Made by a program: the position numbers and the translations under genes. Shown here one piece after another: positions 1 through 64,000 of a stretch of DNA of 64,000 bases; position 1 is the stretch's first letter, and each line of letters opens with the position of its first letter. The notes beneath the pieces are model-generated. The model was not told the origin of the DNA, ran no database searches, and worked only from the letters and a program-made list of their open reading frames with translations. Location: positions 1 to 64,000 of the forward strand of contig JANYHF010000052.1 in assembly GCA_025359185.1 (NCBI GenBank). The letters run 5' to 3'. This stretch comes from Hyphomicrobiaceae bacterium. Lineage in GTDB: Bacteria > Pseudomonadota > Alphaproteobacteria > Rhizobiales > Hyphomicrobiaceae.

Positions 1-193
1 CCGCGACCCGGGCCACCAGCACGGCGTTCTGCTCGGACAGCGCCACGATCAGCGCAATCAGCTCAGACTTGTCGAGTGTGCCAAGCGCCCCGGTGTCCAT
101 CCCCAGCTTGAATCAGCCCGTTCAAGCCAGATCAAGCCACCACGCCCGAGTCAGTCCGTCGCACCGAGTGGCAAATCGGGGGTGAGCAATTAC
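1..193 (-). mobile_element. IS66-family insertion sequence, 5' end only (terminal inverted repeat plus start of transposase; continues beyond window)
   Basis: Reverse complement reads GTAATTGCTCACCCCC...ATGGACACCGGGGCGCTTGGCACACTCGAC (MDTGALGTLDKSELIALIVALSEQNAVLVARVA), closely matching the second copy at 7146-7430. Confidence 0.85.
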
Positions 194-225
194 CACAGAA
201 TGCAACATAGCAATAAGGACTGCAG

Positions 226-250
226 GGAACCGCGGGGTTAGTCATACGTT
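226..250 (+). promoter_or_regulatory. Candidate EcfG (general stress response) promoter GGAAC-N16-CGTT
   Basis: GGAAC at 226-230 and CGTT at 247-250, 40 nt upstream of the ATG at 290; fits the alphaproteobacterial EcfG consensus. Confidence 0.6.
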
Positions 251-289
251 TCTCTCTCAGGCGATCATCGCCGGGATGGAGTAACACAC

Positions 290-478
290 ATGGCCAATAC
301 CCCGCACCACGACGACATGCCGAAATCAGATCAGTCCAAGAAGCCTGCCAACCGTCCGGGCCCGCCGTCGGGTTCATCGACTGCCAAGTCGCAACCGCAA
401 TCTGGCGACAAGAGCCGCGACCCGGTTGAACGTGGTGATAAGTCTCCGTCAAACGCAAAGCGCGGCGAGGTCCGCTAA
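290..478 (+). CDS. Small hydrophilic, low-complexity protein (putative stress-induced)
   Basis: 62-aa ORF rich in Pro/Ser/Lys/Gly with purine-rich RBS-like sequence and an EcfG-type promoter upstream. Confidence 0.5.
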   Translation: MANTPHHDDMPKSDQSKKPANRPGPPSGSSTAKSQPQSGDKSRDPVERGDKSPSNAKRGEVR

Positions 479-761
479 GCGATTGGCATGGGCCGGGTTG
501 CGGTTTGCCCCCCTTTAGCCGTCTCCCGGCCCGGATATCCAGATTTTTTTCAGTTGGAGCATGCACTCATGCTTCCGAACCAAACGCCTGAACCCGCTCC
601 CCAACCTTAACACCCCTGGCCGCCTCAGCCCGGCGACCCCGATCTACCGGCGCCTGGTGATCCGCGCACGCCTCAACCCGAATTTCCGCCGCCCTATGTC
701 GTGGTGGCAGTCCGCAAGCCTCTTTGGGGCCGTTGAGTGCTCTGCATCGGCTGCACATTGG

Positions 762-786
762 GGAACTTTTCAAAGCCCCGTACGTT
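762..786 (+). promoter_or_regulatory. Candidate EcfG promoter GGAAC-N16-CGTT
   Basis: GGAAC 762-766 and CGTT 783-786, upstream of the DUF1328 ORF at 825. Confidence 0.65.
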
Positions 787-824
787 TATAAGGAACGAGA
801 AGCCAAAGCGCCAGGAAACACGTT

Positions 825-998
825 ATGAACAATCTCATCTATTACGCCATCGTCTTTCTTGTGGTGGCTGTCATTGCCGCGTTCCTGGAATTTGGCGGCG
901 TAGCGGGCATGGCGATGGATGGTGCCCGTATTTTATTCTGGGTCGCCATTGTCTTTGCCGCGATCGCCTTAGTGGGCGGCCTAATCCGTCGCGCCTAA
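825..998 (+). CDS. DUF1328 family small membrane protein (YtjA-like)
   Basis: Translation MNNLIYYAIVFLVVAVIAAFLEFGGVAGMAMDGARILFWVAIVFAAIALVGGLIRRA*; 57 aa, absent from the supplied ORF list. Confidence 0.85.
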   Translation: MNNLIYYAIVFLVVAVIAAFLEFGGVAGMAMDGARILFWVAIVFAAIALVGGLIRRA

Positions 999-1032
999 TA
1001 CAACAAACCTCGCAAACCTGAAGGAGACTGTC

Positions 1033-1230
1033 ATGAACTGGGATCGTATTGAAGGCAATTGGAAGCAGATGACTGGGAAAATGAAGGAAAAATGGGGCCA
1101 ATTGACAGATGACGACTTGACCAACATTGCGGGCAAGCGTGAGCAACTCGAAGGCAAGCTTCAGGAGCGCTATGGCCTTGGCAAGGATCAAGTGAAGAAG
1201 GATATTGACGACTTTATTGCTGGCATCTGA
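1033..1230 (+). CDS. CsbD family stress protein
   Basis: MNWDRIEGNWKQMTGKMKEKWGQLTDDDLTNIAGKREQLEGKLQERYG: hallmark CsbD sequence. Confidence 0.92.
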   Translation: MNWDRIEGNWKQMTGKMKEKWGQLTDDDLTNIAGKREQLEGKLQERYGLGKDQVKKDIDDFIAGI

Positions 1231-1297
1231 TTTCCAGTCTAGATTGATTTGGTTTGGGGGGATTAAACTATCCCGCCAGCCAATTAATTTGTGCTGC

Positions 1298-1760
1298 TTA
1301 TATAGATTTCTTATTGTGGGCTTTCATGTTAAAGAACAGCGCTTGACTGATGATCGCCTTCACCGTTTCGTTTTGAAACGGTTTTGGGATCAAGAAGGTG
1401 GGCTCTGGGCGCAGACCCGTCAGCAGCTGCTCGGGAAATGCTGTGATGAAGTTTACCGAAACTGAGCGCCCGTCGAAATGTCATTGATCCTACCGAGCCC
1501 CGAACTTCCGTCCGCCAGCTAAACAATTGCCAGCACGAGACTCGGCTTTTTGGCCTTGAACGCGGCAACGGCTTCTGTGCGTGAGCGGGCAATCGTTTGC
1601 ACCTTACGGTCAATGCTGATCACCACGTTTTCGAGATTGAGAGATCGACGGCTCGGCGTCGATGATCAGGACGTCAGCTGCCACCTCTTCGGCGATTTCG
1701 CGGCCAGCGACAAGGCCAAACCCCTGCTGTTCCATATAGCTGTCGCTAAAGCGGTGGGTT
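1298..1760 (-). pseudogene. Relic of a PhyR-like response regulator (receiver domain)
   Basis: Minus-strand pieces: ADVLIIDAEPS | LNLENVVISIDRKVQTIARSRTEAVAAFKAKKPSLVLAIV*LADGSSGL | FITAFPEQLLTGLRPEPTFLIPKPFQNETVKAIISQALFF; broken by frameshifts and an in-frame stop. Confidence 0.7.
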
Positions 1761-2066
1761 TGACGTTAGACCGCCGCAGCGCCACGGCTTTGGCAGCCAA
1801 CTGATCGCCCACAGAGGTATCAAGTCTGAGCAGACTTTTGCGCCATCAGGGCTTGTGTGCGATGTCGAATTGGCGCTGCAGACCGCGTCCGGTGCCGCGC
1901 GACAATCAAGGTGAGACCCCGTCAATCAGGATAAGACTGCGCCGGGTGTGGGCTGACGGAGGGAGGGCGTAGCCCGACTGACGGCAGGCCACGCACAGCG
2001 GCGCTCTTTTAGAACCCGTCTGGCGGTCGGGCAGGTTTGCGGCAAAGGTATGATTCGTCTCAGTAA

Positions 2067-4320
<2,254 letters not shown>

Positions 4321-4323
4321 CCG

Positions 4324-4893
4324 CTACTGCTTGGCTTTCGCTTCCATGTAGCCCTGAGTTACCTCATTCTTGTGCGCCGCAAACGCTCCCAAGACTTCGC
4401 CTTTTTCTTTGTCAGGAACCTTGAAGTGATCGAGCGTCTTAGCAAGCTCGCCCGCGACGGCATCGAATTCCTCGGGAGAAATCTTCAACTTCATGTGCGC
4501 GGCTTCGAGGCCGAGCGTCGTGCTACCAGGTTCTGTAGCTGCGTACTGAAATGGACCGCCGCTGATATTGGCGACCCACAGCGTGCGCATGAATTTCAAA
4601 CCGGGAAGCCGCGACAAGTTGTTGGTATGCCATTCCCGGAGCTGCGGGTTTTTTGATTGTTGGCCGGCAACGGGATTTTTCACCACCGCGTCACTAAAAT
4701 AGTCGACGACGGCCGCAATGGCGAAGATGCCGCCAAGTCGGTAGTAGAGGGCGTTCGGGTCCTTTACGTCTTGCGCCGCTGCTGTAGCTTTGGGTGCTCC
4801 GAGCACACTGGCAAGACCTGCTGTCGACAGCATCGCTGCACCTTGCGTCAAGAACTGACGCCGCGGGCGAGTAAAGCCTTCTTCGCTTGTCAT
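4324..4893 (-). CDS. Truncated hemoglobin (group 1-like) with Tat-type signal peptide
   Basis: RPRRQFLTQGAAMLSTAGLA twin-Arg leader followed by LYYRLGGIFAIAAVVDYFSDAVVKNP...FMRTLWVANISGGPFQY...AAHMKLKISPEEFDAVAGELAKTLDHFKV. Confidence 0.78.
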   Translation of the reverse strand: MTSEEGFTRPRRQFLTQGAAMLSTAGLASVLGAPKATAAAQDVKDPNALYYRLGGIFAIAAVVDYFSDAVVKNPVAGQQSKNPQLREWHTNNLSRLPGLKFMRTLWVANISGGPFQYAATEPGSTTLGLEAAHMKLKISPEEFDAVAGELAKTLDHFKVPDKEKGEVLGAFAAHKNEVTQGYMEAKAKQ

Positions 4894-5032
4894 CGCTATC
4901 TCCCATCAGAGGACTGTTTGCGAACATGGCATGATGACCAGTTCGCAACGCCGCCCTGGGAAATCAATTTAACTTTCCTCCAAGCCGACGCTCTAAATTA
5001 GACGCGGCAGCTCAAAAAAAGTTCCCATTTTC

Positions 5033-5719
5033 TCAGCCCATTTTCGTGAGCCGATCGACGACAGCGTTCGTGAGCCGCTCACAGCGGTGCCCATCAAACG
5101 GAAAAGCATCGCCGAGCAGCGCATCGATATGCTCCGCAAGCGCCTCTTTGAGCAGCCGCCGCGCACGATGCAGGCGCGTCTTGACAGTTTCAGGCCGCAA
5201 ATCCAGAAACGCCGCCGTTTCCTCGACGCTCATGTCTTCCAGCACACGCGCCACCAGCACGGTGCGAAAGTCGGCGGGCAGGGCGTCAATCGCCCGCTCA
5301 AGAAGCTGGCTGAGTTGTCGTTGTGCCAAGGTGCGCTCCGGATCGACAGGGTTGTGACCGCCCAAGGGAAAGTGGACGACATTGTGGGGGAGCCTTGGCG
5401 CCACCCCGGCGGCATCGATCGGCGGCTCGACCCGGCGCCGCAACCGCTGCAAGGCTTCGTTGACGACGATCCGGGTCAGCCACGTCGAGAGAGTGGATTG
5501 CGCGCGAAACGAATGCAGCGACTGGAATGCCCGCAAATAGGACTCTTGCAGCACGTCCTCTGCCTCGCCGTCGTCGCTCACGATGCTGCGGGCGACCCGG
5601 AAGAGCCGCCGGTTATGCTGACGGATGATGCTGCGAATGGCAGTCTTGTCCTTCAGAATGGCAAGCTGGACAAGGTCGGCCTCGGCGAGCCGGCCGGGAT
5701 CGTGGAGCGCTTGAGACAT
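5033..5719 (-). CDS. ECF (sigma-70 family) RNA polymerase sigma factor
   Basis: Region 2 AEDVLQESYLRAFQSLHSFRAQSTLSTWLTRIVVNEALQRLRRR and region 4 ALPADFRTVLVARVLEDMSVEETAAFLDLRPETVKTRLHRARRLL; MSQAL start chosen because a promoter-like motif lies just upstream. Confidence 0.9.
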   Translation of the reverse strand: MSQALHDPGRLAEADLVQLAILKDKTAIRSIIRQHNRRLFRVARSIVSDDGEAEDVLQESYLRAFQSLHSFRAQSTLSTWLTRIVVNEALQRLRRRVEPPIDAAGVAPRLPHNVVHFPLGGHNPVDPERTLAQRQLSQLLERAIDALPADFRTVLVARVLEDMSVEETAAFLDLRPETVKTRLHRARRLLKEALAEHIDALLGDAFPFDGHRCERLTNAVVDRLTKMG

Positions 5720-5754
5720 GCGGCATCCTTTAGCATGGTCGCGGAGCATTTTAC

Positions 5755-5784
5755 ATTGGATGCGCTTTCTGGAGAAAGGTTCCC
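5755..5784 (-). promoter_or_regulatory. Candidate ECF promoter GGGAACCTTTCTCCAGAAAGCGCATCCAAT
   Basis: GGAAC-N16-CATCCAAT upstream of the ECF sigma gene; same elements and spacing at 6789-6818. Confidence 0.65.
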
Positions 5785-5863
5785 GCGTCCAGATTCCATG
5801 AAGATTTTGGACGCTTCGGTGGAGCAGCATCCGCCGTCTGCAAGGTGATGCTCTTGCAACAGA

Positions 5864-6202
5864 TTAGTTAGCCCGCACGTTGATATTGCCCTTCATGTTG
5901 GGATGGAACCTGCAAAAATATTGCACGGAGCCAACCTCGGTCGCTTGCCAATCCGCCGTCTTGCCCGCCGGAATCATGACATCCCAGGCACCACTTGTTG
6001 CGCCGGACTTGGCGGTGGCGGTGTGTGCGACGAAATCATGGTTGGTCCACCGCACCGTATCGCCAAGATGAATATTTATTTCGGCAGGCGTATAGGCCAG
6101 CTTGCTGATATCGGCTTGCACAACCTCGCCGGCGAGCGCGTTCACCGCGCCCGCCGTCAAGGCTAATGCCACCAGACCTGATCGTATCACGGTTACGGAC
6201 AT
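5864..6202 (-). CDS. Cupredoxin (plastocyanin/amicyanin-like) copper protein with signal peptide
   Basis: ...AEINIHLGDTVRWTNHDFVAHTATAKSGATSGAWDVMIPAGKTADWQATEVGSVQYFCRFHPNMKGNINV: His/Cys/His/Met type-1 copper ligand pattern. Confidence 0.88.
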   Translation of the reverse strand: MSVTVIRSGLVALALTAGAVNALAGEVVQADISKLAYTPAEINIHLGDTVRWTNHDFVAHTATAKSGATSGAWDVMIPAGKTADWQATEVGSVQYFCRFHPNMKGNINVRAN

Positions 6203-6214
6203 TGCAGACGATCC

Positions 6215-6742
6215 CTAGTTGAGGCTCTTGGCGACGTCTTCGGCGTGTTTCTCGTGGCCCTGGAAAATCTTAAGGCCGGTTTCCAGCAAGCCCTTGAGTT
6301 CGGCATTTTGCGCCGAGGGGATCAGTAGGTCGGCGAGCGCGCCGTTGACAGCTTTGTGGTAGGCGACTTCGTTGGCAACGTAAGCCTTGTCGAAGTCAGC
6401 GCCTGAGAGCTTGGCGAGTTCCGCGCGCTTTGCCTCTGCGCTAGTGACAAGGCTCTTGCTTGTGTCATTGTCTTCTGGCGTTACCCCTAGTTTCTTGACC
6501 AGTGCCAGGGCCTGCTCGTTGACCGCGTTGTGGTCGGCGACCATGTTGGTGGCGAAAGACCGCACGGCCTCGTTTTTCGAGTTGGCAAGGGCTTGCTCGG
6601 CAGCCTTCACATCCAGAACCCCCGCAGTGTAGGCGATATGCGCGATCTGCGGATCGGTCGGCTTTTCGGCGGCGCTGGCCGTGTGGGCGCCGGCCAGCAA
6701 GATAATTGCGGCAAGCCGGCGCGCGATTGATGTCAGTTTCAT
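6215..6742 (-). CDS. DUF4142 family secreted protein
   Basis: MKLTSIARRLAAIILLAGAHTASA leader; HIAYTAGVLDVKAAEQALANSKNEAVRSFATNMVADHNAVNEQALALVKKLG...AYVANEVAYHKAVNGAL. Confidence 0.85.
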   Translation of the reverse strand: MKLTSIARRLAAIILLAGAHTASAAEKPTDPQIAHIAYTAGVLDVKAAEQALANSKNEAVRSFATNMVADHNAVNEQALALVKKLGVTPEDNDTSKSLVTSAEAKRAELAKLSGADFDKAYVANEVAYHKAVNGALADLLIPSAQNAELKGLLETGLKIFQGHEKHAEDVAKSLN

Positions 6743-6788
6743 GAGAACCTCCGTTGATAGTGCCCGGACCTGTTGCGGGTACTCAACT

Positions 6789-6818
6789 ATTGGATGAAGC
6801 CTGGCCAAAAAGGTTCCC
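6789..6818 (-). promoter_or_regulatory. Candidate ECF promoter GGGAACCTTTTTGGCCAGGCTTCATCCAAT
   Basis: Same GGAAC-N16-CATCCAAT architecture as upstream of the sigma gene; about 47 nt from the DUF4142 start. Confidence 0.65.
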
Positions 6819-7145
6819 GCCGAACTACCGCGAAGCAATTCTAGCCCGCATCGCCTCAAGAATGCCGAGCACTTCGGCAACCTCTTTCACGCTATGCTGG
6901 TGGCTACCTCATCGGCCGTCGGCGTGTGACGTGGGGTCCGATTAGCAACACTCGCTACCGGGCGGTATGCTACACCTTACCCGGGCGGGACTTTCACCCG
7001 CTGGACCGCGCCAGTTTCGCCTGGCGCACCCGTTGCTACTCGGACCCCGCGTTGTTCTCGCCGCCAGCGTGTTCGCCGACCAGATGAACCAGCCCGGTCT
7101 TTTCAAGGCCGACGTCCGATGCTTTCACCATTAGATGCTCAATTG

Positions 7146-7695
7146 GTAATTGGTCACCCCCATTTGGCGCTCAGTGCGACGGACTGACTTGGGCAAGGGG
7201 GCTTGATCTGGCTTGAACGGGCTGAATCAAGCTCGGGATGGACACCGGGTCGCTGGGCACACTCGACGAGCCTGAGCTGATTGCGCTGATCGTGGCGCTG
7301 TCCGCGCAGAACGCCGCGCTGGCCGCCCGTGTCGCCGCGCTCGAGGCCAAGCTGAACATTACGCCCAAGACGCCGGACAACTCTTCGTTGCCGCCCTCGA
7401 CCGGCCAGAAGGCCAACCGGCCCGAGACGGCCAAGACTTCCCGCAAGGGCCGGCCGGGTGTTTCGTGCAACCTCGAGCCAAACCCCGACCATGTGCGCGA
7501 GGTCTATGCCAAGATCTTCCGAAAAGTCACCAATGGCTTCCGTTCGGACTGGGGAGCGGAAGTCTACGCAGATATCTGTTCGATTGTGGCAACGGGCCGC
7601 CTCAGCGGCCGGACCGCCCTGGCCGCCATCACCGAAGCCCTCGCCGCCGGCGCCCTTGCCGTAGCGTGATCACGCGGCATGGGGTGAGCAGTTAC
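7146..7695 (+). mobile_element. Internally deleted IS66-family element with both terminal inverted repeats
   Basis: Left end GTAATTGGTCACCCC (7146-7160), right end GGGGTGAGCAGTTAC (7681-7695); encloses a 143-aa ORF joining the N- and C-terminal parts of an IS66 transposase. Confidence 0.8.
7238..7669 (+). pseudogene. IS66 transposase, in-frame internal deletion (143 aa)
   Basis: MDTGSLGTLDEPELIALIVALSAQNAALAARVAALEAKLN...GRPGVS joined to REVYAKIFRKVTNGFRSDWGAEVYADICSIVATGRLSGRTALAAITEAL. Confidence 0.8.
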
Positions 7696-8630
7696 GAAAA
7701 TTCACGAGACGTGGATGCCATATCCCAGGACTGGTAGTAGCGGTCGCTGTTCAGTGGAGTAAAGGGTACATCAAAAACTCTCAACCACTGGCCTTTGACG
7801 ATGTTGCCAGCTTCGGCAACCGGCATTTGCTGGTACTGAGCCGAGAACGTCATCTCGCCGAGATTGCGGCGCGCATCGTCGAGCGCGGATTTGGGTTCGC
7901 GTTCGGGATGCAACAAGTCGCCAGGCAAACGCGTGAAGATCCGGCCATCACCCAAGTCGAAGCGCTCTGGCTTCTGAGCAATGGCCGGCAAGTTGAGATG
8001 CGTCCACCCTTCCTGCTCAAGGACATGGCCGACGAGGTCATCCAGATGCACGCGTTGCATGATCAGGATGATAACGTGGTCCGTCTTGTTGTTCAGGCGC
8101 GAATAGAGCGTGCTTGAATACCATTCCTTAACGCCCCTGCGGGTCGCGATCGACATGGCTTCCGACGGCTTGATGGGATCATCGATTATGATGAAGTTGC
8201 CGCCCCGGCCCGTCAATGTGCCACCGACCGAGGTTGCCCGCCGGTAACCGCCGCGGGTGGTCTCGAACTCATCCTCGGCTGGCCGGGCACCCTTGAGCCG
8301 GGTGCCGGTAAAGGCACCGAGATAGCCTTGGCTCTGCATCATCGTGCGGCAGTCTCGCGCATGCTTGGCGGCCAAGTCCTGGCTGTAGCTGGCACAGATG
8401 AATTTGAGACTGGGGTCGTGGCCCAGCGCCTAGGCTGGGAACGCCACCGATGCGCAGATCGACTTGAGGCTGCGCAGTGGCAACGTAATGACCAGGCGCT
8501 TGATTTTGCGCTGAAAGCAAAGTTCGAGGTGATGCGCGACCACATCGATATGCCCGTTCGGCAAGTAGCATTGGCTGCCATCGACCGCCTGAAAGGTCTT
8601 GGCAATGAAAGCTGACAACTGTTTCGAAGG
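7696..8630 (-). pseudogene. Phage terminase large subunit fragment
   Basis: SQDLAAKHARDCRTMMQSQ...GGNFIIIDDPIKPSEAMSIATRRGVKEWYSSTLYSRLNNKTDHVIILIMQRVHLDDLVGHVL; frameshift near 8430; C-terminus cut at the IS66 end. Confidence 0.8.
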
Positions 8631-8658
8631 GCAGCATTGAAGGCGAGGTGCTGGAGGC

Positions 8659-8880
8659 TCATGGCTTGCCTCCGTCGCTGGCCCTGCGGGCCCGCTGAGC
8701 CAAGTAGTTTTCGAGGATCGCGTTGTCCCGGTCTGGCAACGGTTTGGCAGCAGTATCCAAGGCGCTCGCAAGCTCCTGCCGCTCCGTGATTTGCAGTACA
8801 ATCCTCATGGCCCGCGGATCGCCCTTGGCGGCCTTGGCATAGAGGGCCTTCACAGCCAGGCGCTGCTTTGTAACCTGCAG
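8659..8880 (-). pseudogene. DUF5681-like phage protein fragment
   Basis: MKALYAKAAKGDPRAMRIVLQITERQELA; immediately upstream of TerL, as in phage packaging regions. Confidence 0.5.
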
Positions 8881-9178
8881 CCGGCGCCCGCCGCTTTTCG
8901 GCCTCGGTCAGCTGGTCGAGGCGCAAGACCGGCACGGTCTCCAGTCCAAGCAGCTTGGCAGCAACAGCGCGGCCATTTCAGGTGATGATCATGCGGTCGG
9001 CAACGAACAGTACCGGGTTCACAAAGCCGAAGCAGCGGATCGAGTCTGGGATCTGCCGCACCTGCACTTTGCTGTGGATACGCGCGTTTCGAAGATTTGT
9101 TTGTAGAGATGCTGTTGATTGATGTTCAATGTTCAACTGCAGTTTACGATGCGAGTTCGCAGCATGTATAGGATTCAT
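8880..9178 (-). pseudogene. ParB-like nuclease domain fragment
   Basis: LQTNLRNARIHSKVQVRQIPDSIRCFGFVNPVLFVADRMIIT (stop/frameshift) GRAVAAKLLGLETVPVLRLDQLTEAEKRR: ParB/Srx signature in two frames. Confidence 0.75.
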
Positions 9179-9631
9179 TTGATGCTCCAAAATTCGGAGC
9201 TGCGTAATCCTGGGCAGGGTGTTCGGCAACCGTATAACGATAGCTTTATGCTCGCAAAACACTCAAGAATGCACGAGCAGAAATGAGTTCGCTGAGAAAT
9301 TTCCAGCTTCCTACAGGTACGCGGTGCGTCCGGCATTTCGCATATCGCAGTGCTGCAACCACACGATGCAACGGCACGGCCGTCAACTTCCGCGACTACG
9401 TGCTGCAAATTTGCGCGACCTTCAATGCCACGTTCGCGACTCCACGACCGCTTAGCGAGGTCCGCAGCACTGGCAGATCCATCGCCAAATGGACGTGGTA
9501 CATTTACTGGCCGGGCCACGGGTCAGGCTCTGCAACGTGGCGCGAACGAGCAGCCGTCTCAGCGCTCGTTTGCGGCGCACGTGCCGATGCCCGGCGCCAA
9601 GAGCTAAGTCCCCCTCTTCAATCTGACGTAA

Positions 9632-10000
9632 ATGTCACCCTGGGCGTTCGGGGAAATGCTGTTGCACCGATTGCCGCAAAACATGGGGTTACTCGCCGAA
9701 ACGATCAAGCGCGATCGTGCTCTTTTGCGCGGCGGGCCTGTTCCGCCAAAGACAATCATGGTGTTCGGTCGCCAGATGACGATCACTCAAGCCGCCAAGG
9801 CTGCTGGCATTTCGCGGCGGGAGCTTTTGCGCCGCCTTGAGCGCGGCCTCTCGCCGAACGCTGCGGTGCGCGCGTACGATCGCAGCGGCAAGTTTCGGCA
9901 CAACATGGCCGCGCTGGGCCTGCACAAGCTCGACTGGCAGTCTGCGGCATTCGAATCGCGGTGCGAGTTCGAGGCTGCCATGGCTGCCAAGGCCGCCTGA
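9632..10000 (+). CDS. Hypothetical phage/island protein with possible helix-turn-helix
   Basis: ORF 122 aa, TIMVFGRQMTITQAAKAAGISRRELLRRLERG suggests HTH; start uncertain. Confidence 0.35.
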   Translation: MSPWAFGEMLLHRLPQNMGLLAETIKRDRALLRGGPVPPKTIMVFGRQMTITQAAKAAGISRRELLRRLERGLSPNAAVRAYDRSGKFRHNMAALGLHKLDWQSAAFESRCEFEAAMAAKAA

Positions 10001-10358
10001 GGTCGCTCGTTTTCGCCCGGTGCGCTTCCGGCCAGCGTTCGAGCGCGCGGCAAAGCAGATCGTTGACGCTCTCAACCGCCGCCAGCTCGAAGTACCCGTC
10101 CGGAGGTGTGCGACAAGCTGACCCGGCAAGTGCCCTTGGCCGCAAATCGCTGTAGATTGCCCGCATGACGACCAAAACAATCGGACCATCGGCGCTTGCG
10201 AAATTCTGGGGGGTCTCGGCCCACTACATTTACGAGCTTACGAAAACTGGCAGAATCAAGTCGGCTGCGGCTTTATCGGCGAGGCTCAGGTGTAGCTCGG
10301 TGCGCGCCTCAGGCGGATCGAGCAGATTATAGCGGAGCATGGCCTCGTAGCGAGGCCG

Positions 10359-10586
10359 TCAGCGCAGATCACGCACCTTGGGGTCATCGAGCCACAGTCT
10401 GACCAATCCACGCACGGTCAGCCTATCGGCCAGATTTTGGGCGTCCAGTTCGGCATCCTTGATGCGCTGCATCTTTGCCGATTCAGCTTGCTTGGCCTCA
10501 AGCAGAGGATCACGTCCATCAGCGACCTTGCCCTTCTCGGCCACGGCGCGGCGGCGAACAATACGGGAACACGGCTTGGCGCGCAT
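10359..10586 (-). pseudogene. Tyrosine integrase N-terminal fragment
   Basis: RRRAVAEKGKVADGRDPLLEAKQAESAKMQRIKDAELDAQNLADRLTVRGLVRLWLDDPKVRDLR resembles the phage integrase arm/SAM-like region; located beside a tRNA. Confidence 0.55.
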
Positions 10587-10645
10587 TCTGGCTTTCGAGC
10601 CTAAAATACTATTGTTTATGCTGGTTTATTCTGGTGCAAGATTGG

Positions 10646-10717
10646 CTCCCCGGGATGGGTTCGAACCACCGACCGAGCGATTAACAGTCGCTTGCTCTAC
10701 CACTGAGCTACCGAGGA
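10646..10717 (-). tRNA. tRNA-Asn (GTT)
   Basis: Reverse complement TCCTCGGTAGCTCAGTGGTAGAGCAAGCGACTGTTAATCGCTCGGTCGGTGGTTCGAACCCATCCCGGGGAG(CCA) folds as a 72-nt cloverleaf with loop CTGTTAA. Confidence 0.95.
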
Positions 10718-11042
10718 ATGCCGTTATGCGCGCGCCCAAACGCGGCGGCGCATCCCTGACGAAGGTTGTATAGCTCAATCGTTAAGGAGAATCTACCCAG
10801 GTTTCGTAGAAACTCTGCGGCACCGCGCCGGGGGGCGATATTGGCCGCGAAACCGGCAACATAGTTGACGCCGTTTGATAGGCTATGGTCGCTGAGCCCC
10901 GGCGCAGAGACGGACGGCCAAGGGTTCAGGAAAGGGTTCAGGCTCACCCGCCCAGCACGCGGGTTGCCACTTGCCAAACTCCTCACCGGCCGGTTTTATC
11001 GCACACAAAGTTCACATCCCCGCGCAAGAGGAGACCCTCGCC

Positions 11043-11816
11043 GTGACAGATCAGAAACTTGCCTCCTATCCTAGCCTCGCCAACCGCACCGTACTGGTCA
11101 CGGGCGGCGGATCGGGCATCGGCGCGGCGATTGTCGAGGCGTTCGCGCGGCAGGGCTCGAAGGTGGCGTTCCTGGATTTTGATCAGGCGGCGAGCACGGC
11201 CTTGGCCCAAGCCGTCGAGGCCAAGACCGGCCACACGCCGCTGTTCCTGCCCTGCGACTTACGCGATATCGCGGCGTTGCGTGTCTCCATCGCTGAAACG
11301 GCCGCAACCCTCGGACCCATCTCTGTCTTGGTTAACAACGCTGCCAGCGACACCCGGCACGCCTGGGACACTGTCACGCCCGACTACTGGGACGAGCGGA
11401 TCGCCTCCAATCTTAAGCATGTGTTCTTTGCCGCGCAGGCCGTGCAGCCCATGATGGCGAGGCTCGGCGGCGGCTCGATCATCAATCTGGGTTCGACGTC
11501 TTGGCGCATTGGGCAGGGCGGGATGCCGGCCTACACCACATCGAAGTCGGCGATCCTCGGGCTCACCCGTTCGCTCGCGCGGGACTTCGGCCCCGCCAAC
11601 ATCCGCGTTAACTCAATCAGCCCCGGATGGGTGATGACGGAGCGGCAGAAGACCTTGTGGTTAACCGAAGAGGGTGAAAAGCTGATTGACCGCAGCCAGT
11701 GCCTCAAGCGCCGCCTGCAGCCCGAAGATATCGCCAATGTGGTGCTGTTCTTTGCGTCCGACGACAGCGGCGTGTGCACATCGCAAGACTACATCGCCGA
11801 TGGCGGTTGGGTGTGA
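11043..11816 (+). CDS. SDR family oxidoreductase
   Basis: VLVTGGGSGIGAAIVEAF...NNAASD...YTTSKSAILGLTRSLARDFG...NSISPGW; GTG start inferred. Confidence 0.9.
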   Translation: MTDQKLASYPSLANRTVLVTGGGSGIGAAIVEAFARQGSKVAFLDFDQAASTALAQAVEAKTGHTPLFLPCDLRDIAALRVSIAETAATLGPISVLVNNAASDTRHAWDTVTPDYWDERIASNLKHVFFAAQAVQPMMARLGGGSIINLGSTSWRIGQGGMPAYTTSKSAILGLTRSLARDFGPANIRVNSISPGWVMTERQKTLWLTEEGEKLIDRSQCLKRRLQPEDIANVVLFFASDDSGVCTSQDYIADGGWV

Positions 11817-11853
11817 GCACCGGGGGAGGTACTCACACCAGGGAGTGGCAGCT

Positions 11854-13338
11854 TTAGAAGTTGTAGGCGCGCTCGCCGTGATCGATGACGTCGAGGCCTT
11901 CGCGCTCGGCATCCGTTGTCACGCGAAGCCCGATGATCAGATCGACCAACTTGTAGAGAATGGCCGAGCCGATACCGGACCAGAGCAGGGTTGACAGCAC
12001 CGCCTTGCACTGGATGACCACCTGGGTGCCCATATCATAGGCCCCGACGAGATCCTTGGCGGTGTAGTCGGTGATGCCGGTGCCGCCGAGATAGGGCGCC
12101 ACCAGGATGCCGGTCATGATGGCACCGAAAATGCCGCCGATGCAGTGGACGCCGAAAACGTCGAGAGCATCGTCATAGCCGAACAGCCTTTTAACGTTCG
12201 AAACAAAGAACAGGCAAAGCGGGCTGACCAGCAGGCCGAGCACCACAGCGCCCATTGGCCCGGCGAAACCCGAGGCCGGAGTGACGGCGACCAGACCCGC
12301 AACGGCGCCGGAGGCCATACCGAGCAATGAGGGTTTGCCCTTAAATCCCCATTCGCAGAACAGCCAGGACAGGGCGGCGGCGCAGGTCGCGACCATGGTG
12401 TTCACGAAGGCCAGTGCCGTGACGCCGTTGGCTTCGAGATTGGAGCCGGCGTTGAACCCGAACCAGCCGACCCAGAGCAAGGCGGCGCCGATCATGGTCA
12501 TGGTTAGCGAATGCGGTGCCAGGGCTTCTTTGCCGAAACCCACTCGCTTGCCGATCATCAGCGCGCCAACCAGGCCCGCAATACCAGCGTTAATGTGCAC
12601 GACTGTGCCGCCGGCAAAGTCGAGTGCGCCCAAATGCCAGAGCCAGCCGCTGCCGTCCATGATGCCGTCGAGCTTGGCTTGAGCCGCTTTCTTGGCCGCA
12701 TCGCCTGTTGCCGCAGCCAGTTCAGCAGCAGCCTTAACGATGTCGTCCGGCGTCGGTGTCGCCCAAACCCAATGGGCGATGGGGAGATAGATGAACGTCA
12801 CCCAAGCCAGCATGAACACGACTACTGCCGAAAATTTCATGCGCTCAGCGAAGGCCCCGATGATCAGCGCCGGGGTGATCATCGCGAATGTCATCTGGAA
12901 GACCATATACACCAGTTCGGGCAGATAAACGCCCGGCGTAAAGGTCGGGAAGAGTGAGCTGGGGGTGACGCCCCTGAGGAACACCTTGCCGAAGCTCCCG
13001 ATCAGGCCCGGATAGGGTCCGGCGTTGTCGCCAAGCGCAATCGAGTAGCCGTAGGTCACCCAGACGATGCCGACCATCGACACGATCATGAACACCTGGG
13101 TGAGTACCGACAGCATGTTCTTGGTGCGCACCAGGCCGCCGTAGAACAGCGCGAGACCTGGGATCGACATCATTAACACGAGCGCGGTCGCCACCAGCAT
13201 CCACGCGGTGTCGCCTTTGTTGGGCACAGGCGGCGCATCGGCGGCGAGCGCCGGAACGACCATCAGTGCGAGCAATGCGGCAGCTGCCAGCCCCGCTGTC
13301 AGCAGTGGTTCTACATTGGACAATCGTCGTTTCATCAC
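11854..13338 (-). CDS. amtB: Ammonium transporter
   Basis: GDTAWMLVATALVLMMSIPGLALFYGGLVRTKNMLSVLTQ...; downstream of glnK. Confidence 0.96.
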   Translation of the reverse strand: MMKRRLSNVEPLLTAGLAAAALLALMVVPALAADAPPVPNKGDTAWMLVATALVLMMSIPGLALFYGGLVRTKNMLSVLTQVFMIVSMVGIVWVTYGYSIALGDNAGPYPGLIGSFGKVFLRGVTPSSLFPTFTPGVYLPELVYMVFQMTFAMITPALIIGAFAERMKFSAVVVFMLAWVTFIYLPIAHWVWATPTPDDIVKAAAELAAATGDAAKKAAQAKLDGIMDGSGWLWHLGALDFAGGTVVHINAGIAGLVGALMIGKRVGFGKEALAPHSLTMTMIGAALLWVGWFGFNAGSNLEANGVTALAFVNTMVATCAAALSWLFCEWGFKGKPSLLGMASGAVAGLVAVTPASGFAGPMGAVVLGLLVSPLCLFFVSNVKRLFGYDDALDVFGVHCIGGIFGAIMTGILVAPYLGGTGITDYTAKDLVGAYDMGTQVVIQCKAVLSTLLWSGIGSAILYKLVDLIIGLRVTTDAEREGLDVIDHGERAYNF

Positions 13339-13389
13339 TGGAATTTCCCCGTTTTACAATGGCTTGCGTTGGTTAAGTGCTTTGGCCGT

Positions 13390-13728
13390 TCAGAGCGCGT
13401 TGGCATCTGTTTCGCCGGTGCGGATGCGCAGGGTATGGGTGATATCGCCGACAAAGATCTTGCCGTCACCGATCTGGCCGGTGCGCGCGGCATTGGCGAT
13501 GGCGGCCACAGTTGCATCCACCCGATCGCTTGCCACCACGACTTCGATTTTCACCTTCGGCACAAAATTCACTGTGTATTCGGCCCCGCGATAGATCTCT
13601 TTGTGACCCTTCTGGCGGCCGTAGCCCTTCACTTCTGTCACGGTCATGCCTTCGAGCCCGAGACCGACCAGGGCTTCGCGCACCTCGTCGAGTTTGAAGG
13701 GCTTGATGATCGCCATCACGAGTTTCAT
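13390..13728 (-). CDS. glnK: P-II family nitrogen regulatory protein
   Basis: MKLVMAIIKPFKLDEVREALVGLGLEGMTVTEVKGYGRQKGHKEIYRGAEYTVNFVPKVKIEVVV...; next to amtB. Confidence 0.97.
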   Translation of the reverse strand: MKLVMAIIKPFKLDEVREALVGLGLEGMTVTEVKGYGRQKGHKEIYRGAEYTVNFVPKVKIEVVVASDRVDATVAAIANAARTGQIGDGKIFVGDITHTLRIRTGETDANAL

Positions 13729-13804
13729 GGGGTTCGCCTCGCTTCTGTTGCATCAGTGCGGCCCGGCTCCAGATGGGGAGGTTGCGCCACATGCTAAAGA
13801 GCGA

Positions 13805-13820
13805 AGCAAGCATCGTGCCA
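13805..13820 (-). promoter_or_regulatory. Sigma-54 promoter (-24/-12) for glnK-amtB
   Basis: Minus strand TGGCACGATGCTTGCT, matching TGGCACG-N4-TTGCW, about 80 nt upstream of the glnK start. Confidence 0.75.
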
Positions 13821-13992
13821 ACCCGGCACACCCGCTGGCTCAAGATGCAACACTGTCCCAAAATGACCGTCTGCTGCGAGCTTGGGTGGCCGCCTGCCTA
13901 TTTTTTGTGCAACGCAATATCTTAATCCACTCTTGATCGCTTCAGCCGCGCCGTGCATGTCTTTGCACGAACACAAATGAGCGGGCGGCGAC

Positions 13993-14949
13993 ATGATCCT
14001 GGTGTGTGGCGAAGCGCTGATTGACCTGTTCGTGCAGGCCAAAGCGGACGGTAACCTCAACGCCGAGCCGGTCGCGGGTGGCTCGCCTTACAATGTGGCG
14101 ATCGGCCTGGCGCGACTTGGCAGCACGGCGGCCTTTTGCGGCGGCCTCTCCAAGGATGCGTTTGGCACGCTCTTTGCCGGACACCTCGCGCGCGAAGGTG
14201 TGGACCTCGATTTGTCGCCCCGCTTAACCAATCCAACCACGCTGGTCATCGTTTCCACGGATACGGCGGGGGTACCCAGTTACCGCTTCATTGGCGAAGG
14301 CGCGGCCGACCGGGCGCTGACGCCAGCCCACATTCCCGCAGTATTATCTAACAATATCAGAGCCATTACCTTCGGCTCGCTATCGATGGGCGTTGAGCCG
14401 GTGGGCTCCACCTATCTTGCGCTGGCGGAGCGGGAAAAGGGCAGGCGAGTGATCAGCGTCGATCCAAATTTGCGGGCGAGTGTGGTGGGTGACATTGGCC
14501 AATGGCGCATCCGGCAGGACCGTTTTATCGCCACCGCCAACATCGTTAAGGCGAGCGTCGAGGACATCGAGGGCACCTATGGACACGACGCCAAGGTGGC
14601 GGATGTCGCGGCCGGCTGGCTGGCACTGGGGCCGTCGCTGGTGGTGATCACGGACGGCGAAAACGGTGCGACGGCGTATCATGCGGGAGGCAAGATTAAG
14701 GTGCCCGGCCGCAAGGTTAACGTGATCGACACGGTCGGGGCGGGCGACACGTTCCATGCTGCGCTGCTCAACCAGTTTGAGCGTACGGGACGGTTAACCC
14801 CGGCGGGCCTGGCATTGTTAACCACCGCCGAGTTGACTGAGGCGCTGAACTTTGCGGCGGCGGCCGCAGCCGTCACCTGCACCCGCCGGGGTGCCGATAT
14901 GCCAAGCCTCGCCGAGGCCAACGACGAGTTACAGCGCGCCGGGGCGTGA
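13993..14949 (+). CDS. PfkB family carbohydrate kinase (fructokinase-like)
   Basis: MILVCGEALIDLFVQ...GGSPYNVAIGLARLG...VIDTVGAGDTFHAALL. Confidence 0.92.
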   Translation: MILVCGEALIDLFVQAKADGNLNAEPVAGGSPYNVAIGLARLGSTAAFCGGLSKDAFGTLFAGHLAREGVDLDLSPRLTNPTTLVIVSTDTAGVPSYRFIGEGAADRALTPAHIPAVLSNNIRAITFGSLSMGVEPVGSTYLALAEREKGRRVISVDPNLRASVVGDIGQWRIRQDRFIATANIVKASVEDIEGTYGHDAKVADVAAGWLALGPSLVVITDGENGATAYHAGGKIKVPGRKVNVIDTVGAGDTFHAALLNQFERTGRLTPAGLALLTTAELTEALNFAAAAAAVTCTRRGADMPSLAEANDELQRAGA

Positions 14950-15082
14950 TCATTCGTGGTCATTCCGGTATCGTTCCTGCTCATTCAGGTATCGTTCGCG
15001 ACGATTGCGATCTCAATTTCTGGTTGAGTGACTGGCGCGGTGGTTTGCCTAAGCTCTGCGGCGAAACCGGATTCGCCGCACC

Positions 15083-15856
15083 ATGTCATCGTCCCCGACG
15101 CCGCCCTCGCCGCCGCACATCCTGATCGCCGACGCCGACCCAGTGGCGCGCAAGGCCTTGCGCAAAGCGTGTACGGATGAGCGGTATCAGGTGTCGGAAG
15201 CCAAGTCGGGGCCTGAGTTGTACACGCTGCTGGCTGGCGGCGGCATTAACCTCATGACCCTCGATTTTGATCTGCCGGGCCTCGATGCCATCGGCCTGTT
15301 GCGCGAGACCGGCGCGGCGGTTCCCATAATGATTATCAGTGGACGAACAAAATCCATTGACAAGATCCGCTGCTTTGATGCGGGCGCGCGCGATTATATG
15401 GTCAAGCCGGCCGATCACGACGAGCTGTTGGCCCGCATTCGCAGCATCCTGCGCCGCGTGGCTCCCGTCGCCTTGCCGGCGCCCTCCGGCACGGTTGCGG
15501 GACGTTTCGAAAGCCCCGGCGCAAACCCCCTCGACGAAGCCGTCACCTTCGATGGCTGGACCTTCGATATCCCCGGCGAGCATCTGGAAACGCCAGACCG
15601 CGCGCTGGTGTCATTGGCCAGCATGGAAAGCCAGCTGCTCGCCATTTTTGTCCGTAAACCCCGCACCCTGCTGCCACGCGACGAGATCAAGCTCGCCCTG
15701 CATGGTGAGGACAACGCCAGCGACATCCGCTCCATCGACGTACTGGTGAAAAAGCTGCGCGCCAAATTGGCCGTGCACGCCCCCGAGGTGGACTTCATCA
15801 AGACCAAGCGCGGCGTCGGCTATTTCTTTGCATCCAAAGTGCTGCCGGTGCGGTGA
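15083..15856 (+). CDS. OmpR/PhoB-type response regulator (orphan)
   Basis: HILIADADPVARKALRKAC...MTLDFDLPGLDAIGLLRE... receiver; C-terminal winged helix SIDVLVKKLRAKLAVHAPEVDFIKTKRGVGYFF. Confidence 0.88.
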   Translation: MSSSPTPPSPPHILIADADPVARKALRKACTDERYQVSEAKSGPELYTLLAGGGINLMTLDFDLPGLDAIGLLRETGAAVPIMIISGRTKSIDKIRCFDAGARDYMVKPADHDELLARIRSILRRVAPVALPAPSGTVAGRFESPGANPLDEAVTFDGWTFDIPGEHLETPDRALVSLASMESQLLAIFVRKPRTLLPRDEIKLALHGEDNASDIRSIDVLVKKLRAKLAVHAPEVDFIKTKRGVGYFFASKVLPVR

Positions 15857-15881
15857 CAGACCGCTGCCCGGAATTGTTCCG

Positions 15882-15992
15882 CCTCCCCCTTGTGGGGAAG
15901 CTGGCGCGAGAGTGCCTGGTGGGAGTTGAAACAAAAGCCTCTTTTCCGCGCTCCGCGCTTCTGACCCCCAGCCCCTCCCCACAAGGGGGAGG
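15882..15992. repeat. Intergenic C/G-rich palindromic element
   Basis: Arms CCTCCCCCTTGTGGGG (15882-15897) and CCCCACAAGGGGGAGG (15977-15992). Confidence 0.8.
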
Positions 15993-16086
15993 GGAGCAGG
16001 CCTGCGAGCAATTTTGCAGAAGCATCCAAAGGAAGATCTTTTGCTCTGTGGGCTGATCTATTACCTTATACCGGATTTCCATCAAA

Positions 16087-16857
16087 CTACGGCTCAATCC
16101 GGAAGTCGTGGCCCTCGGGCAGCGTCTGGCCGCCGTCGATCAGGATTGTGGTGCCGGTAATGTATTCGGCTTCATCGGAGGCCAGGAACAACACGGCGTT
16201 GGCGACATCGCGCGGCGTGCCGAGGCGGCCGAGCGGTACCGAGCGCTCCATGTTGCGGATGAAGGCCTCGCTGCGGTGGGCCTGCATTCCCTCGGTGAGG
16301 ATGTTGCCCGGCTCGATGCCGTTGACGGTGATGCCAAAGCGCGAAAACTCCAGCGCGGCCGAGCGGATGAAGCCGTTGATGCCTGCTTTGCTGGCGCCGT
16401 AGTGGCCGTGGCCGGGCGAGGTGACGCGCGGGCCGGTGATCGAGCTTGTAAAGATCATCCGGCCATAGCGGGCTTTGCGCATCGGCGGCAGCGCGGCGCG
16501 GGCGGCCAGGAACGTGCCTTTGAGGTTGACGCCGAGCACGCTGTCCCATTCCTCGGGCGAAATGTTCTCGATCAACGTCCACGGATAGATGCCAGCATTC
16601 TGCACGAGGATGTCGAGCGCTCCGTAGGCGGTGAGAGTTGCTGTGACAGCGCGCTCCGCCGACGCTGCATCGGCAACATCGGTTTCGACAAACTGCCCGC
16701 CAAGCCGCGCCGCTGTCGCCTCACCCGCCGCCACCTCGCTATCGGCGATCATCACGCGCGCGCCTTCCTCCACAAACCGCTCAGCGATCCCCGCCCCGAT
16801 GCCGCGCGCCCCACCGATGACGAGGGCGCTGCGGCCCGCCAATCTGCCTGTCAACAT
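16087..16857 (-). CDS. SDR family oxidoreductase
   Basis: LVIGGARGIGAGIAERFVEEGARVMIADSE...VQNAGIYP...YGASKAGINGFIRSAALEFS; last gene of the sugar ABC cluster. Confidence 0.9.
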   Translation of the reverse strand: MLTGRLAGRSALVIGGARGIGAGIAERFVEEGARVMIADSEVAAGEATAARLGGQFVETDVADAASAERAVTATLTAYGALDILVQNAGIYPWTLIENISPEEWDSVLGVNLKGTFLAARAALPPMRKARYGRMIFTSSITGPRVTSPGHGHYGASKAGINGFIRSAALEFSRFGITVNGIEPGNILTEGMQAHRSEAFIRNMERSVPLGRLGTPRDVANAVLFLASDEAEYITGTTILIDGGQTLPEGHDFRIEP

Positions 16858-16864
16858 CGCCTCC

Positions 16865-17905
16865 TCACGTCAGCCGCTGACGTATGCTGAGCTTCAGCGT
16901 ATCCAGCAGCACCGCCGCCAGAACCAGCAGCCCAAGGATGATCTGGGTGTAGGACGCGGGCAGCGACATCAGGTTGATGGCGGTGTGGATGGAAGACAGC
17001 AGCAACACGCCCGCAAACACGCCCGACAGCCTGCCGACGCCGCCTTGCAGGCTGACGCCGCCGATGACCACGGCCGCAAAGGCCTGGAACAGCATTCCGG
17101 TGCCCAAGTTTGCCGTCGCGCCCGACGTGCGGATGGCCAGCAGCCAGCCCGCAAGCCCGGCAATAGCGCCCGCAAGAATGAACGAGACGGTGATGATGCG
17201 GTCCGTGGCAATGCCAGCCCGGAAACTCGCGATCTTGTTGCCACCAATGAGGGTCAGGTGCCGCCCAAACGGCGTACGTTTGAGGATGAAAGCAAAGACG
17301 ACAAAACAGAGAATCGCGATCCAGGCGATCAACGGAATATAGAGCACGTTGTAGCGCTCGATGGCGAGAAACCGCAGCGCATCCGGCAGGCCCTGCGCCG
17401 AGCGGCCGTCGGGCAGCTTCTGCACGAGGCCCCGCACCCAGATGAACGACGCCAACGTCACGATGAAGGCATTCATCTTGAGGCGGACGACAAAGAAGGC
17501 GTTGGTCGCGCCGATCACGGCCCCGACAGCCAGCGCGATGGCGAGCGATACCGGAAACACCAGCCATTCCGGCGTCAGCACATATTTGAGGCCCGCGCCG
17601 CTGTTGGCAAACAGCATCGCCACCACCATCGCCGACAACGCCGCTACCGATTCCACCGAAAGATCGAGATGGCCCGCAATGATCAGCAGCGACAGGCCGA
17701 TCGACATCACGCCGAGCACGGCCGATTGCTCGATGATGTTGGAGAAAATGCCGATCTGGAAGAATTGCGGAATGGTCAGGGAAAAGACGGTCAGTACCGT
17801 CGCCAGGATGAACCAGACGAGATTGTCGAGCACAAATTCCGTTACCGCACGGGTGCGCGGGGAAAGGGAGGTCGCCGAAAGGGTGGTGGGTGTTATGGCG
17901 GTCAC
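16865..17905 (-). CDS. Sugar ABC transporter permease (RbsC/FrcC-like)
   Basis: Multi-TM protein with GAVIGATNAFFVVRLKMNAFIVTLASFIWVRGLV and ...VVIGGVSLQGGVGRLSGVFAGVLLLSSIHTAINLM. Confidence 0.92.
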   Translation of the reverse strand: MTAITPTTLSATSLSPRTRAVTEFVLDNLVWFILATVLTVFSLTIPQFFQIGIFSNIIEQSAVLGVMSIGLSLLIIAGHLDLSVESVAALSAMVVAMLFANSGAGLKYVLTPEWLVFPVSLAIALAVGAVIGATNAFFVVRLKMNAFIVTLASFIWVRGLVQKLPDGRSAQGLPDALRFLAIERYNVLYIPLIAWIAILCFVVFAFILKRTPFGRHLTLIGGNKIASFRAGIATDRIITVSFILAGAIAGLAGWLLAIRTSGATANLGTGMLFQAFAAVVIGGVSLQGGVGRLSGVFAGVLLLSSIHTAINLMSLPASYTQIILGLLVLAAVLLDTLKLSIRQRLT

Positions 17906-17922
17906 GATGGGGCTCCAGCGTC

Positions 17923-17950
17923 CCCTCTCCCCGTATTTGCGGGGAGAGGG
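17923..17950 (-). promoter_or_regulatory. Intra-operon hairpin between binding-protein and permease genes
   Basis: Perfect 11-bp stem CCCTCTCCCCG / CGGGGAGAGGG with 6-nt loop. Confidence 0.6.
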
Positions 17951-17981
17951 CTAGGGTAAAAAACGGGGAGAGGGAGCCGGC

Positions 17982-19025
17982 CTACTCCACCGATTTCACC
18001 GCATCGGTCGGGGCCTTCATATTGCCCCAGAATTTTGGCTGGTCGATGTTGGCTTTGGTAATGGCGGCGCCGGGGATCTTGATGTTCGGGCCCCACTTTT
18101 CAATTGCGAGCTCCGAATCCAATCCGAGCACCGAGTATTTGCCGGGTTTGATTTCCTGCTTGTTCACGACCTTGTCGGCGAACATGGCCAACGCGGCGGC
18201 CTGGGCGTAGAGCGGCTGTTCGACTTCGACATTTTCCCATCCCTTGCGGATGAGATCGAGGCCGACCGGCGCGCCATTGGACGACACCAGCATCACGTCG
18301 CCCGGCTTCTTGCCTTTGGCTTCCAGCGAGGCGACGGCGGCGACGGCAAGATGGGCCGCGTGCACGAAGATCAGATCGATGTCGGGGTTGGCGAGCATCT
18401 GATCGGCAACGATGGTGCCGGCGTTCGAGGCCTCCCAGGCCATGGCGGGCTTGGAGATGATGGTCACGTCCGGGAACGCCTTCATCTTTTCTTCAAAGCC
18501 CTTCTGGATATCCAGCGTGTACGAATCACCTGGATCGCCGAGCACCTGAAGAACTTTGCCCTTCACGGCGCCCTTCTTTTCCTTCAGCAGGCGTTGGATT
18601 TCGGTGGCCGCGATGTAGCCGATTTCTACTGTTCCCGCGACGCTCGTCAGATCCGACATCGTAGACGTGATCTGCCGGTCAAAGATCATCACCGGAATGC
18701 CGGCCGCGCGCGCTTTCTCGACGCTTGGCTTCAGCGCCTCGAAATCGTTGGCGGCCAGGATGATCGCCTTGGGCTTCAGGATGATGGTGTCGTTCATCTG
18801 GCTTTGCTGCACGTCGGTCTTGCTGTCGGCGTTCAGCGTCACCAGCTCGTAGCCCACGTCCTTCATGAACTTTTCAAGGGCGTGCACGGATTCAGTCTGG
18901 AACTCGTCCAAGAGCGTCGGCACCATATAGTAGATCTTGCCCTTGGACTCGGCGAGCGCCGAACCCGCAGACATCGTCAGCGCGGCAACCGCACCGGCTG
19001 CGATCAGTGAACGTAACAATCTCAT
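17982..19025 (-). CDS. Periplasmic sugar-binding protein (RbsB-like)
   Basis: Signal peptide then [88 protein letters not shown]. Confidence 0.92.
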
Positions 19026-19073
19026 TATCTCTTTCCTTCCCTGTTGCAGTTTTGCTTCGAAACTTTTGACGCT

Positions 19074-19847
19074 TCAGGCACTGGCCTGGCGGCCCATCTG
19101 CGCATCGCCAGTGATCATCCGGATGACTTCCTCCGGGGTCGTCTTGTCGCCCGCGATATCGCCCGCCACCACGCCTTGGCGGATGACGACAATACGGTCG
19201 GCGACCTGGAACGCCTGTGCCATCACATGGGTGATAACGATGACACCGATGCCCTGCGCCGCCACGCGCTTGATCATGTCGAGGCCGCGCCGGGTCTGCT
19301 CCACGCCAAGCGCCGCGAAGGGCTCATCCAGCAGCACCAGCTTACCACCGAAATGGACAAAGCGATTAAGCTCGATGGCTTGGCGCTGGCCGCCGGAGAG
19401 GTGCTCGACATTGACATGGAGCGACGGAATGCGCGTGCCAGCCGCCGCAATGGCTTTAGCGCAGATGTCCTCCATGGCTTTTTCATCCAGCACGCGAATG
19501 CCGAGGACATTTTTCGTCAGTTCACGGCCCATAAAGAAATTGGCGACCACATCGACATTGGTGCAGAGCGACAGATCCTGATACACCGTTTCTATCCCAG
19601 CAGCCTTGGCAGCGGCGGGCGAGGCGAATGTGCGCTCGACGCCATCAAAGATCATACGGCCGGAGGAGGGCTCGAGGCCGCCTGCAATGATTTTCACCAG
19701 CGTGGATTTGCCCGCGCCATTGTCGCCCAGCAGCGCCACCACTTCGCCACGCCGCACGGAAAAGCTGACGCCGCGCAAGGCCTCGATAGCGCCAAAGCGG
19801 CGGGTAATGTCTTTCAGTTCCAGGAGCGGTTGGCCGGCTTCGGTCAT
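19074..19847 (-). CDS. Sugar ABC transporter ATP-binding protein (single NBD, FrcA-like)
   Basis: Walker A GDNGAGKSTL, signature LSGGQRQ, Walker B LVLLDEP. Confidence 0.93.
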   Translation of the reverse strand: MTEAGQPLLELKDITRRFGAIEALRGVSFSVRRGEVVALLGDNGAGKSTLVKIIAGGLEPSSGRMIFDGVERTFASPAAAKAAGIETVYQDLSLCTNVDVVANFFMGRELTKNVLGIRVLDEKAMEDICAKAIAAAGTRIPSLHVNVEHLSGGQRQAIELNRFVHFGGKLVLLDEPFAALGVEQTRRGLDMIKRVAAQGIGVIVITHVMAQAFQVADRIVVIRQGVVAGDIAGDKTTPEEVIRMITGDAQMGRQASA

Positions 19848-21088
19848 GAGGCCTTCCTCCGCAATCCCGCCGAGCGTGCGGTCTCTATGAGGTCAATCAC
19901 GCAGTCGCGCGTCGCTGCATCCTCGCCGCGTGGCGAGAGCAGGCGGTTGAGCGCGAGCACGCCCGCGCCCTGCAACGCGGCATCGGCACCGACCGTGGAC
20001 ACCAGCAGCCGGTCGCTGGTCCGCCCGCCGTAGTTGCCCAGCGATGGCAGCAGCGGGTGGCAGGCCTTGATCAGCAGCGCGATCAGTTCGGGTGGCGCCA
20101 TACCGCCGATCACGATTGCCTCAGGATCAAACAAATTCTCTATCATGACGATCGTCCTGCGGAGCACGGGCGCGACCTCGCCGATCCACGCCATCAGCGC
20201 CGGGTGCCTTGCTTGCGCCAGCTTGCCGAGATCGGCGCGCTTGTCCCTGACGCCATGGGCAAGCAGCCAGCGCCTGAGCGCTTCAAGCGATATGTACCTT
20301 TCCAGGCAGCCGCGATTTCCGCAGGCACACGGATCACCATCCGGCACCATTGGCAGGTGGCCGATTTCGCCGGCATTGCCATGCGTGCCGCCCATCACCG
20401 CGCCATCGCGCACGAACGAGCCGCCGAGGCCAACGCCGAAATAGAGATAGAAGAAATTCTTCAGGCCCCGGCCTGCCCCGCGCAAGTGTTCGCCCATGGC
20501 GCCGGTGGAGCTGTCGATGTCGATGAACACAGGCAGGCCCGTACCTGCCGCGATCCGGTCGCGCACGGCGAGGCCCTTGAGGCGCTCGAGCGTGGTCGGC
20601 CCGACAAAGCTCATGGGCTCGACGCCGAACGGGCCTGGCATGGCGACGCCGAGACCAAGCAGCCGGTGCCGCGCCGCCCCCGCCGAAATCGAGCGCTTCA
20701 TGCGCGCAACCGCGGCGAAAATCGCCTCCGGACTATCGTCCGCAAGCTCCTGTTCCTGGCAGCCGACAATATCGCCGTTGAGATCGACCAGCGCGGCGCG
20801 GGCGAGACCGGGCGTGAGCTGAACACCTAGGGCATAGGCCCCCGTGGCATTCAGCGACAGCATCTGCGCCGGTTGGCCACGCCGCACCCGGTGATCGCGC
20901 GCCATGGTGACAAGCCCGGCGGTTTCGAGTTCACTGGTGATCGTCGAAACCGTTTGCGCGGTGAGCCCGACGGCGCGCGCAATGTCGGCCCGCGAGATCG
21001 GCGCGTGCCGCCGCACCGCTTCCAACACGATGCGCCGGTTGTGGGGCCGGCCGAGTTCCTGATTGGTGCCGTGCAACGCCATACGCAC
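19844..21088 (-). CDS. ROK family transcriptional regulator
   Basis: N-terminal HTH HAPISRADIARAVGLTAQTVSTITSELETAGLV; ROK-type YFGVGLGGSFVRDGAVMGGTHGNAGEIGHLP and CACGNRGCLERY. Confidence 0.92.
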   Translation of the reverse strand: MRMALHGTNQELGRPHNRRIVLEAVRRHAPISRADIARAVGLTAQTVSTITSELETAGLVTMARDHRVRRGQPAQMLSLNATGAYALGVQLTPGLARAALVDLNGDIVGCQEQELADDSPEAIFAAVARMKRSISAGAARHRLLGLGVAMPGPFGVEPMSFVGPTTLERLKGLAVRDRIAAGTGLPVFIDIDSSTGAMGEHLRGAGRGLKNFFYLYFGVGLGGSFVRDGAVMGGTHGNAGEIGHLPMVPDGDPCACGNRGCLERYISLEALRRWLLAHGVRDKRADLGKLAQARHPALMAWIGEVAPVLRRTIVMIENLFDPEAIVIGGMAPPELIALLIKACHPLLPSLGNYGGRTSDRLLVSTVGADAALQGAGVLALNRLLSPRGEDAATRDCVIDLIETARSAGLRRKAS

Positions 21089-21156
21089 GCTCCTTGAGTG
21101 ATGAGGCGAAGGTTATGAAGGGCAGGCGATTAAGTCAAGCCATCTGAGGAAATAAT

Positions 21157-21537
21157 ATGGACGATCACCAACGGCTCACGCGGGGCCAGATCTTCGGACT
21201 GCTGGCGCTGGCGGTCAGTTTCTGGGCCAGCGGGGTGGGACTGATCCGGCTGATCTCGTCGCTGCAGCTGTGGGGCGGGACCGGCAGCGCCGTACTCTTT
21301 ACATTGAGCATTCCCACGGCATGGCTGTGCATCCTCTCGGTGCGGCGGCTGGCAGGCCTCGCGCCTGCCCAAGTGCTGACCGGCACGGCGCTGATCACGG
21401 CCGTCGTCGGGCTGCTCGATGGGCTGGCGATCACCTGGTGGCCAGCGCTCTATGGCGGTCCGGCGTTGCTGGCGGCGGCGTGGCTGCTGTGGTTCGTGGG
21501 CGCTGTGCTGGGGGTGGCGGTCATGCAGGCGGCTTGA
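21157..21537 (+). CDS. Small integral membrane protein, unknown function
   Basis: 126-aa ORF with about four hydrophobic segments. Confidence 0.6.
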   Translation: MDDHQRLTRGQIFGLLALAVSFWASGVGLIRLISSLQLWGGTGSAVLFTLSIPTAWLCILSVRRLAGLAPAQVLTGTALITAVVGLLDGLAITWWPALYGGPALLAAAWLLWFVGAVLGVAVMQAA

Positions 21538-22753
21538 ACCGTCCGGCATCGTAGGCCGTACAATACTCGCGCCAATCAGCCAGCACGGCCTCTTCCATGG
21601 TTTTTGCTGCTGTCATCAGGCGCGCACTGATGGATTTGTCCGCCGCCAACGCCATCAGATCGTCGGCTGGCGCTGCTCCCTGGCGGCCGGAACTGCGCAA
21701 TTGCGCCCAGGCCGACAGTGCCGCCATGGTTTCCAGCGCATCGCCAAGATCTGCGAGCTGCCGCGCGGCCGCCGCCAGATCGAGCCGGTCCTCCGACGGC
21801 TGAAGTTCTCGCAGGATGAACGGCGCACGCTTGAACATCACGGGACGGAGCAATCCGGGCGGGACGGCCTGGCAGCGCATTTGCAATTTAGCGACGCGCT
21901 CCGCATCGCTGCTCCAGGCAGGTTGCGGACACGGCGAAAAGGCGATGGTGGACGACGGGTTGGCCGATTTCAGCTCCAACAGCCGGTTGCCATTGGGCGC
22001 CCCGGAGCCTGCGGCCAGCAACACGTAGCGCGGCGTTCCAAGACTGGCCACACCGGCCACCCGCCGGGCCGCATCGATAAGCTGAAATGCTGCCGTCTCG
22101 CCAGCGCCGTTGGCCTGGGCTGGCAACCACTGCCGGAGCTCCTGCTGCTCCTTCGGCGTCACGGGGAGCGCCCGCTTGCCATCTATCTTTAGAATACGGG
22201 CGCCCTTCACCAGTTTCGTCCGGTCATCGAGAAACGCCACCGGATCGCGCCGCCGCAGCCCGCGCATCAAATCGCCGATCAGCCCGCCCGCTATCCGCCG
22301 CTCCACCCACCGCGCCTTGCCCGACAACAACGTTGCGCGATAGGCCTCCAGCATCTGCTTGGCGAGCGCGGCCGTATCGGCGCGTTTCAGCGTCAAAGTG
22401 GGTGGGGCGATCAACAGGCTGGTTGCCAGCCGCAAAATATCCCACGGCGCAGGGGCCAGCAGCGCCTCGTCAAAATCGTTCACATCGAAATAGACGAGGC
22501 CATTGTCGCCAAGATAAGTGCCGTAGTTCTCAAGATGGAGGTCGCCGGAACTCCAGGCGGGCGGCCCCACGGGCGCAATGCCCGCATCTGTCATACGGCG
22601 ATGAAACAGATGCGCCGTACCGCGCAGGAACGCAAAGGCGCTGGCCCGCATCTTGGCATATTTGATCGCCAGCCGCTCGGGTTCGCGCCCCGCGTCGTGG
22701 GCGTGGAGGAGGTCCGCCGCCGATGCCGGTGATCCGCGCTGTTGGCTTGCCAT
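21521..22753 (-). CDS. DUF2252 family protein
   Basis: [20 protein letters not shown]...[47 protein letters not shown]. Confidence 0.88.
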
Positions 22754-22893
22754 CGACTTCGCCTGCTCCCAAGGCCGGTACGGCCAGGCGGGAGCATCGC
22801 ACAGTTGGCTGGCATGGCGAAATTTTTAAGGCGGAGTTTGCGGATCGGGCGCAACCAGGTTTAAGCTGCGGCACCCACAAGACCGAGGCAGCC

Positions 22894-23490
22894 ATGCACG
22901 ACCATGATCACCACTCCGAACTCAGCGAGATGCAGCTGCGCGTGAAAGCGCTGGAGACGATCCTCACCGAGAAGGGTTATGTCGACCCGGCCGCGCTGGA
23001 TCTGATCGTCGAGCATTACGAAACCAAGGTTGGCCCGCATATCGGCGCGAGGGTTGTGGCCAAGGCCTGGGCCGAGCCGGCCTTCAAGCGGGCGCTGCTG
23101 GCCGACGCCAGCAAGGCGATTGCCGGCCTGGGGCTTGACACCAAAGTTGGCGACCACCTGATCGCGGTCGAGAACACGCCCCAATTGCACAATATCATCG
23201 TCTGTACGCTGTGTTCCTGCTATCCCTGGGACGTGCTGGGCCTGCCGCCCACCTGGTACAAGTCGGCGCCCTACCGCTCGCGCACGGTCAAAGACCCGCG
23301 CGGCGTGCTGGCCGATTTCGGCGTGACTTTGCCCGCGACGACGCAAATCCGTGTGTGGGATTCAACGGCCGAAACGCGCTACTTGGTTTTACCGGTGCGG
23401 CCTGCGGGTACCGAACGGCTGAGCCAGGACGAACTGGCCGCACGGGTCACCCGCGACTCGATGGTGGGTACCGGCTTGGTGGCGGCATGA
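22894..23490 (+). CDS. nthA: Nitrile hydratase alpha subunit, cobalt-type
   Basis: [42 protein letters not shown] is the Co-type metal-binding motif. Confidence 0.95.
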
Positions 23491-24146
23491 ACGGCCTGCA
23501 CGACATGGGCGGCATGGACGGCTTTGGCACCGTGGTGGCGCCAGCCCGCGAGCCGCCGTTCCACGATGTCTGGGAGGGCCGCGTGATGGCCATCAGCCGG
23601 GCGCTGGCAGCGACGGGCCTATGGAACATCGACCAGGGGCGCTATGGCATCGAACGGCTAACGCCGGAGATTTATCTCACCAGCTCCTATCACCGGAAAT
23701 GGCATCTTCGGACGGAGGCGCTGCTGTTGGAGGCAGGCCTCATCAGCGCTGCTGAATTGGCGGCTGGCCATGCCCAGGGTCCTGCCAAACCCCTGCCGCG
23801 CGTGATGCTCCGCCCGGACAAAGTGCCAGCAACGCTGGTGCGCGGCACATATGAGCGGCCCGCGCCCGCACCGGCTCGCTTCAAAGCCGGCGCTACTGTT
23901 CGTGCACGCAATATCCATCCGGCATCGCATACGCGGCTGCCACGTTACGCGCGCGGCCGGACGGGCGTGGTTGACCGGATTTATGGCTGCCATGTGTTTC
24001 CAGACAGCTATGTGAGCGGTAAGGGTGACGATCCGCAATGGCTGTATGCGGTGCGGTTCGAGGCCTGCGAACTTTGGGGTGCCGATGCTGACCCTACCGT
24101 CACGGTGCTGATTGATGCGTTCGAACCCTACCTTATGTCGGCCTGA
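23487..24146 (+). CDS. nthB: Nitrile hydratase beta subunit (copy 1)
   Basis: [17 protein letters not shown]...; ATGA overlap with the alpha gene; [33 protein letters not shown]. Confidence 0.93.
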
Positions 24147-24147
24147 C

Positions 24148-24804
24148 ATGAACGGCATCCACGACATGGGCGGCATGGACGCGTTCGGCAAGGTGGTGCC
24201 GGATCAGCGCGCGTTCCATGCCGAGTGGGAACGCCGCGTGTTCAGCCTGCTGAATGCCGTTGAGGCTGCGGGCGCGTGGAACATCGACCAGTTCCGCTTT
24301 GGCATCGAGCGGCTGCCACCGGAGGTCTACCTCACCAGTTCCTACTTCAAACGCTGGCATCTGATGGCCGAGCTGCTGCTGCGTGAGGGTGGCTATGTGA
24401 GCGCGGCGGAGCTGGCGGCTGGCCATGCGATCGGGACCCCTAAGCCGCTGCCTTGCGGTACGATGCAGGCGTATCAAGCCGTGGCGGAGACTTTCATTTC
24501 CGGCGCGTTCGGGCGCCCTGCCCGGCATCCGGCGGTCTTCAAAGTTGGTGATACCGTCCGCACCCGCAACATCCATTCCGCTTCGCACACCCGTCTGCCC
24601 CGCTATGCGCGCGGTCATACCGGCCGCATTGACAACGTCATCGGCTGCCACGTTTTTCCCGACGCCAACGTGACTGGTGCAGACGAAAATCCGCAATGGC
24701 TCTACGCCGTGGCGTTCAACGCACGCGACCTCTGGGGCGATGACGCCGACTCAACCGTGAAAGTGGTCATCAATGCCTTCGAACCCTACCTCGGCCCTGC
24801 CTGA
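24148..24804 (+). CDS. Nitrile hydratase beta subunit (copy 2, tandem paralog)
   Basis: MNGIHDMGGMDAFGKVVPDQRAFHAEWERRVFSLLNAVEAAGAWNIDQFRFGIERL...; colinear with copy 1 over its length. Confidence 0.92.
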   Translation: MNGIHDMGGMDAFGKVVPDQRAFHAEWERRVFSLLNAVEAAGAWNIDQFRFGIERLPPEVYLTSSYFKRWHLMAELLLREGGYVSAAELAAGHAIGTPKPLPCGTMQAYQAVAETFISGAFGRPARHPAVFKVGDTVRTRNIHSASHTRLPRYARGHTGRIDNVIGCHVFPDANVTGADENPQWLYAVAFNARDLWGDDADSTVKVVINAFEPYLGPA

Positions 24805-24805
24805 C

Positions 24806-25204
24806 ATGACAGCCGCCTGGGCCGCAACCAATGCCATCCCTAGCCTGCCGAAGGACGCCGACGGCCCGGTGTTCCGCGAGCCGTGGGAGGCCGAGGCCTT
24901 TGCCATGGCGGTGGCGTTGGAGGCGCGCGGCGTGTTCACTTGGGGAGAATGGGCGGACATGCTCGGCGCTGAAATCAAACGCGCGCAGGCGGCTGGCGAT
25001 GCGGACACAGGCGTCACTTACTATTCGCATTGGCTGTCTACACTTGAACGCATGGTCACCGCCAAGGGCCTCGCCACCCCCGACACCCTCGAGACCTACC
25101 GAGACGCCTGGGACCACGCCGCGGACCGAACCCCGCATGGGGTGGCGATTGCTCTCGCATCCGAAGATTTTCGTCAACCTGAGACGCCGAGAGGGAAGTT
25201 GTAA
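24806..25204 (+). CDS. Nitrile hydratase accessory/activator protein (P14K-like)
   Basis: LPKDADGPVFREPWEAEAFAMAVALEARGVFTWGEWADMLGAEIKRAQAAGDADTGVTYYSHWLSTLERMV; fourth gene of the NHase operon. Confidence 0.85.
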   Translation: MTAAWAATNAIPSLPKDADGPVFREPWEAEAFAMAVALEARGVFTWGEWADMLGAEIKRAQAAGDADTGVTYYSHWLSTLERMVTAKGLATPDTLETYRDAWDHAADRTPHGVAIALASEDFRQPETPRGKL

Positions 25205-25222
25205 GCGACCTGACATGTTGAA

Positions 25223-25323
25223 GTGCCTCCCCGCCCCAGGGGAAGGCACGCTGGCACCGCAGGATCCACTCATGCGTCTCCTCCCCCTTGAGGGAGGAGG
25301 AACAAGGTGGGGGTGGAGCGGGA
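25223..25323. repeat. Intergenic C/G-rich palindromic element
   Basis: GTGCCTCCCCGCCCCAGGGGAAGGCAC and GTCTCCTCCCCCTTGAGGGAGGAGGAACAAGGTGGGGGTGGAGCGGG; resembles 34089-34205 and 56881-57000. Confidence 0.7.
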
Positions 25324-25363
25324 AAGCGTCAGGACACAGCGATAATCATAGAGGTTCAACGTT

Positions 25364-26875
25364 ATGCTCCGTACATTTTTCAGTACCGTCAATTCACTTG
25401 CCATCGTTGCGTCACTCCTGGGTACCGCCGCCGTCGCCCGCGCCGAACCCGTCACACTCTCCATCGTCGAAATCAACGACTTCTACAAGATGTCGGAGGA
25501 GGGCGGGCGCGGCGGCTTTGCGCGGCTGGCGGCCATCGTCAAGGCCGAGCGGGCAAAGGACAAGCATGTGCTGGTGGTGCACGCGGGTGATGCGTTCAGC
25601 CCCAGCCTGATGTCCGGCTTCGATAAGGGCGAGCACATTGTTGCCCTGCTCAATGCGCTGAATCTCGATATCTTCGTGCCTGGCAACCACGAATTCGATT
25701 TCGGCAAGGAGGTGTACGCCAAGCGCATCGGCGAAGCGGAGTTCCCGGTGCTCGCGGCCAATCTGCGCGGTGCAGATGGCCAGAAATTGCCCAAGCATCA
25801 GGACCACATGCTGGTCGATATCGAGGGCGTGAAAGTTGGCATCACCGGCGCGTCGCTGGATGAAACGCCGAACACGTCGAGTTCCGGCGATCTCAAATTT
25901 GCATCCACGGTCGATACCATCGCGGCCGAGGCCAAGGCGCTGAAGAGCGAAGGCGCGGACCTTACCGTGTCCATCACCCATTCGACCTTGCGCGACGACT
26001 GGAAGATGTTCAACGCGCATCTGGCCGATGTGCTGATAACGGGGCATACGCATGATCTCCGTATAGAGTATGACGGCAAGACAGCAATGATGCAGAGCGG
26101 CGCCGATGGCGAATACATCACCGTGATGGACCTCGCACTGAACAAGAGCGTGACGGACGGCAAGACGAAATTCTCGTGGCGGCCGAACTTCCGCATCATT
26201 GACAGCGCGTCGGTGACGCCGGACGCCGAGATGGCGGCAAAAGTGAAAGTCTATGAAGGCGAGCTGAGCAAAGAGCTGGACGTGTCGCTAGCGCTTTTGG
26301 ATGTGGAATTGGATACTCGCGAGGCCAATTCCCGCGCCGGTGAGACCGCATTCGGCAATCTGGTCGCCGATGCCTTGCGCGACGCGACGGGTGCCGATGT
26401 GGCGCTGACCAATGGCGGTGGCCTGCGTGGCAACAAGCAGTATGCGGTAGGTTCGTCGTTCACGCGCAAGGACGTGCTGACCGAGCTGCCGTTCGGCAAC
26501 AAGACGGTGATGGTGAAGATCAGAGGCGCCGGAATTCTGGCGGCGCTGGAGAACGGGTTCTCGAAACTGCCCGAGACGGCCGGCCGCTTCCCGCAGGTGT
26601 CCGGCATGGTGGTCGAGGTGGACACGGCCAAGCCTGCGGGTGCGCGCGTGGCCAGCCTTAAGATCGGTGGCAAACCGGTCGATCCAGCCGCCTCGTATAC
26701 TCTTGCCACCAACGATTTCCTGCTCGGTGGCGGCGACGGTTACGCCGCGATCAAGGCGGCGGACGTGGTGCGCGGCCCCGAATCGGCGCTGCTGTTGGCC
26801 AACGACGTGATGGTCTTTGCCAGGAAACAGGGACACATTGCGGCCAAGATTGAGGGGCGAGTGGTATTGAAGTAG
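25364..26875 (+). CDS. 5'-nucleotidase / UshA-type metallophosphoesterase, secreted
   Basis: Signal peptide; VEINDFYK...VVHAGDAFSPSL...FVPGNHEFDFGKE...LITGHTHD...NGGGLRGNK. Confidence 0.9.
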   Translation: MLRTFFSTVNSLAIVASLLGTAAVARAEPVTLSIVEINDFYKMSEEGGRGGFARLAAIVKAERAKDKHVLVVHAGDAFSPSLMSGFDKGEHIVALLNALNLDIFVPGNHEFDFGKEVYAKRIGEAEFPVLAANLRGADGQKLPKHQDHMLVDIEGVKVGITGASLDETPNTSSSGDLKFASTVDTIAAEAKALKSEGADLTVSITHSTLRDDWKMFNAHLADVLITGHTHDLRIEYDGKTAMMQSGADGEYITVMDLALNKSVTDGKTKFSWRPNFRIIDSASVTPDAEMAAKVKVYEGELSKELDVSLALLDVELDTREANSRAGETAFGNLVADALRDATGADVALTNGGGLRGNKQYAVGSSFTRKDVLTELPFGNKTVMVKIRGAGILAALENGFSKLPETAGRFPQVSGMVVEVDTAKPAGARVASLKIGGKPVDPAASYTLATNDFLLGGGDGYAAIKAADVVRGPESALLLANDVMVFARKQGHIAAKIEGRVVLK

Positions 26876-27084
26876 GGCTTAGTCTCTGGCAACAAGCGCC
26901 CGTTATCCCGGATGCGCTGCAGTATCCTTGAGGGTGCAGCGCGGATCCGGGACCTGCTGCACGGCTCAAACACTGGTCCCATTCACAAGGTCCCGCGTCG
27001 GTGGCGCAACAATGAAAAATTGCTGCGCCGCGCGCGGGCTGACGAGCAATCGCTTTCGGTCTATTGTTCGATTTGGAGTTAGTC

Positions 27085-29010
27085 ATGACCACAAGCACCC
27101 TCATTCCGCGACGGAAGCTCTTCGATAATCCGAGCGCCATGGGCGCATATATCTCTCCCGACGGGAGATGGCTCTCATGGCTCGCCCCAGTCGACGGTGT
27201 GATGAATATCTGGCTGTCGCCAAGCGACAACAGCAAGGCAGCCCAACCGCTGACCCGCACCAAGGGCCGGCCGATCCACTCGCAGATGTGGAGCCAGGAC
27301 AGCCGCCACGTACTGTTCACCAACGACGAGACCGGCGACGAGAACCATCATCTGTTCGCGGTCGATCCTAAGACCGCGATTTTGCGCGACCTCACGCCGC
27401 TGAAAGACATCAGCGTACAAATTAATATCTTATCTCCCGACCGGCCTGGCGAGATCGTGGTGGGCCTCAACGACCGCGATGCGCGTTGGCATGACCTCTA
27501 TGTCATCGACATCGCCAGCGGGGCACGAACACTGATCTGGGAAAACCGGCAGGATCTCAATGAAATCGGGCTCGACTGGCAGTTGCGGCCGCGTTGGGCG
27601 CGCAGCGCTTTGCCGGCCGGCGGCTCGCAGCTCTGGCGCATCGAGGGGGCTGAACTGAAGCCGTGGTTGCAGGTGCCGTATGAGGACGATCTCACCACAT
27701 GGCCATTGGCCTTCAACCGGGCGGGCACGCAGTTCTGGATGCGGTCGAGCCTTGGCCATGACGCCATGGTGCTGAAGCGGATCGACTGGGCGAGCGGGGC
27801 CGAAACCGCCGTGATCGAAGCAGGCGCAACCGACGTAGTGGACCAGATCTGGAATCCGCAAACCTTCGAGATCGAGGCGGCCAGCAGCAACCGCCTGCGC
27901 CAGCACTGGTTTCATGTTGCGCCAGACCTCGCGGCCGACATGGCCCTGCTGTTCCGCGAGCTGCCCGGCTTCGAATTTTCCGTCACCAGCCTGACCGATG
28001 ACAACCGCCGCTGGACCGTGGAAGCCTTCAAGGCCGAGCAGCCCGCCACTTATTTCCTGTTCGACCGTGACAAGGCCGCGCTGACCGAACTGTTCCGCGC
28101 ACGTCCGGCGCTGGCGTCCTACCGGCTTGCACCCATGCGCGCCATCGAGGCCAAATCGCGCGACGGGCTCGATCTTGTCTCCTATCTGACGCTGCCGGTG
28201 AGCGAAACCGGCACGCGACCCGCCAAACCGCTGCCGATGGTCCTCAACGTGCATGGTGGACCCTGGGGCCGCGACAGCTACGGCTACAACCGCGAGCACC
28301 AGTGGCTCGCCAATCGCGGCTATGCGGTGCTGTCGGTGAACTACCGGGGTTCGACGGGCTTTGGCAAAGCCTTCATCGCCGCCAGCGAAAAGCAGCATGG
28401 CGCCAAAATGCACGACGATCTGATCGATATGGTGAACTGGGCCATCGCCGAGGGTATCGCTGACAAAGACAGAGTCGCGATCTTCGGCGCGTCTTACGGC
28501 GGCTACGCCTCATTTCTCGGTGCGACGATCACGCCAGATGTGTTCTGTTGCGCGGTGCCAGTCGTTGGCATCACCAATCTACAAACGCTGCTCGAGTCCA
28601 TTCCGCCCTACTGGACGGGCTTCAACGAGTTCATGTTCCGCAGCTACGGCGATCCGCGCACAGAGGAAGGCCGCGCGCTTCTTGCGGATCGTTCCCCCAT
28701 TCACAAAGTGGACCGCATCAAAAAGCCGATGCTAATTTTCCATGGCGCAAACGACGTGCGCTGCAAGGTGGTTGAAAGCGATACCATCGTCGCGGCCATG
28801 CAGGCCAAGGGCATCCCGGTCACCTATGTGGTCTACCCGGACGAAGGTCACGGCTTTGCCAAGCCCGGCAACCGGATCGCCTATTACGCGCTGGCCGAAG
28901 CCTTCTTTGCCCGCCACCTCGGCGGCGCCTGCGAGGCCATGGGCGAGGACCTGGCAAGCTCCAGTCACGAAGTCCGTGCAAACCCGGTGTCAGGCACCAG
29001 CGGTGCCTGA
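27085..29010 (+). CDS. S9 family peptidase (prolyl oligopeptidase-like)
   Basis: N-terminal beta-propeller repeats; catalytic GASYGGYASFLGATITPDVF...HGANDVRCKVVESD...YPDEGHGF. Confidence 0.92.
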   Translation: MTTSTLIPRRKLFDNPSAMGAYISPDGRWLSWLAPVDGVMNIWLSPSDNSKAAQPLTRTKGRPIHSQMWSQDSRHVLFTNDETGDENHHLFAVDPKTAILRDLTPLKDISVQINILSPDRPGEIVVGLNDRDARWHDLYVIDIASGARTLIWENRQDLNEIGLDWQLRPRWARSALPAGGSQLWRIEGAELKPWLQVPYEDDLTTWPLAFNRAGTQFWMRSSLGHDAMVLKRIDWASGAETAVIEAGATDVVDQIWNPQTFEIEAASSNRLRQHWFHVAPDLAADMALLFRELPGFEFSVTSLTDDNRRWTVEAFKAEQPATYFLFDRDKAALTELFRARPALASYRLAPMRAIEAKSRDGLDLVSYLTLPVSETGTRPAKPLPMVLNVHGGPWGRDSYGYNREHQWLANRGYAVLSVNYRGSTGFGKAFIAASEKQHGAKMHDDLIDMVNWAIAEGIADKDRVAIFGASYGGYASFLGATITPDVFCCAVPVVGITNLQTLLESIPPYWTGFNEFMFRSYGDPRTEEGRALLADRSPIHKVDRIKKPMLIFHGANDVRCKVVESDTIVAAMQAKGIPVTYVVYPDEGHGFAKPGNRIAYYALAEAFFARHLGGACEAMGEDLASSSHEVRANPVSGTSGA

Positions 29011-29015
29011 CACCG
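28985..29015. repeat. Perfect 14-bp stem hairpin overlapping the S9 peptidase stop codon
   Basis: CGGTGTCAGGCACC-AGC-GGTGCCTGACACCG; the TGA stop at 29008-29010 lies in the right arm. Confidence 0.85.
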
Positions 29016-29023
29016 TCTACGCC

Positions 29024-29434
29024 TTACCACCCGCCCTGCAACACCAGGTCGAGCCCGCCATTGCCGGTCTGGCTGCAGCCGCCGCTTGTGTTCTTGCCGA
29101 ACTGGAACAGGCCGCAATTGTTGTTGTTGCCGTTCTGGGTGATGGTGCCGGTGTGGCCCGAGCCGTCCTGCACCAGCAGCGCGCCGTTGCCGCTGCCATT
29201 CTGGGCGATGCCGGCGGCGTTGTTGTCGCCGTTCTGCTGCACTTTGGCTCGGTTCTGGGCGCCCTGGATCAGCGAGAAGATGGCGAGGCCCGTGCGGAGC
29301 GCGCGGGCGTCCTTGCCATGCGGGCGGATATGGAACGTCACTTGACCGGCTTCGGCGGCGACGGGGGCAGCGACGGTGCCAAAGCCGATCGTGGTGGCGA
29401 GAAGGGCGGCGGTCAGGGCGGTGAACTTGATCAT
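29024..29434 (-). CDS. Curlin-repeat (CsgA/CsgB-like) secreted protein
   Basis: Signal peptide then VQQNGDNNAAGIAQNGSGNGALLVQDGSGHTGTITQNGNNNNCGLFQFGKN: Q-x-G-x-x-N repeats. Confidence 0.75.
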   Translation of the reverse strand: MIKFTALTAALLATTIGFGTVAAPVAAEAGQVTFHIRPHGKDARALRTGLAIFSLIQGAQNRAKVQQNGDNNAAGIAQNGSGNGALLVQDGSGHTGTITQNGNNNNCGLFQFGKNTSGGCSQTGNGGLDLVLQGGW

Positions 29435-29518
29435 GGCGGGCTCCCGGTTGTTGGTTAGCGGCGCCTCGATGATGCCGGTCGCCGTCCGTTCGATTGCCCC
29501 TGTATGACATGCGCCGCC

Positions 29519-29555
29519 TGAACGCATTCTGAGCCCGGTGTTTAGAATGCGTTCA
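29519..29555. promoter_or_regulatory. 12-bp perfect inverted repeat in the divergent curlin/mmsA intergenic region
   Basis: TGAACGCATTCT (29519-29530), 13-nt spacer, AGAATGCGTTCA (29544-29555). Confidence 0.6.
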
Positions 29556-29704
29556 TGCTTGAGGCGACCCGGGGGCCTGGCACCCCGGGTGTCTGGCACC
29601 CAGTTGCCCCCGTTCACCATTCCCGCTGGATTCCGTCGCCGCACATCTCTAAACTGCTCTGGAACATTTATTCCATTTCGCCCGAAAGACAGAAGAGGCA
29701 TATC

Positions 29705-31207
29705 ATGGCAATCGCTGAGCTCACCCATTTCATTGGCGGCAAGCACATCAAGGGCACGTCCGGGCGCTTTGCCGACGTCTATTGGCCGATGACGGGCGAA
29801 GTGGCCGCGCGGGTGCCGCTGGCGTCCAAGGCAGAGCTGACCGCCGCTGTCGCCAACGCCAAGGAGGCGCAAGCAAAATGGGGCGCCGAAAATCCGCAGC
29901 GGCGCGGCCGCGTGTTGGCCAAGTTCGTGGCGCTGATCAACCGCGACATGGACAAGCTCGCCGACAAACTTTCACGCGAGCACGGCAAGACCATCGCGGA
30001 TGCCAAGGGTGACATCCAGCGCGGGCTGGAAGTGGCCGAGTTCGCAACCGGCATACCGCACCTCATGAAGGGCGAGTTCACCGACAACGCCGGGCCGGGC
30101 ATCGATATGTATTCGCTGCGCCAGCCTTTGGGCGTGGTCGCGGGCATCACGCCGTTCAATTTTCCAGCCATGATCCCCTTGTGGAAATGCTGCCCGGCCA
30201 TTGCCTGCGGCAATGCCTTCATCCTGAAGCCGAGTGAGCGCGATCCGTCCGTGCCCCTCATGCTGGCCGAGTTGTTCCTCGAAGCCGGCCTGCCGCCGGG
30301 CATTCTCAATGTCGTCAACGGCGACAGGGAAGCCGTGGACGGCATTTTGGATGATCCGGATGTTCAGGCTGTCGGCTTTGTCGGATCGACACCGATTGCG
30401 TCCTATGTCTACTCGCGTGCCACTGCCAACGGCAAACGCGCGCAATGTTTTGGTGGCGCCAAGAACCACATGGTCATCATGCCGGATGCGGACATGGATC
30501 AAGCCGTAGACGCCCTGATTGGCGCCGGCTACGGCTCGGCCGGCGAGCGCTGCATGGCGATCTCGGTGGCCGTGCCCATCGGCAAGAAAACGGCCGACGC
30601 GCTGATCAAGAAGCTGATCCCGCGCGTCGAATCGTTGAAGGTGGGCACGTCGGTTGATCCGTCTGCAGATTTTGGGCCATTGGTCACGCGCGACGCCGTC
30701 AACCGCGTAAAGGGCTATGTCGAGACCGGCATCAAAGAGGGAGCAAAGCTGCTGGTCGATGGCCGTGGCTTCAAGATGCAAGGCTACGAGAACGGCTTCT
30801 ACATGGGCGGCTGCCTGTTCGACAACGTCACCGCCGATATGAAGATCTACAAGGAAGAAATTTTCGGGCCGGTGCTGAGCGTTGTCCGCGCCAAGGACTA
30901 CGACGAGGGGCTGAAACTGGTGAATGACCACGAATACGGCAACGGCGTCGCCATCTATACCCGCGACGGCGACACGGCGCGCGACTTCGCCGCCAAATGC
31001 AAGATCGGCATGGTTGGCATCAACGTGCCCATCCCGGTGCCGCTGGCCTATCACACGTTCGGCGGCTGGAAGCGCTCGGGCTTTGGCGATTTGAACCAGC
31101 ACGGCCCGGATTCGATAAGGTTTTACACCCGCACCAAGACCGTGACGAGCCGCTGGCCCAGCGGCGTCAAGGAAGGCGCCGAGTTCAGCATTCCGACCAT
31201 GGGGTGA
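29705..31207 (+). CDS. mmsA: Methylmalonate-semialdehyde dehydrogenase (CoA-acylating)
   Basis: MAIAELTHFIGGKHIKGTSGRFADVYWPMTGEVAARVPLAS...ITPFNFPAMIPLWKCCPAIACGNAFILKPSERDPS...; ends KEGAEFSIPTMG. Confidence 0.93.
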   Translation: MAIAELTHFIGGKHIKGTSGRFADVYWPMTGEVAARVPLASKAELTAAVANAKEAQAKWGAENPQRRGRVLAKFVALINRDMDKLADKLSREHGKTIADAKGDIQRGLEVAEFATGIPHLMKGEFTDNAGPGIDMYSLRQPLGVVAGITPFNFPAMIPLWKCCPAIACGNAFILKPSERDPSVPLMLAELFLEAGLPPGILNVVNGDREAVDGILDDPDVQAVGFVGSTPIASYVYSRATANGKRAQCFGGAKNHMVIMPDADMDQAVDALIGAGYGSAGERCMAISVAVPIGKKTADALIKKLIPRVESLKVGTSVDPSADFGPLVTRDAVNRVKGYVETGIKEGAKLLVDGRGFKMQGYENGFYMGGCLFDNVTADMKIYKEEIFGPVLSVVRAKDYDEGLKLVNDHEYGNGVAIYTRDGDTARDFAAKCKIGMVGINVPIPVPLAYHTFGGWKRSGFGDLNQHGPDSIRFYTRTKTVTSRWPSGVKEGAEFSIPTMG

Positions 31208-31217
31208 GTGTGGTAGG
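31172..31217 (+). repeat. mmsA 3'-end repeat, copy A (native gene end)
   Basis: GAAGGCGCCGAGTTCAGCATTCCGACCATGGGGTGAGTGTGGTAGG. Confidence 0.85.
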
Positions 31218-31225
31218 GTGATTGC

Positions 31226-31516
31226 ATGACACGTGATGAGATTATTGGCGTTCTCGATGCGAACAAAGCGAGGCTCGCCGAGTTGGGCGTTGCCTCACTC
31301 AAGCTGTTCGGCTCGTTTGGCCGGGATGCGGCTCACACCAATAGTGATATTGATCTCATCGTGGCGTTCGATGGCCCCGTGACCTTTGATCGCTTTATGG
31401 ATTTGAGGCTGTTTTTGGAAGACTCGCTCGGCCACTCAATAGACCTCGGGACCGAAGACATGATCCGGCCCGAGTTGAGGCCAGTTGTTGAGCACGAGGC
31501 CATCTGTGTCGCGTGA
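31226..31516 (+). CDS. MNT-type nucleotidyltransferase (antitoxin of HEPN/MNT module)
   Basis: LKLFGSFGRDAAHTNSDIDLIVAFDGPVTFDRFMDLRLFLEDSLGHSIDL: GSxxR...S.IDL motif. Confidence 0.85.
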   Translation: MTRDEIIGVLDANKARLAELGVASLKLFGSFGRDAAHTNSDIDLIVAFDGPVTFDRFMDLRLFLEDSLGHSIDLGTEDMIRPELRPVVEHEAICVA

Positions 31517-31553
31517 CTGGCGGTTGTATTGGCGCGATATCATTGTGTGCTGA
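31506..31553 (+). pseudogene. HEPN/DUF86 toxin stub (15 codons then stop)
   Basis: GTG TCG CGT GAC TGG CGG TTG TAT TGG CGC GAT ATC ATT GTG TGC TGA = (M)SRDWRLYWRDIIVC*; resembles a DUF86 N-terminus and overlaps the MNT gene end. Confidence 0.55.
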
Positions 31554-31582
31554 CAATAAGTGCAAACTTATGTCGGAACAAT

Positions 31583-31628
31583 GAAGGCGCCGAGTTTAGC
31601 ATTCCGGCCATAGTGTGAGTGTAGTAGG
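31583..31628 (+). repeat. mmsA 3'-end repeat, copy B
   Basis: GAAGGCGCCGAGTTTAGCATTCCGGCCATAGTGTGAGTGTAGTAGG; 41/46 identical to copy A; would encode EGAEFSIPAIV*. Confidence 0.85.
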
Positions 31629-31670
31629 ATCGGAATAGTTTCGTTCCATCGCAAAGAGGAGGCAACTCAG

Positions 31671-31895
31671 ATGAGTTACTCGTCAATCATTACGACCAAC
31701 CCTGCGGTGCGTAGTGGAAAACCAAGCATCCGGGACACGCGGGTTACAGTAACCGATGTGCTCGAATACCTCGCTGGCGGCATGTCTAATGACGAAATAC
31801 TGCACGACTTCCCCTACCTGACGCGTGACGATATCCGTGCCTGCCTTGAATTTGCCGCCGAGCGTGAGCGCCGCATTCTGACAGCGGCCCCATGA
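31671..31895 (+). CDS. DUF433 family antitoxin
   Basis: SIITTNPAVRSGKPSIRDTRVTVTDVLEYLAGGMSNDEILHDFPYLTRDDIRACLEFAAERERR. Confidence 0.9.
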   Translation: MSYSSIITTNPAVRSGKPSIRDTRVTVTDVLEYLAGGMSNDEILHDFPYLTRDDIRACLEFAAERERRILTAAP

Positions 31896-32011
31896 AGCTC
31901 CTGCTCGATTCAAATCTCGCTCCGAGTTTGGCGGGTTTGATCAGCGACATCTTTTCAGGCACCGCCCAAGTTCGCACCTTTGGACTGGGACCCGACGATT
32001 TGGCAATCTAG
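31892..32011 (+). pseudogene. DUF5615 (PIN-like) toxin, truncated
   Basis: MKLLLDSNLAPSLAGLISDIFSGTAQVRTFGLGPDDLAI* then in frame DFAAQRD leading into mmsA repeat copy C; ATGA overlap with DUF433. Confidence 0.8.
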
Positions 32012-32026
32012 GATTTCGCTGCGCAA

Positions 32027-32072
32027 AGAGACGCCGGGTTCAGCATTCCGGCGATGGGGTGAATGTGGTAAG
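32027..32072 (+). repeat. mmsA 3'-end repeat, copy C
   Basis: ...GCCGGGTTCAGCATTCCGGCGATGGGGTGAATGTGGTAAG; 35/40 identical to copy A over the core; encodes AGFSIPAMG*. Confidence 0.8.
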
Positions 32073-32080
32073 CTGGCGGT

Positions 32081-32656
32081 ATGAACACTCTGACCCTAGT
32101 CCGCATGACCGTCGAAGAGTTCCACGCTTGGGCTGACAAGCGCGAGGCGTCGCTCGACTATGACGAGCCGAAATGGGAACTGTTCGACGGGGTGCCGGAG
32201 ATGCAAGCGAGCGAGAGATGGGTGCATACCCGGCTGAAATATCAAATCATGCGGGCCATAGATCGTGCCATTGAGGCCGCTGGTCTGAAGTTGGAGGCCG
32301 GCATCGCCGGCATTGGCGTCAAGATCGGCGTGAATGCCGAATATGTGCCCGAAGTCGTCGTTTTCCCCGCCGGGATCATTCAGGAGAATGATCGTGAGGC
32401 ACCAAATCCGGTGATCGTTGTCGAGGTGCTGTCGCCGTCGAGCCGCAACAAAGACCTGCGGACAAAGGCGGATGGCTACGGCCGTGTTCCCACCATCGAG
32501 CATTACCTTGCTGTTGACCCGGACGGCGGCGTTGTGATTCCTTTCCGCCGGAAAGGGACCAAACTGGTCCGGCCCAAAGAGGGGCTCAACTCAGGCGAGT
32601 TGAGGCTCGATCCGCCCGGATTGATATTGAAGGCGGAAGATTTGTTGCCCGATTGA
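32081..32656 (+). CDS. Uma2/DUF820 family putative restriction endonuclease
   Basis: MTVEEFHAWADKREASLDYDEPKWELFDGVPEMQ...PEVVVFPAG...PNPVIVVEVLSPSSRNKDLRTKADGYGRVPTIEHYLAVDP. Confidence 0.88.
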   Translation: MNTLTLVRMTVEEFHAWADKREASLDYDEPKWELFDGVPEMQASERWVHTRLKYQIMRAIDRAIEAAGLKLEAGIAGIGVKIGVNAEYVPEVVVFPAGIIQENDREAPNPVIVVEVLSPSSRNKDLRTKADGYGRVPTIEHYLAVDPDGGVVIPFRRKGTKLVRPKEGLNSGELRLDPPGLILKAEDLLPD

Positions 32657-32802
32657 AACTGGACCAGAGCGGCTGACGCTGGCGGACCTCTACGAGGACG
32701 TCGCGTTCGACGACCCGGCAAACACTTAGTCACCTCAGGCTATCTGTGCGCCTGCGTCACCTCGATGTTGCACCGCACGCTTGGCCGGGTTACGCCCCCC
32801 GG

Positions 32803-34065
32803 ATGAGCTCCACAACCACCCTTTGCGGTATCGACTTCGGCACCTCCAACTCTACCATCGCCATTGTGCGGGGGCACGAGACTACGCTCGTCCCGGTCGA
32901 AGACAGCCACACCACCATTCCCAGCGCCATCTTCTACCCGACCGATGGCGCAGCTGTGCTCTATGGCCGGGCGGCGACGCGGGCCTATACGGAACGCGAG
33001 CCGGGGCGTCTCATGCGTTCGCTCAAATCCATCCTCGGCTCCGACCTCATCGCCGAACGCACCTCGGTGGGCGGGCAATGGCGCACTTTTGAGAGCATCC
33101 TGGTCGGCTTCCTGAAGCACCTGAAGGCAAATGCCGAAGCCTTCGCGGGCGGCCCCATCGACAGCGTCGTCATGGGCCGGCCGGTGCATTTTGTTGACAA
33201 CAACGAGGCGGTCGACGCGCGCGCCGAGGCCAAGCTCGGCGACATCGCACGGGCGGCGGGGTTCAAGACAGTCGCCTTCCAGTTCGAGCCCATCGCCGCA
33301 GCCCTCTCCTTCGAGCACACACTCACCCGCAACGAACTCGTCTTCATCGCCGACATCGGCGGCGGCACGGCGGACTTTTCCGTCGTCGAGGTGGGGTCGG
33401 ACAGGCGCGCCAAGGTGGACCGGGCCGGCGACATCCTCGCAAATGACGGCGTTCGCGTCGGCGGCACCAATCTCGATATGCGGCTCAGCATGGCGGCGGT
33501 GATGCCTCATCTGGGCTCGCGCGCCGTCACTGTGCAGGGCCACGACCTGCCGCGCTGGCCGTTCATCGATCTCGCCACCTGGCACCGCATCCACACCCTG
33601 CTCACACCCAAGAACATGAGCCTGATGAAGCAGATCCTGTCGGATTGCGCGCAGCCTGACGTGTTCGGCCGCTATGTCGAGGTGATCAAGCAGCAGACCG
33701 GGCATTTGCTGGCCACCAAGGTCGAGCAAGCCAAGATTGATTTATCAAACACCGGGAGCCTTGACGTTGATCTCAGCGAGCCCGTGCCGGGACTGCGGAT
33801 CAAAACGACCGTGGGTGAGTTTGAAGAGGCCATCGCGGAGGAACTGGAGCGGCTGCATATGACTGTGGCGGCCACCATCGCGGCCTCCGGTCAAAAGCCA
33901 TCCGCCATCACCACCGTGTTCCTCACCGGCGGCACCTCGGCCGTGCCCGCCGTCCGGCGTGTGCTGACGGAGCAACTGCCCCAGGCGACGGTGATCGAGG
34001 GCGATCTGTTCAACAGCGTCGGTTTTGGTCTGGCGTTAGAGGCCAAGCGGCGATTCAGGAGGTAA
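32803..34065 (+). CDS. Hsp70 family protein (YegD-like)
   Basis: LCGIDFGTSNSTIAIVRG...FQFEPIAAALSFEHTLTRNELVFIADIGGGTADFSVVEV...LTGGTSAVPAVRR. Confidence 0.92.
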   Translation: MSSTTTLCGIDFGTSNSTIAIVRGHETTLVPVEDSHTTIPSAIFYPTDGAAVLYGRAATRAYTEREPGRLMRSLKSILGSDLIAERTSVGGQWRTFESILVGFLKHLKANAEAFAGGPIDSVVMGRPVHFVDNNEAVDARAEAKLGDIARAAGFKTVAFQFEPIAAALSFEHTLTRNELVFIADIGGGTADFSVVEVGSDRRAKVDRAGDILANDGVRVGGTNLDMRLSMAAVMPHLGSRAVTVQGHDLPRWPFIDLATWHRIHTLLTPKNMSLMKQILSDCAQPDVFGRYVEVIKQQTGHLLATKVEQAKIDLSNTGSLDVDLSEPVPGLRIKTTVGEFEEAIAEELERLHMTVAATIAASGQKPSAITTVFLTGGTSAVPAVRRVLTEQLPQATVIEGDLFNSVGFGLALEAKRRFRR

Positions 34066-34088
34066 CTCCCCCGGGTCGATGGGTCTTG

Positions 34089-34205
34089 CCGCCCCACCCC
34101 CTCCTTGTTCCTCCCCCTCAAGGGGGAGGAGACGCTGGCCTCGATAATGCGGTGCAAGCGTCCTTCCCCCTTGAGGGGGGAAGGACACGATGGGGGTGGG
34201 GCTGG
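34089..34205. repeat. Intergenic C/G-rich palindromic element
   Basis: GCCCCACCCCCTCCTTGTTCCTCCCCCTCAAGGGGGAGGAGACGCTGG...CGTCCTTCCCCCTTGAGGGGGGAAGGACACGATGGGGGTGGGGC. Confidence 0.85.
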
Positions 34206-34266
34206 AAAGCCGAGCAACGTCCTCGGACGTTCGATACCCCATCGGAAACACTTTTTGGGCGAGCCA

Positions 34267-37026
34267 CTAAGAAGCAACGGCAACGCCAATCACCGCACCG
34301 CCAAACACATCAGCCAGCCGCCGCCGGATGCGGCCGGAACGTTCTTCCTCAAGGACCCGCCCGCCTTGCAGGTCCGTGACGTAGAACACGTCGACCGCAC
34401 GCTCACCATACGTTGCAATATGTGCAGAGTTGATATCGAGACCGAGATCAGACAGGGCGCTGGTGAGGTCGTAGAGCAGGCCAGCCCGGTCGAGGCCCGA
34501 TACCTCGATGACGGTGAACCGCTCCGACATCTGATTGTTGATGACCACTTCGGGCACCAGGCTGAAGGCCGCCGACCGGCCGTGCACCGGCTTGCGCCGC
34601 GCCATGACGTCTTGCAGCGTCACGCTGCCATCAAGCAGTTTTCCAATGGTTTCGCCGATGCGGCCCGCGAGCCGCAGTTCGTCCTCCTCCTCGAACTCGC
34701 GCTTGATGAGAAACGTATCCAGCGCCATATTATCCGTCGTCGTTGAAATACTCGCGCCCATGATGTTGGCCCCGGTTGCCGCGCAGGCACCCGCGAACAG
34801 CGCCAGCAAACGGGTCACATTCGGCGCCAGAAGCGTCAGCTCGGTGACAGCGGTGAAGGCGTCGGACCGCGCCTGATAGGCAAAGCGCTTGCCGGCTGCC
34901 TCGGTGTCGCGCAGCAGCCGGACGTGCTCGGCCTGGCGGCCCGTATCTGACCGCAGCCAATAGGCGCCGGGCAGCCGGGCGATGGCGCGGTCGAGGTCTG
35001 CCGCCGGCCAACCGGAAAGAGCCGTACGCAGAGCACTTTGGGCATCGGCCACCCGGTCACCGTGGCCCACCTTAGTATGCCCGCCCGCCAGCACGGGCTC
35101 CGTCTCGTAATACAGTGTCCGCAGCAATTGGCCTTTCCAGCCGTTCCACACGCCTGGCCCGACCGCGCGAATATCGGCGACCGTGAGAATGAGCAGCAGC
35201 CGCAGCCGCTCCGGGCTCTGCACAATCTTGGCGAAATCGCTGATGGTCTTGGGGTCGCTGAGATCGCGGCCTTGCGCGATCATCGACATGGTGAGGTGCT
35301 GTTCGATCAGCCAGGCCACGATTTCGGTCTCCGACGGTGACAGGCCGAGGCGTGGACAGGTCTCGCGAGCGATGGCCGCGCCCGTCACCGAATGGTCGCC
35401 CGCCAGCCGCTTGCCCGCATCATGCAGCAGCACCGCCACATAGAGCGCGCGCCGGTTCTGCACCTGCTTGATGATTTGCGAGGACAGCGGATGATCATCG
35501 CCCAGCGTACCCCGCTCGATCTCCGACAACAGACCGACAGCGCGGATCGAGTGCTCATCAACCGTATAGTGATGATACATGTTGAACTGCATCATGGCGA
35601 CAATGCGTCCGAATTCCGGGATGAACCGTCCGAGCACTCCGGTCTCGTTCATCGACCGCAGCACCCGCTCGACGCCCTTGGGTTCTGTGAGCAATTCGAG
35701 AAAGATCCGGCGCGCGTCCGGGTTGGCGCGCAAGGCATCATCGATCAGCGGGCGCGATTGGCGCAGCAGCCGCACCGCATCGGGATGCAGCTGAACGCCC
35801 CAGATTTCCGCCTGCTGGAAAATCCGGATGATGTTGACCGGGTCCAGCCGGAAAATGGCGTCATTGACCGTATCAAGCCGCCCGTTCTCGATGCGGAAAT
35901 CCGATGTCCGCCGCATTTTTGCCCGGGTCCGCCAGTTCAGCGGCGCCAGCAGCCGCTCGAACATAGGCGTCGATTTCACTTGCTTCATTTCCAAAGCCGC
36001 GCTCGCCGCCAGCGTCAGTTCACCGACTTCGCGGGCGACCAGAAAGTAGTGCTTCATGAACCGCTCAGCCGCGATCAGCCCGCCGCGAGCCACATAGCCG
36101 AGCTTTTCGGCCAGCACAGGCTGCACATCAAAACTCAGGCGCTCCTCGGGGCGTCCCGCGATAAAATGCAGATGGCAACGAACCGTCCAAAGAAAATCCT
36201 CACACTGGCGAAAATTGCGGTACTCGGACGAGGTAAACAGCCCGGCCTCGCTGGCGACGCCAATATCGCGGCCATAGACATAGGTCACCAGCCAATGCAG
36301 CGTATGCAGATCGCGCAAGCCCCCCTTGCCGTCCTTGATGTTGGGCTCGACCTTGTAGCGGCTCTCACCCGTGCGCCGGTGCCGCTCGTCGCGCTCGGCG
36401 AGCTTGGCATCGACGAATTCGCGGTAGGTGGCGGGGCCAAGTTCGGCCCGGAACCGGCGCATGAGGCCGGCGACCAGCTCCGTACTGCCCGCAATCAGCC
36501 GGCTGTCCAGCAACGACGTGCGGATGGTCATATCGGTGCGCGCCAGCGCCAGGCACTGGTCCACCGAGCGCGTGGCGTGGCCAACCTTCAGGCCAAGATC
36601 CCACAGCATATAGAGCAGGAATTCGACGACGCTTTCGCCCCACGGCGTCTGCTTGTAGGGAAGGAGGAACAGCAGATCGATGTCGGATTTGGGGGCCAGC
36701 AGGCCACGGCCGTAACCGCCAGTGGCGACCACGGCCATGTGCTGGGCATCCGACGGATTGCCCGCATGATAAAGGCGCCGCGTGACGAAGCGGAACAGCG
36801 CGCCGATCACGCCGTCATGCAGATGCGAGAGCGCGGCGGCGCAGGCCCGGCCGTTCTTGTCGGTATCAAGTTGGCGGCGCGCGGACTCGCGGCCCTCGGC
36901 CAGCGCCAGTTTCGCGCGGCCAAGGATGGCGGCGCGCAACGTGGCGTCCTGGCCGCCAAGCTGCGTGTATAGCGCCGCGAAGTCCACGTCGAGAAAAGGC
37001 GCGCTCGCCAAAGATCCCGAATCCAT
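34267..37026 (-). CDS. glnD: [Protein-PII] uridylyltransferase / uridylyl-removing enzyme
   Basis: VVATGGYGRGLLAPKSDIDLLFLLPY nucleotidyltransferase motif, HD region LLHDAGKRLAGDHS, C-terminal ACT-like repeats. Confidence 0.95.
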   Translation of the reverse strand: MDSGSLASAPFLDVDFAALYTQLGGQDATLRAAILGRAKLALAEGRESARRQLDTDKNGRACAAALSHLHDGVIGALFRFVTRRLYHAGNPSDAQHMAVVATGGYGRGLLAPKSDIDLLFLLPYKQTPWGESVVEFLLYMLWDLGLKVGHATRSVDQCLALARTDMTIRTSLLDSRLIAGSTELVAGLMRRFRAELGPATYREFVDAKLAERDERHRRTGESRYKVEPNIKDGKGGLRDLHTLHWLVTYVYGRDIGVASEAGLFTSSEYRNFRQCEDFLWTVRCHLHFIAGRPEERLSFDVQPVLAEKLGYVARGGLIAAERFMKHYFLVAREVGELTLAASAALEMKQVKSTPMFERLLAPLNWRTRAKMRRTSDFRIENGRLDTVNDAIFRLDPVNIIRIFQQAEIWGVQLHPDAVRLLRQSRPLIDDALRANPDARRIFLELLTEPKGVERVLRSMNETGVLGRFIPEFGRIVAMMQFNMYHHYTVDEHSIRAVGLLSEIERGTLGDDHPLSSQIIKQVQNRRALYVAVLLHDAGKRLAGDHSVTGAAIARETCPRLGLSPSETEIVAWLIEQHLTMSMIAQGRDLSDPKTISDFAKIVQSPERLRLLLILTVADIRAVGPGVWNGWKGQLLRTLYYETEPVLAGGHTKVGHGDRVADAQSALRTALSGWPAADLDRAIARLPGAYWLRSDTGRQAEHVRLLRDTEAAGKRFAYQARSDAFTAVTELTLLAPNVTRLLALFAGACAATGANIMGASISTTTDNMALDTFLIKREFEEEDELRLAGRIGETIGKLLDGSVTLQDVMARRKPVHGRSAAFSLVPEVVINNQMSERFTVIEVSGLDRAGLLYDLTSALSDLGLDINSAHIATYGERAVDVFYVTDLQGGRVLEEERSGRIRRRLADVFGGAVIGVAVAS

Positions 37027-37040
37027 CGCATCTTCCCTTC

Positions 37041-37126
37041 GTCATGGTAGCGACGGCTGCCATCCACGGCGACACGCCAAGAACTTGCTGATCGTTGGCG
37101 TGGATGGCAGCCTTCGCAGCCATGAC
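37041..37126. repeat. Intergenic inverted repeat upstream of glnD
   Basis: GTCATGGTAGCGACGGCTGCCATCCACG (37041-37068) vs CGTGGATGGCAGCCTTCGCAGCCATGAC (37099-37126), 25/28 complementary. Confidence 0.8.
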
Positions 37127-37206
37127 GATAAAGGGAACACAACTTTTACGCCAACCATTAGCGTCCGGCTTGACCCTATCGCGCCCGCCCTCTACGCCAT
37201 CACGCC

Positions 37207-38130
37207 ATGACCCCACCCTCCTCCTTTCGCGGCATCGTGGCGCTGTTGCTGGCTGCTGCTATGTTTGTCAGTACCGACGTGTTCATGAAGGCATCGATGG
37301 CGGAGTTGCCGCCGTTCGAGGTGCTGATGTTGCGGGGCGTGGCGGCGGCCATCTGGTGCCTGCCGGTGGTGCTGCTGCTGGGTTACGGCCCGCAGCTTGC
37401 GCAGGGGCTCAACCGCTGGGTGCTGCTGCGAGCGGCCAGCGAGACGCTCGCCGTGCTGATTTTCGTGTTCACGCTGAAGCGGATGCCGTTGGGTGACCTT
37501 ACGGCGTTGACGCAGACGGCGCCGCTGTTCCTGGTGCTGGGGGCGGGGTTTTTCTGGCGCGAGCCGGTTGGGATCTGGCGCGTGCTGCTAGTTATTTCCG
37601 GATTTGCCGGGGCGGTGATGGTGGCGCAACCGGGGGCTGTCACGGCGTCGGTCTATGCGCCGCTCGGGCTGTGTGCGGCGGTGTTCGGTGCGGGGCGCGA
37701 TCTCCTCTCGCGCAAGGTGCCGCCGCAGGTACCGACGCTGCTTGCGACCTTGGCGACAATTGTGATGGTGATGGCGGCGGCTGGGCTTGGCACGCTGCTG
37801 TTCGAGACCTGGGTGGCCCCGCGCACGGTGCATCTGCAAATGCTGGGCACGGCGGGGCTGCTGCTGATGGGCGCGCATTTTCTGCTGATGCAGGCGTTCC
37901 GCTGGGCGCGCGCGGGCACACTGGCACCGTTCCTCTACGGGTTCACGGTGTGGGCGATGCTGGCGGGAATTGTGATCTTTGGCGACCGGCCGAATGGGCT
38001 TGGCCTGACAGGCGTCGCGCTGATCATCGCCAGCGGGCTTGCTGTAGCGATGCTGGATGGCAGTGCGCAGCGGACCACGATTGCCAACGGCCGCCCCGGA
38101 GGGCAGGAGCGGCCATCGTCAGCTCAATGA
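37207..38130 (+). CDS. DMT/EamA family transporter
   Basis: Multi-TM; ALLLAAAMFVSTDVFMKASMAELPPFEVLMLRGVAAAIWCLPV... two EamA-like halves. Confidence 0.85.
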   Translation: MTPPSSFRGIVALLLAAAMFVSTDVFMKASMAELPPFEVLMLRGVAAAIWCLPVVLLLGYGPQLAQGLNRWVLLRAASETLAVLIFVFTLKRMPLGDLTALTQTAPLFLVLGAGFFWREPVGIWRVLLVISGFAGAVMVAQPGAVTASVYAPLGLCAAVFGAGRDLLSRKVPPQVPTLLATLATIVMVMAAAGLGTLLFETWVAPRTVHLQMLGTAGLLLMGAHFLLMQAFRWARAGTLAPFLYGFTVWAMLAGIVIFGDRPNGLGLTGVALIIASGLAVAMLDGSAQRTTIANGRPGGQERPSSAQ

Positions 38131-38426
38131 TCTAGGCCTAAACTGGCCCAGCAACACACTTGTTTGGCTGCCTGACGGCATCGAAGCCGGCCCTGTCGTC
38201 GCCATGGGCTCGGAAGGGCTGTTCGAGGCCGCAATGCGGTGGGTGCAGGACCGGCTTGGCCGCTTGGGCCGGGACGGTTCCTGCGACGATGATCGCTGCC
38301 GTGATGACAGCAGCGAGCTTGCGGGTAAATCGCATGATCGCTCTCCGTTTCAAAAATACCTGAGCACCGCGGGTGTGCGGTGCTCAGTACACTGTGATGA
38401 TGACAGCTTAGGCCGGCAGCTCGGGC

Positions 38427-38603
38427 CTAGCGCGCCAAGCAGGCGATGTACTGACGGAAGCCATCACGATCGCTGCCACTGTCCTGGCGGGAAGCGCGGT
38501 CTTTTTCAACTTGGCACGCCTGCCATGACGCGGCGCTGGCGGGGGCTGCGGTGAAGGCGGCTGCGGACAGGGCGAAAACGATGGCGAGGGAAACGGTTTT
38601 CAT
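38427..38603 (-). CDS. Small secreted protein (58 aa), unknown function
   Basis: MKTVSLAIVFALSAAAFTAAPASAASWQACQVEKDRASRQDSGSDRDGFRQYIACLAR*; clear signal peptide; not in the supplied ORF list. Confidence 0.5.
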   Translation of the reverse strand: MKTVSLAIVFALSAAAFTAAPASAASWQACQVEKDRASRQDSGSDRDGFRQYIACLAR

Positions 38604-38805
38604 GATGATCTAGCTCCACGTTTTGGTTTGCTAGGTGGACGTGTTGTTCGTCCACCCTTGCCCCTTTCTACGGGACAACAGTGCAAATGGTTCAACGTAT
38701 GGAGCTTTAAAAGGGGAGATGAAGAGGACGTGAAGAGGTGTGAAGCGGCAGTGCTCATTCGCGACAAAAGACGCCGGGGCTTTGATCGATCATTGCTGAA
38801 AAGCA

Positions 38806-38829
38806 GAAGGGGCGCCGGAGCGCCCCTTC
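38806..38829 (-). terminator. Rho-independent terminator-like hairpin downstream of porin 1
   Basis: GAAGGGGCGC-CGGA-GCGCCCCTTC, followed on the minus strand by TGCTTTT. Confidence 0.65.
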
Positions 38830-38860
38830 CTTTGATACGTTTCGGGATCAGCCGTTTGAC

Positions 38861-40126
38861 TTAGAAGGCAACCTTCAAGCCCATCATCCAGCTGTTCTCG
38901 TCCTTGCAACCGCCGACGCAGGGCGTACCAGTTCCATCTGCCGAAAGATGCTGGAACTGCCCGTAAAGGAGGCTTGCAGCAGGGTCGATGCTCTGGGTCA
39001 CACCTACGAAGAAGCCCTTGCCAGTTACGTCGAGCCTAGCGATGTCTTTTGTCTGCTGGAAGCCGCCGTACACGGCAGTCTCTCCCATGCCGTTAACGTT
39101 CTTGCGCCAGCCGCCCTTGATGAACCAATTGTTGGCGCTGCCGCCCTTCGTCGCTTGATTGTTCTGGACTGCATCATACTCGCCGGTAACGAACAACCCC
39201 GACGGCTTGTTGAACAACGACGCGCCAATCAGCCAGCGGCTTTCCGTTCCGACGACAGTCTCGGTTTCCGCCTGATAAGCGGCCGACAGCGAAACATCCG
39301 TGCCGCCATGAGATGCGTCATAGCCAAGAGCGACCGAGGCTACGTCATCACCACCCGACTTCACGACAGCCGGGACGCCAAAAATTACCTGCGAATCGTT
39401 GTGGCCCAGCGACGCCGAAACTTGGAAGCCACCCATCGTAGGCGAGTCATAACGGATTGTCTCGCCGCGAATGCCACCGATATTGTCCAGAGCATTATAC
39501 CAGGAGCCCAAGAAACTACCAGCGGCGTCCCTGATTTGAATGCCAGCAGCCAGATCAATGATACCACCATTGTAGGCGTTGGCACCACTATCCCCGCCCA
39601 GATCCGAGCGTCCATTAGCGCTCTTGTATGCGCTACTGCGATGCCCCACCGTCAGGCGACCAATCGACTTGCTGTCCATGTAAACGTAGACTTCGACAGG
39701 CGCAATCTTACCATTAGCAGAATATCCCAGAGGGCTGTCAGCCTGCAGACCGTTGCCGTCACCAGGATCACCAAAACGAGCATCAAAGCCCAAGTTATAC
39801 CCTACCGTAAAATCGCTCGATACTTTGCCCGAACCGGCAAAGGTGAAACCGCCACCGATTGTATCAGGCGTAATAACGTTAGCGTCGTTCTCAATCCCGT
39901 CATTCCAGAATAGGATCCCCGACGTCACAGCGCCCGAAAGCGTTACGCTAACCTTCCGGTTGCCCTTACGGACCGTAGTCGCTTCGAGTTCCGCAACGCG
40001 GCTCTCGAGGTCGGCGCAGCAATCACCACCGAGGTCGGCGGCGCGAGCGGCGGTTGGTGCCAAGGTGACGCTGCCAACGATGAGGCTTGCGGCGGCGGCG
40101 ATCGCCAGATAACTGGTCGTCTTCAT
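38861..40126 (-). CDS. Porin (alphaproteobacterial type), copy 1
   Basis: Signal peptide; ADLGGDCCADLESRVAELEATTVRKGNRKVSVTLSGAVTSGILFWNDG; beta-strand-rich, C-terminal Phe. Confidence 0.88.
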   Translation of the reverse strand: MKTTSYLAIAAAASLIVGSVTLAPTAARAADLGGDCCADLESRVAELEATTVRKGNRKVSVTLSGAVTSGILFWNDGIENDANVITPDTIGGGFTFAGSGKVSSDFTVGYNLGFDARFGDPGDGNGLQADSPLGYSANGKIAPVEVYVYMDSKSIGRLTVGHRSSAYKSANGRSDLGGDSGANAYNGGIIDLAAGIQIRDAAGSFLGSWYNALDNIGGIRGETIRYDSPTMGGFQVSASLGHNDSQVIFGVPAVVKSGGDDVASVALGYDASHGGTDVSLSAAYQAETETVVGTESRWLIGASLFNKPSGLFVTGEYDAVQNNQATKGGSANNWFIKGGWRKNVNGMGETAVYGGFQQTKDIARLDVTGKGFFVGVTQSIDPAASLLYGQFQHLSADGTGTPCVGGCKDENSWMMGLKVAF

Positions 40127-40681
40127 CAGTCCCCCAATCATATCCATCTCCACGTGAAGTGCTTTTAGGGTTTTTGTTGGTTCGCGCCTGTTCAGCGCCT
40201 CCTACGTAGGCCACAACAAGACGCGTCGAAGACACGCCATCGCCGGAACCGGACGCTACGCACACCACCAAACTGGAACTGTTACTGGATCTGTTTACGG
40301 ACCTTCACCAGCTGTGATCTCGTCACCAGTTTTTCTTTGAGAAAAACTAGCGGGCCGACAGGGCCCCAAAGACGCAAACAAACTGGGAAGCGACTCGACT
40401 TGTGTGCAACGAGTCTTAGTCGATAAGAAAACGTTTCGTCAAAGTTGCAATGCATACCGACTGTGGGAAACGGTTGTGGTTGTTGCGCAATTGTCACGAG
40501 ACTATGATGCAAAGCCCGGAAATCCGCCTCCGGCTGCAAAAGCGCCGGTGTGATATCGCGGCTCGTGCCGGGGCCGCGCCGGGGCTCAATCAGCTGATTT
40601 CGACCCGATTTCTGCTCAAACCCCAACGAATCGCCCGTTTTTTCACACATCGATTCGGGTGTCCCGCACCACCCAAAACAA

Positions 40682-40716
40682 AATGGCCGCCCCCGGTTTT
40701 ACCGGGAACGGCCATT
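40682..40716 (-). terminator. Rho-independent terminator-like hairpin downstream of porin 2
   Basis: AATGGCCG ... CGGCCATT with inner CCCGGTTTTACCGGG; minus strand continues TTGTTTTGG. Confidence 0.7.
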
Positions 40717-40749
40717 CGTATCTCATTCGCTTGGCGAGGTTGGAAAGCC

Positions 40750-42087
40750 CTAGAAGTTCACGACCATGCCGGCGAGGACCGCATCAAAGTGTTGGCTTGG
40801 CACGGCTTCGGAGTTGGTGGCGACGGTTTGCCCGGCCGTCAGGATCAGTTTGGGATCGGCGATCGCGTTGTCCAGCATGGTGTGCCGGTAGCCGAGATAC
40901 ATGACCGCGCCGACCGTATCGAGGTCCTGCGTCAGGCCCACGCCCCAGACATGGGCCTGGAGATCGTTGGCATAAGCGTCGGTGGTGCGATCGTACTCAC
41001 CATAGACGTTGGTCTCGCCCATGCCGTTGACGTTCCGGCGCCAGCCCATCTTGCCATACCAGTTGGTGGCGTCGTTGCGGTAGGCCGTCGCCGCATAGGC
41101 CTTTGACCAGGCCAACGTGCCGTAGAGGCCCGATCCGCTCTCGTAGATCGATCCCGACATGGCCAGCTTGTTGAGACGGTTGTGATCGGCGTCCACCAGG
41201 CCGGTGCCCACATTCTGATCGATCAGCGCCGAGTTTTTGCTTGAACTGTCATAACCCACGCCGGCAGCAATGTTGAGGGTGCCGAACTTGTTGGCGTAGT
41301 AGAGTGCCGTCGCATAGGTGTCGTTGCCGCCGAAGGAGGTGGCGAACTGGAACCCGGACATCTGGCGCGAATAGAAGGCGATGCGCGGCACCTGGCCGTC
41401 GCTCATTTCCTGGAGAACGCTGCCCCAGGTCACGTCGGTCAGCCCGCCGCTGTTGTCGCGCAGGTGGAAGCTTGAATTCCACGCACCAGGATTGATGTTG
41501 GAAATCCAGGTCGATGAGCCGCCGAGGTCCTGATACCAGGCGCCGTCCGCCGCGCTGTCTTGCTGGCCAAGCTGCAACTTGCCGATGTCCTTTGCGTCCA
41601 GGAACACATAGGTATTGCGGATGTCGATGTTGTTTGGCGTTGGATTGTGCACGACCTGGCTGACGTCGCCGAGCTTGTCGCCCCAGGGCCGGATGCTTAT
41701 CGAAAAGCCCGCGCTCAGGTTCTCGCGGATTTTGCCGGAGCCGTCGATATTGAGGCGGGTCTGGCTGGTGCTGTTGTTGACGACATAGATGTCGGCGTTG
41801 TGGTCGAAGAAAGTGGGATCGCGCAGATCGGTCGAGCCGAAGCCGTCGGACCACCAGACCACCCCGGCGTTCACCCAGCCCGAAATTGTCAGCGAAATCT
41901 TGCGGTTGCCCTTGCGGACTGTGGTCGCTTCAAGTTCGGCCACGCGTTCTTCAAGGTCGGCACAGCAGTCGCCGCCAAGATCGGCAGCTTTGGCATGGGG
42001 GGCGGGAAGTCCCGCAAACAGAAGACCGGCCGCGAGCGCAAGCGCCAGACGGCTGCTGGTCCTGGTCAAGAGTTGCATTGATCTCAT
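40750..42087 (-). CDS. Porin (alphaproteobacterial type), copy 2
   Basis: ADLGGDCCADLEERVAELEATTVRKGNRKISLTISGWVNAGVVWW...; C-terminal VVNF. Confidence 0.88.
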   Translation of the reverse strand: MRSMQLLTRTSSRLALALAAGLLFAGLPAPHAKAADLGGDCCADLEERVAELEATTVRKGNRKISLTISGWVNAGVVWWSDGFGSTDLRDPTFFDHNADIYVVNNSTSQTRLNIDGSGKIRENLSAGFSISIRPWGDKLGDVSQVVHNPTPNNIDIRNTYVFLDAKDIGKLQLGQQDSAADGAWYQDLGGSSTWISNINPGAWNSSFHLRDNSGGLTDVTWGSVLQEMSDGQVPRIAFYSRQMSGFQFATSFGGNDTYATALYYANKFGTLNIAAGVGYDSSSKNSALIDQNVGTGLVDADHNRLNKLAMSGSIYESGSGLYGTLAWSKAYAATAYRNDATNWYGKMGWRRNVNGMGETNVYGEYDRTTDAYANDLQAHVWGVGLTQDLDTVGAVMYLGYRHTMLDNAIADPKLILTAGQTVATNSEAVPSQHFDAVLAGMVVNF

Positions 42088-42371
42088 CTCCAAGTCAGAT
42101 ATCCGGTTGATGGCTCGGGCGAGGACGCAACCGTCTGCCGCCCAATACGGCGCCGTTCGCCCGCGGGGATGCCGCTGGACGCGCAAGGCCGAACGCTGGA
42201 ACGCAACAGGGAACTGGATCTCGACGGCCCCTGATCGTTGCGGGGCTCACGGGAGCATTTCGCTCCAAAGCTCTTAAATCGACGTTAAAGGGCGTGCCGT
42301 CACGGAGCGGCAGGGATTGAAATCTGTGGCCAGCGGGCCACAGCCACGGCGCGACGCGCGGCGGCATTGAC

Positions 42372-43613
42372 TTGGCGCGGCGGCGGCGCATGTTTGGCGG
42401 CGAGATGACAGAGACGCTCAACATACCTTTGCAGGTGCCCATCGCCGTGGTTGGCGGCGGGCTGACGGGTATGGCGGCGGCGCTGGCGTTCGGGCGGGCC
42501 GGGATGCGCGTGGCGTTGATCGTCAAGCCAGGCGCGCCACCGCCCGATCTGCGCACGGCAGCGCTGTTTCCCGGTAGCGTTCAGTTGCTGCGCAATCTCA
42601 ACGTGTGGGCGGGCTGCGAGGCTGAGGCCACGGCGCTGGCGGCCATCCGTATTGTGGACGATACCGGCTGGCTGCTCCGCGCGCCCGAGACGCTGTTTCG
42701 CGCTGCAGATATGGGGCTATCGGCGCTGGCCTGGAACACCGCCAACAGTGCGATTGGCCGGGCTTTGGAGGCTGGCGTTGCAGGCTGCCTCGATATCCTC
42801 CGGATCGAGACGGCGGCGACACCGGTCTATTCCTATGCGGACGGCGGTCTCTACATCCGATTGGCGGAGGGCCAGGAGATCGCCGCCTGTCTGGTGATAG
42901 CCGCCGATGGCCGCGAGTCGCCGCTGCGGACCTTCGCCGGGATCACCGTGGAGCGCCACGAGCACGACCAGACCGCGCTGGTCACGACTTTCGCGCACAG
43001 CCGCCCACATCTCAACATTTCGACGGAAATCCATCGCCAGGCCGGACCGCTGACCACGGTGCCAATGCCGGGCAACCGCTCCAGCCTCGTCTGGGTCGAG
43101 CGGCCGCGCGAGGTGGCGAGACTCTTAGCATTGGACGATGCGGCGTTCACCGGCGAGCTTCAGCAGCGCCTGCACGGCTCGTTGGGGCAGCTGAGCGGTC
43201 TCACCCCGTGCATGACGTTCCGGTTGCAGGATATGACCACACAGGCGTTCGCCCGCGATCGCATCGCGCTGGTGGGCGAGGCCGCGCATGTGCTGCCGCC
43301 GATTGGTGCGCAGGGGCTCAATCTGGGCCTGCGCGATGTCGCTGATCTCGCCGAGGCGGTGCTGGCGGCGGGCGATCCGGGTTCGGCGGACGTCCTTGTA
43401 GCCTATGACCGCGTGCGGCGGCGCGATGCGGCGATCCGGTCGCGCACGGTGTCGGCGTTGAACACCTCGCTGTCGTCGGGCGCGCTGTCGCTGCAATTGG
43501 CGCGTGGGCTTGGGCTGCATACGCTCAACGCCATTCCCGCCCTGAAGCGGATGGTGATGCAGCAGGGCGCGACGGGTTCGGCCCCACTGCCTCGCCTGAT
43601 GCGCACGGGCTGA
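42372..43613 (+). CDS. FAD-dependent ubiquinone-biosynthesis-type hydroxylase (UbiH/UbiF/VisC family)
   Basis: VPIAVVGGGLTGMAAALAFGRAGMRVALI...DRIALVGEAAHVLPPIGAQGLNLGLRDVADLAEAV. Confidence 0.88.
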   Translation: MARRRRMFGGEMTETLNIPLQVPIAVVGGGLTGMAAALAFGRAGMRVALIVKPGAPPPDLRTAALFPGSVQLLRNLNVWAGCEAEATALAAIRIVDDTGWLLRAPETLFRAADMGLSALAWNTANSAIGRALEAGVAGCLDILRIETAATPVYSYADGGLYIRLAEGQEIAACLVIAADGRESPLRTFAGITVERHEHDQTALVTTFAHSRPHLNISTEIHRQAGPLTTVPMPGNRSSLVWVERPREVARLLALDDAAFTGELQQRLHGSLGQLSGLTPCMTFRLQDMTTQAFARDRIALVGEAAHVLPPIGAQGLNLGLRDVADLAEAVLAAGDPGSADVLVAYDRVRRRDAAIRSRTVSALNTSLSSGALSLQLARGLGLHTLNAIPALKRMVMQQGATGSAPLPRLMRTG

Positions 43614-43619
43614 CGGCGG

Positions 43620-44528
43620 ATGCCCTCGTCCCTCCTCGATCTCCGCAACCGGCTCGAATACGCCCTGTTGCGGGTGCTGGTCTGGCTGGTGCGCCTGGCG
43701 CCGTTGGATGTAGCGGGCAACGTGTCCGCGCGGATTTGGCAGCTGGTTGCGCCCTATGGGCGGCGGCAGCAGCGCGCGCTCGACAACATCGCCCGTGCGT
43801 ATCCCGACATGCCGCTCACTGAACGCCAGGCCATCATCCATACGATGTGGGGCAATCTCGGCCGCGTCATGGTCGAGACCATTCAGATCGACCGGATCAT
43901 TGCCGACCCCGCCCGCATCGATTTTATCAACGAGAGGCTGTTCAACCGTTACGCCGGCAAGATGGGGCCGGCCGTGGCGATGACACTGCATATGGGTAAT
44001 TGGGAGCTGACGGCGTGGCCGATGACGAAGGCGGGCTGGCACCCGGCCGCCGTCTACCGTCTTGTGAAAAACCCCTATGCCGACCGCTATCTACGCGAGC
44101 AGCGGCGCACAATTTATCCGGCAGGTTTACTGGCGCGCGGGGCTGACTATGAGGGCGACGACAGCGAGGGACAGCGCACGGCGCGGCGCATCATGGATTT
44201 TGTGCGCCAGGGCGGGCGGCTTGGCATCGTTTCGGATCTGTTCGACCGGCACGGCATCCCGGCCCCCTTCTTCGGCCACGACGCCAACTCGACCATGGTG
44301 CCCGCCATGATCGCGCGGCGTGTGGGCTCGCGGATCTGGCTGGCGCGCTGCGTGCGGCTGGGAGCGGCGTCGCGCTTCAAGATTGAAGTGAAGGAACTCA
44401 AGGTAGTCCGCACCGCCAATGCCGGCGACGACATCCGTGCCACCACTGCGGCGGCCCAGCGCCAGTTCGAAGCCTGGATCCGCGAAGCGCCGGACCAATG
44501 GATGTGGTCGAACCGGCGCTGGAGCTGA
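43620..44528 (+). CDS. Lipid A biosynthesis (lauroyl) acyltransferase family protein
   Basis: AVAMTLHMGNWELTAWPM...GGRLGIVSDLFDRHGIPAPFFGHDANS. Confidence 0.85.
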   Translation: MPSSLLDLRNRLEYALLRVLVWLVRLAPLDVAGNVSARIWQLVAPYGRRQQRALDNIARAYPDMPLTERQAIIHTMWGNLGRVMVETIQIDRIIADPARIDFINERLFNRYAGKMGPAVAMTLHMGNWELTAWPMTKAGWHPAAVYRLVKNPYADRYLREQRRTIYPAGLLARGADYEGDDSEGQRTARRIMDFVRQGGRLGIVSDLFDRHGIPAPFFGHDANSTMVPAMIARRVGSRIWLARCVRLGAASRFKIEVKELKVVRTANAGDDIRATTAAAQRQFEAWIREAPDQWMWSNRRWS

Positions 44529-44671
44529 GACGGATCGTTGTGTCAAGGGAGGACGGCGGGGATTGGCTGTGTTCCATTTCCGGCCAGTGGCCATCCTCAA
44601 TGCCGGTTTTGCGATTGGCCTGGGTCTTGCTTCCCAGCTGTCACACGACAAGCCAGCAGCCGGGACCGACC

Positions 44672-45184
44672 ATGACCACCGCCACACAATCGAGCCGTTC
44701 CGGCCAGAGCAACACCCCCAAGACGCTGGTTGGCGTCGACATCTCCAGCTGGCTGAGCTGGACCTGCTACGGCGTCGGCTTTGCCGTCGCCCTGCACATG
44801 GCACCGAACATGGCCGCCGATCTCACCGATGGCGGTATTGGGCTGACCGTGGTCGCGGGCGCCGTAGCCCTGTTTTTTGCATCGATCCTGCTGATCCAGA
44901 ACCAGATGCGGATTTCACTCTCCAACACCAGCTTTGGCGAACCGCGTAAACTGGTCAATGACGGTATTTTTTCGGTATCGCGCAACCCGATGTATGTGGC
45001 GTTCCTCGTTCCCATCCTGTCGCTAGCGATGTTCTCGCCCATAGCCGCCATCGGCGCCGCGGCGCTGTATGTGACCGGCATGAACGCTCTTGTCATCGCC
45101 GACGAGGAAGCCATTCTGACGTCGATGTTCGGCCCTGAATTCCGCCGCTACTGCGCCACAACGCCCCGCTGGCTGGTGTGGTAG
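44672..45184 (+). CDS. Isoprenylcysteine/phospholipid methyltransferase-like membrane protein
   Basis: KLVNDGIFSVSRNPMYVAFLVPILSLAMFSP...IADEEAILTSMFGPEFRRYCATTPRWL. Confidence 0.8.
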   Translation: MTTATQSSRSGQSNTPKTLVGVDISSWLSWTCYGVGFAVALHMAPNMAADLTDGGIGLTVVAGAVALFFASILLIQNQMRISLSNTSFGEPRKLVNDGIFSVSRNPMYVAFLVPILSLAMFSPIAAIGAAALYVTGMNALVIADEEAILTSMFGPEFRRYCATTPRWLVW

Positions 45185-45277
45185 GCGGCCCTGAGTGCGT
45201 CATTTGAAACCGGATTGACAGCGAAGCCGTAATACCGTCACCTCAATCCCGAATTTGGAGAGGCGACGAGACAACCG

Positions 45278-45610
45278 ATGGGAAACGCCCGCAACGCAAA
45301 ATACCGGCTGGGCCAGATTGTCCGGCACCGCGTGCATCCATTCCGCGGCATTATTTTCGATGTCGATCCTGTGTTCGATAACACCGAGGAATGGTGGCAG
45401 TCGATCCCAGCCGAGTTCCGGCCCGCCAAGGATCAGCCCTACTATCACTTGCTGGCCGAGAACGAGAAGACCGAATACGTCGCCTACGTCTCAGAGCAGA
45501 ATTTGCTGCCTGATGAAACCGGCAAGCCCTTGCGTCATCCGCAGCTGCGCGAAATGTTCGCCACCGACGAAGCCGGCGAATATCACCCGCTGTTTGTCGA
45601 GACGCATTGA
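45278..45610 (+). CDS. hspQ: Heat shock protein HspQ
   Basis: AKYRLGQIVRHRVHPFRGIIFDVDPVFDNTEEWWQSIPAEFRPAKDQPYYHLLAENEKTEYVAYVSEQNLLPDETGKPL. Confidence 0.94.
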   Translation: MGNARNAKYRLGQIVRHRVHPFRGIIFDVDPVFDNTEEWWQSIPAEFRPAKDQPYYHLLAENEKTEYVAYVSEQNLLPDETGKPLRHPQLREMFATDEAGEYHPLFVETH

Positions 45611-45622
45611 GCGAACCGCCAC

Positions 45623-45768
45623 TCTCTCGGTGTAGGGGCGACTGGCGGTCGCCCGTGCGGCAGCATTTTCTATGTTGCGAGTTTTGCGCTGCGGTATCCG
45701 CGTAGAACATCCTGACGTTTCATAGCGCTAAGAGACGGGCGACCGCCGGTCGCCCCTACGCCGAGAGA
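45623..45768. repeat. Long inverted repeat (34-bp arms) in hspQ/IalB intergenic region
   Basis: TCTCTCGGTGTAGGGGCGACTGGCGGTCGCCCGT (45623-45656) vs ACGGGCGACCGCCGGTCGCCCCTACGCCGAGAGA (45735-45768), 32/34 complementary. Confidence 0.85.
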
Positions 45769-45791
45769 TTGCGATGACGTCGGGTGATCCT

Positions 45792-46625
45792 TTACGGCGT
45801 CTTGGGCGCAGCCGGATCGGCAGCTTTGTCCTTGGCGGCAGCGGCCGCATCTTCCTGCACGCCCTTCACCGCTTCGGCGGCAGCCGCTTGCGCCGCCTTC
45901 TGGCGGGCGATCATCCGCTCACGCAGGCTCAACACCAGATTTTTGCGCGCGTTGAGGTACTTCGCTGTATCGACCGGCTTGCCAGACAGCGACGTCGCGA
46001 AATCATCCATGGTGATCTTGAACGGGACCGTCACGCCCTGCAGCGATACGGCGAGCACCCACATATTCTTGGCCTTGCTCATCCGGTCGATTAGCTCAGG
46101 TGCAGCTTCGGACTCAGACGTGCAGCCCTGCGGCACGCAATAGTCGAAGCCGAGCTTGACCAGCTGCTTGGGATCTTTTTCGTCATCGAAGCGCAGCGCG
46201 ATACCGGCGGGCAGAATGAAGCCGAGCGGCGTGCCGACCAACAGCACCTTTTTATCGTTGCCCTCGATCTCGCGTAAGGCGACCGAGACGAGGAGGTTGC
46301 CCGACTGCGGATCAAAGCTCTCATGCTGGTTGGCGCAAACCTGCTTTTCAATCGGTGGTGCGGTCTTGGCGTCCTTGGCGGCCGGGTCTGGCAACTGTAC
46401 CTTTTCGCAGATCTTGAACCAGTTCGGGCCGCCCTTGCCAGCTTTCGCGTCGGCTGGCTTGGCCGCCGGATCAGCAGGCGCTGCCGGAGCATCGGCGGCG
46501 GGCGCCGCAGTATCCTGCGCGAACGCCGGCGATAGAACGGCTGCACTTGCCAAGACAGCAAGCGACAGACCAATCGCCGCAGCAACGCGAGCCGTCCGAA
46601 GCACTGATAAATCGAAGTAAGCCAT
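45792..46625 (-). CDS. Invasion-associated locus B (IalB) family protein
   Basis: NWFKICEKVQLPDP...KQVCANQHESFDPQSGNLLVSVALREIEGNDKKVLLVGTPLGFILPAGIALRFDDE...FDYCVPQGC. Confidence 0.88.
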   Translation of the reverse strand: MAYFDLSVLRTARVAAAIGLSLAVLASAAVLSPAFAQDTAAPAADAPAAPADPAAKPADAKAGKGGPNWFKICEKVQLPDPAAKDAKTAPPIEKQVCANQHESFDPQSGNLLVSVALREIEGNDKKVLLVGTPLGFILPAGIALRFDDEKDPKQLVKLGFDYCVPQGCTSESEAAPELIDRMSKAKNMWVLAVSLQGVTVPFKITMDDFATSLSGKPVDTAKYLNARKNLVLSLRERMIARQKAAQAAAAEAVKGVQEDAAAAAKDKAADPAAPKTP

Positions 46626-46975
46626 GTAGTCTCGACCTTTCATCCCCGGCCGAACCGCCATCCAATCAGCGACGCGCCGCCCCACATCTCTCATGGTCTT
46701 GCCCCTGTGCCCCCTCTATACGGGGTGGAACCGAAGACGGGAAGCGTTAACGCCGCCAATTGAGGCAATCGCGTGACCACTCGTCAACAGGGAAGCTTTG
46801 CAGCCATGAAATACGCTGTCCACGTTGCCGCGCTGCCACGGCGCAGCCTGTTTCTTCGGGCACAACGGATCGCGTGCAGGTTCTCGCCCTGGCGCTGGCA
46901 AAGTTCTATGAAGATCGCCAGAGTTGGCAATTTTCCCGTATCCAAGCCTTTGCGCAAACCCTCTTCGAGGCCGAT

Positions 46976-48778
46976 ATGATGCGATGTGTCTGGGGCTGTA
47001 CCAGCAAATTGGCTGTGGCTTTGTTAGTGCACCTGTTTGCGGCAAGCCCAAGTCTTGCCGCTCCGCAGCACGGCATTTCGATGCTGGGCGAACCCCATTA
47101 CGCGGCAGGCTTTACGCACTACGACTACACCGATCCTGGAGCGGCCAAAGGTGGCAAGCTGCGTCAGGCCGTGATGGGCACCTTCGACAACCTCAATCCG
47201 TTCACCATCAAGGGCGATATTGCGGTTGGCCTCACCAGCAACGTGTTCGAAACACTCATGTCGCGCGCGTTCGACGAACCGTTCTCGCTTTATGGGCTGA
47301 TCGCCGAGAGCGTGGAGACGCCTGAGGACCGCAGTTGGGTTGAATTCACCTTGCGCAAAGAGGCCCATTTCAGCGACGGCGCACCCATCACGCCCGACGA
47401 CGTGCTGTTTTCCTGGGAGGTGCTGAAAGAGCACGGCCGCCCCAATCATCGCAACTATTACCCCAAAGTCGCCAAGGCCGAGAAGGTTGGCGAGCACGGC
47501 GTGCGCTTCACATTCAAGCCGGGCACCGACCGGGAAATGCCGCTGATCATGGGCCTGATGCCCTTGCTGCCCCGCAGCGCCTACACGGCGGACACCTTTG
47601 AGCAGACGACGCTCAAGGCCATGGGGAGCGGCCCCTATGTGGTGGCCGAAGCGGTCTCAGGGCGCACCCTCACACTGAAGCGCGACCCCAACTATTGGGG
47701 CCGCGATCTCGCCGTCAATCGCGGCCGCTTCAACTTCGACGAACTGGGCTTCGAATACTACCGCGACCAGACCGCGATGTTTGAATCGTTCAAGGCCGGC
47801 CAGCACGATTTCACCGAGGAAACCGACGCCAAGCAATGGCAGGCGGCTTACGACTTCCCGGCCATGCAAAGCGGCGATGTTAAAAAGACCGAGATTCCAC
47901 TGGCCTTGCCTGCGCCCATTGCGGCGCTGGTGTTCAATATGCGCAAACCGTTGTTCGCCGACCAGCGGGTGCGCAAGGCCTTCAACATTCTGTTCGACTT
48001 TGCCTGGATCAACCACAACCTGTTTGGCGGCGCCTTCACACGCCAGGAGAGCTATTTCGACCGGTCGGCGCTATCGGCGCGCGGGCAACCGGCGAACGAT
48101 CTGGAATTGGCCCTCTTGAAGCCGTTTCCAGATGCGGTCGCACCGGACATCCTGGCAGGTACGCACAAATTCCCGGTCAGCGATGGCCAGGGCTGGAACC
48201 GGGACAACGCCCGTGCCGCGCTTGAGCTGTTCAAGCAGGCGGGGTGGGAACCCAAGGGCGGCGTACTGACGAACGTGAAGACGGGCGAGGCATTCAGTAT
48301 CGAGGTGCCGGTGAAATCGCGCATCGAAGAGCGGCTGTTGCAAGCCTTCGCCTCGCAGTTGAAGCGCACCGGCATTGACTTACGCGTCCGGTCCATTGAC
48401 GCCGCGCAATACCAGCAGCGGCTCAATACCTTCAGCTACGACATGATCTATTATACATGGTACACGTCGTTATCGCCCGGAAACGAGCAGAACGTGCGCT
48501 GGTCGAGCGCGTCGGCGGACACCCAAGGCAGCTTCAATTTTGCCGGCATCAAGAACCCGGCGGCCGATGCCATGATCGACGCGCTGATCCACGCCAAGGA
48601 TCAAGCCTCGCTGACGGCAGCGGTGCGCGCGCTGGATCGCGTGCTGCTGTCGGGCGACTACATCATCCCGCTATACTATCCCGCCAAGCAGTGGGTGGCG
48701 TACCGGACCAATCTGCGCTACCCGGCCACGACGTCGCTTTATGGCTACTTGCTTGATACTTGGTGGAGTACCCCATGA
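46976..48778 (+). CDS. ABC transporter substrate-binding protein, family 5 (YejA-like)
   Basis: [50 protein letters not shown]...[24 protein letters not shown]. Confidence 0.92.
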
Positions 48779-49110
48779 CTTGCACGTTCGACGATTTCCT
48801 GAAGGTCGATATCCGGGTGGGTACGATCACCGACGTGCAGCCGTTTCCCGAAGCGCGCAAGCCGGCATTCAAGCTATGGATCGACTTCGGGCCGGAGATC
48901 GGGGTGAAGAAATCATCAGCACAGATCACCGTGCACTACACACGTGAAGCCCTGATTGGCCGGCAGGTCGCCGCCGTCGTCAATTTCCCGCCACGCCAGA
49001 TCGGCCCCTTCATGTCAGAGGTGCTGACGCTCGGCTTCCCGGACGCCGATGGTGCCGTCGTACTATTCAAGCCCGATCTGACAGTGCCCAACGGCGGCAG
49101 ATTGCATTGA
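48775..49110 (+). CDS. csaA: CsaA-type tRNA-binding domain protein
   Basis: [97 protein letters not shown]. Confidence 0.95.
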
Positions 49111-49136
49111 GGGAAGGCTTTCGTCTGTTCGTACCG

Positions 49137-49949
49137 TCAATGCAGCTTGGCGAGGTCGAAGCGGGAATAGCAGTCGGTGCTTGGCAGGTTTGTCTTACCG
49201 GACATGGCATCGGCCAGTGCTTCCTTGAGGTTGACGCCGGCATCCTGCGCGCGCACGCCGATCATCAGGAACGGACGCTCCCAGCTGGTGTCCTTTTCTT
49301 TGACGCCGGAGCAGGCCGCCCGGAACTGGCCGAGATTGAGCTTCCAGATGTGCTTGAGGGCGCCGACGCCGGTGTCCATCCAACCGGCTGCCGTCCGGCC
49401 GCGCTTGTCGGCTCGCACGCTTTCGCCCGGCTCGGGGCCCTCTTCTGAAGCCAGGCCCACGGCGATGACGTCGGCCGAACCGGCCAATCCGCTCAGCACC
49501 TGCGGGCCAAACAGTTCGCGTTGCAGCCCGCTGTCAGGGATGGTCTGGCCACCCTTTGCGAGCTGGTCGCCGCTACCGTGCACCCAGGTGATGTCTTTGG
49601 TCTTGATAATCACATCAAAGGCGGCGTGCTTGCCGGACTTGTCAGTACCATCGATAGGGAACACGATCGCATCGTCCCAACGCTTGGTGACGACTGGCAC
49701 CTTCTTGTCGAGTCCCAACAGGCCTGGCAGATAGTCCGGCTGTGAGGCCCCGATGGCTGTGAGACCCACAAGGCCACCCAGGGTCGCAATCCCGATGCCC
49801 GTGCCGATCTTGCCGCCCAGCAGCCAGCCCAGCCAGCCATAGCCGCTGTTGGCCCGGTTGCCCCACATGGCGCCGCGCCAGAGCAACAGCCCCGGCCGGC
49901 GCTTCTTGCGGTCATCGTCGGACCCTGAGCCCTTTTGACCTTCAGCCAT
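49137..49949 (-). CDS. Hypothetical membrane-anchored protein
   Basis: 271-aa ORF with one Gly-rich hydrophobic segment (KIGTGIGIATLGGLVGLTAIGA); family not recognised. Confidence 0.6.
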   Translation of the reverse strand: MAEGQKGSGSDDDRKKRRPGLLLWRGAMWGNRANSGYGWLGWLLGGKIGTGIGIATLGGLVGLTAIGASQPDYLPGLLGLDKKVPVVTKRWDDAIVFPIDGTDKSGKHAAFDVIIKTKDITWVHGSGDQLAKGGQTIPDSGLQRELFGPQVLSGLAGSADVIAVGLASEEGPEPGESVRADKRGRTAAGWMDTGVGALKHIWKLNLGQFRAACSGVKEKDTSWERPFLMIGVRAQDAGVNLKEALADAMSGKTNLPSTDCYSRFDLAKLH

Positions 49950-50027
49950 GTGCCATCTCCTCTGCATTCAGACATGGCAAAGGGATGGCGGCCTCAGGGG
50001 GCGAAAACAAGGCACCGTGTTGCAGCC

Positions 50028-51005
50028 TCAACTCGCTTTGGCGAGCGCCGCTTTGGCTGGATGGACAGCCATCATATAGTCATTCAGCAGCGTTTCGGTG
50101 ATGACGCCGGGCTTGTATTTGAACGCGCCGATTTCCGAAACCGGCGTTACTTCAGCCGCCGTGCCGACGATGAAGCATTCGCTGAACGCCGGCAGATCCT
50201 CAGGCATGATGACTCGCTCGTTGACCGTGTAGCCGCGCTTGCGCGCGAGCGCGATCACTGTGCGGCGCGTAATGCCGTCGAGGAAGCAGTCGGGGATCGG
50301 CGTGTGCAGCTCGCCATCCTTGATGAAGAAGATGTTAGCGCCCGTGCACTCTGCGACGCGGCCGCGCCAGTCCAGCATCAGCGCATCGGCGGAGCCAGCA
50401 CGCTCGGCCCGGTGCTTCTCGATGGTGCAGATCATGTAAAGGCCGGTTGCCTTGGCCTTGCAGGGAATGGTCGTCGGGTCCGGACGCCGGTAATGCGCCA
50501 TGGCGAGGCGAATGCCTTTCATTTTGGTGGCCGGATCGAAGTAAGAACCCCAATCCCAGGTGGCAACTGCCATGTGGATCGTGTTGGCCTGCCCGCTCAC
50601 GCCCATGACTTCGCTGCCGCGCCAGGCAATCGGTCGCACATAGCAATCGATGAGGTTGTTGGCTTTGACGGTATCGCGGCAAGCCTGGTCGATCTCGGCC
50701 AGCGAATAGGGGATCTCGAAATCGAGCAGCTTGCCGCTGTCGATCAGCCGCTGGCTGTGCTCGGTGAGCTTGAAGATCTCGCCGGCATAGGCCCGCTCGC
50801 CCTCGAACACGGCGCTGGCATAGTGCAGCGCGTGGGTGAGCACATGCACCTGCGCCTCGCGCCAGGGCTTCATCTTGCCGTCAAACCAGATAAATCCGTC
50901 GCGATCATCGTAGGGAACCAGGGCCATATGCGCATCCTCCGCTTGGCCGGAAGAAGCGCCTCGCGCTCGCCCGGCTCGTTTTTTGCCGATTAGGTACACT
51001 GCCAT
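50028..51005 (-). CDS. ilvE: Branched-chain amino acid aminotransferase
   Basis: WFDGKMKPWREAQVHVLTHALHYASAVFEGERAY...CTGANIFFIKDGELHTPIPDCFLDGITRRTVIALAR; start may be internal (MALVPYDDRD, about 50927). Confidence 0.94.
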   Translation of the reverse strand: MAVYLIGKKRAGRARGASSGQAEDAHMALVPYDDRDGFIWFDGKMKPWREAQVHVLTHALHYASAVFEGERAYAGEIFKLTEHSQRLIDSGKLLDFEIPYSLAEIDQACRDTVKANNLIDCYVRPIAWRGSEVMGVSGQANTIHMAVATWDWGSYFDPATKMKGIRLAMAHYRRPDPTTIPCKAKATGLYMICTIEKHRAERAGSADALMLDWRGRVAECTGANIFFIKDGELHTPIPDCFLDGITRRTVIALARKRGYTVNERVIMPEDLPAFSECFIVGTAAEVTPVSEIGAFKYKPGVITETLLNDYMMAVHPAKAALAKAS

Positions 51006-51163
51006 AGCCCAGAACGGCGCAGCTTGTGCACACCTCCTGGGCGCGTAAAACGTATAAGCTCAAAGCCCTTGCCAAGGTTGCGCCGGTGGCCTTACTCAGC
51101 CAGCCAGGGCCGTCCTTGGCCGGGACGTTGAGAGATTAACCCAATCATCCTAATTATGTCAAC

Positions 51164-51745
51164 ATGGCTGACCTATTTATGAAGGATTTTTCGGGCCACA
51201 GCACAGAACCGGCTGACAAGGCCTCCACGGCAGGCATTGCTTTGGGCAACAGCGAGAGGGCCATCGTCGGTTTGGTTGAACTCCTGTTCTTTGCTTATCG
51301 CGACTTCACCCGCGATCCCGACGACATCCTCGCCGAGTTCAATTTTGGCCGCGCGCATCATCGCGTCCTGCACTTTGTTGATCGCTATCCGGGCCTGCGT
51401 GTGGCCGACTTGCTCGATATCCTCAAAATAACCAAGCAGAGCCTGGCCCGCGTTCTGCGTCAGCTGGTCGCCAGCGGCTTCATCGAACAGCGCCTGGGTG
51501 AAGCAGACCGGCGCGAACGGCGGCTGTATGTGACCGATTCTGGCCAGGCACTGGCCGTCAGGCTACTGGCCCCGCAAATCCGGCGGATGCAGCAGGCGAT
51601 CAACGACACTCATGGCGCGACGGAAGCCGAAACGGTACGCAGCTTTCTGTTCGCCATGATCGAAACCGAGGAGCGGCGGCGGGTCGAAGCGCTGCTAGCG
51701 GGGCCGGGCGGCCTTGTGGTACCAAAGCCAGAGGACACACCATGA
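51164..51745 (+). CDS. MarR family regulator (PetP-like)
   Basis: HHRVLHFVDRYPGLRVADLLDILKITKQSLARVLRQLVASGFIEQRLGEADRRERRLYVT; overlaps an OmpR-type regulator gene. Confidence 0.88.
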   Translation: MADLFMKDFSGHSTEPADKASTAGIALGNSERAIVGLVELLFFAYRDFTRDPDDILAEFNFGRAHHRVLHFVDRYPGLRVADLLDILKITKQSLARVLRQLVASGFIEQRLGEADRRERRLYVTDSGQALAVRLLAPQIRRMQQAINDTHGATEAETVRSFLFAMIETEERRRVEALLAGPGGLVVPKPEDTP

Positions 51746-52473
51746 CCCCGCTGGTTGCCGCCAACAAAGCCAAGCCGCTTTCGGACGATGCCAGCCACGT
51801 GTTGGTCGTCGATGATGACCATCGCATTCGCGAACTCCTGGTCACATATCTCCAGAACAACGGGTACCGGGTCACCGCGGCGGGCGATGTGGCGTCCGCC
51901 CGCTCCGCCATGCGCGGCCTCGCTTTCGATGTGCTCATTCTCGACGTGATGCTGCCCGACGCCAGCGGCCTCGATCTTGCTCGCGAGTTGCGCCGCGATT
52001 CCAAGGTACCGATCCTGATGCTGACGGCGCTGGATGATAAAGCCAGCCGTGTCGCGGGCTTCGAAGCGGGTATCGATGATTACATCCCAAAGCCGTTCGA
52101 GCCGCGTGAGCTGCTGATCCGGCTGAACAACATCCTTCGCCGGTATGACCCCAAGGAAGGGTCGCGCGACGAGGTGCGGATGGGCGAAGCGATTTTTAGC
52201 CTGGGCCGGGGCGAACTCAAGCGTGGCGACATGGTTGTGAAGCTGACCGAACGCGAGCGCGATCTGTTGCGGCAATTCGCAGTGCGGCCCGGCGTCGCCA
52301 TTCCGCGGCACGAACTGACCGGCAATTCGGTCGATGGTGATGCGACGGCCAGCGAACGCGCGGTCGATGTGCAAATCAACCGCCTGCGCCGCAAGATCGA
52401 GCCCGATCCGGCCAATCCAGTCTATCTGCAAACGTCGCGGGGTAGAGGTTACGTCCTCTATACAGACGGATGA
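51742..52473 (+). CDS. OmpR family response regulator (PetR-like)
   Basis: HVLVVDDDHRIRELLVTYLQNNGYRVTAAGD...LILDVMLPDASGLDLARELRRDSKVPILMLTAL; winged helix RAVDVQINRLRRKIEPDPANPVYLQTSRGRGYVL. Confidence 0.93.
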   Translation: MTPLVAANKAKPLSDDASHVLVVDDDHRIRELLVTYLQNNGYRVTAAGDVASARSAMRGLAFDVLILDVMLPDASGLDLARELRRDSKVPILMLTALDDKASRVAGFEAGIDDYIPKPFEPRELLIRLNNILRRYDPKEGSRDEVRMGEAIFSLGRGELKRGDMVVKLTERERDLLRQFAVRPGVAIPRHELTGNSVDGDATASERAVDVQINRLRRKIEPDPANPVYLQTSRGRGYVLYTDG

Positions 52474-53849
52474 TCGCGATCCCCTACCGGCGCTATGCGG
52501 GCCGGTCATTGCGTTCTTTGGTGCGCATGGCCTGGCAATCCGTGCCGAACCTGATGCCCAAGGGTCTTTATGCGCGTGCCCTGATCATCATCATCGCGCC
52601 GATTGTTCTGCTCGAATCCGTCGTGGCCTTCGTTTTTATGGAGCGCCACTGGCAGGAGGTGACGCAGCGGCTGTCGGAAGCTACGGCCGGGTCGATTGGG
52701 TCGATCGTTGATAATTACGAAAACTATCACGACAAGGACAATTATCGCGGTCTCGCGGACCTGGCGCTGAAGCGGTTCAATCTGACGGTTGTGGTCGCGC
52801 CCAAAGCCGATCTGCCGCCGCCGCAGGGAAAAGCGATCTTCGATCTGCTCGACCGCATCCTCTCGACGGCAATCAGCATCCAGATCAAGAAGCCCTATTG
52901 GATCGACACCTATTCCAAAGACGTGGAAGTGCGGGTCAAGCTGGACAAATCGACCTTGCGCATCTTCGTGCCGCGCAGCCAGACCTACGCCACCAATTCG
53001 CATATTTTCCTCGTTTGGATGATCGGCACGTCGCTGGTGCTGCTGTCGGTGGCCATTCTCTTCTTGCGCAATCAGATCCGGCCCATCGTCAAACTGGCTG
53101 AAGCGGCCGAAGCCTTCGGCAAGGGACGCCCGATCCCACCCGATTTCCGGGCGAGGGGCGCGCGCGAAATCCGCCAGGCCGCCCACGCCTTCGAGGAAAT
53201 GCGCGACCGCATCGAAAAGCACGTCGAGCAGCGCACCACCATGTTGGCAGGCGTGAGCCACGATCTGCGCACGGTGCTGACGCGGTTCAAGTTGCAGCTG
53301 GCGATGTTCGAAGGCACGCCCGGTATCGAGGGCTTGCGCAGCGATGTCGATGAAATGCAGGCGATGCTTGAGGACTATATGGCGTTCGCCAAGGGCGGTA
53401 GCGGCGAGGCCGCCAAACCCACCGACGTGCGCGCCATGATGGAAGAAGTGCGCGACGGCGCGGCCCATTTCGGCAAAGAGATCGAACTGCGCTTCCGCCG
53501 CCGCCGTAAAATCCCGGTGCCGCTGCGCCGCCACGGCTTCAAGCGCGCCATCGCCAATCTGGTGTCGAACGCGGCCCGCTACGCCGAAAGCATCGTCGTG
53601 ACGGTGACCCAGGACCGCCATTGGTTGCGTATCGAAGTTGACGACAACGGCCCCGGCATTCCCGACGAAAAGCGCGAGGTCGTGTTCCGCCCGTTCCTGC
53701 GCCTCGATCCCAGCCGCAACCAGGATCAGCCCAACACCGGCCTCGGCCTCGCCATCGCCCGCGACATCGCCCGTGTGCATGGCGGCGACATCTGGCTCGA
53801 AGAGAGCGACATGGGTGGGCTAAAGGCGGTGGTACGGGTGCCGGTGTAG
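52470..53849 (+). CDS. Sensor histidine kinase (EnvZ-like)
   Basis: HAMP-like region, LAGVSHDLRTVLTRFKLQLAMFEG, NLVSNAARYAESIVVTV, DNGPGIPDEKREVVFRPFLR, NTGLGLAIARDIARVHGG. Confidence 0.93.
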   Translation: MIAIPYRRYAGRSLRSLVRMAWQSVPNLMPKGLYARALIIIIAPIVLLESVVAFVFMERHWQEVTQRLSEATAGSIGSIVDNYENYHDKDNYRGLADLALKRFNLTVVVAPKADLPPPQGKAIFDLLDRILSTAISIQIKKPYWIDTYSKDVEVRVKLDKSTLRIFVPRSQTYATNSHIFLVWMIGTSLVLLSVAILFLRNQIRPIVKLAEAAEAFGKGRPIPPDFRARGAREIRQAAHAFEEMRDRIEKHVEQRTTMLAGVSHDLRTVLTRFKLQLAMFEGTPGIEGLRSDVDEMQAMLEDYMAFAKGGSGEAAKPTDVRAMMEEVRDGAAHFGKEIELRFRRRRKIPVPLRRHGFKRAIANLVSNAARYAESIVVTVTQDRHWLRIEVDDNGPGIPDEKREVVFRPFLRLDPSRNQDQPNTGLGLAIARDIARVHGGDIWLEESDMGGLKAVVRVPV

Positions 53850-54129
53850 GCAGGGCGGAGGCTGTTGCGGCGAGCCGCCTGGTGTCACATGCAAGATGGC
53901 CGGCGGCGGGCTTAAATTTTGATTGCGGTAGTCCGCTTTCGAAGGTTCTTCAGTCGCAGTCAGGGTGTGCAAGGGCGGGGGGCTTAGGGCGCTGTTGACC
54001 CGGAACGTACAATATGAGACGCCGATTCCGCCGACGGCGACACTTCCGCTTACAGTTTAAACATCACACGTGAGAACTCTATCGCGACCAGTGAAAGCGG
54101 TAGTCGACAAACTCCAATCCGTTTCAGGC

Positions 54130-54999
54130 TTACAGCGGCGGAATTACCAATTTGCCGGTGAGATTGCATCTGACGACGATGGGGGTGGGAAAAGCATAGA
54201 CTTCATCTTTATCCCAGACCACCCGAACTGGCGCGTCAGAGGGAAGACGACCGTCCGTAACGTAAGGCTCCAGGGCAGCTGCGACCACCTGTTCAAGCTC
54301 TTCGATGTGATCGATAAATTGGTCCGTCTCTCGACGGACGGCTATGCTTCTTCCGTCCGAAGCGACCCCGCCACCCATCCCCATCTGCACCTTGCCGTCC
54401 GGGCGCAGCTGCAAAACGTTGATCCCGGCAGCGCGGAGCTTCATGACCTCGTCATCGGTGTAGTTACGAGCTAAGCCCTGCACATCTTTAGTTGCGTAAA
54501 TCTCCGTTAGGCTCGGCCAAGTCGTAAGCACCACGTCCAGCAGAGCCTGCTTAGTCCAGGCGTTATGGTCATAGATTCCGATAGCGTAGAAATCGCGGTC
54601 TTTCACAATCGCGAACAATAACTCCTTGGTACCAGCGATCAGATGAGGGCGACAAGGGGCGGGTGTCGTCCCGAGATGAAAATGCTGGATGCCGTAATCG
54701 TTGAGCATCCCGTCCTCGACCGACAAATTGCCGATCTTACGGCTCTGGTGGGGCCACAGGTCGCCGCCGGCCTCGACCTTCGCCAGGAGTTGCTGCTCGC
54801 CGGAAGCCAGGTGCAGCGGAACGGTGTAATTGGCTTTGTGAACAGCGCGGGTCGAGGCCCGGACGCGACGGTGTCTGATGCTGACATAGGTGTAAATAGT
54901 ATCCTCGTCGTCGGCTGGGTCAGGCGTATATCCCGCGCGTGTTAGCTCATCGGCACACCGCTCGGCAACGTCCCTGATGAAAATGATCTGAAGGACCAT
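54130..54999 (-). CDS. Orphan uncharacterised accessory protein
   Basis: 289-aa ORF with GIQHFHLGTTP...GTKELLFAIVKDRDFYAIGIYDHNAWTKQALLDVVLTTWP; flanked by low-coding sequence. Confidence 0.65.
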   Translation of the reverse strand: MVLQIIFIRDVAERCADELTRAGYTPDPADDEDTIYTYVSIRHRRVRASTRAVHKANYTVPLHLASGEQQLLAKVEAGGDLWPHQSRKIGNLSVEDGMLNDYGIQHFHLGTTPAPCRPHLIAGTKELLFAIVKDRDFYAIGIYDHNAWTKQALLDVVLTTWPSLTEIYATKDVQGLARNYTDDEVMKLRAAGINVLQLRPDGKVQMGMGGGVASDGRSIAVRRETDQFIDHIEELEQVVAAALEPYVTDGRLPSDAPVRVVWDKDEVYAFPTPIVVRCNLTGKLVIPPL

Positions 55000-55436
55000 C
55001 GGACCATCATGGCAGGTTGCTACTGTTCACGACTGACGGAAAAAAGACCAAGCTTCAACCCTGGAGACTAGGCTACAATCCGGACAAACTACAAGCCTGT
55101 GGCCGCCCAGCCTGTGGCCGCCGAGCGAACGACGACCCCTCCTGTGCAGATTTCTCGGACGCCGGCATGACGGTGCCAGCGGCACATTCGGACCACCGGC
55201 GTCGGAGAAGCGCCAGGGCACGAAGTCGCGGGAGGTGGAGGACCGAGGTGCAGCGAGCGCTTTATCGATTTGATCTTTGCGCCGGTATTGATCGAGGCCG
55301 CTTGGCGGCGCAAATTAGCCCGCGCTGTGGTAGATCGGTCAACGGCTCGGTGTGGGTATCCAACTGGGCCATCCGCCGTTCCCGCATCGGGACTGGCACG
55401 GACCGATGGTTATGATAGGGTGACCATAAGACGACA

Positions 55437-55685
55437 CTGCTCGACAGAATTGCCATCGACCCGCAGGTCTGCTTCGGCAAGCCGTGCATCAAAGGTACGC
55501 GCATCTGGGTCTCGCTGATCCTGGATTTTCTGGCGGGCGGGCAGAGCGAAGCGCAGGTTCACGCGGCCTATCCGCAATTGCAGCCGGACGATATCCGGGC
55601 CGCGCTCGCCTACGCGGCAGAGGTCGCGCGCAAGCGGATCGTCCCCGTGCTCGTCGCGCCGGTGCCGAGTGCGGCAGCCGAATGA
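55437..55685 (+). pseudogene. DUF433 antitoxin lacking a canonical start codon
   Basis: LLDRIAIDPQVCFGKPCIKGTRIWVSLILDFLAGGQSEAQVHAAYPQLQPDDIRAALAYAAEVARKR; no in-frame ATG/GTG/TTG between the upstream TAG and the conserved region. Confidence 0.7.
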
Positions 55686-55867
55686 AGTTCAAGCTGGACG
55701 AAAACCTCGGCTCGCGGGGCAAGGCTCTGCTGGAGGCTGAAGGCCATGATGTCATGACCATCGCTGAGCAGCAGATGAGCGGCGCGCAGGACGAGCGCCC
55801 CCCAAAAACCCGACCGCGCGCCCCGGCCCCCCGTTTGCTGCTAGCCAGCACCGCCCCCATTGTGTAA
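55682..55867 (+). pseudogene. DUF5615 toxin, truncated after first third
   Basis: MKFKLDENLGSRGKALLEAEGHDVMTIAEQQMSGAQDER then unrelated Pro/Arg-rich tail. Confidence 0.75.
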
Positions 55868-55936
55868 GACCCTCACATATTTCCGAAACCGCGCGCTCGT
55901 CTTTGAGCCGCCTTATCCGCCGCGACCCGTACCCCC

Positions 55937-56344
55937 ATGCAAACTGTTCTGCTTGTCGTTCATCTCATGCTGGCCCTCTCGCTGATCGGCACGATCATGC
56001 TCCAACGCTCCGAAGGCGGGGGCCTCGGGATCGGCGGCGGCGGGGGCGGCGGCTTCATGACCGGGCGGGGCACGGCCAATGCGCTGACACGGCTGACAGC
56101 GTTGCTGGCGGCGGGGTTCTTCATCACCAGCATCGGACTGACGCTGTTGGCGCGCTACGACCATCAGGCCCGTTCTCTCACCGATACGATTGGCAAGCCT
56201 GCGGTGACGGCGCCCGTGTCTGGCACGGCACCGGCTGCCCCGGCACCAGTCACAGCACCCGCCGCGGCCACGCCTGCGCCCGCCAAGGAGCCGCTGCCAA
56301 AACTGGATTCCATCCTGCCCGCCGATCCGGCCAAGAAGCCATAG
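55937..56344 (+). CDS. secG: Preprotein translocase subunit SecG
   Basis: MQTVLLVVHLMLALSLIGTIMLQRSEGGGLGIGGGGGGGFMTGRGTANALTRLTALLAAGFFITSIGLTLLA. Confidence 0.94.
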   Translation: MQTVLLVVHLMLALSLIGTIMLQRSEGGGLGIGGGGGGGFMTGRGTANALTRLTALLAAGFFITSIGLTLLARYDHQARSLTDTIGKPAVTAPVSGTAPAAPAPVTAPAAATPAPAKEPLPKLDSILPADPAKKP

Positions 56345-56370
56345 CTTTGGCCGTCCCTGCTGACCACGGC

Positions 56371-56829
56371 ATGGACGCCTTCGCCTCGCAGCTGATCGCG
56401 GGCCGCCCCGTGCTTGGCTTGGACCTTGGCACCAAGACCATCGGCATCGCGGTGTCGGACACCAGTTGCATCATCGCCTCGGCGCTGGAAACCATCTGGC
56501 GCACAAAATTCCGCGACGATGCTGGGGCGCTGCTGGACCTTGCCCACGAATTTGACGCCTGCGGGCTGGTCGTTGGCTTGCCGCTCAACATGGGCGGCAG
56601 CGAGGGGCCTCGGGCGCAATCCACCCGCGCGTTCGTTCGCAACCTGTCCACGTTGACGCCGCTGCCGATTGCCTTTTGGGACGAGCGGTTGTCCACGGCC
56701 GCCGCCGAGCGCGTCCTGCTAGCCGCCGACGCCAGCCGCAAACGCCGCGCCGAAGTCATCGACAAAGCCGCCGCCGCCTACATCCTGCAAGGCGCGCTGG
56801 ACCGGCTGGGCTATCTCAGGACGGCGTGA
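56371..56829 (+). CDS. ruvX: Holliday junction resolvase RuvX (YqgF)
   Basis: VLGLDLGTKTIGIAVSD...LVVGLPLNMGGSEGPRAQSTRAF...PIAFWDERLSTAAAERVL. Confidence 0.93.
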   Translation: MDAFASQLIAGRPVLGLDLGTKTIGIAVSDTSCIIASALETIWRTKFRDDAGALLDLAHEFDACGLVVGLPLNMGGSEGPRAQSTRAFVRNLSTLTPLPIAFWDERLSTAAAERVLLAADASRKRRAEVIDKAAAAYILQGALDRLGYLRTA

Positions 56830-56880
56830 ACCGGGGGGGGCGCGAAAATGAGAAGTGTGCGGATATGCTGCAAAACTTTC

Positions 56881-57000
56881 CGGCCCCACCCCCACCTTGT
56901 TCCTCCCCCGTCAAGGGGGAGGAGACGCTTGAGTCCATGATGGGGTTCGGGCGTCTCGTCCCCCTTGAGGGGGAAAAGACAGGATGGGGGTGGAGCGGGA
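56881..57000. repeat. Intergenic C/G-rich palindromic element
   Basis: CGGCCCCACCCCCACCTTGTTCCTCCCCCGTCAAGGGGGAGGAGACGCTTGAG...GCGTCTCGTCCCCCTTGAGGGGGAAAAGACAGGATGGGGGTGGAGCGGG. Confidence 0.85.
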
Positions 57001-57028
57001 TTGCCCCTCAGCGGGAACCCTATAGCCC

Positions 57029-58195
57029 TCACGTCACCGCGAAATAGCCGTTGAGGAAACCGCGATAGATGCCGGTCAGAGCCGTGAGATCGGCCAACGC
57101 CACGCGCTCGTCGATGGCGTGGATTGTCTTGTTGACAAGGCCGAACTCGATCACCGGGCAGTAGTCCTTGATGAAGCGGGCGTCCGACGTGCCGCCCGTT
57201 GTCGAGAGTTCGGGCGTGCGGCCGGTAGCGGCGTGGACGGCGGCAATCATGGTGTCCACCAGCGGGCCAGGCTTGGTCACGAAGGCATCGGCATTGCCGT
57301 TGAAGCTGGCCTCAAGCGTCAACCCCGTGCCCGTCAGCGCGTTTTCCGCCTCGCGATGGATCAGCGCCTCAAGGCTCGCGGCCGAATGGCGATCATTGTA
57401 CCGCACGTTCAACCGCGCCTCGGCGGCGGCCGGAATGACGTTGTAGGCTGGATTTCCTGTCTCGATGGAGACGATCTCAAGATTGGAGGGTGTAAAGACC
57501 TCCGTGCCCTCGTCGAGCCGCAGCGCATTCAAGGCCGCGCAGACACGGATGAGCCCGCGCAACGGATTGTTGGCGAGCTGCGGATAGGCCACATGCCCTT
57601 GTTTCCCGCGCACCACCAGCCGACCGTTCAAACTCCCGCGCCGGCCGATCTTGATCGCATCGCCCAGCCGCTCCGGGTTCGACGGCTCGCCCACCAGGCT
57701 GTGGTTCGGCGTGTGCCCCTTGGCCGCCATCCATTCGAGTACTTTTACAGTGCCGTTGACGGCGGGGCCTTCTTCGTCGCCGGTGATGAGAAGGCTGATC
57801 GAGCCCTTGCCAAGCTTCTCGGGATTGGCAATAAAATCGAGTGTGGCGGCCAGAAAGCAGGCGATGTTGCCCTTCATATCGATGGCGCCCCGGCCATACA
57901 TGAGACCATCGGCGATGGCCGCGTCAAAGGGCGGGTGCTTCCAGAGCGCCGAATCCCCGGTCGGGACAACGTCGGTATGGCCAGCAAAACATAAGTGCGG
58001 AGCGCCGCCGCCGATGCGTGCAAAGAGGTTATCGACATCCGGCGTGCCGGGCGCCGAAAACACCAGCCGGTGACACTGGAATCCCGCCGGTTCGAGCACG
58101 TTTTGCAGATAGGTCAGTGCACCGCCCTCGACAGGGGTGATGCTGGCGCAGCGGATCAGGGCCGCCGTATGGGCGATGGGATCGTGTGTGGTCAT
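57029..58195 (-). CDS. dapE: Succinyl-diaminopimelate desuccinylase
   Basis: LIRCASITPVEGGALTYLQNVL...LCFAGHTDVVPTGD...YGRGAIDMKGNIACFLAA...TGDEEGPAVNGTVKVLEW. Confidence 0.95.
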   Translation of the reverse strand: MTTHDPIAHTAALIRCASITPVEGGALTYLQNVLEPAGFQCHRLVFSAPGTPDVDNLFARIGGGAPHLCFAGHTDVVPTGDSALWKHPPFDAAIADGLMYGRGAIDMKGNIACFLAATLDFIANPEKLGKGSISLLITGDEEGPAVNGTVKVLEWMAAKGHTPNHSLVGEPSNPERLGDAIKIGRRGSLNGRLVVRGKQGHVAYPQLANNPLRGLIRVCAALNALRLDEGTEVFTPSNLEIVSIETGNPAYNVIPAAAEARLNVRYNDRHSAASLEALIHREAENALTGTGLTLEASFNGNADAFVTKPGPLVDTMIAAVHAATGRTPELSTTGGTSDARFIKDYCPVIEFGLVNKTIHAIDERVALADLTALTGIYRGFLNGYFAVT

Positions 58196-58231
58196 AGGCT
58201 CTGGATGCCATGAGGGCGCAGAGGCGTCCAG

Positions 58232-58972
58232 TCACCCCTGAACCGCAGTTGGTTTTGCGAGAATGGGCACGGCGGCAGTCTCGCGTTGCAGCAGCCCAAT
58301 CTTCTGCCAGATTTTCTCCGACAGATTGGCCGCAAGCTGCTCCAGATCGTTGACCGTGGCGATCACCACGCTGTCGCCCGAGCTTTGCGCATAAAGCGCA
58401 GCGACCTTGGCGGTCAGCGACAGCATTTCCGAGCAATAATCGAGATAGCGCGAGAGCTCGAACGGGGTCAGTAGATTCTCAGGTGACGCGGCGGTGGCAG
58501 GCCCGGGCTGCGTGACCACACTCGGGTCTTTGGTCAGCTGGTGCATGTCGACGATGTGGATCAAGGAACGCAACTCATGCAGCTGTTTCAGCGCCTGGGC
58601 GCGCTTGGCCATCTGCTCAAAGCGCGTGATGAACAGCACGGCCGCCCCGACCAGCACAATGATGTTGAAGCCGGAATCGATGCCTTGCAGCACGGAATAG
58701 ATGTTCTCGGCGTTGCGGCGATAATCGATGTTCGCCCCGATAACGCCGAGCAGTAACAGGCCGGCAACAATCAGCGCGCCTTCAAGCCATCGGAATCGCA
58801 AGTCAGGCCGCGCAATCAGTTCGGCCTTGCCTGCAGCCATCCGCGCTGTTTCCATGATCTCGCCGCACAGCTTGGCAAGGCCCGATTGCGGAAAGCGCGC
58901 GCGGATCCGCCGCTCAAGTTTCTCCAGCGTGGCAATGATCTTGCCGGGATCGAGTGCGCGGTAACTCGCCAT
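58232..58972 (-). CDS. Conserved hypothetical membrane protein with two TM segments
   Basis: ALDPGKIIATLEKLERRIRARFPQSGLAKLCGEIMETARMAAGKAELIARPDLRFRWLEGALIVAGLLLLGVIGA...; 10 nt from the TAXI-SBP gene. Confidence 0.7.
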   Translation of the reverse strand: MASYRALDPGKIIATLEKLERRIRARFPQSGLAKLCGEIMETARMAAGKAELIARPDLRFRWLEGALIVAGLLLLGVIGANIDYRRNAENIYSVLQGIDSGFNIIVLVGAAVLFITRFEQMAKRAQALKQLHELRSLIHIVDMHQLTKDPSVVTQPGPATAASPENLLTPFELSRYLDYCSEMLSLTAKVAALYAQSSGDSVVIATVNDLEQLAANLSEKIWQKIGLLQRETAAVPILAKPTAVQG

Positions 58973-58981
58973 GGCGCTCGC

Positions 58982-61036
58982 CTACTGCACGAGCCGCGCA
59001 TCCCGGCTGGACAGTTGTCCGGGACCAAACCGGCGCATCACGATTTCCCAATATCGGCCGCTGGCCTTCAGAGCGGCCAGGCCATCATTCAGCCGGCCAA
59101 TGAGTTCGGCGCTCTTGGGGTCGGACTTTGGCGAGATGGCGCTCAACTCGCGGAAGGCGACGGGCCGGCTGACGACTTCGACATGGTCAGCAATGCCCAG
59201 GCGCTCAATGACGGCCAACCCCGTGAAATCGTCCGTAAAGACCGCATCGACTTCGTTGCGATCCAGCGCCGCCAGGCATTCGTCCACGGACGACCGGCGC
59301 AACAGCGTCAGCATCTCTTGCTTGATCCATTGGCGTTCGGGAGTATCCAAAGCATCAGTGTTTTCGCTGGCCGCCGCACAAATGATGTGACCGGCCACCT
59401 GATCATCAAGTTCAAAGGTGAAGTCCGAACCATGCCGTACAAAGAAGAGTTTGAGAGTTTGCAACACGGGCTTGGAGAACAGAAAGGTGTCGCACATCTT
59501 GGCGTCACTGGCCGTCAAGGCCGCCTTGTGATCGCAGTCAGGCTTCGACCAGGGCATTCCGAGCCGTGAGCCGGTGGCACCCAAAACCCGCTCGGCCATG
59601 CTCTTGCCATCAACCGACCAAGCCAGTTTCGTTGGCTGGCCATTCAAGCTGGCCGCAACCAATTCGGCGATCAGGCCGCCCGACGGCACCTTGGGTTCAA
59701 CGAGGCCTGGCAACGGGTAGGCCGCCAGCTCAAGCGTTTCGGTGATAGCCGGTTTGACGTCGGGTAGGGCCGCCAGCAGTGGCAACGGCTCGATCGCCAC
59801 CAGCTTTAACGAACCGATCGGCGACAGAGCTGTCTTGGTCTGCATCGTCACAACGGATTTTGTTTGAAGGCCGGTCGCCGCAAGCTGGGCAGGGCCCGCA
59901 GGCCCGGTTGCGCTCACCTGCGACGCGGGCGTAGGCGCAGGTGCTGCAGCCGCCGACGGGGACGCAACAGGTGTCCCCAGTTTGGCCGTCGCGGCGACGG
60001 CCGTTGGTATGGGCTTCGGCACAGCCGGTGTTTCCGTTTGCGCCTCAGCCATGGTGGCGTCCGGCGTTATGCCTGCGAGCGATTGGCCGGCCGTTTCAAA
60101 GCGCTGCCAACCCGGCACGCCGGATCTCCCATCCATGGCCGCCCACATGACACCGCGCTCGTTCTGCCGCAGCCATTGCACTGCTGCGGGCAGATTGCGG
60201 ATGAATTGCAGCACCGGCTGATAGCGGTACAATTGCGGACGCCAATTGAAGGTCGCCAGCAAACGGGACACGCTAACCGTTTCGACGCCGTTCGCAGGGG
60301 CAAAACCTACGGCGTCACCAGCCTTGATCCGGGTTGATATGTATACGGAAGCGAAATTCTCCACCCATGGGATCGCAACCAGATGCAGGCCCCTGTTCTG
60401 GGGCAACCGGCTCAGGATATGGCCATCAGCACCCGCCACAATCAGCAACGCCTTGGCCTGGCCCGCAAGCACAGCCTCGGCCGCCCTGTCGAGATCGGCG
60501 GCACCCAGCTGGACCGGAATACTCAGCAGTGAGAACACCACGCGGGCCGTGACGCGGCTGTCGCTGTCGGCCCCCGGTGCGATGACTTGCTGGCCCGCAA
60601 GATCGGCGGCCGAATGAACATCAGGCCCAGCCACCAGGTAAACGGTATTTTCCGATAGCTTCATGACGGCGCTCAACCTTTGATCGGCGCCACGCAGTCC
60701 GCCTTCCAGTTTCGCATAGGCTGTGATGTCGGCATCAACGACCGCCATGTCGATGCCGCGCGTGTGCAACAGATCGCGCGTGTTGGCGATGGGGCCCAGG
60801 CCAACAACAGGCAGAATGCGCGGAAAACCAGACGCGGCAAAGGCTTTTGCGAGATCCTGGATGCTGCCGCCATCCGCATCATCGGAGCCCGACGGAGCCT
60901 CAGTGACAATTGTCACAACATTGTCGTTGGTCCAGATATTAGTTTGGTTCAGCCTCGGCGTTTTGGCCGCCGCAGCCAGCAATAACATTGGCAAGAGAAC
61001 GGCGGCGAGCCCATACGACCTAACGCGAGAACGCAT
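58982..61036 (-). CDS. Fusion protein: TAXI/TRAP-type binding domain plus C-terminal family 3 solute-binding domain
   Basis: N-term IVTEAPSGSDDADGGSIQDLAKAF...LPVVGLGPIANTRDLLHTRGIDMAVVDADI...NTVYLVAGPDVHSAADLAGQQV; C-term GLIAELVAASL...RLGMPWSKPDCDH...FSKPVLQTLKLFFVRHGSDFTF. Confidence 0.75.
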   Translation of the reverse strand: MRSRVRSYGLAAVLLPMLLLAAAAKTPRLNQTNIWTNDNVVTIVTEAPSGSDDADGGSIQDLAKAFAASGFPRILPVVGLGPIANTRDLLHTRGIDMAVVDADITAYAKLEGGLRGADQRLSAVMKLSENTVYLVAGPDVHSAADLAGQQVIAPGADSDSRVTARVVFSLLSIPVQLGAADLDRAAEAVLAGQAKALLIVAGADGHILSRLPQNRGLHLVAIPWVENFASVYISTRIKAGDAVGFAPANGVETVSVSRLLATFNWRPQLYRYQPVLQFIRNLPAAVQWLRQNERGVMWAAMDGRSGVPGWQRFETAGQSLAGITPDATMAEAQTETPAVPKPIPTAVAATAKLGTPVASPSAAAAPAPTPASQVSATGPAGPAQLAATGLQTKSVVTMQTKTALSPIGSLKLVAIEPLPLLAALPDVKPAITETLELAAYPLPGLVEPKVPSGGLIAELVAASLNGQPTKLAWSVDGKSMAERVLGATGSRLGMPWSKPDCDHKAALTASDAKMCDTFLFSKPVLQTLKLFFVRHGSDFTFELDDQVAGHIICAAASENTDALDTPERQWIKQEMLTLLRRSSVDECLAALDRNEVDAVFTDDFTGLAVIERLGIADHVEVVSRPVAFRELSAISPKSDPKSAELIGRLNDGLAALKASGRYWEIVMRRFGPGQLSSRDARLVQ

Positions 61037-61438
61037 ACCAAAGCCCCTTCAACATCATTGGGATGGCCCGCAGCCCCCACCGGATATGACGAACGCATTC
61101 CACAGCAAACGCGTTCAGCGCTAGGGCCACATCCAGGCGAGTTTGTGTCGGTGGCGCGGCAATACCGGCATGCAACGGAGCTGGTGGATTGAGCAGCTGC
61201 GCGGCATGGCGTGCTCAGTCGCAACCTCGCCGCAATTGAGAACGACAAGTTTGTCAGGGCCAGTGGGCAATTTGTGCGGCCTTCGATCGCGAAATTGAAG
61301 AATATCTCTCAGTCACAACATGCTGGCTCCAGTTCGTTGAGGCCGACGCTGAGGCTGCCGGCGTAGTGCATCACACGATTTGCTGAGAGCCTGGACAGAG
61401 CATGATAACGTCGGGCGTTGGGGTGAAGGAATAGCGTC

Positions 61439-62686
61439 ATGCAGCAGTTGCGTTGGCTTTCGAGTTTCGGACTTTCGCGTTTGGCGGTGCTTGCGGGCCT
61501 GTTCGGTGCGTTAAGCGCTCCGGCCATGGCCCAAACCTGCGGTGAAGACTACACCATGCAGGACGGCGACAGCCTCGCCAAGATCGCCAGTAAGGTCTAC
61601 GGCAAGTCGTCCCAGTGGACGCTGATCTTTTACGCCAACCAGGACCGGTTCGGGTCTGGCGAATCGTTGCTGGCGCCCGGTTTGGTGATCCGCATTCCGT
61701 GCGTTGGTGCCGCCGCCGCCAAGGTGCCGGAATCCGATCCCATCGCGTCTCAGACCGCCTCACCGCCAGCAACGCCGGCGCTCTCAACCGAGATCAAACG
61801 GATCCAGTTTTTGACAGCGACGGATTTTTCCCCGTTCACCGATAGCTCGTTGCCAAATGGAGGCATGTTGACCGATGTCATCAACACCGCCATGGGACAA
61901 TTCAAAAAGGACAACAATGCGGGCTTTGACTACTCCATTTCTTGGGTCAATGACTGGGCCGCGCATCTGAATCCGCTTCTGTCGACACGCGCCTTTGATA
62001 TGGGGTTTCCCTGGTACAAACCCAATTGCGCCGCCTTCGATGAACTGGACACCAACGCCAAGTTCCGCTGCCAGAAATTCTTCTTCTCAAAGCCTGTATT
62101 CGAGGAACAGGTTCTGATCTTCGTCAGGCAGGATTCGCCGATTAAATTCGAAAACGACAGCGAGATGGTTGGCAAGAAGCTCTGCCGCCCGTCGGGCTAT
62201 TGGACCTTTGATCTTGACGATCAGGGCCGCAATTGGATCAAGGACAAAAAGGTGGTGCTGCTGAGCCCGCCGACGGTGGAAGAGTGTATGCGCCTGTTGG
62301 CTGATGGCAGTGTCGATGCCGTGCCGATCAACGAATTGACCGGCCGTTCGGCGATGATCCGGCTCGATCTCGGGTCCAAATTGCGCGTCATCGAGAAGCC
62401 GCTGTCAATCCTGACGCTGCACGTCATCGTCGCCAAGACGCACCCCAATGCCCGTACACTGATCTATTATGTCAACACGGCATTGGACCGGCTGCGATCG
62501 TCGGGCACGTATGACGCAATCGTGGAAAAACACTTGCAGCAGTTCTGGGATGCGCAAGCCGAGCAGGCGGCGCCCAAAGCAAAGTCTGTCGAGGTACCTC
62601 AAGCTGCCAAGCCCGCCGACACCAAGGCGACTGACACCGCCGCAGTTAGCGCCCCCGCCAAGACCGCAGAACCGGTCAAAAAATAG
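61439..62686 (+). CDS. Fusion protein: LysM-like domain plus family 3 solute-binding domain
   Basis: CGEDYTMQDGDSLAKIASKVYGKSSQWTLIFYANQDRFGSGESLLAPGLVIRIPC (LysM/FimV-like) then TATDFSPFTDSSLPNGGMLTDVINTAM...AFDMGFPWYKPNC...FFFSKPVFEEQVLIFVRQDSPI. Confidence 0.8.
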   Translation: MQQLRWLSSFGLSRLAVLAGLFGALSAPAMAQTCGEDYTMQDGDSLAKIASKVYGKSSQWTLIFYANQDRFGSGESLLAPGLVIRIPCVGAAAAKVPESDPIASQTASPPATPALSTEIKRIQFLTATDFSPFTDSSLPNGGMLTDVINTAMGQFKKDNNAGFDYSISWVNDWAAHLNPLLSTRAFDMGFPWYKPNCAAFDELDTNAKFRCQKFFFSKPVFEEQVLIFVRQDSPIKFENDSEMVGKKLCRPSGYWTFDLDDQGRNWIKDKKVVLLSPPTVEECMRLLADGSVDAVPINELTGRSAMIRLDLGSKLRVIEKPLSILTLHVIVAKTHPNARTLIYYVNTALDRLRSSGTYDAIVEKHLQQFWDAQAEQAAPKAKSVEVPQAAKPADTKATDTAAVSAPAKTAEPVKK

Positions 62687-62817
62687 CTGGCCCGGCCTGA
62701 TTATCCTTTGCTTTGGGGCTCCGAATTCAAATTCAGAGGCCCTTGGCCTCATCAACTTCAGGGCAGCGAAGGCTGCCCCCTCCACGGCTATGTTCGGCCG
62801 GGCGCTACTCTCGCCAA

Positions 62818-63726
62818 TTACTGCGCTGCCGCCGTCCGGTCGAGCGACTGCAGAAGCAGATCAACCCGGATGCTCTCAGGCACAGCGCCTTCTTTGATCG
62901 CCAAATCGTACCAGCGCCGGTACCAGCGCCGGGCCTCGGCGATATCGGGACCGGCGTTGGCATGGCCGAGAGTCGATAGATAGTTAGGATCGAACGACCG
63001 CGCCATCGTCAGCGCGCCACCAGATTTCTCGACGGTCTTTTCGCCGATCAACAGCTGGCGCGCCTCGACAATGTGGCCGTGCTCCAGGAGGGATTCCACG
63101 CTCTCACGCAGTGGCGCAGGTTGGGGCGCTTTCAGCACCACTGGATCAACCGGCGCCACCGCAGCGGTGCGAACGATCGCGGCAGCAGGTGTCGTTTGGG
63201 CCGGAACCAGGGTAACGGTTATGGCGTTTTTAGCCGGCACGATTACCGCTGCCGGAGCCGAAGCGGCCTCCACAGGCCGAGGCTGGGCCACGGACGGTCC
63301 CGCCGTTTGCGTAGCGAAGCTGCGCGCGTAAAGGCTCCATGCCGTGGTCGCAACACCTGCGGCCGCGGCGGCTCCAATCGCGGCCGCTGTCAGGATGACC
63401 ACACTCATGCTCATGCGCCCGCGCGGTTTTGTGGAGGGCAGCGCCAAGGCCCGCTCAAGTTCGGCCCGCAGCAGCGGCAAGGGGATCGGCCGTGACGGCG
63501 CCTGGGTCGAAAAATCGAAATCGAGGTCGGGTAGGTCGACGCCTTTGACACGGTTCGCCATCGCGCCCGTGATCGCCCCGCGCACGGCCAGCATCACTTC
63601 ACTCTGCATCGCTGCCAATTCTGGATTGGCGAACCCGCCACGCGCCGTCTCTGGACGCGGTTTTGAGACCGCTCCTTCGTTCCCAGCTGTCGCAGTCTTG
63701 TCACTATCACGGTCAAAATCAGACAC
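62818..63726 (-). CDS. Single-pass membrane protein with C-terminal Sel1/TPR-like segment
   Basis: TM segment MSMSVVILTAAAIGAAAAAGVATTAW; C-term LLEHGHIVEARQLLIGEKTVEKSGGALTMARSFDPNYLSTLGHANAGPDIAEARRWYRRWYDLA. Confidence 0.7.
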   Translation of the reverse strand: MSDFDRDSDKTATAGNEGAVSKPRPETARGGFANPELAAMQSEVMLAVRGAITGAMANRVKGVDLPDLDFDFSTQAPSRPIPLPLLRAELERALALPSTKPRGRMSMSVVILTAAAIGAAAAAGVATTAWSLYARSFATQTAGPSVAQPRPVEAASAPAAVIVPAKNAITVTLVPAQTTPAAAIVRTAAVAPVDPVVLKAPQPAPLRESVESLLEHGHIVEARQLLIGEKTVEKSGGALTMARSFDPNYLSTLGHANAGPDIAEARRWYRRWYDLAIKEGAVPESIRVDLLLQSLDRTAAAQ

Positions 63727-64000
63727 CGTGAACCCCCTTACAAAGACACAAACTCAACGGACGGCTTCGGCTTTTGGCCGTTTTTGCGCCCTTGAGAACC
63801 AACCACCACATTGAAGGTTAAGTTGTGGATTGAACAATAAAACCTGTGGGCATCTTCACTGCGCCCGTCTCCGCCTCGCGTTGTCCTATACACCGCAAGT
63901 TCTTGATCCAAATGTGGCAAAAGGGGTTGTGGAACCGTCCACATTTGTCCCGCTTTCACCGTAAATCAGCCTCACTCGCGCGGCACTTAAGGTTTGGCTG

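Follow-up and report, generated by a model that had tools for sequence, protein, structure and literature searches.

Predicted ECF29-type sigma factor promoters upstream of sigma factor, DUF4142-cupredoxin and truncated haemoglobin-like genes in a Hyphomicrobiaceae bacterium

Introduction

Which sigma factor reads a promoter-like motif that recurs with constant spacing upstream of an ECF sigma factor gene and of a nearby DUF4142 gene, and which genes would such a factor control? The question arises from a 64-kb stretch of Hyphomicrobiaceae DNA (hereafter the window), for which the initial annotation proposed that two copies of the motif mark the recognition site of the sigma factor encoded beside them.

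The closest described system is that of Sinorhizobium meliloti RpoE8 (SMb20592), an ECF29 sigma factor whose gene adjoins SMb20593 and amcY (PMC6180224). A transcription start mapped by 5′-RACE upstream of rpoE8 has the elements −35 GGGAAC and −10 GCATCCAA, and a second site of the GGGAAC/GCATCCAA type precedes SMb20593, a DUF4142 gene beside the amicyanin gene (PMC6180224). No transcription start was found at SMb20593, raising rpoE8 expression 126-fold uncovered no target and did not induce SMb20593, and no anti-sigma factor is known for RpoE8 (PMC6180224). For ECF29 as a group, no targets were detected in the one study we found, and neither a signal nor an anti-sigma factor is known. Strongly conserved sites, together with a globin target that is often unlinked, would offer concrete genes for assay.

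Results and Discussion

Three sites in the window

The motif GGGAACCTTT-N12-CATCCAAT occurs with no mismatch at 5784-5755(-) and 6818-6789(-). The initial annotation had placed both copies correctly, in coordinates and in strand, and the 16-nt spacing it claimed for them is confirmed between GGGAAC and CATCCAAT. Its list of sites was incomplete, missing a third, GGGAAC-N16-CGTCTAAT at 5026-4997(-), which begins directly past the end of the sigma gene and lies upstream of a globin ORF at 4893-4324(-). At up to three mismatches, three matches were found in the window compared with 0.01 expected from dinucleotide-preserving shuffles of it. The gene calls for the sigma factor, the DUF4142 protein and the cupredoxin were upheld by profile searches. 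The sites and genes are as follows.

6789-6818, minus strand: predicted ECF29 promoter of the DUF4142-cupredoxin unit; exact match, 33.0 bits, equivalent site in relatives
6215-6742, minus strand: DUF4142 protein of 175 aa, predicted to fold as a helical bundle, with a signal-like stretch at its N-terminus (PF13628, 1.2e-36)
5864-6202, minus strand: amicyanin-like cupredoxin, 112 aa (PF00127, 6.4e-08; TIGR02657, 8.4e-11, below its cut-off)
5755-5784, minus strand: predicted ECF29 promoter through which the sigma gene would be autoregulated; exact match, 36.3 bits
5033-5719, minus strand: ECF29-type sigma factor, 228 aa (NF008888, 277.8 bits, cut-off 204)
4997-5026, minus strand: third predicted ECF29 promoter, 26.8 bits, among the genome's three matches to GGGAAC-N16-CRTCYAAY
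4324-4893, minus strand: truncated haemoglobin-like protein, 189 aa, twin-arginine (RRQFL) signal-like N-terminus (PF01152, 23.5 bits, cut-off 21)

Rather than recurring at random frequency genome-wide, the exact core GGGAAC-N16-CATCCAAT was found, in the genome scan that the initial annotation had proposed, at 5784-5755(-) and 6818-6789(-) only (4.04-Mb genome, 125 contigs). The degenerate pattern GGGAAC-N16-CRTCYAAY, which was broadened once the third site had been seen, has three exact matches in the genome; all are the window sites, and each immediately precedes a different one of three units that share an orientation. The bit scores given above for the sites come from a weight matrix of 37 sites from other genomes, with the window sites excluded because window-derived scoring would be circular. 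By this matrix the next best site in the window reaches 4.3 bits, while the highest-scoring site of a Markov control of 16 Mb reaches 19.0 bits. Two exact copies, just two and near each other, might also be explained as a duplicated stretch, or as chance similarity, with no promoter role. However, they differ in sequence outside the conserved blocks, their matrix scores are far above the 16-Mb control and the motif stands at the same positions in many diverged genomes (see below), making this explanation extremely improbable.

The sigma factor and its group

Sigma-70 regions 2 and 4 of ECF type are present in the sigma factor (PF04542, 1.5e-17; PF08281, 8.2e-14), and its gene is the sole NF008888 match above cut-off in the genome, with six other ECF-like matches far below. 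It is a homologue of RpoE8 and, judged by this homology, its motif and its neighbouring genes, is assigned to the ECF29 type. Both its DUF4142 and amicyanin-type neighbours and its promoter motif of GGGAAC and GCATCCAA type are ECF29 traits. Compared with the S. meliloti RpoE8 locus on pSymB, the window proteins are 49% (sigma), 74% (DUF4142) and 49% (cupredoxin) identical, and both loci have the motif ahead of the sigma gene and ahead of the DUF4142-amicyanin genes. The two loci differ in gene order, the DUF4142-cupredoxin pair preceding the sigma gene in the window and following it in S. meliloti, and in the globin gene with its own site that follows the window sigma gene, none having been seen in the 6 kb examined at the RpoE8 locus.

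Since the RpoE8 locus shares motif and neighbours, the mini-regulon of sigma and DUF4142-cupredoxin genes put forward in the initial annotation is not new, an arrangement of this kind having already been described for ECF29/RpoE8 (PMC6180224). New here are the third site and, as a predicted target, the globin gene; we found neither in the literature searched.

We also considered ECF26, the group of S. meliloti RpoE1, E3, E4 and E6, which resembles the window factor in its ECF architecture and a GGAA-type −35 element. ECF26 members have the consensus GGAATA/GT and accompanying anti-sigma factors, whereas the window −10 element is CATCCAAT; the published ECF26 motif does not fit and this group was rejected.

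Conservation and co-occurrence with the sigma factor

Calling the sigma factor at E ≤ 1e-30, we find it in 21 of 104 genomes of the family, taken to be Hyphomicrobiaceae from the GTDB labels of contigs of G074 and G099 (L142 and L173). The exact motif is present in 12 of these 21 and in none of the 83 without the sigma factor (Fisher 1.7e-10, uncorrected for phylogeny), and a reversed-pattern control gave no matches in these genomes. Most of the family's sigma loci have one site before the sigma gene and one before the DUF4142-cupredoxin pair; three relatives (L028, L041 and L043) have one site or none at two mismatches. In a further 32 loci (30 obtained via NF008888, S. meliloti and one Xanthobacteraceae MAG) the motif lies without exception upstream of both sigma (0–2 mismatches) and DUF4142 (0–3 mismatches). 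One genome (G044) has a second, unlinked DUF4142-cupredoxin pair, likewise with an exact motif. An unlinked exact motif common to sister genomes G042 and G043 (L089, L090) falls within the coding sequence of a large receptor-like ORF; we judged it to reflect conservation of that coding sequence and did not count it as a target.

A −35 element of GGAAC is common to several ECF groups. The sites might thus be read mainly by another ECF sigma factor, for example the general-stress factor EcfG (ECF15), whose −35 is also of GGAAC type; the genome encodes other ECF-like sigma factors, and the CGTC of the third site is closer to a generic ECF −10 element. Against this, the −10 element CATCCAAT agrees with the published ECF29 motif, and the exact motif is absent from all 83 family genomes without the ECF29 sigma factor, most of which we assume to carry EcfG. 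We regard recognition mainly by another ECF factor as very unlikely. Phylogenetic footprinting and sigma-motif co-occurrence instead support recognition by the window's ECF29-type factor, with the autoregulation that the initial annotation had predicted.

A globin gene as a third predicted target

The protein encoded at 4893-4324(-) is weakly similar to truncated haemoglobins and is a putative haem globin. A phmmer search matched it to 1dly (2.1e-05), and His133, a proximal-type histidine, is invariant in 19 sequences. Its sequence similarity to group 1 truncated haemoglobins such as HbN is weak but significant; relative to HbN it has a twin-arginine signal-like N-terminus, which suggests export of the globin, and inserted stretches in the alignment.

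In a scan of GTDB species genomes that yielded 80 globin loci, 23 have the motif at no more than two mismatches within 450 bp upstream, compared with about 1.1% of control windows drawn at random from the same loci. Most of the 23 have no sigma homologue in the flanks examined. Motif-bearing globins include those of Bradyrhizobium, Microvirga, Phyllobacterium and a 7.15-Mb genome (G291) with three matches to GGGAAC-N16-CATCYAAY, which precede sigma, DUF4142 and an unlinked globin. All 11 Bradyrhizobium isolates tested that carry the sigma factor have the globin motif, and in B. yuanmingense no NF008888 match was found and the globin motif is absent. Among the Mesorhizobium globins listed, none has the motif at up to two mismatches, although the sigma factor is present in the majority of the genomes concerned, and over 50 isolates the globin motif was found in 16 of 43 with sigma and 0 of 7 without (p = 0.08). 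Globin membership of the predicted regulon therefore looks lineage-dependent. In one genome (G099) the globin site scores 14 bits, within the range of the Markov control.

These data bear on whether the first two sites could be real ECF29 promoters and the globin site non-functional, leaving a regulon of sigma and DUF4142-cupredoxin genes only. Such a restricted regulon would fit the departure of the third site from consensus (CGTCTAAT) and the many globin homologues without a motif. Set against it are the score of the third site, above the control maximum, and the motif-bearing globins named above, and we judge it improbable. The mini-regulon of the initial annotation thus stands for the sigma gene and the DUF4142-cupredoxin pair, whose sites are kept in relatives, but was incomplete in lacking the globin gene.

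The sequence evidence, namely the three sites, the family to which the factor belongs, and the conservation of the motif and its co-occurrence with the sigma gene, supports the reading of the motif as an ECF29-type sigma promoter that drives the sigma, DUF4142-cupredoxin and exported truncated haemoglobin genes, to which we assign a probability of roughly 0.88. RNA polymerase carrying the ECF29-type factor (5719-5033(-)) would initiate at the three −35/−10 sites, so that the sigma factor would direct its own transcription along with that of the DUF4142-cupredoxin pair and, via the third site, of the globin gene.

The gene products and a candidate sensor

Among solved structures, the DUF4142 model (pLDDT 84.8) comes closest in fold to DUF305 and to CopM, a copper protein, at TM-scores of about 0.6–0.8 but with weak E-values (0.01 or higher); a sequence search of solved structures with DUF4142 gave no match. 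By inspection, the cupredoxin has apparent type 1 copper ligands, His60, Cys97, His100 and Met103, arranged as expected. The combination of a helical bundle resembling CopM and DUF305 with a type 1 copper protein and a haem globin suggests a role in periplasmic metal or redox protection, and the products might form a metal/redox/NO protection set in that compartment. We found no description of such a set for ECF29 in the literature searched.

Scanning of selected neighbouring ORFs revealed no anti-sigma domain. Solved ECF sigma factors align with the window factor only up to about residue 198, and the C-terminal extension (approximately residues 197–228) carries the sequence F-x-F-x-G-x-R-C213. 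The pattern [FY]-x-F-x-G-x-[RH]-C is kept in 24/24 sequences, the window's included, and in 32/32 loci, two genomes being common to both sets; in most of the 32 loci the extension cysteine is the only cysteine of the matched region. ECF29 is listed among groups with regulatory extensions of unstudied mechanism (PMC8999054). The invariant cysteine is a candidate sensor and offers a residue to test for ECF29 control, which may operate through the extension instead of an anti-sigma factor. Long-range fold scores are low in the structure model of the sigma factor, and so we draw no conclusion on domain packing. More speculatively, and with the odds against it, ECF29 might act in many Hyphomicrobiales as a one-component stress switch, its cysteine sensing redox, metal or NO and its activity driving the globin, CopM-like bundle and cupredoxin genes.

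Genomic surroundings and variant loci

A serine recombinase ORF at 2907-4298(-) adjoins the sigma module (Resolvase PF00239, 2e-18; Recombinase PF07508). On its other side a DUF6444-like ORF at 7238-7669(+), possibly a transposase fragment, scores 22.1 bits, under the Pfam cut-off of 27, and a tRNA-Asn gene lies at 10643-10717(-). Together these three features hint that the module may sit in an island that is mobile or degraded.

Other arrangements were seen elsewhere. On a Xanthobacteraceae MAG contig (L104) sigma, DUF4142, cupredoxin and globin genes are contiguous, in that order. Another group of ECF29-like loci (L081, L082, L083 and L084) has a GTP cyclohydrolase I-type gene beside the sigma gene, the encoded proteins from L082 and L083 having been checked by Pfam; loci of this type occur with or without a globin. 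In two genomes (G004 and G007) an exact motif precedes the sigma gene at a distance of about 830 bp, in G004 near a GTP cyclohydrolase I-type gene.
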